DNA from: Bacteroidia bacterium
GTDB taxonomy: Bacteria > Bacteroidota > Bacteroidia > Chitinophagales > UBA2359
Reading direction: 5' to 3'
Assembly: GCA_030427245.1 (NCBI GenBank)
Contig: JAUHXA010000005.1
Coordinates: forward strand, 1 to 64,000
DNA length: 64,000 nucleotides
Below are positions 1-64,000 of this stretch, in pieces. A model generated the notes under the pieces. The model did not search any database and was not told the origin of the DNA. It saw only the letters and a list, made by a program, of their open reading frames with translations. Numbering within the stretch: the first letter of the stretch is position 1; every line of letters begins with the position of its first letter. Both the position numbers and the translations under genes were made by a program.

Positions 1-121
1 GGGGTAAGAAACCTCAAATTCAAACTCAAATGTCAACTTCAAATTCAAAACCGCACTTGATATTGGATAAAAAAATTTAAAGTCTTGCCAATAAAAGCGC
101 AAGATTTGAGAGCTTATTAAC

Positions 122-356
122 TAATTAGTGCCTGAACGGAAACTCACAGAGGGTTTATAATCAATGTATTGTAGTTGAAAAAACATTTGAACTTTTTTGA
201 AAATCAAAGAACTGATATAAGTTCAATAAATTCCTAATAAATGATAGTCAGTTTGCTATGGAAATACAAAAATTGCCTTAAAAAGTTCGTTTATTTAAGT
301 ATTTAGTTATGTTTTGAAATTCAGTTAGTTAAGGGTTTCCGTTCAAGCACTAATTA
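122..356. repeat. 235-bp inverted-repeat element (MITE-like)
   Basis: The first 379 bases hold no gene. They contain two 24-base arms, 122-145 and 333-356, that are inverted copies with two mismatches. The arm core reads CTGAACGGAAAC on the left and GTTTCCGTTCAAG on the right. The spacer is AT-rich and non-coding. The right arm ends 23 bases before the ATG of the ABC permease, so the element either carries or displaces that gene's promoter. I found no clear target duplication, so mobility is inferred from the shape alone. Confidence 0.6.
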
Positions 357-379
357 TCAACCTTAACCCAACAAAAACA

Positions 380-1627
380 ATGTTCGATTTAGACAAATGG
401 CAAGAAATATTTTACACCATCGGCAAGCACAAGTTGCGAACCGCATTGACTGCTTTTGGTGTATTTTGGGGCATCTTCATGTTGGTCATTTTGTTGGGGG
501 CGGGCAAAGGGCTGCACAATGGAGTCATGCGAGATTTTGACTTCAACAAAAATGCCGTTTTTGTGTGGACACAGCGAACAGGAATCCCCTATAAAGGCTA
601 TCGAGCAGGGCGAATGTTGAGACTCAAAAATGAGGATGTGATTGCCGTAAAAGAAAACATTCACGGAATAGACATTGTATCACCTCGAATACAAATAGGA
701 GGATTCAACACAACGCATGGCAATAAAAGTGGCTCTTTTCAAATCAATGGTGATTATCCTACCTTTCTGAAAGTCAAAGGTCTGGTAATTGAAAGTGGCA
801 GGTTTATCAACAACAATGACATTGCAGAAAAACGCAAAACGGCGGTAATCGGTAAGCGGGTAAAAGAAGTGCTTTTTGCAGCAGAAGAAGACCCTGTTGG
901 GAAATACATCGAAATTGGGGGCGTTCCCTTCAAAGTCGTCGGAACATTTGATACCAAGGGCAAAGGAGAAGATGCGATTGACGATTTGCAGACCATTTTT
1001 CTTCCTCTTACCAGTACTCAACAAGTTTTTGGAATGGGAAACAATATAGATTGGTTTGCTTTGATTCCCAAAGAAAATGTATCTTCTGCAAGTATTGAAG
1101 AAGACGTAAAATCCCTTTTGGCACAGCGACACAGCGTTTCACCAGACGATAAACGAGCATTTGGTTCTGCCAATTTGGAACAGGAGTTTCGGCAGATTCA
1201 AACCGTTTTTAGTGGGATTCGGGTGTTTAGTTGGATTGTTGCGATTTTGACCATCATTGCAGGAGTTGTGGGAGTCGGCAACATCATGATGATTGTAGTC
1301 AAAGAACGTACTCAAGAAATTGGCATTCGAAAAGCCATTGGGGCAGAGCCATCTTCGATTATCAGTATGATTTTACAAGAGTCTTTGATTTTGACCAGTA
1401 TAGCGGGTTATGCAGGGTTGGTTTTTGGTGTTTTGGCAGTGGAGGGCCTCAACAAATTGCTGGTCAACTTCAACCTTGAAAGCCAATTTTTTGCCAATCC
1501 CGAAATAGATTTTAATGCTGCTTTTTGGGCAATTGTCGTTTTGTTGATTGCAGGAACTTTGGCGGGTTTGGTGCCAGGCCTCAAGGCTGCAAAGGTGGAT
1601 CCTGTAGTGGCTTTGAGGAGTGAGTGA
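380..1627 (+). CDS. ABC transporter permease, MacB/FtsX type
   Basis: 415-residue integral membrane permease of the MacB/LolC class, which works with an ATPase in the cytoplasmic membrane to move lipoproteins, peptides or drugs or to transmit mechanical force to the periplasm. The N-terminal membrane segment (about 20-42) is followed by a periplasmic MacB-type domain (about 45-270). The C-terminal FtsX domain has three membrane helices (about 284-305, 330-350, 385-405). The conserved cytoplasmic loop KERTQEIGIRKAIGA lies at 308-322, as in MacB and FtsX relatives. No ATPase or membrane-fusion gene follows. A partner could lie upstream of the window, but a 235-bp inverted-repeat element separates this gene from anything there. 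The family is clear and the substrate is unknown. Confidence 0.9.
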   Translation: MFDLDKWQEIFYTIGKHKLRTALTAFGVFWGIFMLVILLGAGKGLHNGVMRDFDFNKNAVFVWTQRTGIPYKGYRAGRMLRLKNEDVIAVKENIHGIDIVSPRIQIGGFNTTHGNKSGSFQINGDYPTFLKVKGLVIESGRFINNNDIAEKRKTAVIGKRVKEVLFAAEEDPVGKYIEIGGVPFKVVGTFDTKGKGEDAIDDLQTIFLPLTSTQQVFGMGNNIDWFALIPKENVSSASIEEDVKSLLAQRHSVSPDDKRAFGSANLEQEFRQIQTVFSGIRVFSWIVAILTIIAGVVGVGNIMMIVVKERTQEIGIRKAIGAEPSSIISMILQESLILTSIAGYAGLVFGVLAVEGLNKLLVNFNLESQFFANPEIDFNAAFWAIVVLLIAGTLAGLVPGLKAAKVDPVVALRSE

Positions 1628-1748
1628 CCGTTTCTGTCTTGTATTGACAGGGAGTATGGCGTTTGCTAAATGCCCTCTTTTTAGAAAGAAAAACTTCAAA
1701 AGTCTCTAAGCAACCTTATTTTTCAAAGAACCCAATACCGCTTTCGAC

Positions 1749-3752
1749 CTAAGAACGAAGGAGATATTTGTCAAACCACCTCCCTATATGCTCCAATCGG
1801 ACAACTCTTCTATCTGTTCTTCCCATTCTTGACATGCCATGTGACTCATCAGGAAACAAAACCAACTCTGTATCAACACCCAGTTTCTTCAGAGCAATAT
1901 AGACCTGTTCGCCTTGTTCCAAATTGCAGCGATAATCTTTTTCACTGTGAATCACCAGAGTAGGTGTTTTAGCATTGCCGATGTACTTGATGGGAGACAT
2001 ACGCCAAAAGTTTTCCATATCTTCAAAAGGCGGTTTGTCTCCAAAGCACTGTTGAAAAATCCAGTTGCCATCACTCGAACCCCACATACTTGTCAGGTTG
2101 CTCACACAGCGTTGTGTAACAGCTCCTTTGAAGCGGTCGGTGTGTCCGATTATCCAATTGGTCATATAACCACCATAGCTGCCTCCAGTTACGCCCATTC
2201 TTTCGGTATCAATATAGGGCTGTTTGGCCATATAGTCAGTCCACGACATCAAATCTTTGTAGTCATCACCTCCCCAATCGTTCCAAATAGCCTTTGCGTG
2301 CTCTTCGCCATAGCCTTGTCCGCCCCTTGGATTGGAGAAATAAACGACATAGCCTTTGGCTGCCAAATAGTAAAATTCGTGGGTGAAAGCTTCACCGTAT
2401 TGTAGCAAAGGACCACCATGAATTTGCAGAATAGAAGGATATTTTTTCTTAGGATTGAAGTTGGGGGGCTTGACAATCCAACCATGCAGGTCATTGCCAT
2501 CTACGCCTTTAAACCAAACTTCTTCAATCTTACCTAAGTCTCTTTTTTGAAGCAGTTTTTGGTTGAGGTTTGTTAGAATTTTTACTTCTCCATCTTTCTT
2601 AATGGCAATTTGGCAAGGATCGGTCATTGTTCCCAAAACAGTTGCCAAGGTTTGCTGTTTGGCATCGTAACTAATGCAAGCGACTACACCTTTTTCGTCA
2701 AAAACAGTTGAAAGAGACTTATCCGACAACTGCAAACTATGAATAGAAACTCGTCCATGTTTGGCGACTTGACAGGTAATGGATTTGCCATTGTTTGACC
2801 ATACAGGAGCAGAACGACTCGGTGCACCCATTGTATCATTGACCGTATAGGTATCCAGATTGAGGTCGTATTGTTTGGTCAAGTTTTCGGCTTCAGAAGA
2901 GCCGTCTGCTTTGACTCGCCAAAGATTGTTGTTCCGATACCATTCCAAACCGTCTTTGGCGAAGTAGGCTATCCATTTGCCATCTGGTGACCAAGAAGGC
3001 AGTTCTATTTGGCCCGCTGGGGTGTTGATTTTTTGTTTTTTCTTGGTTTTCACTTCCATGACAAACAAGTCGACTGCTTCCCCTGTCAAGTGCGGGTCTT
3101 CGCTGATATTGCTTGTGTAGGCGATGTATTTTCCATCAGGCGACCAAGTAGGATCATTTTCATCGTGTTTTTTGCCTTTGGTGAGATGTTCGACCTTTTT
3201 GGTTTTGACGGTTAAGACGCTGATGCCCCAATGCGTATCTGATTTATAGCCCATTCCGTCAAATTTGTAGGAGGCTTTGGTGTAGTGACGTGCTACGATG
3301 CCTAGTTCCTTCTTTTTGGCATCTTGTTCTTGGGCGATGGCCGTTTTACTTTTTCTTTGAAGGTTGAATACGATTTTTTTGCTATCAGGTGACCATTCAA
3401 AGTAGCCAATAGAACCTTTTACATCGGTCATTTTTTGGGCTTCTCCTCCATTGAAGTTGAGAACATATAGCTGAGTACTTCCGCCTCTATTGGAGGTCAA
3501 GGCTATTTTTTTGCCATCAGGCGACCATTTTGGATTCGTATCTGATTGATTTCCAAAAGTTATTTGTTGTGCTTGTCCACCATTGGTTTTGACTGCCCAC
3601 AAATTAGCGTATTTTTTTTCGGTTGCTTTGTCCACCCACTGAACGGGGTAAATCACCGTCTGACCATCAGGCGAGAGATGGCAGGTGCTGATGAGTTGGA
3701 TTTTGTATAGATCTTTTGCTGTAATTCTCTTTTGTTTGTTTTTTTTTGACAT
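1749..3752 (-). CDS. S9-family serine peptidase (acylaminoacyl/dipeptidyl peptidase type)
   Basis: 667-residue prolyl-oligopeptidase-family hydrolase that cleaves short peptides. The N-terminal two thirds is a TolB/WD40-like propeller with repeated WSPDGK motifs, which normally gates substrate access. The C-terminal alpha/beta hydrolase domain has GGSYGGYM with nucleophile S525, then D606 (HSEKDYR) and H638 (DESHGM), completing a catalytic triad at the expected spacing. The N-terminus is lysine-rich with no signal peptide, so a cytoplasmic role in peptide turnover is likely, unlike the exported DPP-IV-type relatives common in Bacteroidota. It stands alone. The start at 3752 is the first ATG and matches the usual length. 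Confidence 0.93.
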   Translation of the reverse strand: MSKKNKQKRITAKDLYKIQLISTCHLSPDGQTVIYPVQWVDKATEKKYANLWAVKTNGGQAQQITFGNQSDTNPKWSPDGKKIALTSNRGGSTQLYVLNFNGGEAQKMTDVKGSIGYFEWSPDSKKIVFNLQRKSKTAIAQEQDAKKKELGIVARHYTKASYKFDGMGYKSDTHWGISVLTVKTKKVEHLTKGKKHDENDPTWSPDGKYIAYTSNISEDPHLTGEAVDLFVMEVKTKKKQKINTPAGQIELPSWSPDGKWIAYFAKDGLEWYRNNNLWRVKADGSSEAENLTKQYDLNLDTYTVNDTMGAPSRSAPVWSNNGKSITCQVAKHGRVSIHSLQLSDKSLSTVFDEKGVVACISYDAKQQTLATVLGTMTDPCQIAIKKDGEVKILTNLNQKLLQKRDLGKIEEVWFKGVDGNDLHGWIVKPPNFNPKKKYPSILQIHGGPLLQYGEAFTHEFYYLAAKGYVVYFSNPRGGQGYGEEHAKAIWNDWGGDDYKDLMSWTDYMAKQPYIDTERMGVTGGSYGGYMTNWIIGHTDRFKGAVTQRCVSNLTSMWGSSDGNWIFQQCFGDKPPFEDMENFWRMSPIKYIGNAKTPTLVIHSEKDYRCNLEQGEQVYIALKKLGVDTELVLFPDESHGMSRMGRTDRRVVRLEHIGRWFDKYLLRS

Positions 3753-3982
3753 AGCTGATGCAACTTTTTAATTATTTTTTGCCTTTAATTATACGTTTGC
3801 AAGATACAAAAGTCTAACTAAGGACTGAATGAAAATTTAAAAGGCCTGCTTTGAAAAACTGGAAAAAATAAAAATTTAAAATATTGAATTACCTTTTCTG
3901 AAAACAATGGATAAATTGTTGAGTATGTGAGAACCTTTTACACTATCAAACCTTTAAAAACAATCATTAAAAAATTTGATTC

Positions 3983-4603
3983 ATGAAAAATTTTTTGAAT
4001 AGTATTTCCCTGACAATATTTTTCTTATGCTTACTTACTGCAAGTGATGTGTTTGCGCAACGTGTTTCGTTATCTGCCAATATTGCCGTTATGGGCAACG
4101 ACAAGGTAGAGGGTGAGAATGTAAATATTTTAGACCAAAAAACCACAACTGCTTCTTTGAATTTGCGTTTTTATGACCAAAGTCTTTGGGCAATTCGATT
4201 AGGCGCAGGGGTCAAGGATTTGGAATATCAATTTGAAGACGGTACTTTGAATACCAATTACGATGTGAACAGAGAGAGTTTTTTCGTCAATTTGGGTTTA
4301 GAAAAACATTTTCGATTGCCGCTTAATCCCTATTTGGGTGTAAATGTGCCGATTACTTTCAATGGTGACGATAAAGTAAACAATGGTAAAATTGACAACA
4401 GCAGCGTTCAGACAGGCTTCAATGTGTTAGCAGGTGCCAATATTTCGATTTTCAAAGTCCTTAGAGTTGGATTTGAATTCAATACAGGCTTCAATAGTTT
4501 CAATGAGGAAGTATTGAAGAACTTGGGACCTGGTGAGTCAAGCAGCATCAAATTGAAGAATATGGATTATCGTGGGGAAATCACTTTGGGAATTGCATTA
4601 TAG
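3983..4603 (+). CDS. Small outer-membrane beta-barrel protein
   Basis: 206-residue protein with a signal peptide (about 1-26, ending DVFAQ). The rest alternates hydrophobic and polar residues, with strand-turn patterns such as LNLRFYDQSLWAIRLGAG and a terminal strand ending in an aliphatic residue. This fits an 8- or 10-stranded outer-membrane barrel of the PorT/OmpA-like type. No enzymatic motif is visible. It is a single gene closed by a strong hairpin terminator at 4691-4732. Its specific role is unknown. Confidence 0.7.
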   Translation: MKNFLNSISLTIFFLCLLTASDVFAQRVSLSANIAVMGNDKVEGENVNILDQKTTTASLNLRFYDQSLWAIRLGAGVKDLEYQFEDGTLNTNYDVNRESFFVNLGLEKHFRLPLNPYLGVNVPITFNGDDKVNNGKIDNSSVQTGFNVLAGANISIFKVLRVGFEFNTGFNSFNEEVLKNLGPGESSSIKLKNMDYRGEITLGIAL

Positions 4604-4690
4604 CAAAGCAAGAAGAAGGAAGTGAGAAGCAATATTTTTCACCTCTCACTTTCTGCAATAGAAAATAGATGGTTTCAAAATTAAATACTT

Positions 4691-4732
4691 ACATCTGTTA
4701 GGTTTTCGAAATCTAACAGATGTTTTATTTTT
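4691..4732 (+). terminator. Rho-independent terminator
   Basis: Perfect 11-bp stem ACATCTGTTAG (4691-4701) with CTAACAGATGT (4713-4723). The loop contains the self-complementary TTTCGAAA, and the tract TTTTATTTTT follows. It lies between the convergent beta-barrel gene and kinase/RapZ gene, and the T-tract terminates the plus-strand gene. A weaker 8-bp hairpin, 4620-4627 with 4644-4651, precedes it. Confidence 0.9.
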
Positions 4733-4759
4733 AGCCCCACTTCCCACTTCCTAAAAAAA

Positions 4760-6205
4760 TCAATTCACCCAATTTTTTCGTTCTTGTTCAATGTGTTTCA
4801 ATTTCACCTTCACACCATATTTTTCGGTCAAATGCTTGGTAAGTTGGTCGGCAGAATAAACCGAGCGGTGTTGTCCTCCTGTACAACCAAAATTTACCTG
4901 CAAGCTGCTAAAACCCCGCTCAATGTAGTTTTCTACGGCCTCATCCACGATTTGAAAAACATGGTTCAAAAAATCAGCAATATTGCTGCGTTGCTGCAAA
5001 AAGTGAATAACTGCTTCATCTCGGCCCGTTAGTTTTTTGTAGGGCGCATACCGTCCGGGATTGTGTAGGAATCGGCAATCGAAGATAAAACCTCCACCAT
5101 TGCCAGATTCGTCGGTCGGTAAGCCTTTTTTGTAGGAAAAACTGTGGATGCTGACCGTCAAAGGGCTTTCTATGCCTTTGCTTTGGTCAAAAGGAGCAAA
5201 CCTTGTGGAGGAAACCATGTTGGAAAGAGTTTGAATCAGTTCGGGCATTTCAACAGGAAAGGATATGTTTTCCAAAATCCACCGAATGTTTTGCAGCGCA
5301 AAAGGAATACTTTTCAGAAAATGCTCTTTGTGTTCAATCAAACCTCGAAAACCATAAGCTCCCAAAACTTGAATGGAACGAATCAGCACAAATCCATAAT
5401 AGTATTCTTCAAATTTTACCCTATCTACTTCCACCATCGTTTCCACGACATCCAAATAATGGTTTAGCAATTCCCTGCGAATATCGTGTGGAATATTCGC
5501 TTTTGCTTGGTAGAGTAGAGAAGCCAAATCGTACTGCAATGCGCCTTTTCGTCCTCCTTGATAGTCAATGAAAAAGGGTTCTCCTCCATTAATCATAATG
5601 TTGCGGGATTGAAAATCTCGAAACATGAAATAGTCACAATCCGTCTCCAACAAATAATCTGCAAATCGCTGAATATCGTCTTCTAAATCTTGTTCGTCAA
5701 ATGGAAAATTGCAGAGATTCAGAAAATAATATTTGAAGTAATTGAAGTCCCACAAAATGGATTGTTTGTCGAAAGCTGCACGAGGATAACACACCGAATA
5801 GTCCAAACCTTGACCACCTTTCACCTGCAATTCGGCCAATTTCGCCACCGATTTTTTATACAGTTGCAGCAACTCTGTTGAAAAAATCTCGCCTTTTTTG
5901 GGCAGCATAGAATACAGCGCCGTACTCCCCAAATCTTCTTGCAGGTAAATGTTTTCTTCGCTATTGACTGCATAGATTTCTGGAACAGGTAAACCTCTGC
6001 TTTTGAAGTGCTTGGAAAAAGTCACAAAAGCACGATTTTCTTTGGGATTTGAACCATGCGTACCGATTGCCGTTTTGCTTTCACTCTGCAATCGGTAATA
6101 TAGTCTCGGTGAACCCGATGGAGCAAGCGGCAAAATTGAAGTAGCTTTTTCGCCTGCCCAGTTTTCAAAAAGTCGGAGAATTTGTTGTTCTATATTGTCG
6201 TTCAC
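4760..6205 (-). CDS. Sugar-kinase-like phosphotransferase fused to RapZ C-terminal domain
   Basis: 481-residue two-domain protein. Residues 1 to about 340 form an aminoglycoside-phosphotransferase/choline-kinase fold like AmgK (N-acetylmuramate 1-kinase). D197 in FRDFQSRN is the likely catalytic base (FRD replaces the usual HxD), N202 a metal ligand, and D214 in FFIDYQGG the DxG-type aspartate. Residues from about 350 to 481 match the C-terminal half of RapZ (DCRFLHNPGR, FGCTGGQHRSV), the part that senses glucosamine-6-phosphate and binds RNA in enterobacteria, without the RapZ P-loop half. The start is a GTG whose bases overlap the PPK2 stop codon, indicating translational coupling. I infer a link to amino-sugar or peptidoglycan recycling; the substrate is unproven. 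Confidence 0.85.
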   Translation of the reverse strand: MNDNIEQQILRLFENWAGEKATSILPLAPSGSPRLYYRLQSESKTAIGTHGSNPKENRAFVTFSKHFKSRGLPVPEIYAVNSEENIYLQEDLGSTALYSMLPKKGEIFSTELLQLYKKSVAKLAELQVKGGQGLDYSVCYPRAAFDKQSILWDFNYFKYYFLNLCNFPFDEQDLEDDIQRFADYLLETDCDYFMFRDFQSRNIMINGGEPFFIDYQGGRKGALQYDLASLLYQAKANIPHDIRRELLNHYLDVVETMVEVDRVKFEEYYYGFVLIRSIQVLGAYGFRGLIEHKEHFLKSIPFALQNIRWILENISFPVEMPELIQTLSNMVSSTRFAPFDQSKGIESPLTVSIHSFSYKKGLPTDESGNGGGFIFDCRFLHNPGRYAPYKKLTGRDEAVIHFLQQRSNIADFLNHVFQIVDEAVENYIERGFSSLQVNFGCTGGQHRSVYSADQLTKHLTEKYGVKVKLKHIEQERKNWVN

Positions 6206-6999
6206 CCTTCAAAATCTTTCATCAAGGCTATCAAATCAGGATCATTCATATCAATGTCTCCATCGGGATATTCCATATTCAGCGCTTCCAAAGTTTCGAC
6301 AATGTGTTTGCTGATAAGGTATTCTTTGTACCAGTTTTTATCAGAAGGCACAATAATCCAGGGACTGTATTCGGGGCTGCAATTTTCGATAGCTTCTTCA
6401 TAAGCTTTGCGGTAAGCAGGCCACTGTTTGGCTTTATCGAGATCGTCTGCGCTGTATTTCCACCGTTTGGTAGGTTCAGTCACACGCTCATAAAAATCCT
6501 CTCTCTGTGATTCTTCTGAAATATGGAGGTAAAACTTCAAAATTCGTGTGCCAGAATCGTGTAGAAATCGCTCAAAGTTGTTGATGTGTTCAAAACGTCG
6601 GTAAGCTTCCTCGTCTGTAATCCAGTTTTCGACTCTCACTATTAGAACTTCTTCATAGTGCGAACGATTGAAGACCTGTATCATGCCCTTTGCAGGAGTG
6701 CATTTGTGAACTCGCCACAAAAAATCATGAGATGCTTCTTCGGTTGTTGGTTTCTTGAAAGATTTAACCCGTACACCTTGCGGATTGACCGAATAGAATA
6801 CATCCCTTGTGGCACCATCTTTGCCGCTTGCATCCATGCCCTGCAATACAATTAACAAAGCCCATTTCGACTCAGAATACAGCACTTTTTGTAGTTCTCG
6901 GAGTCTCTCGTTGTACTCTGCTGTCTTTTTTTTGATTTCTTTCTTATTAATATTTTCTGGTGGAAGCGTAGAAATTGCTAACAAATCAATCTTTCCCAT
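6202..6999 (-). CDS. Polyphosphate kinase 2 family protein (PPK2)
   Basis: 265-residue cytoplasmic kinase of the PPK2 family, which transfers phosphate between polyphosphate and nucleotides (usually regenerating NTP or NDP). The P-loop GMDASGKDG is at residues 54-62 and the lid/Walker B-like motif NRSHYEEV at 111-118. One-domain length fits class I or III; the exact nucleotide preference cannot be told. It is the first gene of a two-gene unit with the kinase/RapZ fusion and is transcribed away from sixA-ppk1, from which it is separated by about 125 bases. Synthesis (PPK1) and use (PPK2) of polyphosphate are therefore encoded side by side. Confidence 0.93.
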   Translation of the reverse strand: MGKIDLLAISTLPPENINKKEIKKKTAEYNERLRELQKVLYSESKWALLIVLQGMDASGKDGATRDVFYSVNPQGVRVKSFKKPTTEEASHDFLWRVHKCTPAKGMIQVFNRSHYEEVLIVRVENWITDEEAYRRFEHINNFERFLHDSGTRILKFYLHISEESQREDFYERVTEPTKRWKYSADDLDKAKQWPAYRKAYEEAIENCSPEYSPWIIVPSDKNWYKEYLISKHIVETLEALNMEYPDGDIDMNDPDLIALMKDFEG

Positions 7000-7125
7000 G
7001 TTGTTTATTTTAAGATTCTAAAATTGATGTTGTAATTTAGGACTAAAATATTAATTTTGAAGAATCTTTGTTAAAAAATCACAAATGGTTATTGTACCTT
7101 TTAGTTTTAACTCAATGAAAATCAA

Positions 7126-7620
7126 ATGAAAACATTGTATTTTGTCCGACATGCTAAGTCTAGTTGGAAAGATCTGAGTCTGGATGATATAGATCGCCCT
7201 CTCAATAAGAGAGGCAGAAAGGATGCGCCACGTATGGGAGCCTATCTAAAATCAAAAGGTGTGGTGCCTGATTTGATGCTCAGTAGTCCTGCAAAAAGAG
7301 CCTATACGACTGCCAAACTCGTTGCCGCTGAATTGGGATATGATGAAGACGATATCATAAAAAATAAAAAACTGTATGTGTTTGACTACAGTGGTAAGGA
7401 TGTGATGGAAGTGGTCAGAAAAATTGATAAGAAACACGATGTAGTCTTAATCTTTGGTCACAACCCTACTTTTTCGCATCTTGCCAGCAGTTTTACGGAT
7501 AAAGACCTTGAAATGCCTACTTGTGGAACAGTTTGCTTTCGGTTTGACACAGACAAATGGAAAGAAATTGAAGATGCTGAAGCCGAATTGGGTTTTTTTA
7601 TGTATCCTAAAATGTTGTGA
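7126..7620 (+). CDS. sixA: SixA-type phosphohistidine phosphatase
   Basis: 164-residue histidine-phosphatase-superfamily protein. The catalytic RH pair is R8-H9 in LYFVRHAKSSW and the second histidine is H112 in IFGHNP. The short length without an inserted cap domain is typical of SixA, which removes phosphate from phosphohistidine in proteins. It sits 36 bases upstream of ppk1 on the same strand and is probably co-transcribed. PPK1 works through a phosphohistidine intermediate, so PPK1 is a natural candidate substrate, but this is inference from context. No signal peptide; cytoplasmic. Confidence 0.88.
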   Translation: MKTLYFVRHAKSSWKDLSLDDIDRPLNKRGRKDAPRMGAYLKSKGVVPDLMLSSPAKRAYTTAKLVAAELGYDEDDIIKNKKLYVFDYSGKDVMEVVRKIDKKHDVVLIFGHNPTFSHLASSFTDKDLEMPTCGTVCFRFDTDKWKEIEDAEAELGFFMYPKML

Positions 7621-7656
7621 TGATTACCGAATTGGAGGGAGATATTTTAATTTGAA

Positions 7657-9771
7657 ATGATAGTAAATGAATTGTTTATGAAACAAATGAGCAGAAATGG
7701 GAGGTATGTAAATCGAGAGATTAGTTGGCTTGCTTTCAATGAGCGGGTACTCCAAGAAGCAGAAGATTCAAACATGCCTTTGTTGATGCGAATTAAGTTT
7801 CTGGGGATTTTTTCGAATAATTTAGATGAGTTTTTTAGGGTGAGAGTAGCGAGTTTGAAGCGCATTATCAGCCTAAACACCAATGCGGATGTCAAGAATA
7901 AGGTAGTGCGAAGCAAATTGGGTTTTAATCCCAAAAGGATAGAGAAGGAAGTTCATGCTATGGTGATTCAACAACAAAAACGATTTGAGAAAATCTATGA
8001 AAACATCAAGAAAGAACTAAAGTCGTATGATATTGATATTATTGATGAACACAATCTGAATGATATACAGGGAGAAAAAGTTATTGAATATTTTCATGAC
8101 AAGGTTCGACCTGTTTTGGTGCCATTGATGATCAAGAACCTGCCGCAGTTTCCTAAACTTAGAGACGGTTCGATTTATTTGGCGGTAGTGCTGGAAAAGG
8201 AAAACAAGGCAGAGGACAAGAATTTTGCACTGATAGAAATTCCGACCAATAAAGTAGCTCGTTTTTTCGTGTTTGATCGGGAAGAAGGAGGTAAAAACGT
8301 GATGCTTTTGGACGATGTGATACGGTACAGTATGCACGAAATTTTTGCTATGTTTGGCTATAATCACTACAATGCCTACACCATCAAAATTACCAAGGAT
8401 GCTGAAACGGACATAGACAATGATGTCTCCAAAAGTTTTTTGGAGTTGATGAGCATTGCAGTGAAAAAACGAACAGAAGGGCGACCCGTGCGTTTTATTC
8501 ACGACCAAGAAATTGACCCCGATTTGTTAAACTTTTTAATCGAAAAATTAAAGTTTACAAAAGATGACAATCTCATTCCCGCAGGAAGATATCACAACTT
8601 CAAGGACTTTATGGGGTTTCCTACATTGGGACCTTCTCACCTCAACAATCGCCCCAATCCTCCATTAGACCACAAGGACATCAGCCCAAATCGCAGCCTC
8701 TTCAAAATCATCAGAAAACGGGATATTATGCTGCATTTTCCTTATCAATCCTTTCACCCGATTATAGATTTTCTGAGGGAAGCGGCGATTGATCCTAAGG
8801 TCAAATATGTAAAGGCAACCTTGTATCGGGTCGCCAAACGTTCCAATATCATCAATGCGCTTATCAACGCGAGAAAAAATGGAAAAGATGTAACCGTTGT
8901 TATCGAATTGCAAGCTCGATTTGACGAGGAGGCGAATATCAGATGGGCAAAAGAACTGCAAGATGAAGGAGTGAAGGTTGTTCATGGTCAACAAGACATT
9001 AAAATACACAGCAAGTTGCTTTTGGTTGGGAGAGAGGAGAAAGGCAAAATTGTGCATTACGCCAATATTTCGACGGGCAACTTTAATGAGGATACTTCTC
9101 GAATTTATGCGGATGATAGTTTGCTTACAACTCACAAAGGCATTACCAAAGATGTGTTTAAGGTGTTCAAAATGATAGAAAGCAAACAACAACCTTCTCC
9201 GAATACTACCTTCAAACACTTATTGGTTTCACCTTATCATTTGGTCAACACCCTGTTTGACTTCATAGACATAGAAATTGCGAATGCAAAAAAAGGTAAG
9301 GAGGCCTACATCATTGCCAAAATGAACAGCTTGAACGATGAGGGAATGATTGAAAAACTCTATGAAGCCTCACAAGCTGGAGTAGTCATTCAACTCATTG
9401 TCAGAGGGATTTGTTCTCTCAGGCCTGGAGTAGAAGGACTAAGCGAAAACATTGAAGCCATCAGCATTGTGGACAAGTATCTCGAACATTCAAGGGTGTA
9501 TATTTTCTGCAATAGCGGAAAGGAACGTTGTTATATTTCGTCAGCAGATTGGATGGAGCGTAATCTTAGAAGGCGAATTGAAGTAGCTTGCCCTTTGTAT
9601 GATGAAAAAATGGTGAAACGACTCAAAAAAATCCTTGCTTTTCAGTGGAAAGATAATGTAAAGGCAAGAATCCATGATCAAGAGGCAGGTAACCCATTTA
9701 AAAAGAATGATCAAGAGCCTTTGCGTGCTCAAAATGCAACTTATGATTATTTTAAAAATTATTTGGATTAA
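7657..9771 (+). CDS. ppk1: Polyphosphate kinase 1
   Basis: 704-residue PPK1, which polymerises the gamma phosphate of ATP into long polyphosphate chains at the membrane. The N-terminal domain starts NREISWLAFNERVLQEA and contains the family motif NNLDEFFRVRVA. The two phospholipase-D-like catalytic domains carry H451 (IHSKLLLV), the expected phosphorylated histidine, and H611 (EHSRVYIF), the second essential histidine. STGNFNEDT is also conserved. Full length. The start at 7657 has GGAGGGA about 17 bases upstream; an ATG at 7678 is an alternative. It follows sixA directly. Confidence 0.96.
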   Translation: MIVNELFMKQMSRNGRYVNREISWLAFNERVLQEAEDSNMPLLMRIKFLGIFSNNLDEFFRVRVASLKRIISLNTNADVKNKVVRSKLGFNPKRIEKEVHAMVIQQQKRFEKIYENIKKELKSYDIDIIDEHNLNDIQGEKVIEYFHDKVRPVLVPLMIKNLPQFPKLRDGSIYLAVVLEKENKAEDKNFALIEIPTNKVARFFVFDREEGGKNVMLLDDVIRYSMHEIFAMFGYNHYNAYTIKITKDAETDIDNDVSKSFLELMSIAVKKRTEGRPVRFIHDQEIDPDLLNFLIEKLKFTKDDNLIPAGRYHNFKDFMGFPTLGPSHLNNRPNPPLDHKDISPNRSLFKIIRKRDIMLHFPYQSFHPIIDFLREAAIDPKVKYVKATLYRVAKRSNIINALINARKNGKDVTVVIELQARFDEEANIRWAKELQDEGVKVVHGQQDIKIHSKLLLVGREEKGKIVHYANISTGNFNEDTSRIYADDSLLTTHKGITKDVFKVFKMIESKQQPSPNTTFKHLLVSPYHLVNTLFDFIDIEIANAKKGKEAYIIAKMNSLNDEGMIEKLYEASQAGVVIQLIVRGICSLRPGVEGLSENIEAISIVDKYLEHSRVYIFCNSGKERCYISSADWMERNLRRRIEVACPLYDEKMVKRLKKILAFQWKDNVKARIHDQEAGNPFKKNDQEPLRAQNATYDYFKNYLD

Positions 9772-9970
9772 GGCAAACTAAAATATTGAAATAGTGTTGA
9801 ATGGCTCTATTGTTGAATTGTTATATTGCTTGTTTATCAGCACTTTTGCTCGACAAAAAGGTGTCAAGCGCTTAACAGTTGAAGCAATGACTATTTTTGA
9901 ACTTCAATTTGCTTATCCATATACTTTTATTTGAATCCCGATTAAAATTCGGGACAGGTTTTGAATTTTC

Positions 9971-10612
9971 CTAATTCCTCGTTGCCGCAATCAAATGCTG
10001 CATTTTGGTTTTCATATCTTCAAAAGGAGCATAACCATTGACCAGCATTTTGTAGCGACCTTCAATTCCCAAAACTACCGTAGGAAAACCTCTGACTCCC
10101 CAATTTTTGCAAACTTCAAAATCCAATTGCAGCAGTTCCTTGTATTTAGGAGAAAGGAATTTGGAGCGAAATACGATGAAAGGAATGTTCATTTGTTCGC
10201 AAATCGGCTTGTAAAAATCGGCAGATTTTGGGTCTTTGTTGTCGACATAAAATCCTTTTTGAACCGCTTTGAAAAAATCAAATTCCTGTTTGGGAGACAT
10301 ATCTCTCACCACTCTAACCGCCCGACACGCAGGCTCGGTATCATAGTCAAAATGGTCTTTTTCAAGAAGCTGATAACTAAACGGCTGCCCACTTGCTTTT
10401 TCGACATGCTTCCAATGATCTTTCAAAAAACTCTTCATTTGGTCGTCCCATGCATCTCCTCCGCCAGCTCGCAAACCGCCCATAATCAGGGTAAATTTGG
10501 CTTGGTCGGCATAGTATTCTTTGAGTTGGGTGATTTCGGGCGAAAAGCCATAACACCACGAACACATCGGGTCACCAATGTAAATAATTTCTAAAGGCAG
10601 TTGAGTAGCCAT
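9971..10612 (-). CDS. DsbA-family thioredoxin-like oxidoreductase
   Basis: 213-residue thioredoxin-fold protein of the DsbA/FrnE type. The active-site pair C17-S-W-C20 lies at the start of the fold (GDPMCSWCYGFSPE), and the cis-proline loop is GVRGFPTVVLG near residue 180. There is no signal peptide, so it is probably cytoplasmic, like FrnE and the hydroxychromene-carboxylate isomerase relatives that act as disulfide oxidoreductases in stress responses. It ends the minus-strand series after thrB, 61 bases downstream. Its partner is unknown. Confidence 0.85.
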   Translation of the reverse strand: MATQLPLEIIYIGDPMCSWCYGFSPEITQLKEYYADQAKFTLIMGGLRAGGGDAWDDQMKSFLKDHWKHVEKASGQPFSYQLLEKDHFDYDTEPACRAVRVVRDMSPKQEFDFFKAVQKGFYVDNKDPKSADFYKPICEQMNIPFIVFRSKFLSPKYKELLQLDFEVCKNWGVRGFPTVVLGIEGRYKMLVNGYAPFEDMKTKMQHLIAATRN

Positions 10613-10673
10613 AGATTGATAAGGGGTTTAATTTTTGAATTTGAAATTTGAGTTTGAATTTGAGATTTGCAGG

Positions 10674-11597
10674 TTACCACATCACAGAAGCTCCTTTCTG
10701 ATTTATTTTTGAAATAAAAACCTTGCAGTCAATACCTTTAGTGGTCAAGCATTTTTCCATCAATTCACCAATCTGTTCCGCCTTTGAAGAATTGTCCGAA
10801 AAGGCAAACATGGAAGGTCCTGAACCCGAAATGCCAAAGGACAATGCTCCTGCATACATTGCTGCATTGCGGACGCTTTGAAATTCTGGAATAAGTGAAG
10901 AACGGTAAGGTTCTGCCAAAACATCTACCATGCTGCGCCCCAACAATGCCAAGTCGTTTTGATATAAGCCTGCAATGAAGCCGCCTAAATTGCCGATTTG
11001 GGTAATGGCCGTTTTCATGCTGACTTCTTTGGGCATGATGTCACGCGCTACTTTGGTCAAAATCTCAACATGAGGATGTACAACCGTAGTGTATAAACTA
11101 TCAGGCACAGGCAGTTCGATGATGTCTATGGGCGAATAACTCCGAATCAAAACCACTCCGCCCAACAAACAAGGAGCGACATTATCGGCATGACGTGCGC
11201 CACTTGCCACGGCTTCTCCATCAATTGCAAAATCCAACAATTCCTTCTTTGTCAAAGGCATTCCGATGAGGTGATTGGCTGCTACTACGGCTGCAACAGC
11301 ACTTGCGGCACTCGAACCCAAACCACTCCCAAAAGGCATCTTTTTGTGGATGATGATGTCTATTCCCCTTTCGTAGTTGAGGTGATTCACCAACGACAGA
11401 ACAGCTTTGCTTGCTGTATTCGCTTCTACTTCAAAGGGTAATTTCCCTTCATCACCCGTGATTTCCACAATCCGAACTTTTCCTATATCGTTGAATTGTA
11501 CGCTGACTTCATCGCCAGGAGCATCTACTGCTAATCCCAATACATCAAATCCGCAACTCACATTGGCAATAGAAGCGGGGGCGTAGGCTGTTACCAT
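10674..11597 (-). CDS. thrB: Homoserine kinase
   Basis: 307-residue GHMP kinase that phosphorylates L-homoserine with ATP in threonine synthesis. The N-terminus MVTAYAPASIANVSCGFDVL is the conserved family start. The ATP loop MPFGSGLGSSAA lies at residues 87-98, and the C-terminal GHMP segment has FGISGSGPSMFAF. The open frame extends upstream to 11957, which would give 427 residues. The start at 11597 is preferred because the extra 120 residues look non-coding and overlap a CTD-like frame on the other strand, and because a good -7 box (TAATTTTG) lies just upstream. No thrA or thrC is nearby. Confidence 0.95.
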   Translation of the reverse strand: MVTAYAPASIANVSCGFDVLGLAVDAPGDEVSVQFNDIGKVRIVEITGDEGKLPFEVEANTASKAVLSLVNHLNYERGIDIIIHKKMPFGSGLGSSAASAVAAVVAANHLIGMPLTKKELLDFAIDGEAVASGARHADNVAPCLLGGVVLIRSYSPIDIIELPVPDSLYTTVVHPHVEILTKVARDIMPKEVSMKTAITQIGNLGGFIAGLYQNDLALLGRSMVDVLAEPYRSSLIPEFQSVRNAAMYAGALSFGISGSGPSMFAFSDNSSKAEQIGELMEKCLTTKGIDCKVFISKINQKGASVMW

Positions 11598-11635
11598 ATT
11601 TTGCTTTACTTTTCTTTTTTTAAATTTAAGGACGG

Positions 11636-11643
11636 CAAAATTA
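11636..11643 (-). promoter_or_regulatory. Candidate -7 promoter box of thrB
   Basis: Read on the minus strand this is TAATTTTG, a full match to the Bacteroidota -7 consensus TAnnTTTG. It would give a 5' leader of about 30 bases to the thrB ATG at 11597. The -33 region (TTTCTG, near 11660) is a weak match. It supports the short thrB start and means thrB need not depend on porU transcription. Confidence 0.45.
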
Positions 11644-11653
11644 CGAGTTATTA

Positions 11654-11929
11654 TTGAAGCAGAAAAACCTTTTGATTTTATTCCCCAATCCAGCCACTTC
11701 GAATATGGTTTTGTATTTAAAGCAAAGTCCTCCTCAAGCCTTTCAAAAAGGAACATTGAAGCTATATGATAGCAAAGGAGTTTTGGTGAAAAGTATGACA
11801 TTGAAGGCAGTACTTCATAATAAAATGGATGTTTCTTTACTTCAATGGGGCATTTACTTTTACCAAATGCAATGGGAAAATGGCGAAATTGAGAATGGGA
11901 AGTTGTTGGTAGAATTAGTGGCTGGTTAG
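11654..11929 (+). pseudogene. Orphan T9SS type A sorting-domain fragment
   Basis: An open frame of 91 codons reads as an almost complete T9SS CTD: LFPNPATSNMVLYL, LKLYDSKGVLVKSM, then WGIYFYQMQWENGE and a terminal GKLLVELVAG. There is no passenger domain, no signal peptide and no ATG; the frame opens with TTG nine codons after an in-frame stop (TAA 11627-11629). It lies on the opposite strand to both neighbours, thrB and porU. The simplest reading is the 3' remnant of a decayed secreted-protein gene. A translated mini-protein without export signal is less likely. Confidence 0.7.
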
Positions 11930-11953
11930 TGGTTTTTAGTAAGAAATCACTAA
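11926..11953. terminator. Hairpin between porU end and CTD fragment
   Basis: Imperfect stem TTAGTGGTTT (11926-11935) with AAATCACTAA (11944-11953), one mismatch. It overlaps the stop codon of the CTD fragment and lies 16 bases past the end of porU. There is no long T-tract, so terminator function is tentative. Confidence 0.4.
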
Positions 11954-11968
11954 TCACGAATCACCCTC

Positions 11969-14900
11969 CTACCGCATCAAATACATCTTCCCCCAGCCAT
12001 TCTTAAACAAACCATCTACTTTCTCATTGGTTTGATAATTATCCAAAGCTTGTCCCTGTTGATAAGCGGTCACTCGATACAAATACACACCATTCGCCAA
12101 ACGGTTGCCAAACTCGTCTGTGCCATCCCATTTGTATTCGGTCAGATTGCGGCCAATGAACAATTGACCCAAGTCTTCCCCATTGATTTCCTTTACGATT
12201 TTGCCCGAAATCGTCATAATTTGGATGCGAATTTGTTCAGGAATTTCACTGCCTGTAAGGGTGAAAACAAATTGAGTACTCGTTGTGAAAGGATTGGGGT
12301 AGTTCAATACATTGGAAATCAGGTGTTCGTTCACCACTTCAAAACTCGTTTTGTAGGCTTTGGCATCAAAACGGTTGTCACTTCGATCTTTGGCACTTGC
12401 ATTAAGGGTGTAAGTACCATCTTGAAGTAGGGTAGGAGTATAGACGATGTTCGCCTCGTTTTTGCCCTCCGCAGCTTGTGTTTGAGTAGCAGGGGTGAAT
12501 TGAATCAACTCGCTGTCCATGCTCAATTCTTCGATAGTTCCATCGGGATGCTCCAAACTCAGGCTGAAATCATCGGCATCGTTTAGCTCCAAAAATGGAT
12601 TGTCGTCTTTGGCTCGAATCAAAATCTCTGGACTCGCCGAAACCAAGTCACCATCCAAAATGTGCCTACCATCAAAGGTGACATCCAAAAGCGGATTTTT
12701 TTCATCCGAAGCCACAAAGAAAGGCACAAACAGGATATTGTTGAAGCCAAATTTTTCGACTTGATGACTGTTTGGGTTTAGTTCCACGACTAAGATGTTG
12801 TTGCCCACCAAACCTTCTGTGGAGTGTTCGAGTTCACTGATGTAGGTTTCTCCTGCCATCATGGGTTTCTGGGCGGATTTGTCGAGAGGTATGGTTTCGT
12901 TTTGTTGATTGATAATGGTGTAGCCAATCAACAAACTATCCGCAGAGGCATCACTGGCATTGGTAACAGCTAATTTTAGGCGCATCATTTCGCCTTCTTG
13001 AAGGGTGTCGCTGTGAAACTCAAAGAAGGACTGACGATTCAGTGCAAACTCAGGCGCACGCTCAAAATGTACCCGCCAATGATCCATTTGTGGAGCGGTG
13101 AAATTGATGGTGTCCGAAGTGACGGCTTGCAGGCGTAGAAAAGGATAGGTTGTTGCAGGAATTTCACTCAAATCAAAGTTCTGCTCTTTGCCTGTTTTGA
13201 GCAATAAGGTTTCTGCTCCAAATTCGGGAATCCCAAATACATTGATGCTGATGTCGTCTTTATCTGCAAAAGGCTCTAAGCTGTGATAGTCCCATTGAAG
13301 ACTCTCCCAGTTTTTTGAAGGTCCAATAGCGGGCGAATAAAATGTACCTTTTTCTTCTGTGCCAACTGTGAGTCGGAGTTCAATTTTTTCGTTTAGGTCT
13401 TCTTCGGTTGTTGCCACAAATTGACCAGGGTAGTTTGATGCGCCTTTTCTGCCAAAAAGGATGAATGTTTGGTCGGGGTTGATGTTTCGGACTTGAGGAA
13501 TACCCAAATCTTCGTAAAATTGTAAGATGGATTCTTGCCGCCCAAAAATCGGCTCGCTCACATCATCTGTTCCTAAGCGGTGATTCCTAACAGAATACGA
13601 CAAAACATAATAGCCATCGGGTATGTCTTCGTACATAAAATTGAGCATACTATCCAGTTGTTCCTCTGTTCCCGTATGGAATTCAATTCCTGCTTTGAAG
13701 CCCGCACTGCATTGAATATTTCCATAAGTACCTCGTCCATTGCAGCCTCCTTCCAGTACGGTACGCACCGAAAGCATAGGCTCTAAAGGCGCAGCAGGTT
13801 TGAAGGCAGCAAAGACTATTCCGCCATTGCAGCCACCTGTCAAACAAGATTGCCCAATGATTAAATTGAGGTTCAATACAATTCCGATGTCATTGACATT
13901 GTTGTGTTGGTTGGTTATCCAAAATTCGTTTTCGAAGCCTGTGTAGTCGAAATTTCGACTCGTTTCGTCCAGTATCATTTGGTCGAATTGATCTTGTTGG
14001 AATTGGTAGAAATGTGATTGATTCCAGCCTTTTTTGCTTTGAGGGGCATAGATAAACGAACTTTGCTGCCAACTAAAGTCGGTTGCATCGGAAGGGATTG
14101 GACTGACTCGCCAATAATAAACGGTTTGATCAATGAAATTTATATCAGGTTGCCATTCAATGACTCCTGCTTCACTTGTCAAAGTATGTTGAACAAAAAG
14201 GGAGCTATTGAAGGCGGTGGTCGTATCAATTTGTATGATGTATGCCTTTGCCTCACTGTCGGGTTGTCCTGTTGAAGCAAAAAGCGTGGGTTTTGTTTCC
14301 GTAGCAATTGCAAAATTGCAGGGACTGATGGGAACGAGAAGGTCGGAAAAAATGGTGAGGTCTTTTACAACCGTATTGTTGTCTTCACAATCTTCTTCAA
14401 TTTTTCCTTCGTAATCCACTTCAACGGTAAGCGAATTTTTTCCTGACACAAAACTACCTTCGCCCATTTGGACATACATTTGCAGTGTGTCCACATAAAC
14501 TGGCATTAAAATTTTCTTTGTGGCTGCAATTTCTTGGCTGTCATCAGGGAAGGTTCTTCTAACAAGAATTTCGACCGAATCAGAAGTCGCCTTACCAAGA
14601 TTGGCAAGTACTACATTGACTGCAAAGGAATCCAAATTGGTCGTCAATTGAGCGGGAGTAATGAATACATCTGCGGGTGTAACCGCTAATTCGGGTTTTT
14701 CCCAACTGTTGAGGATGATGGCAGGATCGCAAGTAAGGGCAAATTGTTCGCTGACCAAGCGAGTGCCCTTGAGGCTGTTGGTAGCAGCTTCAGCATCCAA
14801 AATGGTTTGTTGAAGGATTTTTCCAATAGAAGTGTGGTAATTTTCAACGCACATATTTTGGTACAATTCCGTTACGTGAATGTCCATAAAAGAAGGAAAT

Positions 14901-17071
14901 CCAAAGCTAATGGAAGACATATAACCTATTGCGCCCAAATCTTTGGCCAAGACCCAATTTTCTGCCATGCTTCCTTCGCTGCCTTCAATGTTGTTGCGGT
15001 GAATGTTGCCTGTAAAACAGGAACTTCCGATGATCATGGGGTATCTACCATAGTTTTCAAAATCATAAGGAGAGCCTAAAGGAATGTTAAAATCAGGACC
15101 AGATGAATGACCAAAAAAGTTAATAATAGAAAGTCCGTTGTTGATGCTGTTGTCGAGTTCTATCGCTTCAATGACACTGTCACTGGCTTTGGAGTAGCGA
15201 AAGACTACTTTTCCGCCCATCATGCGCTGTTCAAAAATGTCGGAATAGCCATCAATATAACTTGAATATTCTTCTTCTTCTTTTAGGTTGAGTCCGCCAG
15301 CCAAGTGCATAGCGTGTTTGGACCAAAGGCGGTCGGCTTTGGTGCAGGGTGAATTTTGAATGTCTTCGTAAGTGATTACCTTATCCAAGTAGTTTTGAAC
15401 CTCTTCAGGCGTGTTTGCGGGTACTCTACCTGTTGCCAACTGGGGCTTGTAGCTGCTATTGTCTAAGAGTGTGCTTAGCCAATTGTCAGAAGGTATGTGT
15501 CCAAAAGTAGGCACTAAGTTTTGACTCCATGCAGCAGCGTTGGTGCGAGAAAAATTGTAGCTAACCGATTTGCCCAATAAGAAGAGGTACTCAGGTTTCA
15601 CGCTCCATTTTTCAATTGCAAAGTTGGTGAAGTTTCGGATAGAAGAAGGATGTTTTTCCACACCATAGGCAAATTGGTCGTAGAGTTCTTCCACATTTAT
15701 CAATATGACCTTGTGGTTTCCTCCTGCTTCGCTTTTTCGATAGTCCGCATATCGCTGTGCTTGGTTTACATTGCCTTGCATCAAACTTGGATGAGTGAGG
15801 ATGAGGTAGTTTCCTTGGTTTTGCAGGGCGGTATGATTGATGAAATTGACTTCTTGTGTTTGTGAAACAATGCTTGGGGTAATGGGCGGATTTTCAGGAT
15901 CAATCTGAAAATTGCTGTGAGACAGATGTAGTTTTCGCTTCGTCTCTCCATTCACTACCTGTGGTAAAAATATTTTGTAAACTCGTTCTCCACCATTATG
16001 GGTGACAGTTGGCTGCAATCGTATGTGATGGGTCAAGTCGTACAACAAAGGGGCATTTCCACCTCCAAAATTTTTGATTTCGAGGTATTTGTCTCCGTCA
16101 TTCGCAATCTCAAAAGTGAAATTATGGGTCAGTTCGTCAAACTCAAAAGTTCGTGGATAGGTAATCGTATAGTAGGATACCGAGAACTTATCTGCAATGA
16201 CTCCTTCGTCCTGTAAGGATTCGTAGTACATGATATTGTCTGATTCCTTCAATAAATTCAAAGGGACTTCAAAACTTCGGCTGATGTTTCCTCTACCTTC
16301 AAAATAGGTGTCGACATACAGTTCTCCATTGAAGCGAACTTGGGTATGGTGATCATCGGTAGGTTTGCTGAAATCATCTGACCAACCGACGATTCTTGTT
16401 TCAATAGTCGCTTTTTCGCCTTGCGAATAAATAGAAGGTGTGTTGGAACTGAAACTAATGCTCTTTCCATCCAAAACGGTTCCGCTTACAAAACCTTCCC
16501 CATCACCATATTCAGCATAGTAGTTGTGTTCATTGGCAAAATTGGTAATGGAGTTGCCAGGGAAGAATTGGTTGAGCATGGCATTGACTACTGTATGTGT
16601 GAAAAATTCTTCTTTGGGCGGAACATTGCTCAAATTGTTTTCGATACTTTGGTAGCGTAGGTTTTCGTTTTGTGTGTTGGAAGTGAGATAGTAAGCACTG
16701 GTGTCGGTAAAGAGGCTGTAAAAATTGTGCAACTGATAAGGGGTTTGTACAAATAAATCCTTGTCCAATGATCCATCCAATTTTTCGCCATAAAATTCGA
16801 TGTAATCATTCACTCCAAAAGTACCGTTTGTGCTGACATGAATGGGAATTTCTTGACCCATATACATCAATTTGAATTGAGAACCTTCCAATGGAAGGCT
16901 CATTTGTTGCAAGATATTGAAGGGAATTCGGTGGAGTTTACTTTCTGCAACATCTATTTTATAGTAAGTCTTATCGAAGTCTATCCATTCGTTTCCATAA
17001 GTTTGTTGGGCGGATAGGTTTGTACTGATGAAGGTACAGATTATTAGGATTAGAAGTACCTTTTGTAGCAT
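11969..17071 (-). CDS. porU: PorU-like C25 cysteine peptidase of the type IX secretion system
   Basis: 1700-residue exported protein starting MLQKVLLILIICTF with a signal peptide ending LSAQQ. The gingipain-type C25 domain contains H655 (NFFGHSSG) and C685 (GSSCFTGN), the expected catalytic dyad. Two CARDB-like Ig modules follow (about 860-960 and 1390-1510). The last 100 residues are a FlgD-like CTD (YPNPF, WDGTDEFGNRLANGVYLYRV, then KNGWGKMYLMR), the ending typical of PorU. PorU is the outer-membrane sortase that removes cargo CTDs and attaches A-LPS. It is longer than P. gingivalis PorU (about 1160) because of the extra Ig modules. porV lies 97 bases upstream. The open frame extends to 17224, but the signal peptide fixes the start at 17071. 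Confidence 0.85.
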   Translation of the reverse strand: MLQKVLLILIICTFISTNLSAQQTYGNEWIDFDKTYYKIDVAESKLHRIPFNILQQMSLPLEGSQFKLMYMGQEIPIHVSTNGTFGVNDYIEFYGEKLDGSLDKDLFVQTPYQLHNFYSLFTDTSAYYLTSNTQNENLRYQSIENNLSNVPPKEEFFTHTVVNAMLNQFFPGNSITNFANEHNYYAEYGDGEGFVSGTVLDGKSISFSSNTPSIYSQGEKATIETRIVGWSDDFSKPTDDHHTQVRFNGELYVDTYFEGRGNISRSFEVPLNLLKESDNIMYYESLQDEGVIADKFSVSYYTITYPRTFEFDELTHNFTFEIANDGDKYLEIKNFGGGNAPLLYDLTHHIRLQPTVTHNGGERVYKIFLPQVVNGETKRKLHLSHSNFQIDPENPPITPSIVSQTQEVNFINHTALQNQGNYLILTHPSLMQGNVNQAQRYADYRKSEAGGNHKVILINVEELYDQFAYGVEKHPSSIRNFTNFAIEKWSVKPEYLFLLGKSVSYNFSRTNAAAWSQNLVPTFGHIPSDNWLSTLLDNSSYKPQLATGRVPANTPEEVQNYLDKVITYEDIQNSPCTKADRLWSKHAMHLAGGLNLKEEEEYSSYIDGYSDIFEQRMMGGKVVFRYSKASDSVIEAIELDNSINNGLSIINFFGHSSGPDFNIPLGSPYDFENYGRYPMIIGSSCFTGNIHRNNIEGSEGSMAENWVLAKDLGAIGYMSSISFGFPSFMDIHVTELYQNMCVENYHTSIGKILQQTILDAEAATNSLKGTRLVSEQFALTCDPAIILNSWEKPELAVTPADVFITPAQLTTNLDSFAVNVVLANLGKATSDSVEILVRRTFPDDSQEIAATKKILMPVYVDTLQMYVQMGEGSFVSGKNSLTVEVDYEGKIEEDCEDNNTVVKDLTIFSDLLVPISPCNFAIATETKPTLFASTGQPDSEAKAYIIQIDTTTAFNSSLFVQHTLTSEAGVIEWQPDINFIDQTVYYWRVSPIPSDATDFSWQQSSFIYAPQSKKGWNQSHFYQFQQDQFDQMILDETSRNFDYTGFENEFWITNQHNNVNDIGIVLNLNLIIGQSCLTGGCNGGIVFAAFKPAAPLEPMLSVRTVLEGGCNGRGTYGNIQCSAGFKAGIEFHTGTEEQLDSMLNFMYEDIPDGYYVLSYSVRNHRLGTDDVSEPIFGRQESILQFYEDLGIPQVRNINPDQTFILFGRKGASNYPGQFVATTEEDLNEKIELRLTVGTEEKGTFYSPAIGPSKNWESLQWDYHSLEPFADKDDISINVFGIPEFGAETLLLKTGKEQNFDLSEIPATTYPFLRLQAVTSDTINFTAPQMDHWRVHFERAPEFALNRQSFFEFHSDTLQEGEMMRLKLAVTNASDASADSLLIGYTIINQQNETIPLDKSAQKPMMAGETYISELEHSTEGLVGNNILVVELNPNSHQVEKFGFNNILFVPFFVASDEKNPLLDVTFDGRHILDGDLVSASPEILIRAKDDNPFLELNDADDFSLSLEHPDGTIEELSMDSELIQFTPATQTQAAEGKNEANIVYTPTLLQDGTYTLNASAKDRSDNRFDAKAYKTSFEVVNEHLISNVLNYPNPFTTSTQFVFTLTGSEIPEQIRIQIMTISGKIVKEINGEDLGQLFIGRNLTEYKWDGTDEFGNRLANGVYLYRVTAYQQGQALDNYQTNEKVDGLFKNGWGKMYLMR

Positions 17072-17168
17072 GTCAAGATATATTTTTATAATTGATGACG
17101 GGATTTTGTGAAGGAGAACAGAACTGTTGGGTTTTTCGGGTCTAGCAGTTGAAATCTTCATTTTCCAA

Positions 17169-18248
17169 CTATTCTGATTTACTGAAGTTAAATACCAAAG
17201 AGAAAATGTGAGAATACACACCATCGTCTACTCGATTGAAGCCCGTAAAGGCATAGTCTAACTGTAATTCTTTGATTTTGATGCCGATTCCTGCATTGGG
17301 CTGAGTGCTGGTAAGTGTTTCACCTGTTAAGTCATCCGTGAATTGTTGGATGTTGTTCATGCCACCTCGTAGGAAAATGGAATTGTCAAAACCCAATTCC
17401 AAACCAAAGTGAGGATCCATGCTCATAAAATCACTTTTCACTAATACATTGCGTTTGCCATCGAAAGTGAAATCTATATTGGCTTCTGCCAACAATGCCA
17501 ATTTTTCGCCAAAATGGAAGTTGTAAGCAGCTCCTAAAATCGCCCTTTGTCCAGTGAGTTCAACCGAACTTGAAGGGATTACATTGTCCGTCAATGCCAG
17601 CATTTGTTTTTCCTCTTCCGTGAAATTGAACGACCAGGCGTTAATGGTCGTTGTTAAGTCCTTGATAGTTAAACCCAATTGAAAATTATCGCTGACCTTC
17701 AATTGTGCACCAATGTCTAAACCAAAACCCCATGAATTGGCAAAACTGCCGACGGTTCGGTGAATGACCTTGACGTTTGCGCCTACATTCAGTTTGTTGA
17801 TTTTCTGGGCATAAGAAAGTAAAAAAGCATAGTCGGCTGCCGAAAAAGTGGTGACATTGTCGTAATTGATACTGCCATCGGGTTCGATGATGAAAAGGGT
17901 ATTGGGTATGTCGTCTACTCCAAAACGAATAGCCGAAAGCCCTAATGCTCGACTACCATTGGAAATCGGAAGTGCAAGGCTTAGATAGTCGTATTTGGCG
18001 ATACCTGCAAACCATTCGGAGTGCATAGCACCGACTTGAAAGTTTTGCAGTTCTGCCAAACCTCCAGGATTCCAAAACCCAGCCGTTACATCATTGACGG
18101 AAGCATTTTGGGCATTTCCCATTGCCAAAGCCCTGGCACCTACACCCAATGACAAAAATTCATTGCTGTATTTTCGGACTTCTTGGGCGGAGAGTTCACC
18201 CATGAAAATCAGGGTGAATAAGATAATTGTGTATATATTTTTAAACAT
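17169..18248 (-). CDS. porV: PorV/PorQ-family outer-membrane protein of the type IX secretion system
   Basis: 359-residue FadL-like barrel with signal peptide (MFKNIYTIILFTLIF to about residue 22, ending LSAQ). The mature start RKYSNEFLSLGVGARALAMG followed by AGFWNPGGLAEL is characteristic of the PorV/PorQ family. PorV shuttles CTD cargo from the translocon to PorU, and the adjacent porU supports PorV over PorQ. The start at 18248 was chosen over the upstream in-frame ATG (18311) because it gives a proper signal peptide. A consensus promoter lies about 165 bases upstream and the intervening leader contains an inverted-repeat element (18305-18394). Confidence 0.85.
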   Translation of the reverse strand: MFKNIYTIILFTLIFMGELSAQEVRKYSNEFLSLGVGARALAMGNAQNASVNDVTAGFWNPGGLAELQNFQVGAMHSEWFAGIAKYDYLSLALPISNGSRALGLSAIRFGVDDIPNTLFIIEPDGSINYDNVTTFSAADYAFLLSYAQKINKLNVGANVKVIHRTVGSFANSWGFGLDIGAQLKVSDNFQLGLTIKDLTTTINAWSFNFTEEEKQMLALTDNVIPSSSVELTGQRAILGAAYNFHFGEKLALLAEANIDFTFDGKRNVLVKSDFMSMDPHFGLELGFDNSIFLRGGMNNIQQFTDDLTGETLTSTQPNAGIGIKIKELQLDYAFTGFNRVDDGVYSHIFSLVFNFSKSE

Positions 18249-18304
18249 ATTGAAAACCAATCGAGATGAAAACAAAAACGAAATTTGATATTGTGCGTTC
18301 ATAT

Positions 18305-18394
18305 CATGCAACAGAAATAATTGGAGTTTTTGAGGTGAAATCTGATTATTACTTCAAAGATTACACCTTACTCTCTAACAAACCTTGTTGCATG
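18305..18394 (-). repeat. Nested inverted repeat in the porV leader
   Basis: Outer arms CATGCAACA (18305-18313) and TGTTGCATG (18386-18394) are perfect. Inner arms AGGTGAAATCT (18333-18343) and AGATTACACCT (18358-18368) pair with one mismatch. The inner motif and its flank (ACTCTCTAA after it) are related to the element at 32072-32190. It lies between the predicted porV promoter and start codon, so it would be transcribed. It is either a short dispersed repeat or a structured leader. The remaining bases between porV and the next gene (to 18566) show nothing else beyond the promoter. Confidence 0.6.
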
Positions 18395-18412
18395 GCAGTT
18401 AATATTGACGTG

Positions 18413-18442
18413 CAAATATAGCCTGCATGTTATGTTAAAACG
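18413..18442 (-). promoter_or_regulatory. Candidate porV-porU promoter
   Basis: On the minus strand the -7 box TATATTTG (18413-18420) matches the Bacteroidota consensus TAnnTTTG exactly. A T-rich -33-like sequence (CACGTTTTAAC) lies upstream, but the canonical TTTG at the ideal spacing is not seen. The implied leader to the porV ATG is about 160 bases. Confidence 0.5.
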
Positions 18443-18566
18443 TGAATAATTTTGAACTTCGTTGCCTAAGCCGTAAAATTACTGTTTTTTTGAAGTATGA
18501 AATGTCATGGACATAATGTTTGTGTGTTTATTGATTATTCTGATTTACCATTGAACCAATCCCAAA

Positions 18567-19472
18567 ATGCAGAAAAAGAAGATATTGTTTATCATCAATC
18601 CAATTGCAGGAATCCATAAAAAAAAGAAAATACCTCAACTGGCGCGCCAATTGATGGACTCGAAGACTTATGAAGTGCATATTGCTCATACCGAATATGC
18701 AGGACACGCCAAGCTGTTGGCTAAGAAAGCAGTAAAAGATGCGTTTGATGTGGTCGTTGCCGTAGGGGGAGATGGTTCTATCAATGAGGTGGCACAGCAA
18801 TTGATGAACACAGAAGTGGCGTTGGGAATTGTTCCTGGTGGATCGGGTAATGGATTTGCTCGAAAGTTGGAGATTCCAAGAAATCGGAAAAAAGCTCTTG
18901 CAGTCTTGAATGAAGCTTATACGATTCAGTGTGATGTGGGTATGATGAATGATAAGGTTTTTTTTAGCAATGCGGGTTTGGGGATTGAAGCCTTGATTGT
19001 GAATCGTTTTGCAGAAACTAGAATAAGAGGCTTTGTGTCGTATGCTCGTTGGGTGTTGCATTTTTATGCGACTTACCAAGCTCAAAAGTATAAAATTCAG
19101 TGCGATGGAATGAGTTTTGAGAAAAAGGCTTTGTTTATCAATTTTTCCAACTCGGGACAGTATGGATATCAAATTGGCGTAGCGCCTGATTTGTCAGATA
19201 TTACCGACGGTCTGTTAGAAATGATTGTAGTTCAGTCTTTTTCTAAATGGAGGGCTTTGTACTTGTTGCCTATGTTTTTAATGGGTAAAGCAAAAAACAC
19301 CTCTTTTGTAGATGTAATTCAGACCGATAAAGCATGGATAGAATGTGAGGTAGATGCAGATGCACAAATTGATGGAGATCCTGCAGGCTTGGGTAAACGT
19401 TTTGAAGTGAAAATATTGAAAGGCGCACTGAAGGTAATAGTACCAAAACCTTTAGAAATAAATAAAAATTAA
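18567..19472 (+). CDS. Diacylglycerol-kinase-family lipid kinase (YegS/BmrU type)
   Basis: 301-residue soluble lipid kinase. The N-terminal nucleotide-binding motif is INPIAGIHKKKK (10-21), the catalytic GGDGS is at 67-71, and the GIVPGGSGNGFAR loop follows near 90. The C-terminal domain is the beta-rich half of the family, and length matches YegS and DgkB relatives. It phosphorylates a lipid such as diacylglycerol or a sphingoid base, and which one is not readable. A Bacteroidota that makes sphingolipids (see the alpha-oxoamine synthase at 40702) could use a sphingoid base, but this is speculation. Monocistronic. Confidence 0.9.
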   Translation: MQKKKILFIINPIAGIHKKKKIPQLARQLMDSKTYEVHIAHTEYAGHAKLLAKKAVKDAFDVVVAVGGDGSINEVAQQLMNTEVALGIVPGGSGNGFARKLEIPRNRKKALAVLNEAYTIQCDVGMMNDKVFFSNAGLGIEALIVNRFAETRIRGFVSYARWVLHFYATYQAQKYKIQCDGMSFEKKALFINFSNSGQYGYQIGVAPDLSDITDGLLEMIVVQSFSKWRALYLLPMFLMGKAKNTSFVDVIQTDKAWIECEVDADAQIDGDPAGLGKRFEVKILKGALKVIVPKPLEINKN

Positions 19473-19625
19473 CATTAGAATAAAAAGTAGAAAATTCTTT
19501 TATAGTCAATGTTTTATGAAGTAAAATGGTAATCGTGTTTTGTAGGTTTATTTAACTTGGCATTATAAATGTGTTATAAAACATACTTTGAACCCACTGC
19601 TAAATATTTTCCTACTAGAATAAGC

Positions 19626-20966
19626 ATGAAACTACTTTCAAGATACATCTCCAATAGAAACATCCCTAGTCATTATCAAGCTGAGTTTCATTCTCAATTA
19701 CACCGACGCAATCTCGAAAAGCTCTTTTTGGTGAGTTTGGCTTTGGTAGTTATTCATCTGTTGATTCTACCGACAGATTATTTGCATTATGTAAAAGGAG
19801 ATTGGGAACGTATTCCTGCTTATTTTGATTTGTTTCTTTTTCATATCAGTGTGTTTCCTTTTTTTGGTTTTCCTGCGATATTCTACAAGCTGAACGAAAA
19901 AAAATTGCGGAGTTTGGATAATTCTGCAATACAAAAATTAGTGTGGTTTTGCACCTTTGGATTTTCTTTATGGTTTTTGGGCATTTCACTGAACAATCAA
20001 TTGATTCATGGAGAGATTACCATTTTTGTGATGTTTGTTTTGACGGTCAGTTTTATGTTGAATTTTCGGAATCTTGAACTTGCCATTTTATTGTCAATCA
20101 GTTATATAGTCATGGTTAGCGGATTGGTGTATTTCCAAACTGATGCCGACAAACTTACGGGTCATATTATCAATGCTTTTGTAATCGTAGGCTTGAGTTT
20201 TTTTGTTGGCAGCTATCTATACAATTTGAAGGTAAAGGAATTTTTGAATGGTAAACTGCTGAAACAGAGTAATCAAACATTGAAGGAAGTAAACGAAGAT
20301 TTGAAGCAATTTGTCTATGTTGCTTCTCATGATCTAAAAGAACCCCTCCGAATGATTCACAGTTTTACGAACCTCTTGGAACGCTCTGCAAATCCCAAAT
20401 TGGATAAAGAAGAAAAAGAATATATGGCGTTTATTACGGATGGAGTGAATCGTATGGATTTGTTGTTGAGTGATTTATTGAACTATGCAACGATTGACAA
20501 GCTGAATAAAACGGAAATGGAAGAAGAGGTAGATTTGGAAGATATTGTACATATTGTAAAGCAAAATTTACGCTCTATCATTCACGAAAACGATGTTGAA
20601 ATTCAAGTAGATGAACTGCCCAAAGTGAAAGCCCCAAAGTTGTTTATGATTCAATTGTTTCAGAATCTACTCAGCAATGCCATCAAGTTTCGCAATGAAT
20701 GTACACCCAAAATAGGCATTCATGTCGTTGAAAATGAGAACAACTATACGCTATCTATTGTTGACAATGGCATCGGAATAGAAAACGATTACAAAGAGCA
20801 AGTCTTCACCATTTTCAAGCGGTTGCACAGTACGGCAGAATACCAAGGTACAGGCATTGGCTTGGCGATTTGTCAAAAGATTATCAACAAATTGGGTGGT
20901 GAAATTTGGCTCGAATCTGTTCCAATGCAAGGCAGCACCTTCTTTTTTACCTTGCCAAAAGTGTGA
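19626..20966 (+). CDS. Membrane sensor histidine kinase
   Basis: 446-residue kinase from the ATG at 19626 (an upstream ATG at 19569 would add 19 residues). Six hydrophobic segments span about 38-205, with short loops, so sensing may be within the membrane. A short coiled coil (about 210-230) leads to a HisKA domain with the phospho-acceptor H235 in VASHDLKEP, followed by the N box (NLLSNAIKF), G1 (DNGIGIE), F (FKRLH) and G2 (GTGIGLAICQK) boxes of the ATPase domain. No response regulator is adjacent. HD-LKEP kinases of this form resemble phytochrome-type kinases. Signal and partner unknown; PorX is a possible but unsupported partner. Confidence 0.9.
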   Translation: MKLLSRYISNRNIPSHYQAEFHSQLHRRNLEKLFLVSLALVVIHLLILPTDYLHYVKGDWERIPAYFDLFLFHISVFPFFGFPAIFYKLNEKKLRSLDNSAIQKLVWFCTFGFSLWFLGISLNNQLIHGEITIFVMFVLTVSFMLNFRNLELAILLSISYIVMVSGLVYFQTDADKLTGHIINAFVIVGLSFFVGSYLYNLKVKEFLNGKLLKQSNQTLKEVNEDLKQFVYVASHDLKEPLRMIHSFTNLLERSANPKLDKEEKEYMAFITDGVNRMDLLLSDLLNYATIDKLNKTEMEEEVDLEDIVHIVKQNLRSIIHENDVEIQVDELPKVKAPKLFMIQLFQNLLSNAIKFRNECTPKIGIHVVENENNYTLSIVDNGIGIENDYKEQVFTIFKRLHSTAEYQGTGIGLAICQKIINKLGGEIWLESVPMQGSTFFFTLPKV

Positions 20967-21143
20967 CGACATCTCGAAAGAAGTGTTTGATTGGCATGAA
21001 TTTAGCAGGATTTTTTAGACTTTGGATGCTAAAGGTAAGGCGTAGGAACTGAGATTTTTTACCTCGCCTTTCTGAAGTTCCACATTCCATTCCAAAAGCC
21101 CCCTTCAATTACAGTCCACCCACGAACTGTAAACCCACGGGCT

Positions 21144-23570
21144 ATGAAAACGATTTACCATTATCTCTTTTTATATTGTTGCTTCACTGCAATGAGCCTC
21201 TCCATGTCTATTCACGCACAAAACTGTCCCAACAAAATAGCTGTCACCGTAGAAATCATACCGGATCGTTCCGCAGCATTAGAAACCAATTGGCGATTGA
21301 CCGATAGTATGGGCAATACACTCGCAGCAGGAAAAGACACAGGGGCAACGGTTTGTGTAGAGGCAAGTCAATGTTTGACTTTTACGATTGAAGACAGTTT
21401 TGGAGATGGATTGCAGGATTATGGAGGACATCCCGACGGACGCTTTTCGCTGTACTATGATGGAGAGTTGATGGCCCGAAAGACCAATTTTGGGAGCATT
21501 TTTAGCGTACAAATGGGAGGATGTCCTATAGGGTCGAGTTGTGCCTTTCCGATTGCTGCAAAAACGGATTGGATATATCCCGCTCAAATACCCAACAACT
21601 GGTATGTTTTTGAAGCCGAAGAAACGGGACGTTACTTGTTGACTACCTGCGATTTAACCAATGACTGCAATAGCGCAATTTGGGTGTACAATTATTGTGA
21701 AGGATTGGAGTGGGACGATACACAAATCGGAACAATTTTTTATGCCGATGGTGGCTGTGGCGAATTGGCAGAGGCAAGTATGATTTTGGAGAAAGACAAA
21801 ACCTATTTTATCAGAGTAGGAGGTGACGAAACCTGCGAAAACAAATCGGTAAATTGGAAGATTACTTTTGTCGGACCGATAGTGGGTTGTATGGATGTAA
21901 CTGCCTGCAATTTTGACCCTTTGGCTACAGTGTCGGATGAAAATGCCTGTGTCTATCAAGGTCATGCAAACTGTCCTGATGGTCCCGATTTGGTGGTGTT
22001 GGAATATGTGCTGCGAAACAGTTTACAGTTGAGTTATCTCCAAAATGAAGATGGCTGTGCGATTCAAGAAGGTTGTCTACAAGGCTATGGCACTCGTGAA
22101 GTTTTGCGATTCAGTACACATATCCGAAATATTGGTGACAAGGACTACTACCTCGGCAAACCGCCGCAAGGTGCAAATGCAGATCAGGGTGAATGGGAAT
22201 GGGATGACTGCCACAATCATTGGCATTATGAGGGTTATGCCGAATATGTACTGTACGATGAAGGAGGAAATGAATTACCAATTGGCTTCAAAAATGGTTT
22301 TTGTGTGGTGGATTTGGATTGTCCTGACGGAAACAACAAATACGACTGCTCCAATCAAGGAATTTCGTCGGGTTGTGGGGATGTTTACGACTTCAATTTG
22401 GCGTGTCAATGGGTGGACATCACCGAACTTGAAGCAGGGTTTTATACTTTGGTTGTGCGGGTCAATTGGATGGAGCGTCCCGATGCGCTTGGTTTTCACG
22501 AAAGCAATTACCACAACAACTGGGCAAAGGTTTGTTTTCAGTTGGAACGAGGTCAACAAAATGAACCTTATATCACCAAAATGAATGAATGTGAGGCGAT
22601 TGTGGATTGTCTGGGTGAGGTCTATGGAACGGCTGATGCGGATTGTTCGGGAGACTGTGAAGGCAGCTTGAAAGCAGGCGATCGAAATGGAGATTTGTTG
22701 TATTCTTATGCAGATGTGAATGTATATATGCACGAATTGTTGAGTGAAAATGGGGAATACAACACTTGTACGGACTTGAATAGCGATGGTAAAATCAGCA
22801 TTGCCGATCCCGCCTTGTTGATCGCTTGTGAATTGGAAAGCAGCGGTATTCACACACATTCTACCCTGAGTCACAATCACTGCGAATTACCCACATCGGC
22901 TATCTTCAATCCCAATCACGAGGCAATTTTCAGCATTGGAGATGTGCGCTTGGACTTTCAATACATAGATGTATATGTTACCAATCCCAATAGTTCTATT
23001 TTGGCTTTTGAACTACAAATAACAGGCTTGGACATCATGAGTGTGTTTCCTTCTTACGATACCGAATTATTTGATTTACAACTATCTCACAACTCCAACG
23101 GCAAACTATTTGGCTTGACCTACAATGATAAACCCTTCGCCAAAAGCTACCAACCAATTCCCTTTTTCCGCCTCTATTATACCGCTATCACAGACGAAAC
23201 GATTTGTATTTCACAAGTTCAAACAGTTATGAATCAAAACTATGAGGAAATAGCGGTGACTTTGAAGGATGCGTGTACGGATGTTGATGTTTGGAGTGCT
23301 ATTGAAGGGATAGAAAATGCGGAAACCTCTGTTCGTCTTTTTCCAAATCCTTTTTCTGAATTTTCAGTTTTTTATTTTGAGAACTTTGAAATAGGAAGTA
23401 AAAATCAGTCTTTGGATTTGATTTTGATGAATGTGAATGGGCAAATTGTTAGGAGGTATGGAGCGCTTGATATGGACTTCAATAGGATTCGGATTGAGCG
23501 GGGAAGTTTGGCAAGTGGAGTATATTTTTGGCGATTTGGGGAGGAAGGAGGGAAGGTTTTGATTTGGTGA
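21144..23570 (+). CDS. T9SS-secreted lysyl-oxidase-like protein with dockerin-like segment
   Basis: 808-residue exported protein (signal peptide to about 26, ending SIHAQ). Visible parts: a DSFGDG-containing beta domain (30-130); a pre-peptidase-like domain (135-250); a GCMDVTACNFDP repeat; a lysyl oxidase domain (about 280-480); a dockerin-like pair of DxNxD loops (510-563: DRNGDLLYSYADV, DLNSDGKISIADP); a cohesin-like beta segment (580-715); and a T9SS CTD (LFPNPF to the end). The LOX domain has the copper motif WEWDDCHNHWH with H357, H359 and H361. K383 (GFKNGFC) and Y415 (GDVYDFNLACQW) align with the two residues that form lysine tyrosylquinone in animal LOX. I infer a secreted copper amine oxidase acting on lysines of extracellular protein. 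Confidence 0.88.
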   Translation: MKTIYHYLFLYCCFTAMSLSMSIHAQNCPNKIAVTVEIIPDRSAALETNWRLTDSMGNTLAAGKDTGATVCVEASQCLTFTIEDSFGDGLQDYGGHPDGRFSLYYDGELMARKTNFGSIFSVQMGGCPIGSSCAFPIAAKTDWIYPAQIPNNWYVFEAEETGRYLLTTCDLTNDCNSAIWVYNYCEGLEWDDTQIGTIFYADGGCGELAEASMILEKDKTYFIRVGGDETCENKSVNWKITFVGPIVGCMDVTACNFDPLATVSDENACVYQGHANCPDGPDLVVLEYVLRNSLQLSYLQNEDGCAIQEGCLQGYGTREVLRFSTHIRNIGDKDYYLGKPPQGANADQGEWEWDDCHNHWHYEGYAEYVLYDEGGNELPIGFKNGFCVVDLDCPDGNNKYDCSNQGISSGCGDVYDFNLACQWVDITELEAGFYTLVVRVNWMERPDALGFHESNYHNNWAKVCFQLERGQQNEPYITKMNECEAIVDCLGEVYGTADADCSGDCEGSLKAGDRNGDLLYSYADVNVYMHELLSENGEYNTCTDLNSDGKISIADPALLIACELESSGIHTHSTLSHNHCELPTSAIFNPNHEAIFSIGDVRLDFQYIDVYVTNPNSSILAFELQITGLDIMSVFPSYDTELFDLQLSHNSNGKLFGLTYNDKPFAKSYQPIPFFRLYYTAITDETICISQVQTVMNQNYEEIAVTLKDACTDVDVWSAIEGIENAETSVRLFPNPFSEFSVFYFENFEIGSKNQSLDLILMNVNGQIVRRYGALDMDFNRIRIERGSLASGVYFWRFGEEGGKVLIW

Positions 23571-23639
23571 TGTAAGAAGTGAGTCGCTTTGATTAATAGA
23601 AATTTTTGCCAATCGTAAATTATACGTTGCGTTTGTCTC

Positions 23640-24086
23640 CTACCTTTTTCGATTCTCTATCACCTCCGCATCCTTCAATAAATACATCAAACCATAAATG
23701 TCGTCCACCAATTCGAGTGTACCTTTGAAGGTCAACATCTGATCCATTTTGAAGTGTTGATTGTCGTCTTTCATACGAATTTCCATAACCGATTCCTTGC
23801 CCGCTGCTCCACAAAAGAAGCAAGCACTATAAGGAAACGCCGACAATACATAGACATCTCCCGTCACATCCACAGGCACCATAAAGCCTTCAACAATTAC
23901 CTCCTTGCCGTCCATTTTTTTTACTTTGGTATTGAAGTTGGGTTTATTGTACCATATATCTTGCTCAACATCATAGGTATAAGTAAACTTCGCATCCAAC
24001 AAAATGTCCCAGGGCAGATCTGTTTGGGCAGTGGCCGTAAATTGGAAAGTGAGAAGGGTAAAACAGAAAAATAGGAAGGATTTCAT
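23640..24086 (-). CDS. Small secreted protein with CFFCG motif (DUF3299-like)
   Basis: 148-residue protein with signal peptide (1-20, ending TATAQ). The mature part holds KKMDGKEVIVEGFMVP, then PYSACFFCGAAGKESVMEI and a C-terminal GTLELVDDIYGLMYLLKDA. This arrangement, an OB-like beta core with a CxxC-type pair, resembles DUF3299-type periplasmic proteins of unknown function. The cysteines could bind a metal or form a disulfide. It is convergent with the lysyl-oxidase gene (70 bases between stops); a role in copper or redox supply to that enzyme is possible but only suggested by position. Confidence 0.6.
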   Translation of the reverse strand: MKSFLFFCFTLLTFQFTATAQTDLPWDILLDAKFTYTYDVEQDIWYNKPNFNTKVKKMDGKEVIVEGFMVPVDVTGDVYVLSAFPYSACFFCGAAGKESVMEIRMKDDNQHFKMDQMLTFKGTLELVDDIYGLMYLLKDAEVIENRKR

Positions 24087-24351
24087 TATTTTTGGTTTGG
24101 TTTGATTCCATCAATAGAATTGGATTTGAGTTGTTAGTTGATGATTTCTACAAATATTGTACTCCTATGGAGTGAAATGAATCTGAAATCACATGGAACT
24201 ATTTAACTCATAGCCTAAAGGATTATTCCTTGAAAATTAATCTATGGACGAAAACTATATTTTTACAAAATTTGCTACCATCTTTAACTCTCTTTATCCA
24301 CAATTGGTTTAAAACAAACAGCCCTTTTCAAAACTAATTGTCAATCTCCAA

Positions 24352-24900
24352 TTACTCTGCAATCGGAAAAACAATAAATTGAGGAGGAATCGGTTCTGCA
24401 AGCCATATACCATTGTTTTCGAGATAAAAATCAATTCCGCTGCGATACGCCTCCAATGCCTTGACCTCCAAAATAGTTGGTCGAAAATCACGCCTTTTTC
24501 CGACAATCATAGCCGTTTCGATATCTGCTGAAAGATGTACATATTGGCGATTCATGGGCAACAATCCGCTATCTTCAATCAGTGGAACGGTCGCTCTCGG
24601 CGTACCGTGATAGAGAATTTCGGGCGGTTCATTGGTGGTTTTGGTGATTTTTTTGGCGATGGAATGACCGTAAAAGGCCCGAATTTTGCCGTCTTTGACT
24701 TCGTAACGTTGTTTGTCAGCAGCAGCCATCATGTCCAAAATATCCTTTTCGGTAAGGTTTTTCCATTTTTCTTGTCGCTGCAATCGGCTTATCAATCCCT
24801 CCAAAGAAGTCCAACCTTCTGGGTCGAGGGTAATACCAAATTGATCGGGTCTGTGCCGCAATATTTTGGAAATGGTTTTGCTTAATCTTGTGTAATTCAT
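24352..24900 (-). CDS. kptA: RNA 2'-phosphotransferase (Tpt1/KptA)
   Basis: 182-residue member of the Tpt1/KptA family, which removes a 2'-phosphate from RNA using NAD+ and releases ADP-ribose 1'',2''-cyclic phosphate. The N-terminal winged helix has SKTISKILRHRPDQFG and LDPEGWTSLEGL, and the ADP-ribosyltransferase half has LYHGTPRATVPLI, VHLSADIETAMIVGKRR and a terminal GIWLAEPIPPQFI. All fit full-length active enzymes. In yeast the step finishes tRNA splicing. Bacteria lack that pathway, so the natural substrate is unknown. It stands alone, with 265 bases on one side and 179 on the other that hold no recognisable gene. Confidence 0.93.
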   Translation of the reverse strand: MNYTRLSKTISKILRHRPDQFGITLDPEGWTSLEGLISRLQRQEKWKNLTEKDILDMMAAADKQRYEVKDGKIRAFYGHSIAKKITKTTNEPPEILYHGTPRATVPLIEDSGLLPMNRQYVHLSADIETAMIVGKRRDFRPTILEVKALEAYRSGIDFYLENNGIWLAEPIPPQFIVFPIAE

Positions 24901-25079
24901 TGTTTCGTTTTTTTGTGTTCGTGTGTTTGTGTTGATAATTGTTTCGTTTTCAATTGAAGAAAAAATCTCTCCATCTCAGCGTCTCTCCGTTCAGATTCCC
25001 AAGCCAATACAAGCTAAACTTCACTGTGTCTCCGAGCCTCTGAGTTCAAATTCCAAATTCAATATAAGTTAAGTGACAC

Positions 25080-26666
25080 TTACTCATCCCACCAAACCTT
25101 CGTTTTTTCCGAATCTTCTCCCATCTTAGCCACTTGAATTGCCCAATTTTCGGGATTATTTTGAGATTCAGAAGGCGGATAGGCAAAGCGAAAATGTTGG
25201 GCAAGCTCTCCTTCGTGTGGAGTCATTTCCGTTCGACGCAGTAAAGAATACGCCTCCCAAGGTTGTCGAAATGAATCAAGCCAACGCTGTTGGTAAATGA
25301 GTTCAAGTTTGTGCTCATTGAGGAAGATACTGATATTGGGGTGATTGACCACCGAAAAAATCTGTCCACTCGAAAGAGTTGGTTGTTTATTGACCCAAAT
25401 TTGAGTATTGCTCACAATATTTTGCCACATATTGATAGAAGCCACAACTCCCAAAGTGTAAGAAGCCTCTGCTTGACTTACATCAGCAGCCACACCCAGA
25501 CCTCTTAGATAGATTTCTGCTTTGATGAAATGTCCTTCTGCTGCGGTCAAAATCAACTGCGGAATCTGTTTTTCATCACGAATGAGATAGTAGTTAAACG
25601 GTGAAAAAATGTTAGAAGTTCCCTTAACCGCAAAATTTTGGTCTCGATGTTGCTGATAGGGAATACCACCCGAAGAAGGTGTATCGCTTGAAGGAAGTTG
25701 AGGGTAAGCCACCCATTCGTTGGCATTGTTGGTTTCAAAGAAAATATAGGCACGAGGATCGTAAATTCCACTTCCATCGGGTTCGTCCGTTTCCGAAAGC
25801 AAGTGCCAGATATTGCTGCCCATTCGCAGTTTTTTATGTTCTCTAAAAGACCAGTTCACGCTTTCATTCAGCCAACTTTGTTGTTCGGGCGACATGATCA
25901 CATCTTCACCTTCTTTAATAATAGGTAATTCATCTTCAATAATTTCGGTCAAAATAGGCTGTGCGAAATTGGGATCTTTTTCGACCATTCGCAGAGCATG
26001 ACGCAACCGCAGTGAATTGGCAAATTTTTTCCAGCGCATCATGTCTCCAAAAAACAAATTGTCAAATTCTCCCAAACTGACGTAGGCTTGACCAGAAGTA
26101 GTTTCAGGGTTGGGGAAAGTGTTGATGTGTTCGTTTGCCCATTGCAGTTCTTGCAGCAGAAACTTGTAGATTTCTTCTTGGGTGTCAAATTTTGGTCGAG
26201 CAAATTCCAATCCTTCAAAACCTCTTCCTGCTTCAAAAAAAGGCATATCTCCAAATAAATCAGTGACTCGAAAGGTTTTGTAAGCGGTCAAAATTTTCAG
26301 CATGGACAGCGCATTGTTCAAAGCTTCGGCTTCCACATCCAATTCGTTGAGTCGGTTTTCTACAGTGCGGATGTGGGCCAAACTTTTGTAGTACATCTGC
26401 CAAACCTCTTCCGTACCAATCGAGCTATTTTGGAAACTTGCATCGGTTAGTGCTGCCAATTGCGTTATGCCATAAAGCATTTCGTTGTGCATGTAAAACT
26501 GTTCATTCCAGCCCAATCGGGTCAAATCTACAACAGTATTAAAGACTGCTCCAACGTCTGCTTGGGTTGGAGAAAACGGGTTTTTGTTCAGTTCTTCAAA
26601 TCCTTTTTCGCAGGAAGGAAGGATGATAAGTAAGGGTAGGGAAAGAAGTAGTAAAAATCTTTTCAT
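25080..26666 (-). CDS. SusD/RagB-family outer-membrane lipoprotein (SusD-like_2), orphan
   Basis: 528-residue lipoprotein with signal peptide and lipobox cysteine C19 (IILPSCEKG). The typical SusD-like_2 start FEELNKNPFSPTQ follows, then TPR-like helices and late family motifs (AEIYLRGLG, HKLELIYQQRWLDSF). SusD-like proteins cap a SusC TonB-dependent transporter and capture glycans or peptides. No SusC gene adjoins: the upstream 400 bases are non-coding and the next gene is on the other strand. It may work with a distant SusC or be a relic of a dispersed locus. It is intact and shows no frame damage. Confidence 0.9.
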   Translation of the reverse strand: MKRFLLLLSLPLLIILPSCEKGFEELNKNPFSPTQADVGAVFNTVVDLTRLGWNEQFYMHNEMLYGITQLAALTDASFQNSSIGTEEVWQMYYKSLAHIRTVENRLNELDVEAEALNNALSMLKILTAYKTFRVTDLFGDMPFFEAGRGFEGLEFARPKFDTQEEIYKFLLQELQWANEHINTFPNPETTSGQAYVSLGEFDNLFFGDMMRWKKFANSLRLRHALRMVEKDPNFAQPILTEIIEDELPIIKEGEDVIMSPEQQSWLNESVNWSFREHKKLRMGSNIWHLLSETDEPDGSGIYDPRAYIFFETNNANEWVAYPQLPSSDTPSSGGIPYQQHRDQNFAVKGTSNIFSPFNYYLIRDEKQIPQLILTAAEGHFIKAEIYLRGLGVAADVSQAEASYTLGVVASINMWQNIVSNTQIWVNKQPTLSSGQIFSVVNHPNISIFLNEHKLELIYQQRWLDSFRQPWEAYSLLRRTEMTPHEGELAQHFRFAYPPSESQNNPENWAIQVAKMGEDSEKTKVWWDE

Positions 26667-26834
26667 GTTTGTAATGTGCTGATGATGTGCTATGAGAACT
26701 CCTCCTTTGTCTCTCTCAAATGGATGGTTTTTGCACTTTGATTAAAAGTATCCCTTTTTATTCTTCCTTTGAAGAAAGTTCAGAGGGAGATGATGGTGAC
26801 AAAGAGAACAAGAATGAGCCTTCAATCTATAGAC

Positions 26835-26866
26835 CAAAAGTACCTGTTTTTGCAAGTCTGTACAAG
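26835..26866 (-). promoter_or_regulatory. Candidate promoter of the SusD-like gene
   Basis: On the minus strand the -7 box TACTTTTG (26835-26842) matches TAnnTTTG, and CTTG (26863-26866) sits 20 bases upstream as a -33 element. The leader would be about 160 bases. The 403-base gap from 26667 to 27069 otherwise holds only the short leader repeat at 26980-27078. Confidence 0.4.
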
Positions 26867-26979
26867 CTTCAATTGCAGTAGGTGTCGGGTATGTCGCTTT
26901 TTTAATGGATAAACTGCAAAAAATGTAATTCACATTGATGGAAAAGAATTGTATTTTTAGGCATCAAAAAATTAGATGT

Positions 26980-27078
26980 ATGAAACGTCCATGATTAAAA
27001 CACAAAAGGAAATGATTATTTTATTCATGGTAAGTTCCATCTGACCTTAAAAAAGAAAAAAATAAACAGATGAAACAG
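26980..27078 (+). repeat. Short copy of a leader repeat shared with 32018-32270
   Basis: Left arm ATGAAACGTCCATGATT (26980-26996) and right arm ATTCATGGTAAGTTCCAT (27023-27040) form an imperfect inverted repeat. The same arms and the same sequence after them (TGACCTT, then ATAAACAGATGAAACAG running into the start codon) occur at 32018-32270. Here the middle is only about 26 bases, against about 160 in the long copy. It is either a deleted copy of a small element or a conserved 5' leader. Confidence 0.65.
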
Positions 27079-29391
27079 GTTTATTATTTTATTGCAGTTG
27101 TTTTTGGCATATTCCATTTTAATACAGGGATTTATGCTCAGTGTGAAGAGTTTGCAAGTCCTGTATTTAACTTTGCCAATGCAAATGTTGGAGAAGAATT
27201 GTGTGATGGGGCAGAAGGTTGTGATGCTGGCGGTTTTGAGATTTCTGGCTTTGAAGTGTGGATCAATGAAGCTTATTTGCTTGGGAAATTGTATCCTGGA
27301 GCAGAATATGTTTTTGACATTTGCGAAGGTTACGATGCTAATTCTTGGGAAGCAGAATTGACCGCAGTAGAATATATAGATGGGGATACGCCGATTGTGG
27401 TGTCGGGAACGGTAATGGGAACGGTAAGGGACTGTCAGTTGAATTTTACTGTACCAAATACCTATACCGAACCTGTTGATGTGATGGTAATTATTTCGGA
27501 AGTTGGCAATTGTGGAGGTGACATTGTGCAGATTGACAATGGATTCCCTTATTTTGGCTGTGGCCCGAATGGAGGGCAGCCTGCTTGTGATGTTGTTACT
27601 ATTACCTGCGATGATTCGAGTGTTTCACCAGGTACTTCAGATAACCTCAATGATGGCAATGATATATGCTTCAGTGATACCCTATTTTTTCGGAGTGTTG
27701 AGCCTATTGCACCCACAGAAGGAGAGGTATCGGGTTTTAGCTGGTTAATTTCCACTGAAAATATCTCAACTAACTCCGATCCGTTGGCGAATCCCGACAT
27801 CATTGTAGGAGGTTATCCTGTGGTAGATGCTACGGAAGATATTTTTATCTTTATCAACGATGGCGGTTTCGAGGCAGGGAGCTATTTTTTCACACCAATT
27901 GTATTCGGCAATGCTACGGGAAATGCCAATGACCCTATTTTCAATATTACCTTAGATCCGAATTGTACTTTTGTTGGCAAATCGTTTGACGTGAACTTAT
28001 TGGCAATTGACGACCCGATTTGTACGGATTGTGTACGCCCTACCGTTCAGATTTTCAGTACAGAATGTGACGAAGAAGGCTTGTTTGAGTTAGAGGTAGA
28101 TGTATCTTTTGGGAGTGCGAGTTCTTATACGGTCATAGATAGTTTGAATGGGTATTCACAAACTTTGAACAGTGATGGAACAGTCATTTTAGGACCTTAT
28201 AAAGGAGGAGAAATGCCTATTTGGATTTTGGGAGACGAGAATCCCGACTGCAATATGCGGTTTAGGGTTGCAGAATTTTGTTCTGTACTCTGCAACGTAG
28301 TAGAAGATATGGGCTTTGAAGAAGATGGGAACGCTTGGACGGAATTTGAAGAACCCGACCAACCCGATTTTGGCATTGTTGACAATACACTGCCTATGAC
28401 AGGTGAATTGTCGGCGTATTTGGGAGGTTATGAAAACGAGCAAATTACCAATATTTCTCAAACGGTGACAATTCCCATTAATGGCAATGCGACTTTGAGT
28501 TTCTATGGACTGTTTTTCTGTTCAGATGACAGCGACAATTTCAAAGTCTTGATAGACAATGTACCGATTTTGGATTTGTTTGGCAGCAATGAAGAACTTT
28601 GTAGCGAAGAGAATTTTACCCGTTTTGAATTGGATCTAAGTTCTTATGCCGACGGCAATGCCCACACCCTTCAATTCAGTTTGTTTGGTGCAGAAGGTGG
28701 TTTTACCGCTTTCTTTGTGGATAATGTGCAGCTCAATGCTTGTGCCTGTATTGCCAATTCTGGAACACTACAAATACCTTCCGAAACAACGCTTTGTGGT
28801 GATGTCGCAGATGATTTTGAAGCCCGAACCAATGGGGATGAATACATTGGCGCATTATCGGATTACCTATTTATGTTGGTGGATGTTGAGGGAAATATTG
28901 TTGCGAGTAGCTTAAACGGTAGTTTTGACTTCAATGGCATAGCATCAGGCGACTATGAAGTAATGGGATTGTCTTTATTGGTCGGTGATGCCGAAACGGT
29001 GCAGTCTTACACGCATATTAGCCAAATTCAAAACCGATTGAAGTTTGGTTCGCTGTGTGCGGATTTCACCGAAACAACCTATTCCTTGTCTTATGATGCC
29101 GACTGCGTAGGGATTGAGGAAGTTTTGTTTGAAAAAGATTTTGGAATCACTTCAATTGTAGCTTTAGGAAATACTCTTTTAAGTGTTGATTTTCAGGCTA
29201 AAAGAACTGCTAATCTTCAAGTCATGCTCTACGATGTGAATGGTCGCTTGCTGCAAAATCAGACGATATGGACTTCAATGGGCGACAATGAGCTTCAATG
29301 GACTGTTCCAGCATTGGGCAGTGGAATGTATTTGGTTGTATTGACAGATGGAAAAAGCTTGGTGAGTGAGCGATTTTTGATGGTACAGTAG
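27070..29391 (+). CDS. T9SS-secreted multidomain protein of unknown function
   Basis: 773-residue exported protein with signal peptide (MKQVYYFIAVVFGIF, ending GIYAQ). The N-terminal 175 residues are a cysteine-paired beta domain (CEEF...CDGAEGCDAGG, then NCGGDIVQID). A second beta domain spans about 190-320. A jelly-roll-like domain (about 410-565; MGFEEDGNAW, FSLFGAEGGFTAFFVDNV) resembles carbohydrate-binding or MAM-type modules. The last 70 residues are a T9SS CTD (NLQVMLYDVNGRLLQNQ to MYLVVLTDGKSLVSERFLMV). No catalytic residues are recognisable; a surface adhesin or binding role is likely. It ends two bases from the end of the convergent desaturase gene, and no terminator hairpin is seen. 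Its leader repeats that of the gene at 32262. Confidence 0.75.
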   Translation: MKQVYYFIAVVFGIFHFNTGIYAQCEEFASPVFNFANANVGEELCDGAEGCDAGGFEISGFEVWINEAYLLGKLYPGAEYVFDICEGYDANSWEAELTAVEYIDGDTPIVVSGTVMGTVRDCQLNFTVPNTYTEPVDVMVIISEVGNCGGDIVQIDNGFPYFGCGPNGGQPACDVVTITCDDSSVSPGTSDNLNDGNDICFSDTLFFRSVEPIAPTEGEVSGFSWLISTENISTNSDPLANPDIIVGGYPVVDATEDIFIFINDGGFEAGSYFFTPIVFGNATGNANDPIFNITLDPNCTFVGKSFDVNLLAIDDPICTDCVRPTVQIFSTECDEEGLFELEVDVSFGSASSYTVIDSLNGYSQTLNSDGTVILGPYKGGEMPIWILGDENPDCNMRFRVAEFCSVLCNVVEDMGFEEDGNAWTEFEEPDQPDFGIVDNTLPMTGELSAYLGGYENEQITNISQTVTIPINGNATLSFYGLFFCSDDSDNFKVLIDNVPILDLFGSNEELCSEENFTRFELDLSSYADGNAHTLQFSLFGAEGGFTAFFVDNVQLNACACIANSGTLQIPSETTLCGDVADDFEARTNGDEYIGALSDYLFMLVDVEGNIVASSLNGSFDFNGIASGDYEVMGLSLLVGDAETVQSYTHISQIQNRLKFGSLCADFTETTYSLSYDADCVGIEEVLFEKDFGITSIVALGNTLLSVDFQAKRTANLQVMLYDVNGRLLQNQTIWTSMGDNELQWTVPALGSGMYLVVLTDGKSLVSERFLMVQ

Positions 29392-29393
29392 GA

Positions 29394-30176
29394 TTAAAAA
29401 GTATTCTTCTTTTCCATATCGGGCAGCACTGCATCAATTCTTTTGGCAAGTTCAGGAAGCTTTATCGTCGGGACAGCTGGAAATAAATGGTGTTCTAAAT
29501 GGTAAAACATATTAAATGAAATCACATTTTTCCAAGTTGTCCTCTGAGTTCTTGCAAAATTAGGATTGTCATGTGTATCTCGGTGTACTGCCCATACTGC
29601 AAAAAAAGCCATCAGGAATTCACCTATTAACATGACAATGATGTGGTATGTCAGAAAATGTATTTTGAAATAGAAGACCATTGATACAAAAAGAAAGATG
29701 GAGGTAAGTTCTGCCATCACATTTTTTCTATAGACAGAGTTTCCTTTCTGAAGGGTGACTTTATGAATCAGAAATGTATGAATAGGGCCATACAAAATAG
29801 CTCCATACCAAGTCATTTTTGCCGATTTGCCTTCATAGTCTTGTTCTGACAAGCAATATTTGTGGTGTCTCAAATGATTGAATTTCACAGCGTGCACAGA
29901 TACCATCATCAAGATGCTGTTGAGATAAAGAGAAAGCCAAGTCAGGAACTTGTTTGTACCCAGTGCATTGTGAAAACCATTGTGAACCTGCCTCAAGGCA
30001 GTGAGAAAGAAGAAACCCGAAAAAGGAAGCGCAGCTAAATAGTTGCCAAAGTAGGCGAGCGTCAAAGAAATGAGCAGCCAAGGAAGTGTTAAATTGTTTT
30101 CAATTAACATTTCTTTGAAGGTTAATTTTTTGAGGTCTTTCCATTCTACCTTTTTTACTACTTCACGATGGGTCAT
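29394..30176 (-). CDS. Fatty-acid desaturase family protein
   Basis: 260-residue membrane di-iron enzyme of the fatty-acid desaturase/hydroxylase superfamily. Three histidine boxes are present: H65-NGF-H69, H101-LR-HH105 and H226-LE-HH230. Further histidines occur at AVHRDTHDN (198-202). Hydrophobic segments flank the boxes (about 30-60, 80-95, 160-195). The length is short for an acyl-lipid desaturase but usual for this bacterial subgroup. It introduces a double bond or hydroxyl into a lipid chain in the cytoplasmic membrane; position and substrate cannot be read. It is divergent from the ECF sigma gene with 152 bases between. Confidence 0.88.
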   Translation of the reverse strand: MTHREVVKKVEWKDLKKLTFKEMLIENNLTLPWLLISLTLAYFGNYLAALPFSGFFFLTALRQVHNGFHNALGTNKFLTWLSLYLNSILMMVSVHAVKFNHLRHHKYCLSEQDYEGKSAKMTWYGAILYGPIHTFLIHKVTLQKGNSVYRKNVMAELTSIFLFVSMVFYFKIHFLTYHIIVMLIGEFLMAFFAVWAVHRDTHDNPNFARTQRTTWKNVISFNMFYHLEHHLFPAVPTIKLPELAKRIDAVLPDMEKKNTF

Positions 30177-30328
30177 TGAGTTATTTTTTATAATAGAGCT
30201 TAAAGAGGGTTAATAAACAAGTGATTGTATCTGTATTTTGACTATCAAAAATAATAAAATATTTTTTCATCTCCCTGTAACTATTCACCTCCCTCATCCG
30301 ACCTACCATAGAATGACGAAAAACCTAC

Positions 30329-30814
30329 ATGACCTCTAAAGAATACAACAACTCTGTAAAACTGTATGCCGATAGGGTGTACCGCTTCATCATCAAGCAT
30401 GTGAAAAGTGAAGCCGATGCCAAAGATGTGGTGCAGAATGCCTTTTTGGTGTTGTGGAACAAGCATCCCGAAATTGAAGTGGGCAAAGCGAGAGCATTTT
30501 TGTTTTCGGTGGCTTACAACAATATGGTGGATGGTTTCCGCAAAATGAAACGGGTGCAGCATTGGGCGGAAATGCCTGAAGATAGTGGCATCGTGTATCA
30601 GAAATCCAATGATTTGAAGGAAGTTTTGAATAAAGGCTTGGAGACTTTGCCTGAGATTCAAAAGACGGTGGTATTGCTGCGAGATTATGAGGGATATTCC
30701 TATCAAGAGATTGCAGAAATCACCCAACTTTCGGAGTCGCAGGTGAAGGTTTATATTTTTAGAGCAAGAAAGAAATTGAGGTTTTTTTTGAAAGGTTTGG
30801 TGGTTAGTGATTAG
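30329..30814 (+). CDS. ECF-type RNA polymerase sigma factor
   Basis: 161-residue sigma-70 factor of the ECF class. Region 2 spans about 10-75 (YADRVYRFIIKHV, AKDVVQNAFLVLW) and region 4 about 105-155 (TVVLLRDYEGYSYQEIAEI, SESQVKVYIFRARKKL), with the helix-turn-helix in place. It leads a three-gene plus-strand unit with the probable anti-sigma factor (77 bases downstream) and a beta-barrel protein. This suggests envelope sensing, in which the membrane anti-sigma protein holds the factor until released. No -7 or -33 consensus is obvious upstream. Confidence 0.92.
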   Translation: MTSKEYNNSVKLYADRVYRFIIKHVKSEADAKDVVQNAFLVLWNKHPEIEVGKARAFLFSVAYNNMVDGFRKMKRVQHWAEMPEDSGIVYQKSNDLKEVLNKGLETLPEIQKTVVLLRDYEGYSYQEIAEITQLSESQVKVYIFRARKKLRFFLKGLVVSD

Positions 30815-30890
30815 AGATTTGTGGATTGGCAATTTAACCACATAGGAGAGCATATAACAATACAGCAATAGAACAATTTAGCAATAGAAC

Positions 30891-32018
30891 ATGGACATCA
30901 ACAATCATAATTACGAGGAGTTTGCGATAGATTATTTGGAGGGAAATCTTTCACCCGAATTGGAGGAGGCGATGCAGCTTTTTTTGTTGCAAAATCCTGA
31001 AATTGAAGCAGAATTGATGGGCTTGGAGGAAATGGTTTTGGAGGTAGATACGGACATTGTTTTTCCTGATAAAAAGGTTTTACTGCAATCTGAAAAGCCT
31101 GTAAAGGTAATTCCACTTTATAGACAATGGAAACGTTATGTATTGCCGATGGCAGGAGCATTGTGTTTGTTTTTTGTTTGGCAAGTGCTTTTGCTACAAG
31201 ATGGATATATAGGAAATGGTGTGGAGATAGTAGGTGCTGGAGAAAGTAAGATGGAAGAAAAGGGGAATTTGAGAATAGATGGAAGTGAAAAGATAGGAAA
31301 TGTAAATGTGGCTGATTTGGAAGGAAAAAATAGAGGTGTTGAAGAGGAAAGAGTTAATAATTCTGAAATGGAGTATAATCTTAAACCCAAAGTAGATGCT
31401 GTTTCTTCTATTGCAGGAAATACGCCTTCGACTTCAAATGCTAAGAATCAAAATGGTGAATTGAAGCGCAGAACAAGTCGTGAATCCACTTCAAAAATTG
31501 CAGCCAAAGATGAAGGGGCTAAACCTTCCTTAGTTTCTGAAAATGAAGTTTTTAACGAAGATAATAGAAAAGAGGTGCTTTCTTTTGCAGAAGATAGCAA
31601 TTTGGAAAAAGAACCATACAAGATGAATGGCTTTGAAGGACAGAAGACAGAAAATGAGGCGATTGTAGTGGTGAAAGATAAGAAAGAGAAAAGGCAAGAA
31701 AAAGAAAGGAGAAAGAGCATTGTTTTAGCAACATTGCCAACTCAATCAAGTGCTGTAACAGGTGAATCTATTGAAGTGGTAAGCGTTGATTTTAGAGAAT
31801 TGCCACAAACTCAAACAGCCATAGCTGATGTGGCAACAGTAGAAAGTAAAAATCAGAAGTCGACTTTTTTAAATAATTTGAAAAAAGCTATTACACCTGA
31901 AATTTTTTCGGGTGACGAAATGGATGAATCAAGTACGGGTTCGGAAGTTTTGGTGGCAATAAGTTTGAAGCCCAATCAGCATGATTTTATTAAAAAAATA
32001 TTCAAAAACAACAAGTAA
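30891..32018 (+). CDS. Probable anti-sigma factor, single membrane span
   Basis: 375-residue protein next to the ECF sigma factor. Residues 1-80 form an acidic helical cytoplasmic domain (FAIDYLEGNLSPELEEAM), typical of Bacteroidota anti-sigma N-termini. One membrane span lies at about 83-103 (LPMAGALCLFFVWQVLLL). The rest is a long, charged, low-complexity periplasmic region (lysine, glutamate, serine rich) with no known fold. The stop codon overlaps the first base of the 216-bp repeat element, so the original C-terminus may have been altered by insertion. Function is inferred from position and topology. Confidence 0.7.
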   Translation: MDINNHNYEEFAIDYLEGNLSPELEEAMQLFLLQNPEIEAELMGLEEMVLEVDTDIVFPDKKVLLQSEKPVKVIPLYRQWKRYVLPMAGALCLFFVWQVLLLQDGYIGNGVEIVGAGESKMEEKGNLRIDGSEKIGNVNVADLEGKNRGVEEERVNNSEMEYNLKPKVDAVSSIAGNTPSTSNAKNQNGELKRRTSRESTSKIAAKDEGAKPSLVSENEVFNEDNRKEVLSFAEDSNLEKEPYKMNGFEGQKTENEAIVVVKDKKEKRQEKERRKSIVLATLPTQSSAVTGESIEVVSVDFRELPQTQTAIADVATVESKNQKSTFLNNLKKAITPEIFSGDEMDESSTGSEVLVAISLKPNQHDFIKKIFKNNK

Positions 32019-32233
32019 TGAAACGTCCATGATTATTTAATACACTGGAACATAAATAATTTAAGGTTTTGAGGTGACATCTTGGAGTGAAACGAAAAGG
32101 TGTAATCTCAAGACCGACAGTGAGATGTCATGCCGAAGTCTCGGCACAGGCTCTTCTTCATTCTTCCGAAGATTACACCTCACTATCTAAAGAAACTTCT
32201 GTCACAGTGTATTTAATTCATGGTTAGTTCCAT
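32018..32233 (+). repeat. 216-bp inverted-repeat leader element, long copy
   Basis: Arms 32018-32047 and 32205-32233 are imperfect inverted copies; both contain AATACACTG or its complement. Inside lie four further complementary segments: TGACATCT (32075-32082) with AGATGTCA (32123-32130); AGGTGTAATCT (32098-32108) with AGATTACACCT (32170-32180); and a hairpin TGCCGA-AGTC-TCGGCA (32131-32146). The first two pairings cross, so they exclude each other or form a pseudoknot. The element fills the gap between the anti-sigma and barrel genes. A shortened copy is at 26980 and a related inner motif at 18333-18368. Confidence 0.7.
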
Positions 32234-32261
32234 ATGACCTTTAAAACGAAAAGATAAACAG

Positions 32262-33257
32262 ATGAAACAGTTTAAGAAAATTCAATTTGTAAACAACCCA
32301 ATCAATATAAAACGATCACCTATGTCTTATTTGAAAATTGCACTGTTTTGGATGTGCATTGTTGGGTGTCTGTGGACTTCCACTGCCCTCCATGCCCAAT
32401 CAACAGAGGATGAAAGTATGACCATTACAGAGTCAGAAATAGCTGGCTATGAGGGAGAAATAGGAGGTGCTGTTCAAGACAGCATCGTAAAAGAAAAAAA
32501 GGAAAAAGGGGATTCTACTCGATGGAAATTCGGTGGTATTGACATCATCATCAGAGACAAAAAAGATGGGAGTGAAGTGAAGGTCTATTCTGAAATGGAT
32601 GATGACGACGACGATAAAGATGGTGATAGAAACAATGACAAAATCAAAACAAGATGGTTCATGCTGGATTTGGGTTTCAATACTTATTTGGCGGATGGCA
32701 GCTTCAATCTACCAAGTGAACTGAATGATTTTGACCTAAATCTTGGCAAATCCATCAATGTGAACTTACACCTATTTCGACAACGTATTGGATTGATTGG
32801 CAATAATCTAAACTTTATGTACGGTTTGGAGTTGGCGTACAATAACTATCACTTTGAAAATGACATCACTCTTCTGCATAATGTGGATGAGGTGACAATT
32901 ATTGAAAACAATATAGACTTCAAAAAGAACAAATTGGCAACTACGTTCCTGCAAATGCCTGTTTTGTTCAACATCGAAACGAATCCTCGAAAGCCTGGCA
33001 AATCGTTTAGAATCAGTGCGGGTGGATATGGGGGGCTGTTGTTGGGCGCACGCACCAAGCAAAAAAGCAGCGAAAATGGCAAGGTGAAAATCAAAGACGA
33101 TTTCAATCTCAACAAGTTTCGCTATGGAGTGATTGGTCAAGTTGGGGTAGGCTGTGTCAATTTTTATGTGGACTACGCTTTGAATGACCTCTTTAAGGAA
33201 AACTTAGGCCCTGAATTGCGTCCAATTTCGATTGGTTTTACTTTAGTGCCGTTTTGA
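32262..33257 (+). CDS. Outer-membrane beta-barrel protein of the ECF sigma unit
   Basis: 331-residue protein. A signal peptide is clear from residue 21 (MSYLKIALFWMCIVGCL, ending ALHAQ). The ATG at 32262 lies in a leader sequence shared with the gene at 27070, while an ATG at 32322 would give a normal-length signal, so the start is uncertain. A linker with an aspartate run (DDDDDKDGD, about 112-120) precedes a barrel domain (about 130-331) with alternating strands (YGLELAYNNYHFEN, RISAGGYGGLLLGAR, QVGVGCVNFYVDYALNDLF), PorT-like in style. It is probably regulated with the sigma and anti-sigma genes. Closed by a strong terminator. Confidence 0.7.
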   Translation: MKQFKKIQFVNNPINIKRSPMSYLKIALFWMCIVGCLWTSTALHAQSTEDESMTITESEIAGYEGEIGGAVQDSIVKEKKEKGDSTRWKFGGIDIIIRDKKDGSEVKVYSEMDDDDDDKDGDRNNDKIKTRWFMLDLGFNTYLADGSFNLPSELNDFDLNLGKSINVNLHLFRQRIGLIGNNLNFMYGLELAYNNYHFENDITLLHNVDEVTIIENNIDFKKNKLATTFLQMPVLFNIETNPRKPGKSFRISAGGYGGLLLGARTKQKSSENGKVKIKDDFNLNKFRYGVIGQVGVGCVNFYVDYALNDLFKENLGPELRPISIGFTLVPF

Positions 33258-33269
33258 TTTATTGGAGGA

Positions 33270-33312
33270 GAGAAGCGAGAGTTGCATTTTGCATCTCGCT
33301 TCTCACTTTTTT
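33270..33312 (+). terminator. Rho-independent terminator
   Basis: Perfect 11-bp stem GAGAAGCGAGA (33270-33280) with TCTCGCTTCTC (33294-33304), loop with a further TGC/GCA pairing, then ACTTTTTTC. It ends the barrel gene between convergent genes. Confidence 0.9.
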
Positions 33313-33354
33313 CGTCCAAAGTCCAAATCTCTTCAAGACTTAGCTTCTGAATTC

Positions 33355-34164
33355 CTATTTAAAATACACTGCTTCAAATTTTGCCAAAGGAGCCATTCTG
33401 GCCTTGTTTAGCGTCAATGTATTTCCGTTTAAGCTGTAATTATCAACGGTTTCTAAGACTTGAAAGAATTGTGATTCCAAAGCCATGTTTCGACATGCCA
33501 TTTCGGTTGAAACCATTTTAGAAAAAGTGATTCTATTGCCTTCCGCCGATTCATAAACGCCACTCATCGTATTGCAGCCTCCATTTCCCGATACTCTATT
33601 ATCGTCAGATGAAAATAAAAGATGTGCTTCTTTGGGGGTGTTGTTATCATTGTCAATAGCCTGTCCTTTCAATTCAATAAGTTTCCAATAAGTCTCGGTG
33701 AGTTGGGGTTGTCCTTTTCTCAAAACGTATTTATCCGCCAAATCGCCTGTGATTTTATTGCCTTTCATGTCGAGCTTGAAAAGAGCATTCTCTCCAACCA
33801 TATATTGAACGGCTACCTTCTCTTCGTCAAAATTCGCAAGGCTTATTTTTCCACCTTCATCATTCCATACAAAACCTCCGTTTTTTTCAAAAATGGTATC
33901 TTCTTTTCCAAGATATTTGGCTTTGTAGGTATAGGTTAGGTTTTTGTTTAGAGTGATTTGGGTTTGAATGCCTTCACAATCGGCACAAGGTAAAATACCT
34001 TGATACGTTCCTTCCCAATCCAAAGAGTTTTGACTGTTGTGAGCTGGGTCGGGATTTGTTGTTGTCGTGGAATCGGTAATGTTGGGTTCGGTTGGATTTT
34101 GTGTGGTATTGCAGGCAACGAAACTGAGCGTAATCAGTATCAATAGAACTAATTGCTTATTCAT
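33355..34164 (-). CDS. Lipoprotein with NlpE-like and META domains
   Basis: 269-residue lipoprotein with lipobox cysteine C18 (LSFVACNTT). Residues about 48-150 match the N-terminal domain of NlpE/CutF (GTYQGILPCADCEGIQTQITL, including the CxxC pair), linked to copper and surface-stress sensing. Residues about 155-268 are a META domain (YWKLIELKGQAI, GNGGCNTMSGVYE, MACRNMALESQFF, LTLNKA) as in HslJ. The fusion is recurrent in Bacteroidota and is thought to serve envelope stress resistance. It is convergent with the ECF unit, which would fit an envelope-stress neighbourhood. Monocistronic. Confidence 0.88.
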   Translation of the reverse strand: MNKQLVLLILITLSFVACNTTQNPTEPNITDSTTTTNPDPAHNSQNSLDWEGTYQGILPCADCEGIQTQITLNKNLTYTYKAKYLGKEDTIFEKNGGFVWNDEGGKISLANFDEEKVAVQYMVGENALFKLDMKGNKITGDLADKYVLRKGQPQLTETYWKLIELKGQAIDNDNNTPKEAHLLFSSDDNRVSGNGGCNTMSGVYESAEGNRITFSKMVSTEMACRNMALESQFFQVLETVDNYSLNGNTLTLNKARMAPLAKFEAVYFK

Positions 34165-34290
34165 ATCGAATTTTTTATGGTTTATTGGGGTATAAATAAA
34201 TGTAAATATTAGATTTGGTGTAAATGCAGAAAAAAAAACGCTTTTTTGGAGAGAATGTTTATGCTTCTATAAATTCCCTTCTGCAATGAT

Positions 34291-34545
34291 TTACTCTTCT
34301 TCGCTTTCATCGTATTCATCCAACTTATCCACCAAATCAATTACCCAAACAAGTACCTTATTACTTAGGTACTTAGAAATACCCGCTTTTCGGCTCGCAC
34401 TTCTGAGGATATTGACGTTTTTGTAGCCGATTTTGCGGTCTTCCGCCAATTCAATGTATTCTTCCCACTCATCTCTCGAAATCATATCGAATTGAGCACG
34501 CATGATGTCTAAATCAGTTGGGTCGTTGATGTCGTATTTTGCCAT
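34291..34545 (-). CDS. Small acidic conserved protein, function unknown
   Basis: 84-residue soluble protein, strongly acidic at the C-terminus (DKLDEYDESEEE), with a basic middle (GYKNVNILRSASRKAGISKYL). No membrane segment, signal or metal motif. The even codon use and clean spacing (45 bases before the DUF72 stop side, 126 bases after the NlpE/META start) favour a real gene. I do not recognise a function. Confidence 0.6.
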   Translation of the reverse strand: MAKYDINDPTDLDIMRAQFDMISRDEWEEYIELAEDRKIGYKNVNILRSASRKAGISKYLSNKVLVWVIDLVDKLDEYDESEEE

Positions 34546-34594
34546 AGTTATTTTGAATATTTATGAATATGATTAAATTTTTATCTCTCCGCCC

Positions 34595-35479
34595 CTAAAA
34601 TAAGCTCATCTGCTCCGGCAATTTAGGCAATTTATCCACAGGAAAAGTGGGCATTTCTCCCACTTCAACACCCAATTTTGCAGCTTCTTGCTTCAACAGT
34701 TCATGAAAAAACCGAGCAATAGCAGGAGTATTCAATTCACCAGGAGAATGAATAAACACATAAGGCGTTTTCTTTAGTTGCAGCCATTCCGCCACGATTT
34801 TAGCGAGAAAAGTGAATCTCGTTCGATTGGCTTCTGGCGTTGGATAACCTACATAGCGTAAAAAAGGTTGGTCGGCAGTAGAGGTGAAATAAGGCGGCAT
34901 TTGGGGTTTCTTTTTTTGTGCCCCCAAAATATGTTCATTTTGTGATTCAATGTTGTGGAGAGTTGAAGTGTCGAAAATCGCTCGATTGATGTTGAATCGT
35001 TGCAAGAGTTCGTCCAATTGTTGACGAGCCATTTCGTTGTGAAAAAAGTCGAGGTGTCGCACTTCAACAGCATAGGTCAAATCTTGCGGTAGCGTTTGAA
35101 GGAAGTGTTCCAAAGTGGGCAGTGCCCTTTTATTGAAGGAAGGCGACAATTGAAGGAAAAAAACACCGATTTTCTCTAATAGCGGTTCTAAACTCCCAAA
35201 AAAGTGAGTGACTTCTTTTTGCACATTTTGAAGCTTATACACATGGCTGATGAGTTTGGGAAATTTGAAGCTGAATCGAAAATCTTTTGGAGTATCCATT
35301 TTCCAACGCCTCACCATCGAATCCTTAGGTAAACCGTAAAAGGTATTGTTGCCTTCTACCGTATTGAAGACTTGTGCATATTGTGGAAGGTATTCTTTGG
35401 GTTTGGCTTTGGGCGTAAAAAATGAGCCTGACCAGTCTTTGTTTGCCCAAATTGGACAGCCGAGGTAATAGTTTTGCAT
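34595..35479 (-). CDS. DUF72-family protein
   Basis: 294-residue TIM-barrel-like protein of the DUF72 (YecE) family. It starts with YLGCPIWANKDWSGSFF and EYLPQYAQVFNTVEGNNTFYGLP, the signature of the family, and later has FSFKFPKLISH, YAVEVRHLDFF and YVFIHSPGELNTPAIARF. Biochemical role unknown in the literature I can recall. Downstream of porX, separated by a 113-base gap that contains a perfect 15-bp inverted repeat. Confidence 0.9.
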   Translation of the reverse strand: MQNYYLGCPIWANKDWSGSFFTPKAKPKEYLPQYAQVFNTVEGNNTFYGLPKDSMVRRWKMDTPKDFRFSFKFPKLISHVYKLQNVQKEVTHFFGSLEPLLEKIGVFFLQLSPSFNKRALPTLEHFLQTLPQDLTYAVEVRHLDFFHNEMARQQLDELLQRFNINRAIFDTSTLHNIESQNEHILGAQKKKPQMPPYFTSTADQPFLRYVGYPTPEANRTRFTFLAKIVAEWLQLKKTPYVFIHSPGELNTPAIARFFHELLKQEAAKLGVEVGEMPTFPVDKLPKLPEQMSLF

Positions 35480-35510
35480 GGTTATATTATTGCATTGTTA
35501 TAGGGTTAAA

Positions 35511-35570
35511 TTGCTATATTGTTGTATAGTTAACGGTGATAATAATCAACAGTTCAACAATATAGCAATA
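35511..35570. repeat. Perfect 15-bp inverted repeat, porX-DUF72 gap
   Basis: ATTGCTATATTGTTG (35511-35525) and CAACAATATAGCAAT (35556-35570) are exact reverse complements with a 30-base spacer. There is no T-tract in either direction. Related but imperfect tracts (AACAATAnAGCAATAGAAC style) occur near 9800 and at 30855-30890, suggesting a low-complexity repeat common in this genome. Confidence 0.6.
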
Positions 35571-35593
35571 AAACAATATCGCTATTCAACAGT

Positions 35594-37147
35594 TTACTTA
35601 CTCCCAAACCACGCCACAGGAACAATCATTTCCTGAATAGACATTCCGCCATGCTGAAATGTGTTATTATAATAATTGACGTAGTGATTGTAGTTGTTCG
35701 GATACACAAAAAAGGAATCTTCTTTGGCAAAAATGAAACTTGAACTTACGTGAGGGCGAGGTAGTTGTGCTTCAATCGGATTGCGAACCTCATAGACCTC
35801 TTTGGAGTTGTATTGAAGGTTTCTACCGTGTTTGTATCTGAGGTTGGTTGTCGTATTTCTATCACCGATTACTCTTTTAGGAGTTCCCACTCGAATCGTA
35901 CCGTGATCAGTCGTAATAGCAAGACGCACATCTTTTTCCGAAATTTTCTTCAAGGCTTCCCAAAGAGGGGAGTAGCTGAACCAAGATTTGGCAATCGAAC
36001 GGTAGGAAGCCTCGTCACTTGCCAACTCCTTCAAAACTTCCATTTCGGTACGAGCGTGGGAAAGCATATCTACAAAATTATACACAATGATATTGAGGTC
36101 ATTGTCCAATAGATTGTGAATATTTTCCATTAATTCTTTTCCCGAACGGTGATTGGTGATTTTGGTATAGCTGAACTTCAGTTCTCCATGTCCTGTTCGG
36201 TCCAATAAATCTTCTAAGAAATCTGCTTCGTGCATATTTTTACCACCCTCGTCAATATCGTTTTTCCACAGTCTCGGAAAACGCCTTTCAATGTTGTAAG
36301 GTGTCATTCCTGCAAAAATAGCGTTGCGGCTGTAATGCGTAGTCGTGGGCAAAATGCTGTAAAAATAGTCTTCATCCAAAAAACGAAACTCTTCCGAAAT
36401 GATAGGCTTCAAAACTTTCCACTGATCGAATCGAAGGTTGTCAATCAAAACAATGAAGTTGGACTTTCCTTTCTCAAAGCGAGGAAGAATCTTATCACGC
36501 ATGAGGTTGTGCGACATAGTCGGGCCTTCATCGTGGTTCTGAATCCACTTCATATAGTTGCGGCTCACATACTTACAAAATTCCTTGTTCGCCTCACTTT
36601 TTTGCATGGCCAAGACTTCCTGCATTTCCTGTGTATTGGCATTGTCAAGTTCCAATTCCCAATAGACAATTTTTTTATACACATCCACCCATCCTTCATA
36701 GTCTAAGCCCATCTGAATGTCCATAAATATTTTGGAAAACTCCTGTTGGTAGGCCGAAGTAGTCGCATTGCTTACCAGACGTTTACTTTCCATTATTTTT
36801 TTGAGCGTCAAAAGGATTTGTCGGGGATTGACGGGTTTGAGTAAGTAGTCGGTGATTTGTGCGCCCAAAGCCTCTTCCATGATGTTTTCTGCCTCGTTTT
36901 TGGTAATCATCACCACAGGCAGCGAAGGATTGACTTCTTTAATTTTGCTAAGGGTTTCCAAACCAGTCATTCCGGGCATGGATTCGTCCAAAAACACTAC
37001 ATCCAATTGTTCTGATTTACAAAGTTCTACACCATCATAACCATTAGTCGCTTTTAGAATATCATAACCTTTTTTTTCAAGAAACATGATTTGGGGTTTG
37101 AGATTGTCAATTTCATCATCTACCCATAAAACTCGTGCATTCGCCAT
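35594..37147 (-). CDS. porX: PorX-like response regulator with PglZ phosphatase domain
   Basis: 517-residue protein. Receiver domain 1-120 with DDE (10-12), phospho-acceptor D54 (VVFLDESMPGM) and K in LLKPVNP. A helical linker (about 130-205) leads to a PglZ/alkaline-phosphatase-superfamily domain (about 215-515) with likely metal and nucleophile residues in LIDNLRFDQW, PTTTHYSRNAIFAGM, FVDMLSHARTEM, AITTDHGTIRV and RYKHGRNLQYN. This architecture is PorX, which with PorY and SigP controls type IX secretion genes and also acts on nucleotide substrates. porY is not in the window. The presence of porU and porV 17 kb away is consistent. Confidence 0.92.
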   Translation of the reverse strand: MANARVLWVDDEIDNLKPQIMFLEKKGYDILKATNGYDGVELCKSEQLDVVFLDESMPGMTGLETLSKIKEVNPSLPVVMITKNEAENIMEEALGAQITDYLLKPVNPRQILLTLKKIMESKRLVSNATTSAYQQEFSKIFMDIQMGLDYEGWVDVYKKIVYWELELDNANTQEMQEVLAMQKSEANKEFCKYVSRNYMKWIQNHDEGPTMSHNLMRDKILPRFEKGKSNFIVLIDNLRFDQWKVLKPIISEEFRFLDEDYFYSILPTTTHYSRNAIFAGMTPYNIERRFPRLWKNDIDEGGKNMHEADFLEDLLDRTGHGELKFSYTKITNHRSGKELMENIHNLLDNDLNIIVYNFVDMLSHARTEMEVLKELASDEASYRSIAKSWFSYSPLWEALKKISEKDVRLAITTDHGTIRVGTPKRVIGDRNTTTNLRYKHGRNLQYNSKEVYEVRNPIEAQLPRPHVSSSFIFAKEDSFFVYPNNYNHYVNYYNNTFQHGGMSIQEMIVPVAWFGSK

Positions 37148-37337
37148 AAATATATTTTTGTTTTTAATTGATTCTTTTGGTTTCTACTGCAAATTCCAAC
37201 ATATCATTACAGTTGATTAATTAGAACTACAACACAACGACTGTATGTGAATGTTTAATATTTGGAGTACAAAGAAAAAAAATATTTTTGGCTAAGAGTA
37301 AGTCTGCAATCCTTTTTTGTAGGCTAAAAAGAGAGGA

Positions 37338-39116
37338 TTAATTTTTCAACAATTTTTTCGTGTATCTATTGAAGCCATCCGTAACCTTCAATAGGTACAC
37401 TCCAATGGGATAACTGCTCAAATCCATTTCCAAGGTTTGAGAAAAATTTGTTTGATACAAAACCTGTCCTTGTGTATTCAGTAACTGCAATTGGAGTTCC
37501 TTGTTTTGCGGTGAAGTCACTTCAACGGTGAACTTATCTTGGGAGGGATTTGGAAAAACATTGAAGGAAGATAGAGGGTTTTTATCTTCAATGTCGGTAA
37601 AAACGACCGTTTCGCAATACAAATCATTGCTGCCATTTACATCAATTTTTTCGTTGGGAATACTTGTCCAAAAACAAATTTCATAAGAAGATTGTGTCAA
37701 CTTATTGGGAATGATAATGTCTCCTAAATTAAATACATAGCTTGTATTTGCTTCAATAGCAATGTTTTCCACTTTTTCCATGATGGTAAAAGTGCTTAAG
37801 CAGATGCTAAAACAAGAATTATCAGATCTAAAATTGACTTGTATATCTTCAATAGGAGTTTCCCCAAAATTTTTAAGACTTACTTTCACATCCTTCAAAA
37901 ATATTTGACTCAAAGGCAATCCCTCGCCCCAACAACTTCCTGCACCCAACAATTCCGCATCTGAAAATTCAAACTTTTCTATTCCTGCGTCAATTTCTCC
38001 AATGGTGATTTCATCATTGATAGACAATACTTTGATAAAAGAGGCAGAACTTCCATATAGCAGATAACCAGCGCTATTTGTTCCACGATTTGAAGGATAA
38101 CTGCCTGCCACAGCGACCCTATTTTCTAAACCTTTTATAGAAGATAAATTAGTGGAATTCGCCCCAAAATAAAAGTCTTTTACAATATTGAGTGATTCAT
38201 CCAAAATCGCTAATTTGGATTGTTCTTGATACTTGCCCAGTAAAGCAAGTCGATGATTGGGAAGTGAAGACAGGCGGTAACTTGTTTCAAAAAACGAACT
38301 CAAATCAAAAGACTCCAAAGTCGTCAAGTTGTCATCAATAAGAAGAATGGTATTATTATCGAGTAATGCCAAATATTTGCCTACTTCTTGAAGCGGAACA
38401 ATATTGAGAACTGCTTCTGCTTTCCATACTTCTGTTTCTTGAAAGGTTTGTTCTTGCAGCAGATTACCACTCTCACTTTCATAAATTCGCAGAAAGTTTC
38501 TACCTCCAATCAATAGCTGGTTTTCGTTCATTACTGCCAAGGTTGGAGGCGAATAGTTGGCACCCTCTAAAGGGAATGACCAAATAAAATTTCCCTCCCA
38601 ATCCATCAATGAAATTTGCTCATATTCTAATAAAATCACTTGATTGTCTGCAATAATATGAAATTCGGAAAATATATCATCTCCCCAATTCTCCAAATGG
38701 TCTTCCTCCCAAAGTATCTCTCCTTCACTGTTCAATTTAAATAAATGTGTGACAGGACCAACATCACATAACCCAACCGAACCGCCAACTAAAATATCTC
38801 CATTTGGAAGTGGTAGTATTTCTCTGATATTTCCTATTTCCTCTCTGGTCAAGTTGTTAACCTGCCACAATAAATTTCCCTCCCTGTCAAATTTGGTAAC
38901 ATAAGCATCAAAACTGGGCCAATTATTGAAATTAAAATTTCCATTCTGTCCACCTACTACCCAAGTATCATCGTATTCAGAATAGGCGACATCATAAGCG
39001 GAGGAGATAAAAAATTCTTGCCAGCAATGTTCAAAGCTTTGGGCTTGTAGGTAGGAATGAAAAAAAGCTAGTGAAAGCAAACAAAAGGAAAGAAAGGTAT
39101 AAATGAAGGTTTTCAT
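37338..39116 (-). CDS. T9SS-secreted propeller-like protein
   Basis: 592-residue exported protein (signal peptide ending LQAQ; ATG at 39116 chosen over an upstream in-frame TTG). Residues 30-340 contain repeated blades of the type VTKFDREGNLLWQVN, LFKLNSEGEILWEED and LLEYEQISLMDWEGNFIW, spaced about 45-50 residues, as in PQQ- or kelch-like propellers of Bacteroidota surface proteins. A beta domain (about 390-505) precedes a T9SS CTD (FNVFPNPSQDKFTVEV to YTKKLLKN). No enzyme residues recognised. Monocistronic, downstream of porX, with 190 featureless bases between. Confidence 0.8.
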   Translation of the reverse strand: MKTFIYTFLSFCLLSLAFFHSYLQAQSFEHCWQEFFISSAYDVAYSEYDDTWVVGGQNGNFNFNNWPSFDAYVTKFDREGNLLWQVNNLTREEIGNIREILPLPNGDILVGGSVGLCDVGPVTHLFKLNSEGEILWEEDHLENWGDDIFSEFHIIADNQVILLEYEQISLMDWEGNFIWSFPLEGANYSPPTLAVMNENQLLIGGRNFLRIYESESGNLLQEQTFQETEVWKAEAVLNIVPLQEVGKYLALLDNNTILLIDDNLTTLESFDLSSFFETSYRLSSLPNHRLALLGKYQEQSKLAILDESLNIVKDFYFGANSTNLSSIKGLENRVAVAGSYPSNRGTNSAGYLLYGSSASFIKVLSINDEITIGEIDAGIEKFEFSDAELLGAGSCWGEGLPLSQIFLKDVKVSLKNFGETPIEDIQVNFRSDNSCFSICLSTFTIMEKVENIAIEANTSYVFNLGDIIIPNKLTQSSYEICFWTSIPNEKIDVNGSNDLYCETVVFTDIEDKNPLSSFNVFPNPSQDKFTVEVTSPQNKELQLQLLNTQGQVLYQTNFSQTLEMDLSSYPIGVYLLKVTDGFNRYTKKLLKN

Positions 39117-39260
39117 AATCAAATGAATTTAGGATTTGACAATTATTGACATAACTATCAGTCTAAATTACAGTTTTTTACCTCCCATTCCAAATACAAT
39201 TTTGGAAGTTTATCGAATGTTTTTTATCTGCGACATCTGAAATATCTGCGAAATCTGTGA

Positions 39261-40436
39261 TTAAATAATCGGATACCGCTCAAACTCCGCATTTTCATCA
39301 AACAACTTTCGGAAAGTAGCGTGTTTGCGGTAGGGTTCACCTCCAATGTTTTTGCACATATTAATCATTTTGACATTGTAGTCCGCTATCCAAGTGAACT
39401 CCATGTCTTTGTAAGCATCCTTGTGTTCCCCATCTTGCACTGTATCCGAAGCCACTTTTAACAAAGCCGCAACAGCACCTCGACGTTGGTATTTGGGTAC
39501 AACTCCAAACGACATTCCGTACATTCGTTTGCAGTCTTTTTTGACCTTCAATCGCCACATAAATTGCAGCTTCTGCCACCAACCAAATTTGCCATTGAAG
39601 CTTTTGAGAATCGAATTGATTTCGGGAAGATTGATGAATACTGCAATCGGGTCTTCTTTGTGATAGCCAAAATACACGATTTTTTCGTCCAAAATCGGCT
39701 TCAAAGAGTCCATGATATTTTTTGCTGCTTCCTCACTCAAAGGTTCAAACTCTTCATAAGCCCCGCCCCAAGCTTGATTGTAAACGGTGGCAAAATCTTT
39801 GGCATATTTGTCCAATTTGCTTTTATCAGCATAACCAAAGCTGTATTCATCATTTTCCAAAACCATATTTGCCCATCGAATTTCCTTTTCTGACAGGCTG
39901 ATTCCCAATTTGCGGTAGAAGGTAATTTGTTTAAAGTAAATTTGGAAGCCGTAATTTTCAAAAAGTTGCTGATAGTAAGGCGGATTGTAATTTTGAAGGT
40001 AGGAAGTCGAGCTGAAATTTTCAATCAACAAACCCCAAAATCGGTCCCGTTCTCCAAAGTTAATCGGCCCATCCATTCCCTCTTTTCCCCTCGCTTCAAT
40101 CCATTTTTTGCAAGCATCAAACAATTGATTGGCAGCCGATTGGTCATTGATGCACTCAAAAAAGCCCATGCCCCCCACAGGAATATCACTCCCTATTCCC
40201 GCTTTTGGGTCTATAAAAGCAGCCACTCGACCAATTGTTTCCCCATTGTCTCGCTGCAATATCCAACGAATGACTTCTCCTCCATGCTCGAACTTTTTAT
40301 TTTTTTCGGAGTCAAAAACAGCTTCAATATCTGGATTCAAAGGTCGAATATAATTGGGAATGTCTTTGTAAATCAAGTTGGTAACATCTAAAAAAGCCTT
40401 GACAGTTTGAGGAGAATTTACTTCAATGAGGTTCAT
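39261..40436 (-). CDS. GNAT-like acyltransferase family protein
   Basis: 391-residue cytoplasmic protein. The N-terminal third (IRWILQRDNGETIGRVAAFIDP) and the C-terminal third (FGVVPKYQRRGAVAALLKVASDTV, EFTWIADYNVKMINMCKNIGG) carry GNAT-fold features, including the acetyl-CoA loop QRRGAVAAL. Long relatives of this type occur in many Bacteroidota, often labelled GNAT or wrongly GTP cyclohydrolase. Substrate unknown. Its start is 15 bases from the target duplication of the 133-bp element, so that element occupies its promoter region. Confidence 0.7.
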   Translation of the reverse strand: MNLIEVNSPQTVKAFLDVTNLIYKDIPNYIRPLNPDIEAVFDSEKNKKFEHGGEVIRWILQRDNGETIGRVAAFIDPKAGIGSDIPVGGMGFFECINDQSAANQLFDACKKWIEARGKEGMDGPINFGERDRFWGLLIENFSSTSYLQNYNPPYYQQLFENYGFQIYFKQITFYRKLGISLSEKEIRWANMVLENDEYSFGYADKSKLDKYAKDFATVYNQAWGGAYEEFEPLSEEAAKNIMDSLKPILDEKIVYFGYHKEDPIAVFINLPEINSILKSFNGKFGWWQKLQFMWRLKVKKDCKRMYGMSFGVVPKYQRRGAVAALLKVASDTVQDGEHKDAYKDMEFTWIADYNVKMINMCKNIGGEPYRKHATFRKLFDENAEFERYPII

Positions 40437-40451
40437 TTTGTTTTTTTTAAT

Positions 40452-40602
40452 AGTTCATTTCATACTACTGTACATTTTTAATCCAACCACAAAAGGCACA
40501 AAGAAAACAAAAGTAAAGAACTGAAATTCATCTATCTCTTTTGTGCCCTTTTGATACTTTTGTGGTTCAAAAATCATTTTGTACAGTAGTATGAGTTCAT
40601 TT
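40452..40602. mobile_element. 133-bp MITE with 14-bp terminal repeats and 9-bp target duplication
   Basis: Left end CATACTACTGTACA (40461-40474) and right end TGTACAGTAGTATG (40580-40593) are perfect inverted repeats. Subterminal complementarity continues (AACCACAAAAG with CTTTTGTGGTT). The 9-mer AGTTCATTT stands directly outside both ends (40452-40460 and 40594-40602) as a perfect direct repeat. No coding capacity. This is the structure of a non-autonomous DNA transposon mobilised in trans; a 9-base duplication fits several IS families, so the parent cannot be named. Confidence 0.85.
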
Positions 40603-40701
40603 CTATCTAGCAGTTCTTGTTCACAAAAAAACAAAAAGGCAACCCCAAACCACTTTTTGAAATTGCCTCTTTTGAATTAGAACATTTAATTATTCTATCT
40701 T

Positions 40702-41943
40702 TTAGCCAGCTACCAACTCAGTATTGTAAGTGCCAGCCTTCAATTTACCAGCTACAGCTTCAAGCGCATCCAAAGTTGGGTAAATCTCAGCATCGGTATG
40801 AGCAGCCGTAGGAATCAATCGAAGCAACAACATGCCTTTGGGAATCACAGGATACATCACCAAAGAGCAGAAAATCTTGTAGTTCTCACGTAAGTCACCA
40901 ATCAAGTTTGCTGCTTCTACAGGACTTGCTTTGAGGTAAACAGGAGTTACAGGTGTATTGCAAGTGCCGATGTTCAAACCACGTTCCATCAATCCATTCT
41001 GCAATTTGTGCACATTTTCCCATAGCTTTTCTCGCAATTCGGGCATTTGCTGCATCATGTGCAAACGCTTCAAAGTACCTTCCACATATGCCATTGGTAA
41101 AGATTTGGCAAAAGCTTGAGAACGTGCATTGTAACGTATAAATTCAATGATTTGAGGTTCGTTTGCTGCAATAAATGCTCCAATACCAGCCATAGATTTT
41201 GCGAAAGTAGAAAAATACAAATCTACTCCATCTTGACAGCCTTGTAGTTCATCTGTTCCACCACCAGTTGGGCCCATTGCGCCAAAACCGTGTGCATCAT
41301 CCACCAACATGGTGTAAGGATATTTTTCTTTCAAAGCAATCATTTCCTTCAATTTGCCCTGAACTCCTCTCATGCCAAATACACCTTCAGTAACAACCAA
41401 AATTCCACCGCCTGTTTTTTCGGTAATTTTTGCAGCTCGCTCCAAGTTTTTCTCAAAACTTTCCATGTCATTGAAGCGGTAGGCAAATCTTTTGCCTGCA
41501 TGCAGTCTCGCACCATCTACAATACAAGCATGACCTTCTGCATCATAAACCAATACATCGTGACGGTCGAGCATGCAGTCAATAATAGACATAATCCCTT
41601 GATAGCCAAAATTCAAAAGGTAAGCAGCTTTTTTGTTTACTGCTGCTGCCAATTCTCGCTCCAACTGCTCGTGTTGGTCGGTATGACCAGACATAATTCT
41701 TGAACCCATTGGGTAAGAAAAACCCCATTTAGCTGCAATTTCTGCGTCTGCTTTTCGGACTTCGGGATGATTGGCCAACCCTAAGTAACTGTTAATACTC
41801 CAAACAATTTTTTCGTCTCCCTGAAATTTCATGCGGGGTCCGATTTCGCCTGTCAATTTAGGAAAGGTATAATAACCAAATGCCTTTTCTGCTTCTTGAG
41901 CTAAAGGGCCTAAATTTTGAAGTCGTCGTTCAAATAAATCCAT
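40702..41943 (-). CDS. Alpha-oxoamine synthase (serine palmitoyltransferase/KBL-like)
   Basis: 413-residue PLP-dependent enzyme of the alpha-oxoamine synthase family, which condenses an amino acid with an acyl-CoA with loss of CO2. Family motifs are NSYLGLANHPEV, the glycine-rich GSRIMSGHTDQHEQLE, DAEGHACIVDGARL, LVDDAHGFGAMGPTGGG and the PLP lysine K249 in TFAKSMAGIGAF. In Bacteroidota the candidates are serine palmitoyltransferase (sphingolipid synthesis) and 2-amino-3-ketobutyrate CoA ligase; sequence alone does not separate them here. No signal peptide. It is the only gene between the MITE and the palindromic repeat at 42047. Confidence 0.88.
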   Translation of the reverse strand: MDLFERRLQNLGPLAQEAEKAFGYYTFPKLTGEIGPRMKFQGDEKIVWSINSYLGLANHPEVRKADAEIAAKWGFSYPMGSRIMSGHTDQHEQLERELAAAVNKKAAYLLNFGYQGIMSIIDCMLDRHDVLVYDAEGHACIVDGARLHAGKRFAYRFNDMESFEKNLERAAKITEKTGGGILVVTEGVFGMRGVQGKLKEMIALKEKYPYTMLVDDAHGFGAMGPTGGGTDELQGCQDGVDLYFSTFAKSMAGIGAFIAANEPQIIEFIRYNARSQAFAKSLPMAYVEGTLKRLHMMQQMPELREKLWENVHKLQNGLMERGLNIGTCNTPVTPVYLKASPVEAANLIGDLRENYKIFCSLVMYPVIPKGMLLLRLIPTAAHTDAEIYPTLDALEAVAGKLKAGTYNTELVAG

Positions 41944-42046
41944 AGCAAATATATGTTAATTGTTGATAATTTTTAAGTTATTTCAATTTTCATCAAATCT
42001 GTTGCAGAAATAAAGCAGTGTATGAAATTTGAATGAAATCCAATAG

Positions 42047-42168
42047 TTAGTATAAAAAGAAAAAATAACTTCCCGACCAATACTCCCCTTTTGAAAGGGG
42101 TTGGGGTATGTTCGCAAAAAAAGTGGGGAGTTATTTTTTTATCATTACTTAATCGCATTTTATACTAA
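42047..42168 (+). repeat. Palindromic dispersed element, copy 1
   Basis: Core 42060-42139 is bounded by AAAAAATAACT and AGTTATTTTTT. It contains CGACCAATA, the hairpin CCCCTTTTGAAAGGGG and TGGGGTATGTT. Outer arms TTAGTATAAAA (42047-42057) and TTTTATACTAA (42158-42168) are also perfect inverted repeats. A second copy lies inverted at 49998-50078. No coding capacity. Within the 342-base gap 41944-42285 the only other feature is the NUDIX terminator. Confidence 0.8.
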
Positions 42169-42243
42169 TGTATTTCTTATTATTTCGCATTACTTTTTTG
42201 ACAGCAATGAAGGGTTTTTGGTAGGGCAAATAGACAGTTGCAA

Positions 42244-42284
42244 AGATAGGAATTTGGGATAAGATTACCAATTCCTATCTTTTA
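42244..42284. terminator. Terminator-like hairpin downstream of the NUDIX gene
   Basis: Perfect 11-bp stem AGATAGGAATT (42244-42254) with AATTCCTATCT (42270-42280), extended by TGG/CCA around a bulge. On the plus strand TTTTATTT follows; on the minus strand the stem is followed by TTTGC. It lies five bases past the NUDIX stop codon, so it probably ends that gene. Confidence 0.7.
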
Positions 42285-42285
42285 T

Positions 42286-42822
42286 TTACTGCCTGAAAGT
42301 TCCTAAGTGCGTCTTTCCTGTAATGCTGCTTTTTTTGTCTTCAAAGTAGCATTGTAGCGCAAAACTCGTTGAAGTAAAAGCGATATTATCCCACGGAATT
42401 TCTGATTCGGTGAACAACCCAACCTCTAAACTTTCTACTCCTTTGCTGAAATCAAGATTTTGCAATTGTGCGAGAAAAAGTAAATATACTTGATTGACAT
42501 GTGCCAAATTATAGACACAGTGTAAGCCTTCAATTTTCACCGTAGCCTTTGCTTCCTCCCAAACTTCTCTTTTTGCTCCTTCGTCTGTTGTTTCACCGTT
42601 TTCCATATATCCCGCAGGCACATTCCAATACCCATATCGAGGCTCAATGGCTCTTTTACAAAGCAATACTTTGTCTTCCCAATAGACCAAACATCCGACT
42701 ACCATATTGGGGTTTTGGTAGTGTATGGTATGACAATTGCTACAATAAAGCCTTTGGAAGTCATCATCTTTTATGGCAGTCAGAGCAATAGCATCACTGC
42801 CACAATTACTACAAAAATTCAT
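42286..42822 (-). CDS. NUDIX hydrolase with N-terminal zinc ribbon
   Basis: 178-residue NUDIX protein that hydrolyses a nucleoside diphosphate linked to another group. A zinc ribbon C4-x2-C7 ... C27-x2-C30 precedes the hydrolase fold, as in NADH-pyrophosphatase (NudC)-related and YfcD-like proteins. The NUDIX box runs from G71 to about 93 (GYMENGETTDEG, then REVWEEAK). The usual glycine after EE-x is lysine (K92), a mild departure, while catalytic R85, E86, E89 and E90 are kept. Substrate unknown. Monocistronic. Confidence 0.88.
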   Translation of the reverse strand: MNFCSNCGSDAIALTAIKDDDFQRLYCSNCHTIHYQNPNMVVGCLVYWEDKVLLCKRAIEPRYGYWNVPAGYMENGETTDEGAKREVWEEAKATVKIEGLHCVYNLAHVNQVYLLFLAQLQNLDFSKGVESLEVGLFTESEIPWDNIAFTSTSFALQCYFEDKKSSITGKTHLGTFRQ

Positions 42823-43001
42823 ATCTTTATTTTTTATTCTTTACGGATGAGAGAGAAGTGGTGCGAGAAGTGAGTTTTAATATTTTTGCATATCATTGTG
42901 TTGAGAATAGTTATGTTTCAAGCGAATTTATTCTTCATTAGGCTTTTCTTTCTCGTTTTTTTACCCACATTTTTCTCCTCCGAGGTTCAGTTATATACGA
43001 T

Positions 43002-43622
43002 ATGTCACAAAAAAATGAAATAAACGACACCTATCAGACCTTAATAAAAAGGTCAATGGGTGAATATAAAGAGAAAGGTAGTAAATTTATCGCTTATGCA
43101 AAGGCTGTGTATGACGAAGAGGAGGTAAAAATATTTTTAGAAGAAATAAAACAAGAGCATCCAAAAGCCCGACATCATTGTTATGCCTATCGTTTGGGCT
43201 TAGACAAGGAAAAAGATTACCGAGCCAATGACGATGGGGAACCTTCTGGAACAGCTGGTCGTCCTATTATGGGACAGATTGATTCTTATGGTTTGTCGAA
43301 TGTCATGGTCATTGTCATCCGTTATTTTGGAGGTACTAAATTGGGCGTTCCTGGTTTGATTCGTTCCTACAAAACAGCTACGAAAGAGGCTTTGGAGAAT
43401 GCGGAAATTGAAGAAAAACGACTCATGAAATCTTTTCAGCTTCAATTTCCTTATACGCTTATGAATGAGGTCATGCGAGTTATTAAAAGAAAAGACATTG
43501 AAATACAAAGTCAAGGCTACGAAAATCAATGTTTGATTGATGTCACGATTGCAGAAGGAGATGTGGAGGAGAAGTTGGAGGATTTTGAAGAATTGAGAGG
43601 AGTGGAGTTGAAGGAATTATAG
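43002..43622 (+). CDS. YigZ/IMPACT-family protein
   Basis: 206-residue member of the YigZ/IMPACT (UPF0029) family. The N-terminal domain has GSKFIAYAKAV, HPKARHHCYAYRLG and the signature DDGEPSGTAGRPIM, then VIVIRYFGGTKLGVPGLIR. The C-terminal half is the small DUF1949 domain (MKSFQLQFPYTLMNEVMRV). Proteins of this family bind RNA or ribosomes and affect translation under stress; the bacterial role is not settled. Full length. Monocistronic, divergent from the NUDIX gene with 179 featureless bases between. Confidence 0.92.
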   Translation: MSQKNEINDTYQTLIKRSMGEYKEKGSKFIAYAKAVYDEEEVKIFLEEIKQEHPKARHHCYAYRLGLDKEKDYRANDDGEPSGTAGRPIMGQIDSYGLSNVMVIVIRYFGGTKLGVPGLIRSYKTATKEALENAEIEEKRLMKSFQLQFPYTLMNEVMRVIKRKDIEIQSQGYENQCLIDVTIAEGDVEEKLEDFEELRGVELKEL

Positions 43623-43663
43623 GAAAACCTCAATACAGGTCAAAATTATATTTGAAGCGAAAG

Positions 43664-43741
43664 ACCTTATAGGTTTAACCTCTAAAAGCATGTATAGGTT
43701 TGATAATCTGATTAAATTACATAAACAAAAACCTATAAGGT
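43664..43741. repeat. 13-bp perfect inverted repeat
   Basis: ACCTTATAGGTTT (43664-43676) and AAACCTATAAGGT (43729-43741) are exact reverse complements. An extra TATAGGTTT (43693-43701) in the spacer can compete for the right arm. There is no T-tract. It lies between the YigZ gene and the metallopeptidase gene, and could be a small dispersed repeat or an RNA structure upstream of the latter. Confidence 0.6.
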
Positions 43742-43810
43742 TTGAGAGTCATACTCAACAAAACGTTTTGTATTGTACTAAAGGAATAATATATAAACAC
43801 AAATAGTATA

Positions 43811-46006
43811 ATGAAAAAAATCTTATTATTGATAACTTACTGTACTGCTTTAGTTGTCTTTGCAGCGTATCAAGTGCCGACTGTTAATACCCTTGCAAAA
43901 GAAAATCATTTTCTCGCCAAAGTACACTTTGATAGGGTAGAAGTAGGGCAAAAAAACGGCGATAAAAAGATAGAAAACTATGCTTATCGCTTGATGCCTA
44001 ATAAAAAATCGGCACAAGTGACCTTAGAATTGGAGGAGATTCGAGAAGGTTCGACAGGGTATCACTATCGCTATCGTCCTCACTTCAATGGTTTGCCAGT
44101 GTATCGCAGTTATGTGCAAGTGAATGTAAATTGGGCGGGTGAAATTTGGTCTGCAACGGAATCAACTTTTGACTTTGATAAGGTCGAAAAAAGTAAATTG
44201 CAGCTAACCAAGTCTTTTGCCGCATTGAAGAAAATGTCTAATGATTTTCTAGAAAAAAAGAACCTTGAATTAGAAAGTGAAGTACAAACGGTGATTTACT
44301 TCAATAGCAGAACAGATGCACGAGTGGGCATACAATTTAGAGGTATCAATGAACTCACACATGAATTTGCTGAATATGTGTTGGATTTGAATGGAGAGAT
44401 TCTTTCTGAAATCAATCAAAACCGTCACTCTCATGCACCAAAGCCCCAAAAACCAAAAGCAGCTGCAACAATGGCTACTGCAACAGCTTATGTTTATTTA
44501 CCCGACCCCGTAACGTCCGCACAAGCTGTCTATGGATTGAATGGAAAATTTCGTGACAAACTGGATGCCGATAGTCCAGAATTGACGGATGAACGGAAGG
44601 AGGTGACGATTGAAGTTACTTTGGACAATGGAGTATATCGTCTGGAAAATGAGGCGTTTAGCTTTGGTGAATTTGACCCAAGAGTTGTTCCTCCTGCCAC
44701 AGCGACTTCTCCAGTATTTGACTTCACCCGTTCTGAGGAAGGCTTTGAAGATGTCAATGCTTATTACCATCTCAATGCTTATCGAAATTATTTGTTGGAC
44801 TTGGCAGCATCTGGCGGAGATTGTGGTTATTCGGTCAATACAGCGCCTATTTTGGGGATGAATATTGCAGTAGATGCCCATTCTTTTCAAAAACAAGACG
44901 GTACTTTTGAAGACCAATCTATGTTTCAATATGGGGGCTCTCAAAGCAAATTGTTGTTTGGTGAAGGCGGAGTAGATGATGCGGAAGATGCAGATGTAAT
45001 CGTACATGAATATGGTCATGCCGTTTCTCATGCTTATTGTGCTTTCTGCAATTTTGGCTATGAACGTTTGGCGCTCGATGAAGCAATAGGCGATTATTTT
45101 GCCGTTTCTTATTCACGAAGTATCACCGAGCATGATTGGTGGAAAATGTTTAGTTGGGACGGACACAATGAGTTTTTTGTGGGAAGAAATGCCAAATCCA
45201 ATAAGCTTTATCCTGATGATATGAATCATTTGGCGGAAGATCCTAAAAGTACGATAGATGAAAGCTCAATTTATCCCGATAGTGAAATATTTTCTTCGGT
45301 GATGATGGAAATTTGGGAAGTTTTGGGACGTGAAAATTCGGATAAGCTCTTGTTGGCTGCTTTACCTACCTTTACAGAGGATATTAAGTTCTCAACGGCT
45401 GCGGAACTGATAGCCGCTACTTATGCTCAATTGTGTGGTGACGAAAAAATGGAGGCTATCAACACTTTGTTTTCCCTAAGGGGCTTACTGGATTTCAATC
45501 TCAATGCTGGTCCAGACCAAACTATTTGTTTGGGCGATACGATTACCTTAGGTCAAAATCTTGTGGTATCTGATGGGTTGGAAGTCTTTTGGAGTCCAGG
45601 CGAAACGATATTTGATAGTTTACAAGCGACTTCAATGGCAACACCTGATTTTTCGGGTTATTATTATTTAAACATCCGAAATAACGAAACTGGATTCTTA
45701 CTTCGAGATTCAGTTTATGTAGATGTCGAATATTGTTTTGCAAATGCTCCCGATAAGCGTATTTTGCTGCTCAATTCAGACCGATTTTTCAATAAGAGAG
45801 GAAATTTGATCATTGAAGTACCTAAAAACACAGAATATACCACCATTGAAGTATTTGATGTATTCGGGCATTTGATGGGAGAATATGAATCTGAAGGCGA
45901 TATTCGCATAGAATTGATTCAAGATGATTTGAAGGCAGGCATTTATCTCATAAGAGTAATCGCAGACGAGCGAGAAGCCGTATTCAAGGTTGGAAGAGCG
46001 AGGTAA
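43811..46006 (+). CDS. Secreted zinc metallopeptidase (thermolysin/fungalysin type) with CTD-like end
   Basis: 731-residue exported peptidase (signal peptide about 1-18). An FTP-like propeptide (about 60-200; YRYRPHFNGLPVYRSYVQVNV) precedes the catalytic domain. Zinc residues are H399-E-Y-G-H403 in IVHEYGHAVSHAY and E424 in LDEAIGDYFA, the gluzincin HExxH plus EAxxD pattern of M4/M36 peptidases. A PKD/Ig-like segment with PDQTICLGDTITLG follows, and the last 85 residues (TTIEVFDVFGHLMGEYE, GIYLIRVIADE) form a T9SS type A-like CTD, although the usual YPNP start is replaced by LLLNSDRFF. Predicted to be a secreted protease that digests external protein. Confidence 0.88.
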   Translation: MKKILLLITYCTALVVFAAYQVPTVNTLAKENHFLAKVHFDRVEVGQKNGDKKIENYAYRLMPNKKSAQVTLELEEIREGSTGYHYRYRPHFNGLPVYRSYVQVNVNWAGEIWSATESTFDFDKVEKSKLQLTKSFAALKKMSNDFLEKKNLELESEVQTVIYFNSRTDARVGIQFRGINELTHEFAEYVLDLNGEILSEINQNRHSHAPKPQKPKAAATMATATAYVYLPDPVTSAQAVYGLNGKFRDKLDADSPELTDERKEVTIEVTLDNGVYRLENEAFSFGEFDPRVVPPATATSPVFDFTRSEEGFEDVNAYYHLNAYRNYLLDLAASGGDCGYSVNTAPILGMNIAVDAHSFQKQDGTFEDQSMFQYGGSQSKLLFGEGGVDDAEDADVIVHEYGHAVSHAYCAFCNFGYERLALDEAIGDYFAVSYSRSITEHDWWKMFSWDGHNEFFVGRNAKSNKLYPDDMNHLAEDPKSTIDESSIYPDSEIFSSVMMEIWEVLGRENSDKLLLAALPTFTEDIKFSTAAELIAATYAQLCGDEKMEAINTLFSLRGLLDFNLNAGPDQTICLGDTITLGQNLVVSDGLEVFWSPGETIFDSLQATSMATPDFSGYYYLNIRNNETGFLLRDSVYVDVEYCFANAPDKRILLLNSDRFFNKRGNLIIEVPKNTEYTTIEVFDVFGHLMGEYESEGDIRIELIQDDLKAGIYLIRVIADEREAVFKVGRAR

Positions 46007-46058
46007 AGCAAACTCAAATCCTCTTTTTTAATTTTTTTTTAGTTTTAACTTGTACACT

Positions 46059-46925
46059 ATGAACCCTATTGGCGAATCAGAATTAATCTTAAACCCTGAT
46101 GGCAGTATTTACCATTTAAATTTGTTGCCTGAAGATATAGCAGACACCATTATCACAGTAGGAGATCCTGATCGTGTAGCAATGGTTTCTAAGCACTTCG
46201 ACACGATTGAAGTGAATAAGCACAAACGGGAATTTGTCACCCATACAGGGATGTACAAAGGCAAGCGTTTGACGGTCATTTCAACAGGTATAGGTACGAG
46301 TAATATCGAAATTGTTTACACCGAATTGGATGCCTTGGTCAATATTGATTTAGAATCCAGAGAGGTCAAAGACGAACCCACAGCACTCAATTTTATTCGA
46401 ATAGGTACATCTGGCGGATTGCGAAAAGGTATTGATGTAGATAGTTTTGTTGCTTCTGCTTTTGGGATAGGGTTGGACAATTTGATGGCATTTTACGATT
46501 TTCAGCCCAATGAAGAGGAGGAAGAAATCCAAGATGCCTTGCCCGAATTAGCCAAATATTTACAACCTTATGTGGCGCAAGCTTCCTACGAACTGTTACA
46601 GACCATTGCCTCAGATGTTACTCAGGGAATTACTATAACAAGTCCAGGCTTTTATGCACCGCAGAGCCGGACATTGCGGGTCGCACCCATGTTGAAAAAC
46701 AAATTGCAGATGCTTCAAGAATTTGAGTTTGAAGATTCGCCGTATCAAATCACCAACTTTGAGATGGAAACAGCGAGCATGTATGCCTTTGCTCGGTTGT
46801 TTGGGCATCATGCCTTGTCCATGAATGCCATCATTGCCAATCGAGTAGAGAACACATTTAGCGAAAACCCAAAGAAAACAGTGGAGGAATTGATTGTCTT
46901 TGTGTTGGATAGGTTGTGTGACTGA
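46059..46925 (+). CDS. Nucleoside phosphorylase (uridine phosphorylase-like)
   Basis: 288-residue member of the PNP/UDP phosphorylase family, which splits a nucleoside with phosphate into base and ribose-1-phosphate. Motifs: TVGDPDRVAMV (phosphate site), ISTGIGTSNIEIVY, IRIGTSGGLRKGI, and NFEMETASMYAFARL with the ribose-binding Met-Glu pair. Cytoplasmic. The ATG at 46059 was chosen; an in-frame TTG at 46050 is an alternative. The base preferred is not certain, but the closest motif set is uridine phosphorylase. Confidence 0.88.
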   Translation: MNPIGESELILNPDGSIYHLNLLPEDIADTIITVGDPDRVAMVSKHFDTIEVNKHKREFVTHTGMYKGKRLTVISTGIGTSNIEIVYTELDALVNIDLESREVKDEPTALNFIRIGTSGGLRKGIDVDSFVASAFGIGLDNLMAFYDFQPNEEEEEIQDALPELAKYLQPYVAQASYELLQTIASDVTQGITITSPGFYAPQSRTLRVAPMLKNKLQMLQEFEFEDSPYQITNFEMETASMYAFARLFGHHALSMNAIIANRVENTFSENPKKTVEELIVFVLDRLCD

Positions 46926-47050
46926 TGTTATGCCATATAAAAACCTATTTTTACATTTATATTAAGTTCGTTGAAAGACCTATTGGATTTGCTGCTCGAC
47001 AAAATTGTTCTAAAAAACAAAGAGTTACAACTCGGATAAAATTTTAAGTT

Positions 47051-48148
47051 ATGATTTTTTCTTCAAAACAATTCTTTTCTAAAATAGGTCTCATTATCTT
47101 GATTTTCTTTGCAGTATCTTTTTCCTTCTGCAAAACCAACTCACCTATTGTTGACTTACCGACCGAAGAAGAAAATGTCGTTCTTCTTCCTCAACAGCCC
47201 AATCCCGCAAAAACATTACAAACCATTGCTTTTGGCTCCTGCAATCGCCAAGACCTTGCACAACCACTTTGGAACGATATTTTGAAGCATCAACCCGATT
47301 TGTGGATTTGGTTGGGCGACATTATTTATGGGGATTCGGAAGATGCAGTGTTTATGGAAAATCAATATACTTTGCAAACCAAAGTAAAAGGATATCAAGA
47401 ACTAATAGAATCAACTCCCATTATTGGCGTATGGGACGATCACGATTATGGCTTGAACGATGGAGGGAAGGAGTTTTCAGCAAAAGGACAAAACAAAGAA
47501 TTGTTGTTGAATTTTTTGGGTGTTCCATTAAATGCTTCTGTGAGGAATAGGGAGGGGGCGTATCAATCCTATACGCTTGGAGAAGAAGGGAAACAGGTCA
47601 AAATCATTCTGTTGGATAGCAGATACTTTAGGGACAAAACGAACAAACGGATAGGCGGAGGTTACAACCCGAATTTGGAAGGAACGATATTGGGAGAAAC
47701 GCAGTGGGCATGGCTCGAAGACGAACTTCAAAACAGCACTGCCCAGATTCACCTTATTGGCAATGGCATACAGGTGATTCCCGAAGAACATCGTTTTGAA
47801 AAATGGGCGAATTTTCCCAATGAAAGACAGCGATTGTTTGACCTCATCAAAAACAGTCAGGCAAAAGGCGTGATTTTATTAAGCGGCGATAGACACATTG
47901 GCGAAGTCTCCAAATTGGATATTGAAGGAATGAATTATCCCCTTTATGAGTTTACTTCAAGCGGTTTGACTCATTCTTACACCAGTTTTACGAGCGAAGA
48001 AAATCGTCACCGAATAGGCAAAGTGGCCAGTGAATTGAATTTTGGCGTTTTGCAGATTGATTGGAGGGATGGCGACAGCATTGAAGTAAAGGCCTTGATG
48101 CGAGGTTTGAACGACAAAGAGTTCAATACCTTTACTTGGAAATATTGA
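47051..48148 (+). CDS. PhoD-like phosphoesterase lipoprotein
   Basis: 365-residue exported protein with lipobox-like VSFSFCKTN (C29). The catalytic domain has the PhoD-type metallophosphoesterase motifs AFGSCNRQDL, WIWLGDIIYGDS, IGVWDDHDYGLND, LLDSRYFRD and LLSGDRHIGEV, which carry the metal ligands. PhoD enzymes hydrolyse phosphodiesters and monoesters, often under phosphate limitation. There is no twin-arginine signal as in Bacillus PhoD; a lipoprotein anchor is predicted instead. Convergent with the amidase gene. Phosphate regulation is not visible. Confidence 0.88.
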   Translation: MIFSSKQFFSKIGLIILIFFAVSFSFCKTNSPIVDLPTEEENVVLLPQQPNPAKTLQTIAFGSCNRQDLAQPLWNDILKHQPDLWIWLGDIIYGDSEDAVFMENQYTLQTKVKGYQELIESTPIIGVWDDHDYGLNDGGKEFSAKGQNKELLLNFLGVPLNASVRNREGAYQSYTLGEEGKQVKIILLDSRYFRDKTNKRIGGGYNPNLEGTILGETQWAWLEDELQNSTAQIHLIGNGIQVIPEEHRFEKWANFPNERQRLFDLIKNSQAKGVILLSGDRHIGEVSKLDIEGMNYPLYEFTSSGLTHSYTSFTSEENRHRIGKVASELNFGVLQIDWRDGDSIEVKALMRGLNDKEFNTFTWKY

Positions 48149-48187
48149 AGTAAAAACAAAAGTAGCGAAGTCAGGTGTGTAAAGTGC

Positions 48188-49897
48188 TCATTTTGATTCC
48201 ATCAAAGGTGGTTTTTGTTCATCAAAATCAGTTGCTTCCTGATACTTTTCTGCCACTCCCAAAATCGTTGCTTCGTCAAAATAATTGCCTAAAAAAGTAA
48301 GGCTTGAAGAGTTGCCTTCCGAGTCTTCTCCGTTTGGAACAACTACACAAGGATGTCCCGACAAATTGGTGTAAAACAACTGACTACCTCCAAAACTCGG
48401 TGCGACAATCACATCAAATTCTTTGAATCGTTGGTGCATCGCCTGAATCAATTGAAAGCGCACCCGATTCGCTTGAATGTACTCTACCGCAGGTATAAAC
48501 CTCGCTGCTCTAAATGCATTGGGCCAAGCATATCGAATTTGACGAACCATCAAATCGTCTTTATTGCTGCGGGTCAATTCATCAAAAGCGGCTGCTGCTT
48601 CCGAAATCAAAATCAAGCTGAAAGCTTCACTCGGAAATTGATTGGGCATTTCGATGGACTGCAAATCTGCGCCCAACTTGCGGAGGACTTCAATGCTTTG
48701 TCGATCGTTTTCTTTGTTGGGATAATCGGTTTCAAACAAACTTTTGAAGTACCCGATCTTCAATTTGGACAAATCTATATCGGGCTTGTAATTGAAGTCT
48801 GCTTCAAAAAGCGTAGGGTCTTTTTCGTCCATTCCACGAATCACTTCAAAAACCAAGGCGCAGTCTTTGGCATTTCTGCAAATTGGTCCAATCTTGTCCA
48901 TGCTCCAACTCAAAGCCATCGCTCCATATCGGCTCACCCTTCCATAAGTTGGCCGCAAACCCGATACCCGACAACGTGTAGAAGGAGAAACAATCGAACC
49001 ATAAGTCTCTGTACCAATCGCAAAAGCCACCAATCCCGCAGAAGTTGCAGCTGCTGAGCCTGCCGAAGAGCCACTCGAACCTTCCTCCAAATTCCAAGGA
49101 TTTTTGGTCGTACCACCATACCAAACATCACCCCAAGCCAATGCGCCCAAGGTAAGTTTTGCTACCAATACTGCTCCTGCCTCTTCCAGTTTTTGGACTA
49201 CAGTAGCTGTTTCGTTGATTTGTTGCTCCTTGTAGGGCATTGCTCCCCAAGTCGTTTTGAAGCCTTCAACTGCTAATAGGTCTTTTGCACCGTAGGGAAT
49301 ACCATGTAAGGCTCCTCTATACTTACCTGCCTTGATTTCTGTATCTGCCTTTCGTGCTTGTTGGAGTGCCAAATCTTCGGTGAGCGTGATAACACATTGA
49401 AGCGTATCACCGTATTTTTTGAGTCTTTCAAGGTAGATTTGGGTCAACTGCTCGGAAGTGATTTGTTGGTTTTTAATCAGAACAGCCAATTTGTGAACTG
49501 GATAAAAGGCGAGGTCTTTTATGTTTTCGGGTACAGCCACTTCCTCCTCCAATCCCCAATCAATTTTCTCCTGATTGTTGGGTATTTCAAAGCCCAATGG
49601 AATGGGATTGAATTGTAGAGCAGGGGGAATTTCATTGCCAATGGAATATTTATGCAATGCTTGGTAAGCCTCCAATTGTTCCTGCAGATCGGGCTGCATG
49701 GTGTCCCTTTCACTTGGAGTCAGCGAGAGGTCGAAAAGTTTTTCAGTTTCAATGGTATTGAAGGTATTCGCTTGTTTGTTTTCAACGGGGACATTGAGGT
49801 TTTCCATTGTAGAGGTATTTGATTGACAACTCAAAAGAAAGAGTGCAAGCATTGAAGAAGATAAAACAGTTGTGAAAAGAGAGTGGATTGTTTTCAT
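48188..49897 (-). CDS. Exported amidase-signature-family lipoprotein
   Basis: 569-residue amidase (start ATG 49897, giving signal MKTIHSLFTTVLSSS and lipobox LFLLSCQSN). The catalytic Ser-Ser-Lys triad is visible: Lys in HGIPYGAKDLLAVEG, the glycine-serine stretch EEGSSGSSAGSAAATSAG, and the second Ser in IGTETYGSIVSPS. CRVSGLRPTYGRVSRYG follows as expected. Relatives include peptide amidases and GatA. A lipid anchor and lack of GatB/C rule out tRNA amidation; a role in cleaving external amides or peptides is likely. Monocistronic, upstream of a palindromic repeat. Confidence 0.9.
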   Translation of the reverse strand: MKTIHSLFTTVLSSSMLALFLLSCQSNTSTMENLNVPVENKQANTFNTIETEKLFDLSLTPSERDTMQPDLQEQLEAYQALHKYSIGNEIPPALQFNPIPLGFEIPNNQEKIDWGLEEEVAVPENIKDLAFYPVHKLAVLIKNQQITSEQLTQIYLERLKKYGDTLQCVITLTEDLALQQARKADTEIKAGKYRGALHGIPYGAKDLLAVEGFKTTWGAMPYKEQQINETATVVQKLEEAGAVLVAKLTLGALAWGDVWYGGTTKNPWNLEEGSSGSSAGSAAATSAGLVAFAIGTETYGSIVSPSTRCRVSGLRPTYGRVSRYGAMALSWSMDKIGPICRNAKDCALVFEVIRGMDEKDPTLFEADFNYKPDIDLSKLKIGYFKSLFETDYPNKENDRQSIEVLRKLGADLQSIEMPNQFPSEAFSLILISEAAAAFDELTRSNKDDLMVRQIRYAWPNAFRAARFIPAVEYIQANRVRFQLIQAMHQRFKEFDVIVAPSFGGSQLFYTNLSGHPCVVVPNGEDSEGNSSSLTFLGNYFDEATILGVAEKYQEATDFDEQKPPLMESK

Positions 49898-49997
49898 TTC
49901 GAGCCTATTTTTGTTGTTGCTCAATATAGTAAAAAACTGTTTTAGTGTTCAATAAAAATACCTCCGATGATGTTTGAGTTTGATATTAGTAAGGGTA

Positions 49998-50078
49998 AAA
50001 AAATAACTCTTCGTTTTCTTTTGCTAACATACCCCATCCCCTTTCAAAAGGGGAATATTGGTCGATGAGTTATTTTTT
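49998..50078 (-). repeat. Palindromic dispersed element, copy 2 (inverted)
   Basis: Bounded by AAAAAATAACT and AGTTATTTTTT like copy 1. Read on the minus strand it shares CGACCAATA, TCCCCTTTTGAAAGGGG, TGGGGTATGTT and GCAAAA in the same order. The length is 81 against 80 bases. The amidase and lrp genes flank it. No coding capacity. Confidence 0.8.
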
Positions 50079-50161
50079 CTTTTTTACTTAATGGAAAGAA
50101 AAATTTAAACACCCTTTTTTTTCAAATATTTACCAAGCAACTTCAATTATACTATTTCTAT

Positions 50162-50650
50162 TCAATACTCCTTAGGCATCAGCTCCAAATCCAATTCAAA
50201 AACAGTCGTTTCTTTTCGTACCGAAAGCGAAAAAGAAGTCTTGATTCGGTTGATATTCGGGACAATAGACAGTTTTTCGGTCACAAACAGATTGTACTTT
50301 TCGATGTCTTCAACCGATATTTTCAACAAAAAATCGGAATCTCCCGTCACATGATGACATTCCATTACCTCCGAATAATCCGCCACTTGATTCACAAAAG
50401 CGTCAATCCCTTCTTTGGAGTGGTCAATGATGGAAATGTGAATAAACGCATTGAGTTTTTTGCCCAATTTCTTGGGTTCCAGCAAAGCAACATACCTTTT
50501 GATAACGCCTCTTTTTTCCAGTCGCTTCAATCGCTCAAAAATTGGAGTGGTAGAAAGGTTCAGTTTGCCTGCAATTTCTTTGATAGTCATGCGAGAATCC
50601 TCTTGAATCAATTTTAATATCTCCACATCTGTTTGGTCAAATTTTGCCAT
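50162..50650 (-). CDS. Lrp/AsnC-family transcriptional regulator
   Basis: 162-residue regulator. The N-terminal helix-turn-helix (about 5-60; DVEILKLIQEDSRMTIKEIA, then STTPIFERLKRLEKRGVI) is followed by the RAM/AsnC ligand domain (about 70-145; VMECHHVTGDSDFLLKISVED). It is divergent from hppD with 208 bases between, a layout in which Lrp proteins often regulate the neighbour. Control of tyrosine catabolism in response to an aromatic amino acid is therefore plausible but inferred from position only. Confidence 0.92.
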   Translation of the reverse strand: MAKFDQTDVEILKLIQEDSRMTIKEIAGKLNLSTTPIFERLKRLEKRGVIKRYVALLEPKKLGKKLNAFIHISIIDHSKEGIDAFVNQVADYSEVMECHHVTGDSDFLLKISVEDIEKYNLFVTEKLSIVPNINRIKTSFSLSVRKETTVFELDLELMPKEY

Positions 50651-50785
50651 GAAATTGGGTTGTAAAAATGAAGTAGTATTTCATTCTAAAAACCTTCAAA
50701 AAAAAGCTTTTGAATAGAATTTTATTATGGAAAATGCAATAATAAGTATTTATTTGCTGAAATATACTTGATTGGTAGCATAAAT

Positions 50786-50816
50786 TATTGAATGAAACTA
50801 TAATGGCGTATTTTTG
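50786..50816 (+). promoter_or_regulatory. Candidate hppD promoter
   Basis: The -7 box TATTTTTG (50809-50816) matches TAnnTTTG exactly, with TATTG (50786-50790) 18 bases upstream as a -33 element. Transcription would start near 50823, about 35 bases before the ATG. The remaining lrp-hppD gap is AT-rich and could hold Lrp sites, but I see no defined palindrome. Confidence 0.5.
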
Positions 50817-50858
50817 TTATAAAATTATCCTAAAACACTAAAATTAAAACAAACAAAT

Positions 50859-51992
50859 ATGTCGGCAGTAGCTCCTTCAATCCAAAAACTACACAAACAA
50901 GCAGAAGATTTTATGCCCATCAATGGCACAGATTACATCGAACTCTATGTAAGCAATGCCAAGCAAGCAGCACATTACTACAAGGCTGCGTTTGGTTTTC
51001 AATCTTTGGCGTATGCAGGTTTGGAAACAGGCTTAAAAGATAGAGAATCCTATGTAGTTGTTCAGGACAAGATTCGATTCGTATTGACCTCCCCCTTGCG
51101 AAGCGGCACCGAAATCGGCAAACACATCGACAAACATGGTGATGGAGTGAAAGTAACCGCCCTTTGGGTCGATGATGCGACTTATGCCTACAACGAAGCC
51201 ATAAAAAGGGGCGCAACACACTATATGTCACCTACTGTTGAAGAGGACAAAGATGGTAAAGTCGTGCGTTCGGGAATCTATTCTTATGGTGAAGTAGTGC
51301 ATATTTTTGTAGAAAGAAAAGAGTACAATGGCGTGTTTTTGCCAGGCTTCAAAAAATGGGAAACCCGCTACAATCCGCCTTCTGTAGGATTGAAGTTTGT
51401 GGACCACATGGTCGGCAATGTGGAATTGGGTAGAATGGATTATTGGGTAGAATTTTACGAAAAGGTAATGGGTTTTACCCAAATCATGTCTTTTGACGAC
51501 AAAGACATTTCGACCAAATACACTGCTTTGATGAGTAAGGTGATGAGCAGCGGTAATGGTCGTATCAAATTCCCAATCAATGAACCTGCTCCTGGCTTGA
51601 AAAAATCACAGGTCGATGAATACTTGGAGTTTTACGAAGGAGAAGGTGTTCAGCACGTTGCAGTAGCGACGGATGATGTGGTCAAAACGGTGACAGAATT
51701 GAGAGACAGAGGTGTGGAGTTTTTGCAAGTTCCTGGTACTTATTACGATGCGCTTTTGGATAGAGTAGGGGAGATTGACGAAGACATCAATGCACTGCGA
51801 GAATTGGGCATTTTGGTGGACAGAGATGAGGAAGGTTATTTACTTCAAATCTTCACCAAAACCGTTCAAGCCCGTCCAACCATGTTTTTCGAAATCATCC
51901 AACGAAAAGGAGCTACTTCTTTTGGCAAGGGGAACTTTAAGGCTTTGTTTGAAGCATTGGAGAGAGAGCAGGAGTTGAGAGGGACTTTGTAG
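50859..51992 (+). CDS. hppD: 4-hydroxyphenylpyruvate dioxygenase
   Basis: 377-residue non-heme iron enzyme that converts 4-hydroxyphenylpyruvate to homogentisate in tyrosine breakdown. Two vicinal-oxygen-chelate domains are visible (about 20-160 and 175-360). Iron ligands are H183 (VDHMVGNV), H266 (VQHVAVAT) and E345 (MFFEIIQRKG), at the normal spacing. C-terminal QRKGATSFGKGNFKALFEA is diagnostic. Full length. No homogentisate dioxygenase or other pathway gene adjoins. It has its own promoter and terminator. Confidence 0.96.
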   Translation: MSAVAPSIQKLHKQAEDFMPINGTDYIELYVSNAKQAAHYYKAAFGFQSLAYAGLETGLKDRESYVVVQDKIRFVLTSPLRSGTEIGKHIDKHGDGVKVTALWVDDATYAYNEAIKRGATHYMSPTVEEDKDGKVVRSGIYSYGEVVHIFVERKEYNGVFLPGFKKWETRYNPPSVGLKFVDHMVGNVELGRMDYWVEFYEKVMGFTQIMSFDDKDISTKYTALMSKVMSSGNGRIKFPINEPAPGLKKSQVDEYLEFYEGEGVQHVAVATDDVVKTVTELRDRGVEFLQVPGTYYDALLDRVGEIDEDINALRELGILVDRDEEGYLLQIFTKTVQARPTMFFEIIQRKGATSFGKGNFKALFEALEREQELRGTL

Positions 51993-52033
51993 GAAAACAA
52001 TTTTAAACTTCCCCAGACACACAAGTTTTTATG

Positions 52034-52106
52034 AAAAGAAGCCATTGGCGATGAAAGAAATTAGATAAACGCTTAGATTTCTTCTTTTGTCAATAGGCTT
52101 CTTTTT
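52034..52106 (+). terminator. Probable hppD terminator
   Basis: AAAAGAAGCC (52034-52043) pairs perfectly with GGCTTCTTTT (52096-52105). The intervening 52 bases are also partly complementary (GAAAGAAAT with ATTTCTTCTTTT), and TTTTTG closes the right arm. It begins 42 bases after the hppD stop. From here to 52379 I see only AT-rich sequence with no gene. Confidence 0.6.
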
Positions 52107-52379
52107 GTGTTAGTCCTATTCACAAATTGCTATTTCAAAACAAATAATCCTTACAAATAGAATTGAAGTAAGCTGCTTTTCCTTTTATCATAAATGCAAT
52201 AGCAATATCCGCTAATGAATAGAGCGTAATTGGGATTTGTCACTAATTATTTTTGGCCAAGGCATTGGTTAAATTAGTCCATCTATCCGCTAAAAAAATA
52301 GCTCAATGGCTTTTTAATTTCACAGCAATCCGTTATAATCAGGTTTTTTAGTGTAAAAATGGAAGGTTTAGTTGATTGT

Positions 52380-52411
52380 AAAATAGGGCTTGATTTTCCA
52401 AACCCTATTTT
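52380..52411 (-). terminator. Terminator of the PPC-repeat gene
   Basis: Perfect 9-bp stem AAAATAGGG (52380-52388) with CCCTATTTT (52403-52411), T-rich on both sides, 14 bases beyond the minus-strand stop codon. It may act in both directions. Confidence 0.8.
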
Positions 52412-52425
52412 TATTGGTAAGAGAA

Positions 52426-54729
52426 TTACCGTTTCATCACCTTCGTGTGAAATCTTTCTCCATTCTCCAAAATCACAGAAACGAAATACAGACCTTCAGC
52501 AACGGAAGAAATGTCGATAGAAGCATTGGGGCTGTGCTTGTCCAATTTTTGAGAAAGGACTGATTTTCCATGAATATCTAAGACTTCAAGACTGTTTACT
52601 TCTTGTTGTAATTCGCCGAAGTTGATGTTGAAGGAGTTTGTAGTGGGGTTGGGGTGGATAGCAATTTCTGTATTTAATGATGTATTATCTATTCCTACCA
52701 TTTCTTCACAACTGACACAGAAAGTAAAAGTTTCACTATTGGTGGTATTGTTTCCCTCGTCTTCTACATACAAGTAGTATGTTCCTTCTTCTACATTCAA
52801 CTCTGCGAAAAGACTTTGCCCCCCACTTGAATTGGTGTCACCATCATCAGAAAGGGTATTGGCTTGACCATTTATAATTTGAGCAATGATAAGGTTTAAA
52901 TCTAAATTGGTAGGGACAGAAGTAACAGATGCTTTTAACAGACATTTCTTATCAATTTCTACCTTATACCATTCTCTGTCATTGTCTCCAGCATTGGAAT
53001 TAAAAAACAATTCATTTTCGCCCCAAATTCTTTCTTCAAAGCAAGTATCTTGAGGTATCGTAGCTGCCAACTCAAAAGTTTGATTGACTTCTAAAGAATT
53101 GGGAAAGAAACTTAAACAGAAATTGTAGGTTTCTTGATTTGTAGCATCGTTATTCTCATCGTTAATATGAATATAATATATTCCTGAAGAGATAAATGCA
53201 GTAGCTCTTAAACTTTGACCTCCGCCAGCATTTGTATCATCATCATCTGCAATTCTTTTGGGTTGATTATTCTCAATAATATAAATTCCTAAGTTTAAAT
53301 CTAAATTGGTTGGAACAGAAGTTATGTCTGCACTCAAGTAACCTGATTCATCAATTTCTACTTTCAACCATTCTCTATCATTGTCTCCATTATTGGAGTT
53401 AAAAAACAATTCATTTTCGCCCCAAATTCTTTCTTCAAAACAGGTATCTTGAGGAATCAGTATTGCCGTTTCAAAAGTTTGATTGACTTCTAACTGAGAA
53501 GATTCAAAAAAAATACAGAAGTTATAAGTTTCTTCATTTGTTAAATCATTATTTTCATCGTTTATATGAATATAGTAGGTTCCAGATGTGATAAATGCGG
53601 TTGCTCTTAAGTTTTGACCTCCCCCAGCATTGGTATCATCATCATCCGCAATTTTTTTGGGTTGATTATTCTCAATAATATAAATTCCTAAGTTTAAATC
53701 TAAATTGGTTGGAACAGAGGTTATATCCACATTTAAGTAACCCGATTTGTCAATTTCTACTTTAAACCATTCTTTATCATTGTCACCATCATTAGAGTTA
53801 AAAAACAGTTCGTTTTCACCCCAAATTCTTTCTTCAAAGCAAGTATCTTGAGATATATCTATTGCTAGTTCAAAGGTTTGATTGACCTCTAATGAACTAG
53901 AATGAAAACTTAAACATAAATTATAAGTTTCTTCATTTGTTCCATTGTTGCTCTCATCATTAATATGGATATAATACATACCTGGAGAAATAAATGCAGT
54001 AGCTCTTAAACTTTGGCCTCCACCAGCATTGGTGTCATCATCATCCGCAATTTTTTTGGGTTGATTATTCTCAATAACATAAATTCCTAAGTTTAAATCT
54101 AAATTGGTTGGAACAGAGGTTATATCTACATTTAAGTAACCTGATTCATCAATTTTTACTTTAAACCATTCTTTATCATTGTCACCATCATTGGAGTTAA
54201 AAAACAACTCGTTTTCGCCCCAAATTCTTTCTTCAAAGCAAGTGTCTTGTGGTATATCTATTGCTAATTCAAAGGTTTGATTGACTTCTAATGAACTGGC
54301 TAAACAAGAGACAATCAAATTATATGACTCTGAGTTGTTGAAGGCATTGTTATTTTCATCCGTAACGTAAATATAATAGGTTCCAGCAGTGAGATAAGCA
54401 GTCGCTCTTAAACTTTCGCCTCCGCTAGCATTTGTATCATCATCATCTGCAATTCTTTTAGGTTCGTTATTCTGTATAGTGAAAATTGCTAAATGTAAAT
54501 CTACATTGGCTGGAACAGAATTTACATCTACACTTAAATAACTTGATTCATTGATTTGAACTTTGAACCAGTCTTGATCGCCTAATTCTTGGATGAAAGA
54601 TTCGTATAAATTGCCACAATCAAGTGTTGCAGCGGTTGTATAATCGTTGTTTGGCTCGAAGTTGTTTTGAGCTTGTAATGAGTTTATTGATAAAGTGATA
54701 AATAGATAAGTTGTAATTATTTCTTTCAT
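52426..54729 (-). CDS. T9SS-secreted protein with five pre-peptidase-like domains
   Basis: 767-residue exported protein (ATG at 54729; signal peptide ending SLQAQ; the open frame reaches 54810 without signal support). It has five tandem beta domains of the bacterial pre-peptidase (PPC) type, marked by DDDDTN and YYIYVTDEN- or YYIHINDEN-like motifs. The last four are near-identical, of exactly 133 residues, each with QDTCFEERIWGENELFFNS. A CTD (IAIHPNPTTNSFNINF to HTKVMKR) ends it. There is no catalytic domain, so it is probably a surface repeat protein or adhesin. The acidic DDDDTN loops may bind calcium (inference). It is the distal gene of the minus-strand surface-protein series. Confidence 0.85.
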   Translation of the reverse strand: MKEIITTYLFITLSINSLQAQNNFEPNNDYTTAATLDCGNLYESFIQELGDQDWFKVQINESSYLSVDVNSVPANVDLHLAIFTIQNNEPKRIADDDDTNASGGESLRATAYLTAGTYYIYVTDENNNAFNNSESYNLIVSCLASSLEVNQTFELAIDIPQDTCFEERIWGENELFFNSNDGDNDKEWFKVKIDESGYLNVDITSVPTNLDLNLGIYVIENNQPKKIADDDDTNAGGGQSLRATAFISPGMYYIHINDESNNGTNEETYNLCLSFHSSSLEVNQTFELAIDISQDTCFEERIWGENELFFNSNDGDNDKEWFKVEIDKSGYLNVDITSVPTNLDLNLGIYIIENNQPKKIADDDDTNAGGGQNLRATAFITSGTYYIHINDENNDLTNEETYNFCIFFESSQLEVNQTFETAILIPQDTCFEERIWGENELFFNSNNGDNDREWLKVEIDESGYLSADITSVPTNLDLNLGIYIIENNQPKRIADDDDTNAGGGQSLRATAFISSGIYYIHINDENNDATNQETYNFCLSFFPNSLEVNQTFELAATIPQDTCFEERIWGENELFFNSNAGDNDREWYKVEIDKKCLLKASVTSVPTNLDLNLIIAQIINGQANTLSDDGDTNSSGGQSLFAELNVEEGTYYLYVEDEGNNTTNSETFTFCVSCEEMVGIDNTSLNTEIAIHPNPTTNSFNINFGELQQEVNSLEVLDIHGKSVLSQKLDKHSPNASIDISSVAEGLYFVSVILENGERFHTKVMKR
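52702..54297 (-). repeat. Four tandem 399-bp coding repeats
   Basis: The anchor CCCCAAATTC occurs at 53021, 53420, 53819 and 54218, an exact 399-base period (133 codons), within the PPC-repeat gene. DNA similarity between the copies is very high, which indicates recent duplication and a locus able to gain or lose units by recombination. Boundaries are approximate. Confidence 0.85.
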
Positions 54730-54902
54730 ATTTTTTATTAATTTAGTATAAATTGAAGTAAATGAGAGGTGCAAAATAGACTTTTGAAGGGTTGTTATCA
54801 TTTTTGCCAAATGCCCACTTATTCATGGAGTAGACTATTCTAATTCTAAGAACTTCATCATAACAACCCAACTCTTTTTGTCTATTTCCTAATTAATCGT
54901 TA

Positions 54903-55802
54903 TTATTCTTTCTTCCAGTTAATCTCTATCTTTCCATCCGATATACTTGGAATACCAGATATGTTACTAGCATATTTTCTACCCAATAAGTTGAAAATAT
55001 CTTGTGAAGTTTTTTCGTGTTCGATGGCTAAGATAGCGATACCATCCTTTGAACTATTCGTTACATTTTTTACCAAATCACTAGCCTCTAGCACGTCCAT
55101 CAATTCATAAAGAGAAGCCAAGTCTAAATTCTTTATATGCATATTTGTCATACCTCCAGTGTTTGTGGTAACAACTTGAACGTGTTGTTCAATTTTGTCG
55201 AGATTTTGAATTAAAAAATCAACTGCATAGATGACTCCTTGCTCAAAAGTATCGTGCATGGATTTATCAATCTGGTTGGAAGTAGTAGTGGTAGAACGCC
55301 ATAGAGGATTTCTAACTGATGTTGAACCTTTGGTTTTGGTGTCGACATTTATGGATTTTGACAAAATGATGTCGCGAGTAGTAGGGTCTTTTAATTGAAT
55401 CACAAAGCCCATGTGTACTTTGTTTTTTCCAATTTTGACTACGCTAAAATCCGTGCTGTTTTTGGTTGCACTGTACTCAGTCACTTCGCCAACTAATACA
55501 ATTTGAGCTTTTAACTGTTCGCCTTCTATCTCTCCCGCCAAATCACCTTCGTTTTTTTGCATAGATAGAACTCTATAGCAATCCAATTCTTGTAAAGCAT
55601 TGGTAAGCATAGTAGAAAAGTTGTCAAGATTTCTACTATTGATACCAGATACAGAACTGGAGAATCGGGAAACGGTTATTCTAACTCTTTTATCTAAAGG
55701 CTTGTAGTCACATGTGTTTTTCATCTGTTCTGTACTCATTCCTTTTTGAGCCAGACAAATTGGAGTAGCCATAAAAAATAATAATAAAAATAAGGATTTC
55801 AT
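54903..55802 (-). CDS. CsgG/HfaB-family protein
   Basis: 299-residue exported protein (signal peptide 1-18, ending ICLAQ). Features of the CsgG family: RVRITVSRFSSSV at the start, MLTNALQELDCYRVLSM, then AQIVLVGEVTEYSAT and VHMGFVIQLKDPTTRDIILSKSI. CsgG forms the outer-membrane pore for curli subunits and HfaB anchors holdfasts. There is no lipobox here (the cysteine precedes LAQ), so it may be a soluble or barrel-associated relative. The C-terminal region (about 215-299) is extra and unrecognised. No curli subunit gene (csgA/B) or csgF is visible nearby. Part of the minus-strand surface series. Confidence 0.7.
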   Translation of the reverse strand: MKSLFLLLFFMATPICLAQKGMSTEQMKNTCDYKPLDKRVRITVSRFSSSVSGINSRNLDNFSTMLTNALQELDCYRVLSMQKNEGDLAGEIEGEQLKAQIVLVGEVTEYSATKNSTDFSVVKIGKNKVHMGFVIQLKDPTTRDIILSKSINVDTKTKGSTSVRNPLWRSTTTTSNQIDKSMHDTFEQGVIYAVDFLIQNLDKIEQHVQVVTTNTGGMTNMHIKNLDLASLYELMDVLEASDLVKNVTNSSKDGIAILAIEHEKTSQDIFNLLGRKYASNISGIPSISDGKIEINWKKE

Positions 55803-55937
55803 ATTTTGTGTATTTTAAAAATGATAAAAATTGATTAGGGTGAATTGTGTTGTTTTCATTTAAAATGGATTGTGTGTTTGTTTAAAAATGGAAATACCTT
55901 GTTCCGATTTCTCGGGATTAACTTTGATTCTGCTAGG

Positions 55938-56519
55938 TTATTGAATTTTGATATCAAACTCCCCATCTGTCACATTTACAGAATCTCCATCATCATTATC
56001 ATTAACCAATGTGCCAGAGAAAGTTCCTCGAATAAATCCTCCTGAGCGGTAGTCTATGTCTGTGATTGTAAGTTGTGCATTTGAATTATCGTAATCAGTG
56101 TTGTAATGTTTATCATCTGTTTCGTCTTCTGGGGTATTGATAATTGTATAAGAAATGCCTGCACAAACTGTATCTCCCTCAAACAATTCGCAATCATCAT
56201 TTGTAGTGGTATAACTTCCTTCCTGCATTTGACCTAGTTCGCTGGTGATACCTAGCGCAAACAATTCTGAAACTTCCAGCGAATTTTGACTATCATAAGC
56301 ATATATAAGTAGCCATGATATGGAGTTACCTAATGAATCTGCTATGAGTGCTGATGTAAGTTTGGATTCAAATTTCTGTCCATCAATCTTAGCAGTCATT
56401 GTACCATTACCTGTAAGATCATCATCAATTATGGCACTGTCATCATCCTTCGTACAAGAAGAATAAGTAAAAAGAGAAATAAATATGAAAAGAATAAAGG
56501 TTATTTGTGTTGTTTTCAT
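55938..56519 (-). CDS. Small lipoprotein, function unknown
   Basis: 193-residue lipoprotein (ATG at 56519, MKTTQITFILFIF, lipobox TYSSCTKDD; the open frame to 56570 lacks signal logic). The mature protein is a beta-rich domain starting GTMTAKIDGQKFES and ending IRGTFSGTLVNDNDD, as in DUF6252-like lipoproteins of Bacteroidota. No active site recognisable. Preceded by a long palindrome (56592-56649). Confidence 0.65.
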   Translation of the reverse strand: MKTTQITFILFIFISLFTYSSCTKDDDSAIIDDDLTGNGTMTAKIDGQKFESKLTSALIADSLGNSISWLLIYAYDSQNSLEVSELFALGITSELGQMQEGSYTTTNDDCELFEGDTVCAGISYTIINTPEDETDDKHYNTDYDNSNAQLTITDIDYRSGGFIRGTFSGTLVNDNDDGDSVNVTDGEFDIKIQ

Positions 56520-56591
56520 TTTGAATTGATTTTTTTTGATTAAAAAAAATAAAGCTATTACAAGCTGCACTAAGAAAAACGTAAATTATTA

Positions 56592-56649
56592 GTATCGTCG
56601 AATTTATTCGACATTTGGGTAGTGTGCCATCGAATAAATTCGACAATAC
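56592..56649. repeat. Palindromic repeat of TCGAATTTATTCGA
   Basis: GTCGAATTTATTCGA (56597-56611) and TCGAATAAATTCGAC (56630-56644) are exact reverse complements. Each arm is itself a near-palindrome (TCGAAT-TT-ATTCGA). Pairing continues for five further bases with one mismatch. The 18-base spacer is unique. It resembles a REP-type element and lies upstream of the lipoprotein at 55938. Confidence 0.75.
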
Positions 56650-56681
56650 GGAAAGCTAGCATTTATTTATCCTTTGTGGTA

Positions 56682-57701
56682 TTAGTTGCAAATCGGATTC
56701 TCTACAATATATCGTTCAATAGGAAATTTAATTCGGTAGTCTTCAGCCAACTGCAAAGAGATGACAGACGACAGCAGATTGCCATTGAACCAACTACCAC
56801 CTGAGTTTTTGCGAACACTCATGCGAATACGGTAAATTTTTGCTTCACCATGCAGCAATTGCCCCAAAGAGCTGTATTGAGCAATCAACTGTTCGGCTTC
56901 TTCTGCCAACATTACCGCCCCGTTCGTTTCAAAAGCGATTTCCGATAAAATCCTATCATTCACTCCGTTGCCCAATCCTACCGTAAAAATTCGTACATCA
57001 TGTGCACAGGCTTCGGCAATAATTTGATTGATTGAATATCCCCCTTCTGTGTCTTCTCCGTCCGTAAAGACAATAATGGCTTTGTTGTCGTTTTTCGCAT
57101 TGTCTGATACATAAGAAATCAAATTAAAAATGGAACGATAGAGAGGAGTGCCGCCATCGGCTCTGCCTTCCATGCTTTCCACACCTTCTTTGAGCGCATC
57201 CACATTGTCTGTGAAGTCCACCAATCTCTCATGCGGAAAAGTATAGAAGCCTCCGTCTGAAAAAGCGAAAACAGCCGCTTCGTCACCACTTCCTACTTTA
57301 TCTGCAAAACTTACTCCTGCAAAAATGCGGGCATTAAAAGGGTCGGTATCGTTGATAGAACCCGATTGATCAAAGTCCATTCCTACCGAAAAAGCTCCCA
57401 AATTTTCCTGTTCTTCTTCGTCAATTTTATCAATGGTATAATCGACACTACTGGAGTTGGATTCCACTGTAAATCGGTCATTTTCTATGCCTGTGATGTA
57501 ACTCCCAAAGTGGTCAACTACAAAAACACCCACTTCAATTTCTGCCAAATCATCTTCTACATCCAGAATTTGAATATAAGTAACTCCTCCAGCAGGAACG
57601 CCTTCTAAGTTGGGAACGAGGGCGTTGTGTTCTTGCAAACAACTGGGGAAAAGAAAGAGAAAAGCGGTGATAGTAAGTGCTAAATAAATATATGATTTCA
57701 T
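56682..57701 (-). CDS. VWA-domain lipoprotein
   Basis: 339-residue lipoprotein (signal with lipobox FPSCLQ). A beta domain (about 35-105) precedes a von Willebrand factor A domain (about 110-290). Its metal site (MIDAS) reads DFDQSGS, a DxSxS variant, with threonine in DGGTPLYRS and aspartate in VFTDGEDTEGG. Such domains bind protein ligands through a divalent metal. The family includes Ca-activated chloride-channel-like and BatA-type proteins. Its position between two outer-membrane-type genes suggests a role on the cell surface or in assembling a surface structure. Confidence 0.88.
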   Translation of the reverse strand: MKSYIYLALTITAFLFLFPSCLQEHNALVPNLEGVPAGGVTYIQILDVEDDLAEIEVGVFVVDHFGSYITGIENDRFTVESNSSSVDYTIDKIDEEEQENLGAFSVGMDFDQSGSINDTDPFNARIFAGVSFADKVGSGDEAAVFAFSDGGFYTFPHERLVDFTDNVDALKEGVESMEGRADGGTPLYRSIFNLISYVSDNAKNDNKAIIVFTDGEDTEGGYSINQIIAEACAHDVRIFTVGLGNGVNDRILSEIAFETNGAVMLAEEAEQLIAQYSSLGQLLHGEAKIYRIRMSVRKNSGGSWFNGNLLSSVISLQLAEDYRIKFPIERYIVENPICN

Positions 57702-57761
57702 TTTTGTATTTTTTAATATTTAAAATAAGTTTAATGCAATGAATGGGCTGTATTTGTTTTT

Positions 57762-57812
57762 GAGAATTAAAATTTTACAATTGCTTTTATTTTAGCAGTA
57801 GTTTTAATTCTC
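57762..57812. repeat. Perfect 11-bp inverted repeat between surface genes
   Basis: GAGAATTAAAA (57762-57772) and TTTTAATTCTC (57802-57812) are exact reverse complements with a 29-base spacer. It sits between the VWA and barrel genes. On the minus strand no T-tract follows, so it is more likely a processing or regulatory structure than a terminator. Confidence 0.5.
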
Positions 57813-57829
57813 ATTTTAATTTTAATTGA

Positions 57830-58507
57830 TTAGTTCATGTAAAAACTAATACCTCCTTTGAACCAAGTGGGAGTATCGTTTCCAGCTTCAATAAAAACGC
57901 CTAAGCCATCTGATAAGTAATAGCGTGCACCCACAATCCACATAGCAGTAATTTTGGTATTGGGTTGATTTTCAGAAGAATTGGTCAAGTCGAAGTAGCG
58001 AAAAGTAGCTGCTGCGCCTGCGTAGGGGTCTAGTTTTTCGATTACATTGAAGTGGTATGCAGCTCGCAGACTGCCAGTGAAATACCTGTATTTGTAGTCA
58101 AAAACGGGTACATTCCACAATTGAGCCCCCAGTCCAAATCCTACACCGATATTGCTGCCAATATTTTTTTCACCGATAATGGACAAAGCGGGGATGATGG
58201 TTTTGATATCTAAACCGTCGTTTTCCAAAGCAATGTTTTCGAGGTCGACATCAGACCGAAACCCTACGCCAATTTGCAGAACAAAGCTCTTGTCTTCAAA
58301 AAAATAAGGTTCTTCGAAGAGGTTTTTCAGGTCATCCAAGATATCGTCAAAATCACTGACATCCACTCTCGCTTTTTTGGGCAAAGAGTGAGTGGTAGAG
58401 AGTTGATTTGGAGGAGAGGCGTTGGAAGTCCAAATCTCTTGACCATAGACAGAAAAGGAGGTCAAGATGAGTAGTAAAAAAATAGAACAATAACGACTAT
58501 AAAACAT
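57830..58507 (-). CDS. Outer-membrane beta-barrel protein
   Basis: 225-residue exported protein (signal ending SVYGQ). A 35-residue acidic linker (FDDILDDLKNLFEEPYFF) precedes alternating strands (QIGVGFRSDVDLEN, GVGFGLGAQLWNV, YRYFTGSLRAAYHFNV, MWIVGARYYLSDGLGVFIEAG, WFKGGISFYM) ending in an asparagine. Fits an 8-stranded OmpA/PorT-like barrel. Lies between the VWA and four-repeat genes on the same strand. Function unknown. Confidence 0.72.
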   Translation of the reverse strand: MFYSRYCSIFLLLILTSFSVYGQEIWTSNASPPNQLSTTHSLPKKARVDVSDFDDILDDLKNLFEEPYFFEDKSFVLQIGVGFRSDVDLENIALENDGLDIKTIIPALSIIGEKNIGSNIGVGFGLGAQLWNVPVFDYKYRYFTGSLRAAYHFNVIEKLDPYAGAAATFRYFDLTNSSENQPNTKITAMWIVGARYYLSDGLGVFIEAGNDTPTWFKGGISFYMN

Positions 58508-58576
58508 AATGATAGGTTTATAAGAGTTAAAAATAAATTTTCAAGTGAATAGAGCGGAAAGGGTTGAATTGGGCGG

Positions 58577-60271
58577 TCAGTTTTTGCAGTCTTCAATAGC
58601 TCTTTTGAAGCTTTCTATGATGTTTCGCGCCTGTTCGATGCTGCTGGCATATATTAAAAAATCGTCTTGATAATCATCAGGTTCCCCATCTTTGAAATAT
58701 TTGATAAGTTTTTCATTATCATTTGTTTCGATATAAATGCCCAACTCTTTTCTCGAAATTTTGAAATCTATTTGTTGGGGGTCAATGTCTTTGAGGCTGA
58801 ATTGAAATATTTCTTCTTCACTGTCTTTGTCGGTCAGTGTTCTGTTGAATTCCCACTTGCAAGAAGCATCTTCCATTTTCTCAAGACTTTGGCTGTATTC
58901 GGTATCTTCCAAACGGAAGGAAGGAATGTTTTCAGAAAGCCAATTGTATTGTTCACTCGCCCCACCTTCTGGTATCGAGTATTGAAGGTTTTCCTTGCAG
59001 CTTTTGGTAGCAACTTCCAATGCCATTATCAACGCTTTGGCATTTTCTACATCGCTTGCTCTCACTACAAAATCTTTTTCATAGCCTTCTAATTCATCAT
59101 TTTCTTTCACTTCAATCAAAGGCTGTTTGTTACGAGTCTGAGTTTTTATCCAAATGGAAGTTCCTCTCACATCCACCTCCAATTCTTTTTCGTCAAGGTC
59201 TGCCAAATGGAAAGTCAGTAAATCATCTATGGCTTTGTCTTTTTCCGTTCCCGTTGTTTGAAGGCTTGTCAAACACGCAGCTTCAAATTCTTGCTTGTAT
59301 TGGTTTTCATTTTCCGAAACATCCTTGATATTTTCCTGTAAAAATTGCAGTATCTCGCCTTCTGTTGAAGGAATCTTCAATTGAGCTTCCTTTTTTTTCT
59401 CGCTTTCTTCTGCTAAATCCTTCAAAACGACCATCAAGTGGCGGGCAATGTCTATTTCAGGTGCATAAATTTGGAGAGAGTTGGTGTAATTGTCTAACTG
59501 ATTTTCCTCAAAATATTGAATGAATTTTTGATTTCGATGCGTTTTCATCTCAACAAAAACTTCCTTGTTTTTCACCTCCAATTGAATACTTTGAGGACTG
59601 ATGTCTGCCATGTTCCACAACCACTTTTCTTGCTGAGAATACTTGCCTTTTGGAGTGGTCAAGGAATATTGAAGCAAACTGGGATGAGCTTCTTTGGTTT
59701 CAATAAACTGTTCATAATTGGCTTCTTCAATCGAAAAATCAACGATGTTTTTTACCAACCAATCTTTTCTTTCTTCAAAAGAATTGAGTTGAAGTTCTGC
59801 TTCAGACAATTTTGTGCCTATTGGTATGGCTTCTCGAAATAGTTCTTCAATTGTTCTTCCATTGTCGGCATCTTTGGCTACGATTTGAAATCTGTCAATG
59901 TAGTTTTGTTGCTCTCCATCTTCAAACAACTTGATGCTTTTTTGGCGATTATCGGCTGTGAGGGTTACTACAATTTTGTCTTTTTCGTCGGCCCAACGCA
60001 CCGTATTGACATTAAAATCTGCCAAATTGAATACAAATTTGGCTTCTTCTTCTCTGTCTCTTTTATCAATTTCTACAACGGTGTAACTCAACTTATAAGG
60101 ACGATTTTCATCCCATTCTAAAACTTGTTCATAAGTAGCGTTTTTGGTTTTGACTGTTTGAATGGCTTCTGATAGAGCTGTTAAATTATCCTTTAATTCT
60201 GTATTGGCATGAATGGAAAAAATGTTGACAAATATTGCGAATAAAAGGAAAAGTAGGTTGAGGGTTTTCAT
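58577..60271 (-). CDS. Exported four-repeat protein of unrecognised family
   Basis: 564-residue exported protein (signal ending SIHANT). I do not recognise the family. Four divergent repeats of about 125-140 residues are visible (about 30-150, 160-290, 300-425, 430-562). Each has a helix with WL or FL and NI, a Y-x-Q pair, an F-x-L-A/K-D-I/L strand, an I-x-I-x-T-x-x-N-x-K strand, then a FEDGE- or FKDGE-like turn, Y...F.IYA, and a helix ending in a run of A/K/E. No catalytic residues stand out, so a periplasmic or surface scaffold is likely. Its neighbours are barrel genes on the same strand. Confidence 0.65.
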   Translation of the reverse strand: MKTLNLLFLLFAIFVNIFSIHANTELKDNLTALSEAIQTVKTKNATYEQVLEWDENRPYKLSYTVVEIDKRDREEEAKFVFNLADFNVNTVRWADEKDKIVVTLTADNRQKSIKLFEDGEQQNYIDRFQIVAKDADNGRTIEELFREAIPIGTKLSEAELQLNSFEERKDWLVKNIVDFSIEEANYEQFIETKEAHPSLLQYSLTTPKGKYSQQEKWLWNMADISPQSIQLEVKNKEVFVEMKTHRNQKFIQYFEENQLDNYTNSLQIYAPEIDIARHLMVVLKDLAEESEKKKEAQLKIPSTEGEILQFLQENIKDVSENENQYKQEFEAACLTSLQTTGTEKDKAIDDLLTFHLADLDEKELEVDVRGTSIWIKTQTRNKQPLIEVKENDELEGYEKDFVVRASDVENAKALIMALEVATKSCKENLQYSIPEGGASEQYNWLSENIPSFRLEDTEYSQSLEKMEDASCKWEFNRTLTDKDSEEEIFQFSLKDIDPQQIDFKISRKELGIYIETNDNEKLIKYFKDGEPDDYQDDFLIYASSIEQARNIIESFKRAIEDCKN

Positions 60272-60341
60272 AAGAGATGGTTGTGTGTTTGTTTAAAAAT
60301 GTTTTTTAAATTGTGAGTGTAGCTGCTTAATTATGTGGGAA

Positions 60342-60376
60342 TATCACCTCTCGAATGTTTGATTCTCGAGGTGATA
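60342..60376. repeat. Hairpin TATCACCTC/GAGGTGATA
   Basis: Perfect 9-bp stem TATCACCTC (60342-60350) with GAGGTGATA (60368-60376), plus an inner GAAT/ATTC stem in the loop. It lies in the 268-base gap between the barrel gene (60540) and the four-repeat gene. No T-tract, so not a classical terminator. It shares the core CACCT/AGGTG with the elements at 18333 and 32072, possibly by chance. Confidence 0.5.
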
Positions 60377-60539
60377 GAATTACTATGGAAAGATGATTAG
60401 TACGGTAGAGCTAGCTTCAAGAACATATAGAGAGAAAATAAAAGGATTGCAGCAACAAGCTGAAGAATCAAAAAGCACTACAATCCCTTCCATTTTTAAA
60501 CTACACATTGTTGATTGTATTGAAGTCAACTCGTGTTTT

Positions 60540-61040
60540 TTACCTGATAACATAGCGAACTCCCAAAGTGCCGTATCCTGCTCCAAATCCACCGATATAT
60601 CCATTCCCTATAAAAAGAGTGGGAATCCAGTCGGCAGTAATGCTAAGAGGAAGATCGGCAAAAGTATATTCTAAGCCCGCATAACCTTGAATACCAAATG
60701 CAGTAGTTGAGTAAGTATCATCGAAGAAAAAACCGTCATCGTAAGAATAAATATACACAGATGCACCTCCTCCAATGTAGTAACCTAAACCTTCTATATC
60801 ATCAATAGAGGTATGTACCAGATAAGCACCACTAAGGCTTATCCAATTGTAAATAGAGTTGCCTCTAAATCCTGCATAAACTTCAAAAGCAGACTTTTCG
60901 CTTACAAATTTTTTCAAACTCACTGCAAGAGGAGAACCCAAACGCAATCCTACCCCTAAACTGTAAGGTTTATCTTGAGAAAAGGCATTTGTAGATAGAA
61001 AAAGGATTGCTAACAGAAAAAAGATTTTAATTGTACGCAT
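60540..61040 (-). CDS. Small outer-membrane beta-barrel protein
   Basis: 166-residue exported protein (signal ending NAFSQ). The mature protein reads as an eight-strand barrel: YSLGVGLRLGSPLAVSLKKF, AFEVYAGFRGNSIYNWISLSGAY, GLGYYIGGGASVYIYS, AFGIQGYAGLEYTFADL, LSITADWIPTLF, GTLGVRYVI. Opens the minus-strand surface series that runs to 52.4 kb. Function unknown. Confidence 0.75.
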   Translation of the reverse strand: MRTIKIFFLLAILFLSTNAFSQDKPYSLGVGLRLGSPLAVSLKKFVSEKSAFEVYAGFRGNSIYNWISLSGAYLVHTSIDDIEGLGYYIGGGASVYIYSYDDGFFFDDTYSTTAFGIQGYAGLEYTFADLPLSITADWIPTLFIGNGYIGGFGAGYGTLGVRYVIR

Positions 61041-61232
61041 AATTTAAAAATGGTTAAAAAGTTAAAAAAAATAGGGTGAAATATTTTTATTTGATAAAAA
61101 TGCAATGATACTTTTCTTTAATTCTTATTGACTCAAAGAAATAAAAAATCTCTCATACTATCTGTCACAAAAAGTGAAAAAATTCCTAGAAAATGAGTAA
61201 ATTTGAGCTTTCTTGTTTTTTTATGCAACCTT

Positions 61233-61252
61233 GATAATAATTTTATTATCAG
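61233..61252 (+). promoter_or_regulatory. Perfect palindrome, possible operator
   Basis: TGATAATAA-TT-TTATTATCA is a perfect 9-bp palindrome with a two-base centre, placed 27 bases before the ATG at 61280. The tight spacing and symmetry fit a dimeric regulator site, or a hairpin near the ribosome site. Confidence 0.5.
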
Positions 61253-61279
61253 TAAATTAGAAATGATTTTCACTGTATT

Positions 61280-62794
61280 ATGGCAACTCCAAAAATTATT
61301 CGTTTTTTCCTAAAATTGAAAAAGAAAGAACGCAAAGAATTCAAACGTTTACTAAAAAACCACACATTCGAGAGGGATAGAAGTCAGTTAGGGTTTCTCT
61401 TGTTTGATAAGTTGGAACGCTTAGAATCTTATTATGGCACAGAGAAACTTATAGAGATGAATTCGGAAGAACTTGCTTCAAAAGTTTACAAAAAAGAACA
61501 ACCGAGTGAAAATGAAAGAAGGAAAAGATTTACGTTCCTATTGAAGCAGATGACCAACTATTTCCTTCTGAAAAAAGCGATGGATGAACAGGACGAATTA
61601 CTACATGATCAACTGCTACTTACAGTTTACAAAGAACGTGGCTTGGACAAATTGGCTCACCAATTGGCAGAGAATAAAATAAAAGACTTAGAAGTCAATA
61701 AAAGTAAAAATGCAACGGTATATCAGCAATTGGCAGATTTGCAATACTATCAATATAGCTATCCACGAACCAATCAAAATCGGGAAAAACGAGATTTGTT
61801 GGAAAAAATTCATGAAAATCAAGATCTTGCAGAGAGTTTAAAAAAACTTCAATCATGTTGTAGTCAATTGATGCGAGGCATTGAATATCAAACTGAAACA
61901 GAAGAAAAATATCTTCACCAAACCAAAGAATTGATAAAAGTATATGAGTTAGAGGAACATCCTTTGATTAAAATGTATCTGCAAGCTATTGCAGCAATGA
62001 GTTGCCCTTCTAAAGAGGAATATGGTATTTTGAGAAAAATGTTCGATGAACAAAGACATCTTATTTCGCAAGAAGACCGAAATCGATTTTTGAAATATTT
62101 GATGAGTCTATCTTCTATTTTGAATCTTAAATCAGGGGAAAAGGACTATTTTTTGGAACAAATTTACGATTTGTATCATATAAGCTTTTCAGAACAAGTT
62201 TTTATGCAGAACAATTACCTAAATGCTACATTATTTATTAATTATGTTGTTATAAGCATTGATTACCGACAGTTTTTACAGTTCAAAAAAGACAACGAGA
62301 AATTAGAAGAATTACCCAATTTACATGAAATTGTCAATAACAGCTTTGATAAATTGTATCATGAGGATAGAGAGCTTACCGAAAGGTTGGCTACTGCCTA
62401 TCTTTTTTATTATAAACCTCAATATAAGAGGGCTTTAAAAGAAATTGATGCCTATATGCAGTGCAATACTTACAGAACTGCAGCCGATAAACTTCACATC
62501 CGTACATTAAGGTTGCGTATCTATTTTGAAGAAGGTCATGTTGATAAAGTTTTGACATGGGGCAAGGCTTTTTTGAAATTTTTGAAAGACAATCGCTCCG
62601 GGTTCTCTCATAACCAAGTAAAATCGCATGAAAATTTTGTTTATATTGCAAAAGATCTCATCAATAAAAAACTCTCAAAAAAAGCAGCATTGAAGAAAAT
62701 TAATCAAACAAAGTTGTTGACTTGCCGCAATTGGCTCAAAATTCAGGCTACTCAATTGGATGATGGTGAAACAGAAGCAATGGGCGGTTCTTGA
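61280..62794 (+). CDS. Helical cytoplasmic protein of unrecognised family
   Basis: 504-residue soluble protein with no signal peptide or membrane span, predicted almost wholly helical. The N-terminus is strongly basic (FFLKLKKKERKEFKRLLKNH), then helices with regular heptads (FTFLLKQMTNYFLLKKAM, YQQLADLQYYQYSYPR) and a C-terminal basic helix (AKDLINKKLSKKAALKKINQ). The pattern resembles a degenerate TPR or HEAT solenoid. I do not recognise a catalytic motif. A perfect palindrome lies just upstream. Context gives no function; the TPR gene at 63536 nearby may or may not be linked. Confidence 0.6.
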   Translation: MATPKIIRFFLKLKKKERKEFKRLLKNHTFERDRSQLGFLLFDKLERLESYYGTEKLIEMNSEELASKVYKKEQPSENERRKRFTFLLKQMTNYFLLKKAMDEQDELLHDQLLLTVYKERGLDKLAHQLAENKIKDLEVNKSKNATVYQQLADLQYYQYSYPRTNQNREKRDLLEKIHENQDLAESLKKLQSCCSQLMRGIEYQTETEEKYLHQTKELIKVYELEEHPLIKMYLQAIAAMSCPSKEEYGILRKMFDEQRHLISQEDRNRFLKYLMSLSSILNLKSGEKDYFLEQIYDLYHISFSEQVFMQNNYLNATLFINYVVISIDYRQFLQFKKDNEKLEELPNLHEIVNNSFDKLYHEDRELTERLATAYLFYYKPQYKRALKEIDAYMQCNTYRTAADKLHIRTLRLRIYFEEGHVDKVLTWGKAFLKFLKDNRSGFSHNQVKSHENFVYIAKDLINKKLSKKAALKKINQTKLLTCRNWLKIQATQLDDGETEAMGGS

Positions 62795-62885
62795 TTTTGA
62801 TAAAAAGAGGAGAAGGAAACGCTAAGACTTTAGAGTGACCTCTCCTCTGTACTGTATCAACGAAATATTTTACCCAATTGTCGCT

Positions 62886-63263
62886 TTAATGAATATGCAG
62901 TTGAAAACTTTCTACATCGGTAGTTGTCTGTACTTGTAAAACGTAGTAGCCGCTTGATAACCCGCTAATATCTAAGGTCATAGAGTTGGCTGCATTGGAT
63001 AATCTTTCCGAAAGAACGACTTGCTGATTACTGTCGTACAAATCTGCTGCTAAAATAATGTCATCTTCTTCTACAGATTCAATGAGGATTTCAAGACCTG
63101 TTACAGTCATTATAATATCGTTTTCGGACTCAATAGGTATAACAGTCGTTACAGCTACATTCATAAGCGTAAGCGGTTTTTCTGCTTGAATAGATTTGTT
63201 ACCAAAAAGACACAAGCATACAAGACATACTAAAGGTATGTGTTTAATCATTGAGTTAAACAT
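62886..63263 (-). CDS. Small exported protein with CTD-like end and no passenger
   Basis: 125-residue protein from the ATG at 63263 (signal MFNSMIKHIPLVCLVC, ending SIQAE; the open frame to 63308 adds nothing recognisable). The mature 100 residues start with a short beta segment and end with a T9SS CTD-like motif (AADLYDSNQQVVLSERL, MTLDISGLSSGYYVLQVQT, FQLHIH). There is no cargo domain. It may be a tiny T9SS substrate, a decoy or a degraded relative. It is the second CTD-only item in the window. Convergent with the helical-protein gene; the 91-base gap has only a weak GAGGAGA/TCTCCTC pairing. Confidence 0.65.
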   Translation of the reverse strand: MFNSMIKHIPLVCLVCLCLFGNKSIQAEKPLTLMNVAVTTVIPIESENDIIMTVTGLEILIESVEEDDIILAADLYDSNQQVVLSERLSNAANSMTLDISGLSSGYYVLQVQTTTDVESFQLHIH

Positions 63264-63535
63264 AATTTTAATTAATTTAATGTTAATGAAATGGATATTT
63301 GGTATCAATACTACTCGCGAGGCGTATTAAATAATTGTTATTGTGATGGTTGAAGTGAGCATTAGAAGTAGAAGTATATTGCCCACAATATACACTACAC
63401 ATTTTAGTGATTTCGTTACCTTTTTTGCAGAAGAAATTTTGAGTAGTTTTTCGAAAGAGGTTTAAAACAAACAATCACAACATAGAGTTACTATAACAAC
63501 CGCCCTTACTTACTTTACCTTAAAAATGACAAAAT

Positions 63536-64000
63536 ATGAACGAAGAAAATGCTTTAAAAGCGGCAAAAAAATATCTAAAACAAGCGGATAAATTACACTA
63601 TAAGGCAAAATATAAAAAGGAAATATCCTTCCTCAATCAAGCTTTGGCTATCTATGAAAAATTTGAAAAATGGGAAAAATATGCAGATGTATTGAATAGG
63701 TTAGCGAGACACTATATTGTATTGGAAAAAATCCCGAAAGCAGAGAATTATTTAGGTGAAATTTTGAAAATATATAGTACTTATTCATCTCTCAAAGTCT
63801 CTATTTTAGCAACTGCTTATTATCACTACAGTTATATACATGGATATATAGGAGAGAACGATGAAGCCTTGAACTATTTGGATAAGGCGATGGAAATATG
63901 GAATGAATTTCCCGATGATTATATAGTAGAAAGGAGTGCTGCTTTTAATAGAAAGGCTATGATAGCTATAGAAGATAGTGATTTCCAATTAGCAATTGAA
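63536..64000 (+). CDS. TPR-repeat protein, truncated by window end
   Basis: The ATG at 63536 opens 155 codons without a stop to the last base. The protein has TPR-like helices (AAKKYLKQADKLHYKAKYKKE, FLNQALAIYEKFEKWEKYADV, KAENYLGEILKIYSTYS, ALNYLDKAMEIWNEF) of about 40 residues each with small-large packing residues. No signal peptide. In Bacteroidota such N-terminal TPR arrays often precede CHAT, kinase or DNA-binding domains, which would lie outside the window. The intergenic 272 bases before it hold no recognisable gene. Confidence 0.75.
   Translation, partial: MNEENALKAAKKYLKQADKLHYKAKYKKEISFLNQALAIYEKFEKWEKYADVLNRLARHYIVLEKIPKAENYLGEILKIYSTYSSLKVSILATAYYHYSYIHGYIGENDEALNYLDKAMEIWNEFPDDYIVERSAAFNRKAMIAIEDSDFQLAIE

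Follow-up and report, generated by a model that had tools for sequence, protein, structure and literature searches.

A lysyl oxidase-like protein with a predicted type IX secretion tail in Bacteroidota

The window (the whole stretch of DNA analysed, 64,000 nucleotides of a Bacteroidia contig) contains an open reading frame (ORF) at 21144-23570 on the forward strand that encodes a protein of 808 amino acids (aa). Does this protein carry a working lysyl oxidase (LOX), and where and on what would such an enzyme act? An earlier note had placed an animal-type LOX active site at 22190-22390 (residues 349-415), within an architecture of pre-peptidase, LOX and dockerin-like modules followed by a C-terminal domain (CTD) for the type IX secretion system (T9SS). 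The features of the ORF were as follows:

21144-21218, forward strand: predicted signal peptide for Sec export, residues 1-25, with its end near ...SIHAQ (assigned by eye; model helix 2-21)
21225-21524, forward strand: N-terminal beta domain, residues 28-127 (model strands; kept in 34 family members; no Pfam match)
21525-21881, forward strand: second beta domain, residues 128-246, called pre-peptidase/PPC-like in the earlier note (no Pfam match)
21882-21974, forward strand: short cysteine-containing linker, GC-D--AC-F-P-A, residues 247-277 (invariant residues)
21981-22544, forward strand: LOX catalytic domain, residues 280-467 (PF01186, LOXL2 phmmer, profile and Foldseek)
22212-22226, forward strand: copper-ligand motif H357-x-H359-x-H361 (HxHxH; invariant in class A)
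22290-22292, forward strand: K383, predicted lysine of the lysine tyrosylquinone (LTQ) cofactor, equivalent to LOXL2 K653 (invariant)
22386-22388, forward strand: Y415, predicted LTQ-forming tyrosine, equivalent to LOXL2 Y689 (invariant)
22656-22841, forward strand: dockerin-like calcium-loop pair, residues 505-566 (model helices 522-534 and 554-566)
22902-23282, forward strand: beta-sandwich, residues 587-713, possibly cohesin-like (model strands 588-713)
23337-23567, forward strand: T9SS C-terminal sorting domain, residues 732-808 (PF18962, family matches and solved CTDs)

The Pfam profile search suggested in the earlier note returned PF01186 (Lysyl_oxidase) over residues 313-465, with an E-value of 5.1e-31 and 108.3 bits against a cut-off of 20.4 bits. 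This was the only PF01186 match in the source genome. Human LOXL2 (5ZE3) was the sole relative recovered by a single-sequence phmmer search of the PDB (5e-22), and a 28-sequence family profile matched LOXL2 at 1.4e-34. Judged from these sequence matches, the LOX assignment is far above chance. Structure prediction, which the same note had proposed to compare with LOXL2, pointed the same way. A model of residues 270-484 made from an alignment of 28 sequences had a mean pLDDT of 90.4, and its top PDB matches in Foldseek were two LOXL2 chains (E-values of 3.2e-16 and 6e-16; query TM 0.70 and 0.68); the next match was unconvincing (8e-4, TM 0.29). LOXL2 was again the first fold match of the full-length model (pLDDT 83.9, pTM 0.59).

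Translation and alignment with LOXL2 confirmed the three histidines at 357, 359 and 361 in an HxHxH pattern, and K383 and Y415 aligned with the LTQ residues together with their local context (FC after the lysine, CQW-DIT after the tyrosine). The ORF motifs were WEWDDCHNHWH, GFKNGFC and DVY...CQWVDIT, as against IWHDCHRHYH, GHKASFC and DMY...CQWVDIT in LOXL2. H357, H359, H361, K383 and Y415 did not vary in the 81 sequences of class A (80 close Bacteroidota relatives and the 808-aa ORF itself), and the HxHxH motif of these 81 was common to LOXL2, Gemmatirosa, Streptomyces and the divergent class B LOX of Bacteroidota. Eight cysteines (305, 311, 356, 387, 393, 402, 411 and 421) were likewise invariant in 81/81. 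They align with LOXL2 disulfides C573-C625, C579-C695, C657-C673 and C663-C685. Mass spectrometry has placed five disulfides in LOXL2 (PMC9180022), these four and C732-C746, and the comparison covered the four.

Two accessory histidines of LOXL2, H623 and H652, are replaced in the ORF by Asp354 and Phe382. Since these histidines aid LTQ formation in LOXL2, where changing H623 or H652 to Gln lowers LTQ to less than 50% (PMC9694262), their replacement speaks for an inactive LOX-fold protein with a binding or structural role. Asp354 stands at the first histidine of the human WEWH motif, as in Streptomyces LOX; bacterial LOX are generally without this histidine (PMC4448552), and an earlier mutant study is cited there as having found it dispensable. 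The residues that LTQ formation in LOXL2 does require include H626, H628 and H630 (PMC9694262). The five essential residues of the Bacteroidota protein are invariant in all of class A over wide divergence, which would be unexpected in a pseudoenzyme, and an inactive protein is very improbable. Failure of the histidines, K383 and Y415 to cluster in a model had been offered as a refutation of the active site. The lysine and tyrosine lie 16.6 Å apart in the human precursor crystal (PMC9694262), so an unclustered lysine-tyrosine pair in a model would be a poor test.

How far the site is animal-type was assessed against LOXL2 and other bacterial LOX. The ORF domain and LOXL2 are alike in the five catalytic residues, the eight cysteines, the CQWxDIT context and the fold, at about 30-35% identity. 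Unlike LOXL2, the ORF protein is without SRCR domains, and its beta domains, dockerin-like module and T9SS tail are without LOXL2 equivalents. The 'lysyl oxidase family proteins' of Streptomyces and Gemmatimonadota (28-31% identity) have HxHxH, the lysine and the tyrosine but are missing the CQW motif and between four and six of those cysteines. Class B sequences keep the five catalytic residues, and they too are missing the CQW motif, together with roughly half of the cysteines. In pairwise BLAST of the ORF LOX domain, the score was highest for LOXL2 (100 bits), followed by Gemmatirosa (72 bits) and Streptomyces (46-57 bits), and no class B sequence scored above 42 bits. Within this limited sample, the scores and cysteines support the animal-type label, which holds for the eight cysteines and CQWxDIT and fails at Asp354, where the human motif has its first histidine. 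A tree placed LOXL2 beside the Bacteroidota clade with support of 99/76, on long branches, with one animal row, no deltaproteobacterial LOX and a warning of long-branch joining. For these reasons, a claim of animal origin from the tree was dropped. The presence of eight LOXL2 cysteines in class A, with about half or more of them missing from the other bacterial LOX compared, bears on the origin of animal LOX.

The modules around the LOX domain were less securely named, and the labels dockerin-like, pre-peptidase and cohesin-like are provisional. In the family alignment, linker residues G248, C249, D251, C255, P259, C269 and C277 were invariant. A PPC domain found no Pfam match in the 808-aa protein at E-values up to 1. 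Dockerin_1 matched at 0.095, below threshold, and the family profile matched several solved dockerins at 0.007-0.6. A cohesin-FnIII construct (2w1n) was among the whole-model fold matches, and a genome search with cohesin PF00963 gave no match in the 21144-23570 gene. Of the architecture first described, LOX and CTD stood, the pre-peptidase was without a Pfam match and the dockerin match was weak.

The last 73 residues scored 24.1 bits against Por_Secre_tail (PF18962; cut-off 27), and the same tail scored 21.5 bits against TIGR04183 (cut-off 23). Por_Secre_tail matches were nevertheless found in 34/34 full-length family members at E-values up to 1e-3, and the family profile matched the solved T9SS CTDs 8GLK (8e-8) and 8GLJ (8e-6). 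The coupling of a T9SS CTD to LOX proposed in the earlier note, sub-threshold in this protein alone, was thereby borne out at family level, and a type A CTD is predicted in the LOX protein. The source genome contained at least 150 Por_Secre_tail matches. Genes for PorU2 and PorV2 (NF052324 and NF052325) lay upstream of LOX at 11972-18311 on the reverse strand, at a distance of 3 kb. The PorU2-type protein in this interval is a putative T9SS sortase with a peptidase C25 region and a FlgD-like end; a literature search that covered few subscription journals found no paper on PorU2 in type IX secretion. An operon link between LOX and PorU2/PorV2 was considered and rejected, since the pair did not recur next to LOX at the 80 named loci.

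Together, these features suggest the following course. Sec would carry the protein over the inner membrane; the protein would then form its disulfides on folding and bind copper through H357, H359 and H361, and K383 and Y415 would be self-processed to LTQ. The CTD would direct passage across the outer membrane by type IX secretion to the cell surface or medium, where the amino groups of lysine, or primary amines of another kind, would be oxidized to aldehydes outside the cell with release of NH3 and H2O2. A copper-dependent LTQ amine oxidase at the cell surface is the reading we favor, with a probability of roughly 80%; copper, quinone and activity are predicted from sequence. We favor it because of the PF01186 match (5e-31), the likeness to LOXL2, the invariant residues and cysteines and the sorting tail; because of the genome's at least 150 Por_Secre_tail matches and the nearby PorU2 and PorV2; and because a distant archaeal LOX is active and H626, H628 and H630 are essential in LOXL2. 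Counted against it were Asp354 and Phe382, the lack of a conserved neighboring or substrate gene among those searched and the lack of a collagen match above cut-off in the source genome.

The most likely use of such an oxidase would be modification or crosslinking of exposed proteins on the cell's own surface or matrix. Crosslinking of own-surface proteins by the exported LOX is put forward tentatively, at somewhat under even odds, with both substrate and crosslinking being putative. The LOX of Haloterrigena turkmenica (HTU-LOX) is likewise prokaryotic and is an active amine oxidase in vitro, sensitive to 3-aminopropionitrile; it differs in being archaeal, in being without T9SS and in having a host function termed cryptic (PMC6452851). 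HTU-LOX, the sole characterized archaeal LOX, is promiscuous and takes small amines, aminoglycosides and polymyxin (PMC6452851), so crosslinking is not implied by homology. A surface oxidase of small amines (polyamines, cadaverine or free lysine) that scavenges nitrogen or produces H2O2 against competitors, with no protein crosslinking, would fit this promiscuity, and no conserved substrate gene was found near the LOX loci. The large multidomain, surface-directed architecture kept over many species suggests, indirectly, a placed substrate instead, and small-amine oxidation is considered rather unlikely.

T9SS cargo often acts on external polymers. This habit raises a third use, in which the enzyme attaches to or modifies foreign proteins on prey cell surfaces or in animal or algal matrix. 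The ColG collagen-binding domain (5iku) was among the whole-model fold matches (probability 1.00, rmsd 15.4), a match that is not region-specific and is to a common beta-sandwich fold. The named relatives are for the most part uncultured bacteria represented by metagenome-assembled genomes, with no host tie apparent. Action on foreign proteins is unlikely, more so than small-amine oxidation, and own-surface crosslinking is kept as the preferred use of the predicted surface oxidase.

A scan of named species genomes found relatives at 391 loci. The best 80 of these 391 came from Saprospiraceae, Chitinophagales, Flavobacteriales and some Cytophagaceae and Hymenobacteraceae, with Lewinella cohaerens included, and all 80 contained the C-HxHxH motif and a lysine-xx-FC-type motif. 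In the source GTDB family, 19 of 20 other genomes had a PF01186 match, with up to five copies and with some genomes containing divergent LOX only. PF01186 was matched in 81/299 genomes of the order, 97/395 of a class draw and 4/395 of a phylum draw (source genome included); strong class A matches (~800 aa) and weak class B matches (~700 aa) are pooled in these counts, and the class and phylum draws differ such that no overall LOX prevalence is derivable. Viral contigs searched contained no relative. By these sequence comparisons, the LOX and T9SS architecture is common to a large Bacteroidota family and not peculiar to one protein, and the family extends further and shows stronger conservation than the earlier note knew.

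Bacteroidetes LOX were reported in 2015, and prokaryotic members mostly have simple architectures (PMC4448552), in agreement with the earlier remark that bacterial LOX-like proteins were known. Searches found no literature on 'lysyl oxidase' with 'Saprospir' (most subscription journals lay outside the search), no assayed Bacteroidota LOX member and, with few subscription journals covered, no study that connects LOX with the T9SS; the sole co-mention was an oral-cancer review. The T9SS-LOX family appears undescribed within the searchable literature, and database entries for its members may already be automatically named. The native role of prokaryotic LOX has been termed cryptic (PMC6452851). 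The conserved export tail and architecture across a large family predict the site of LOX action, and the native role becomes accessible to standard gene deletions and inhibitors in Bacteroidota that grow in culture, e.g., Lewinella. A speculative and unlikely extension is that T9SS-exported LOX serves many environmental Bacteroidota for the covalent crosslinking, by allysine chemistry, of proteins of their own surface or matrix. If it were true, with own-matrix crosslinking and a disulfide scaffold in common with the animal enzyme, a LOX-built extracellular matrix would be no animal invention.

Conserved LOX neighbors matching those of the window were not found, and relatives showed lineage-level synteny only. 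In one Flavobacteriales lineage (L110, L117, L120, L123, L128 and L130), a secreted protein of ~1000 aa was encoded directly downstream of LOX; this is probably lineage synteny, and a LOX partner is possible. Within the window, a protein of 148 aa, predicted to be exported, with the motif CFFCGAAG and without a Pfam or NCBIfam match, was encoded just downstream of LOX (23643-24086, reverse strand), followed at 24355-24900 (reverse strand) by a KptA/Tpt1-like RNA 2'-phosphotransferase with scores under the equivalog cut-offs. Class B sequences (L018, L019, L030 and L017) were ~700 aa long with HxHxH, the lysine and the tyrosine and a weak PF01186 match; some had Ig-like domains and a T9SS tail. 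Tandem class A genes (L061 and L064) occurred at one locus. Longer frames with a LOX domain also occurred, one of 2172 aa (G003:C111:5689-6177) and others of 1100-1600 aa.
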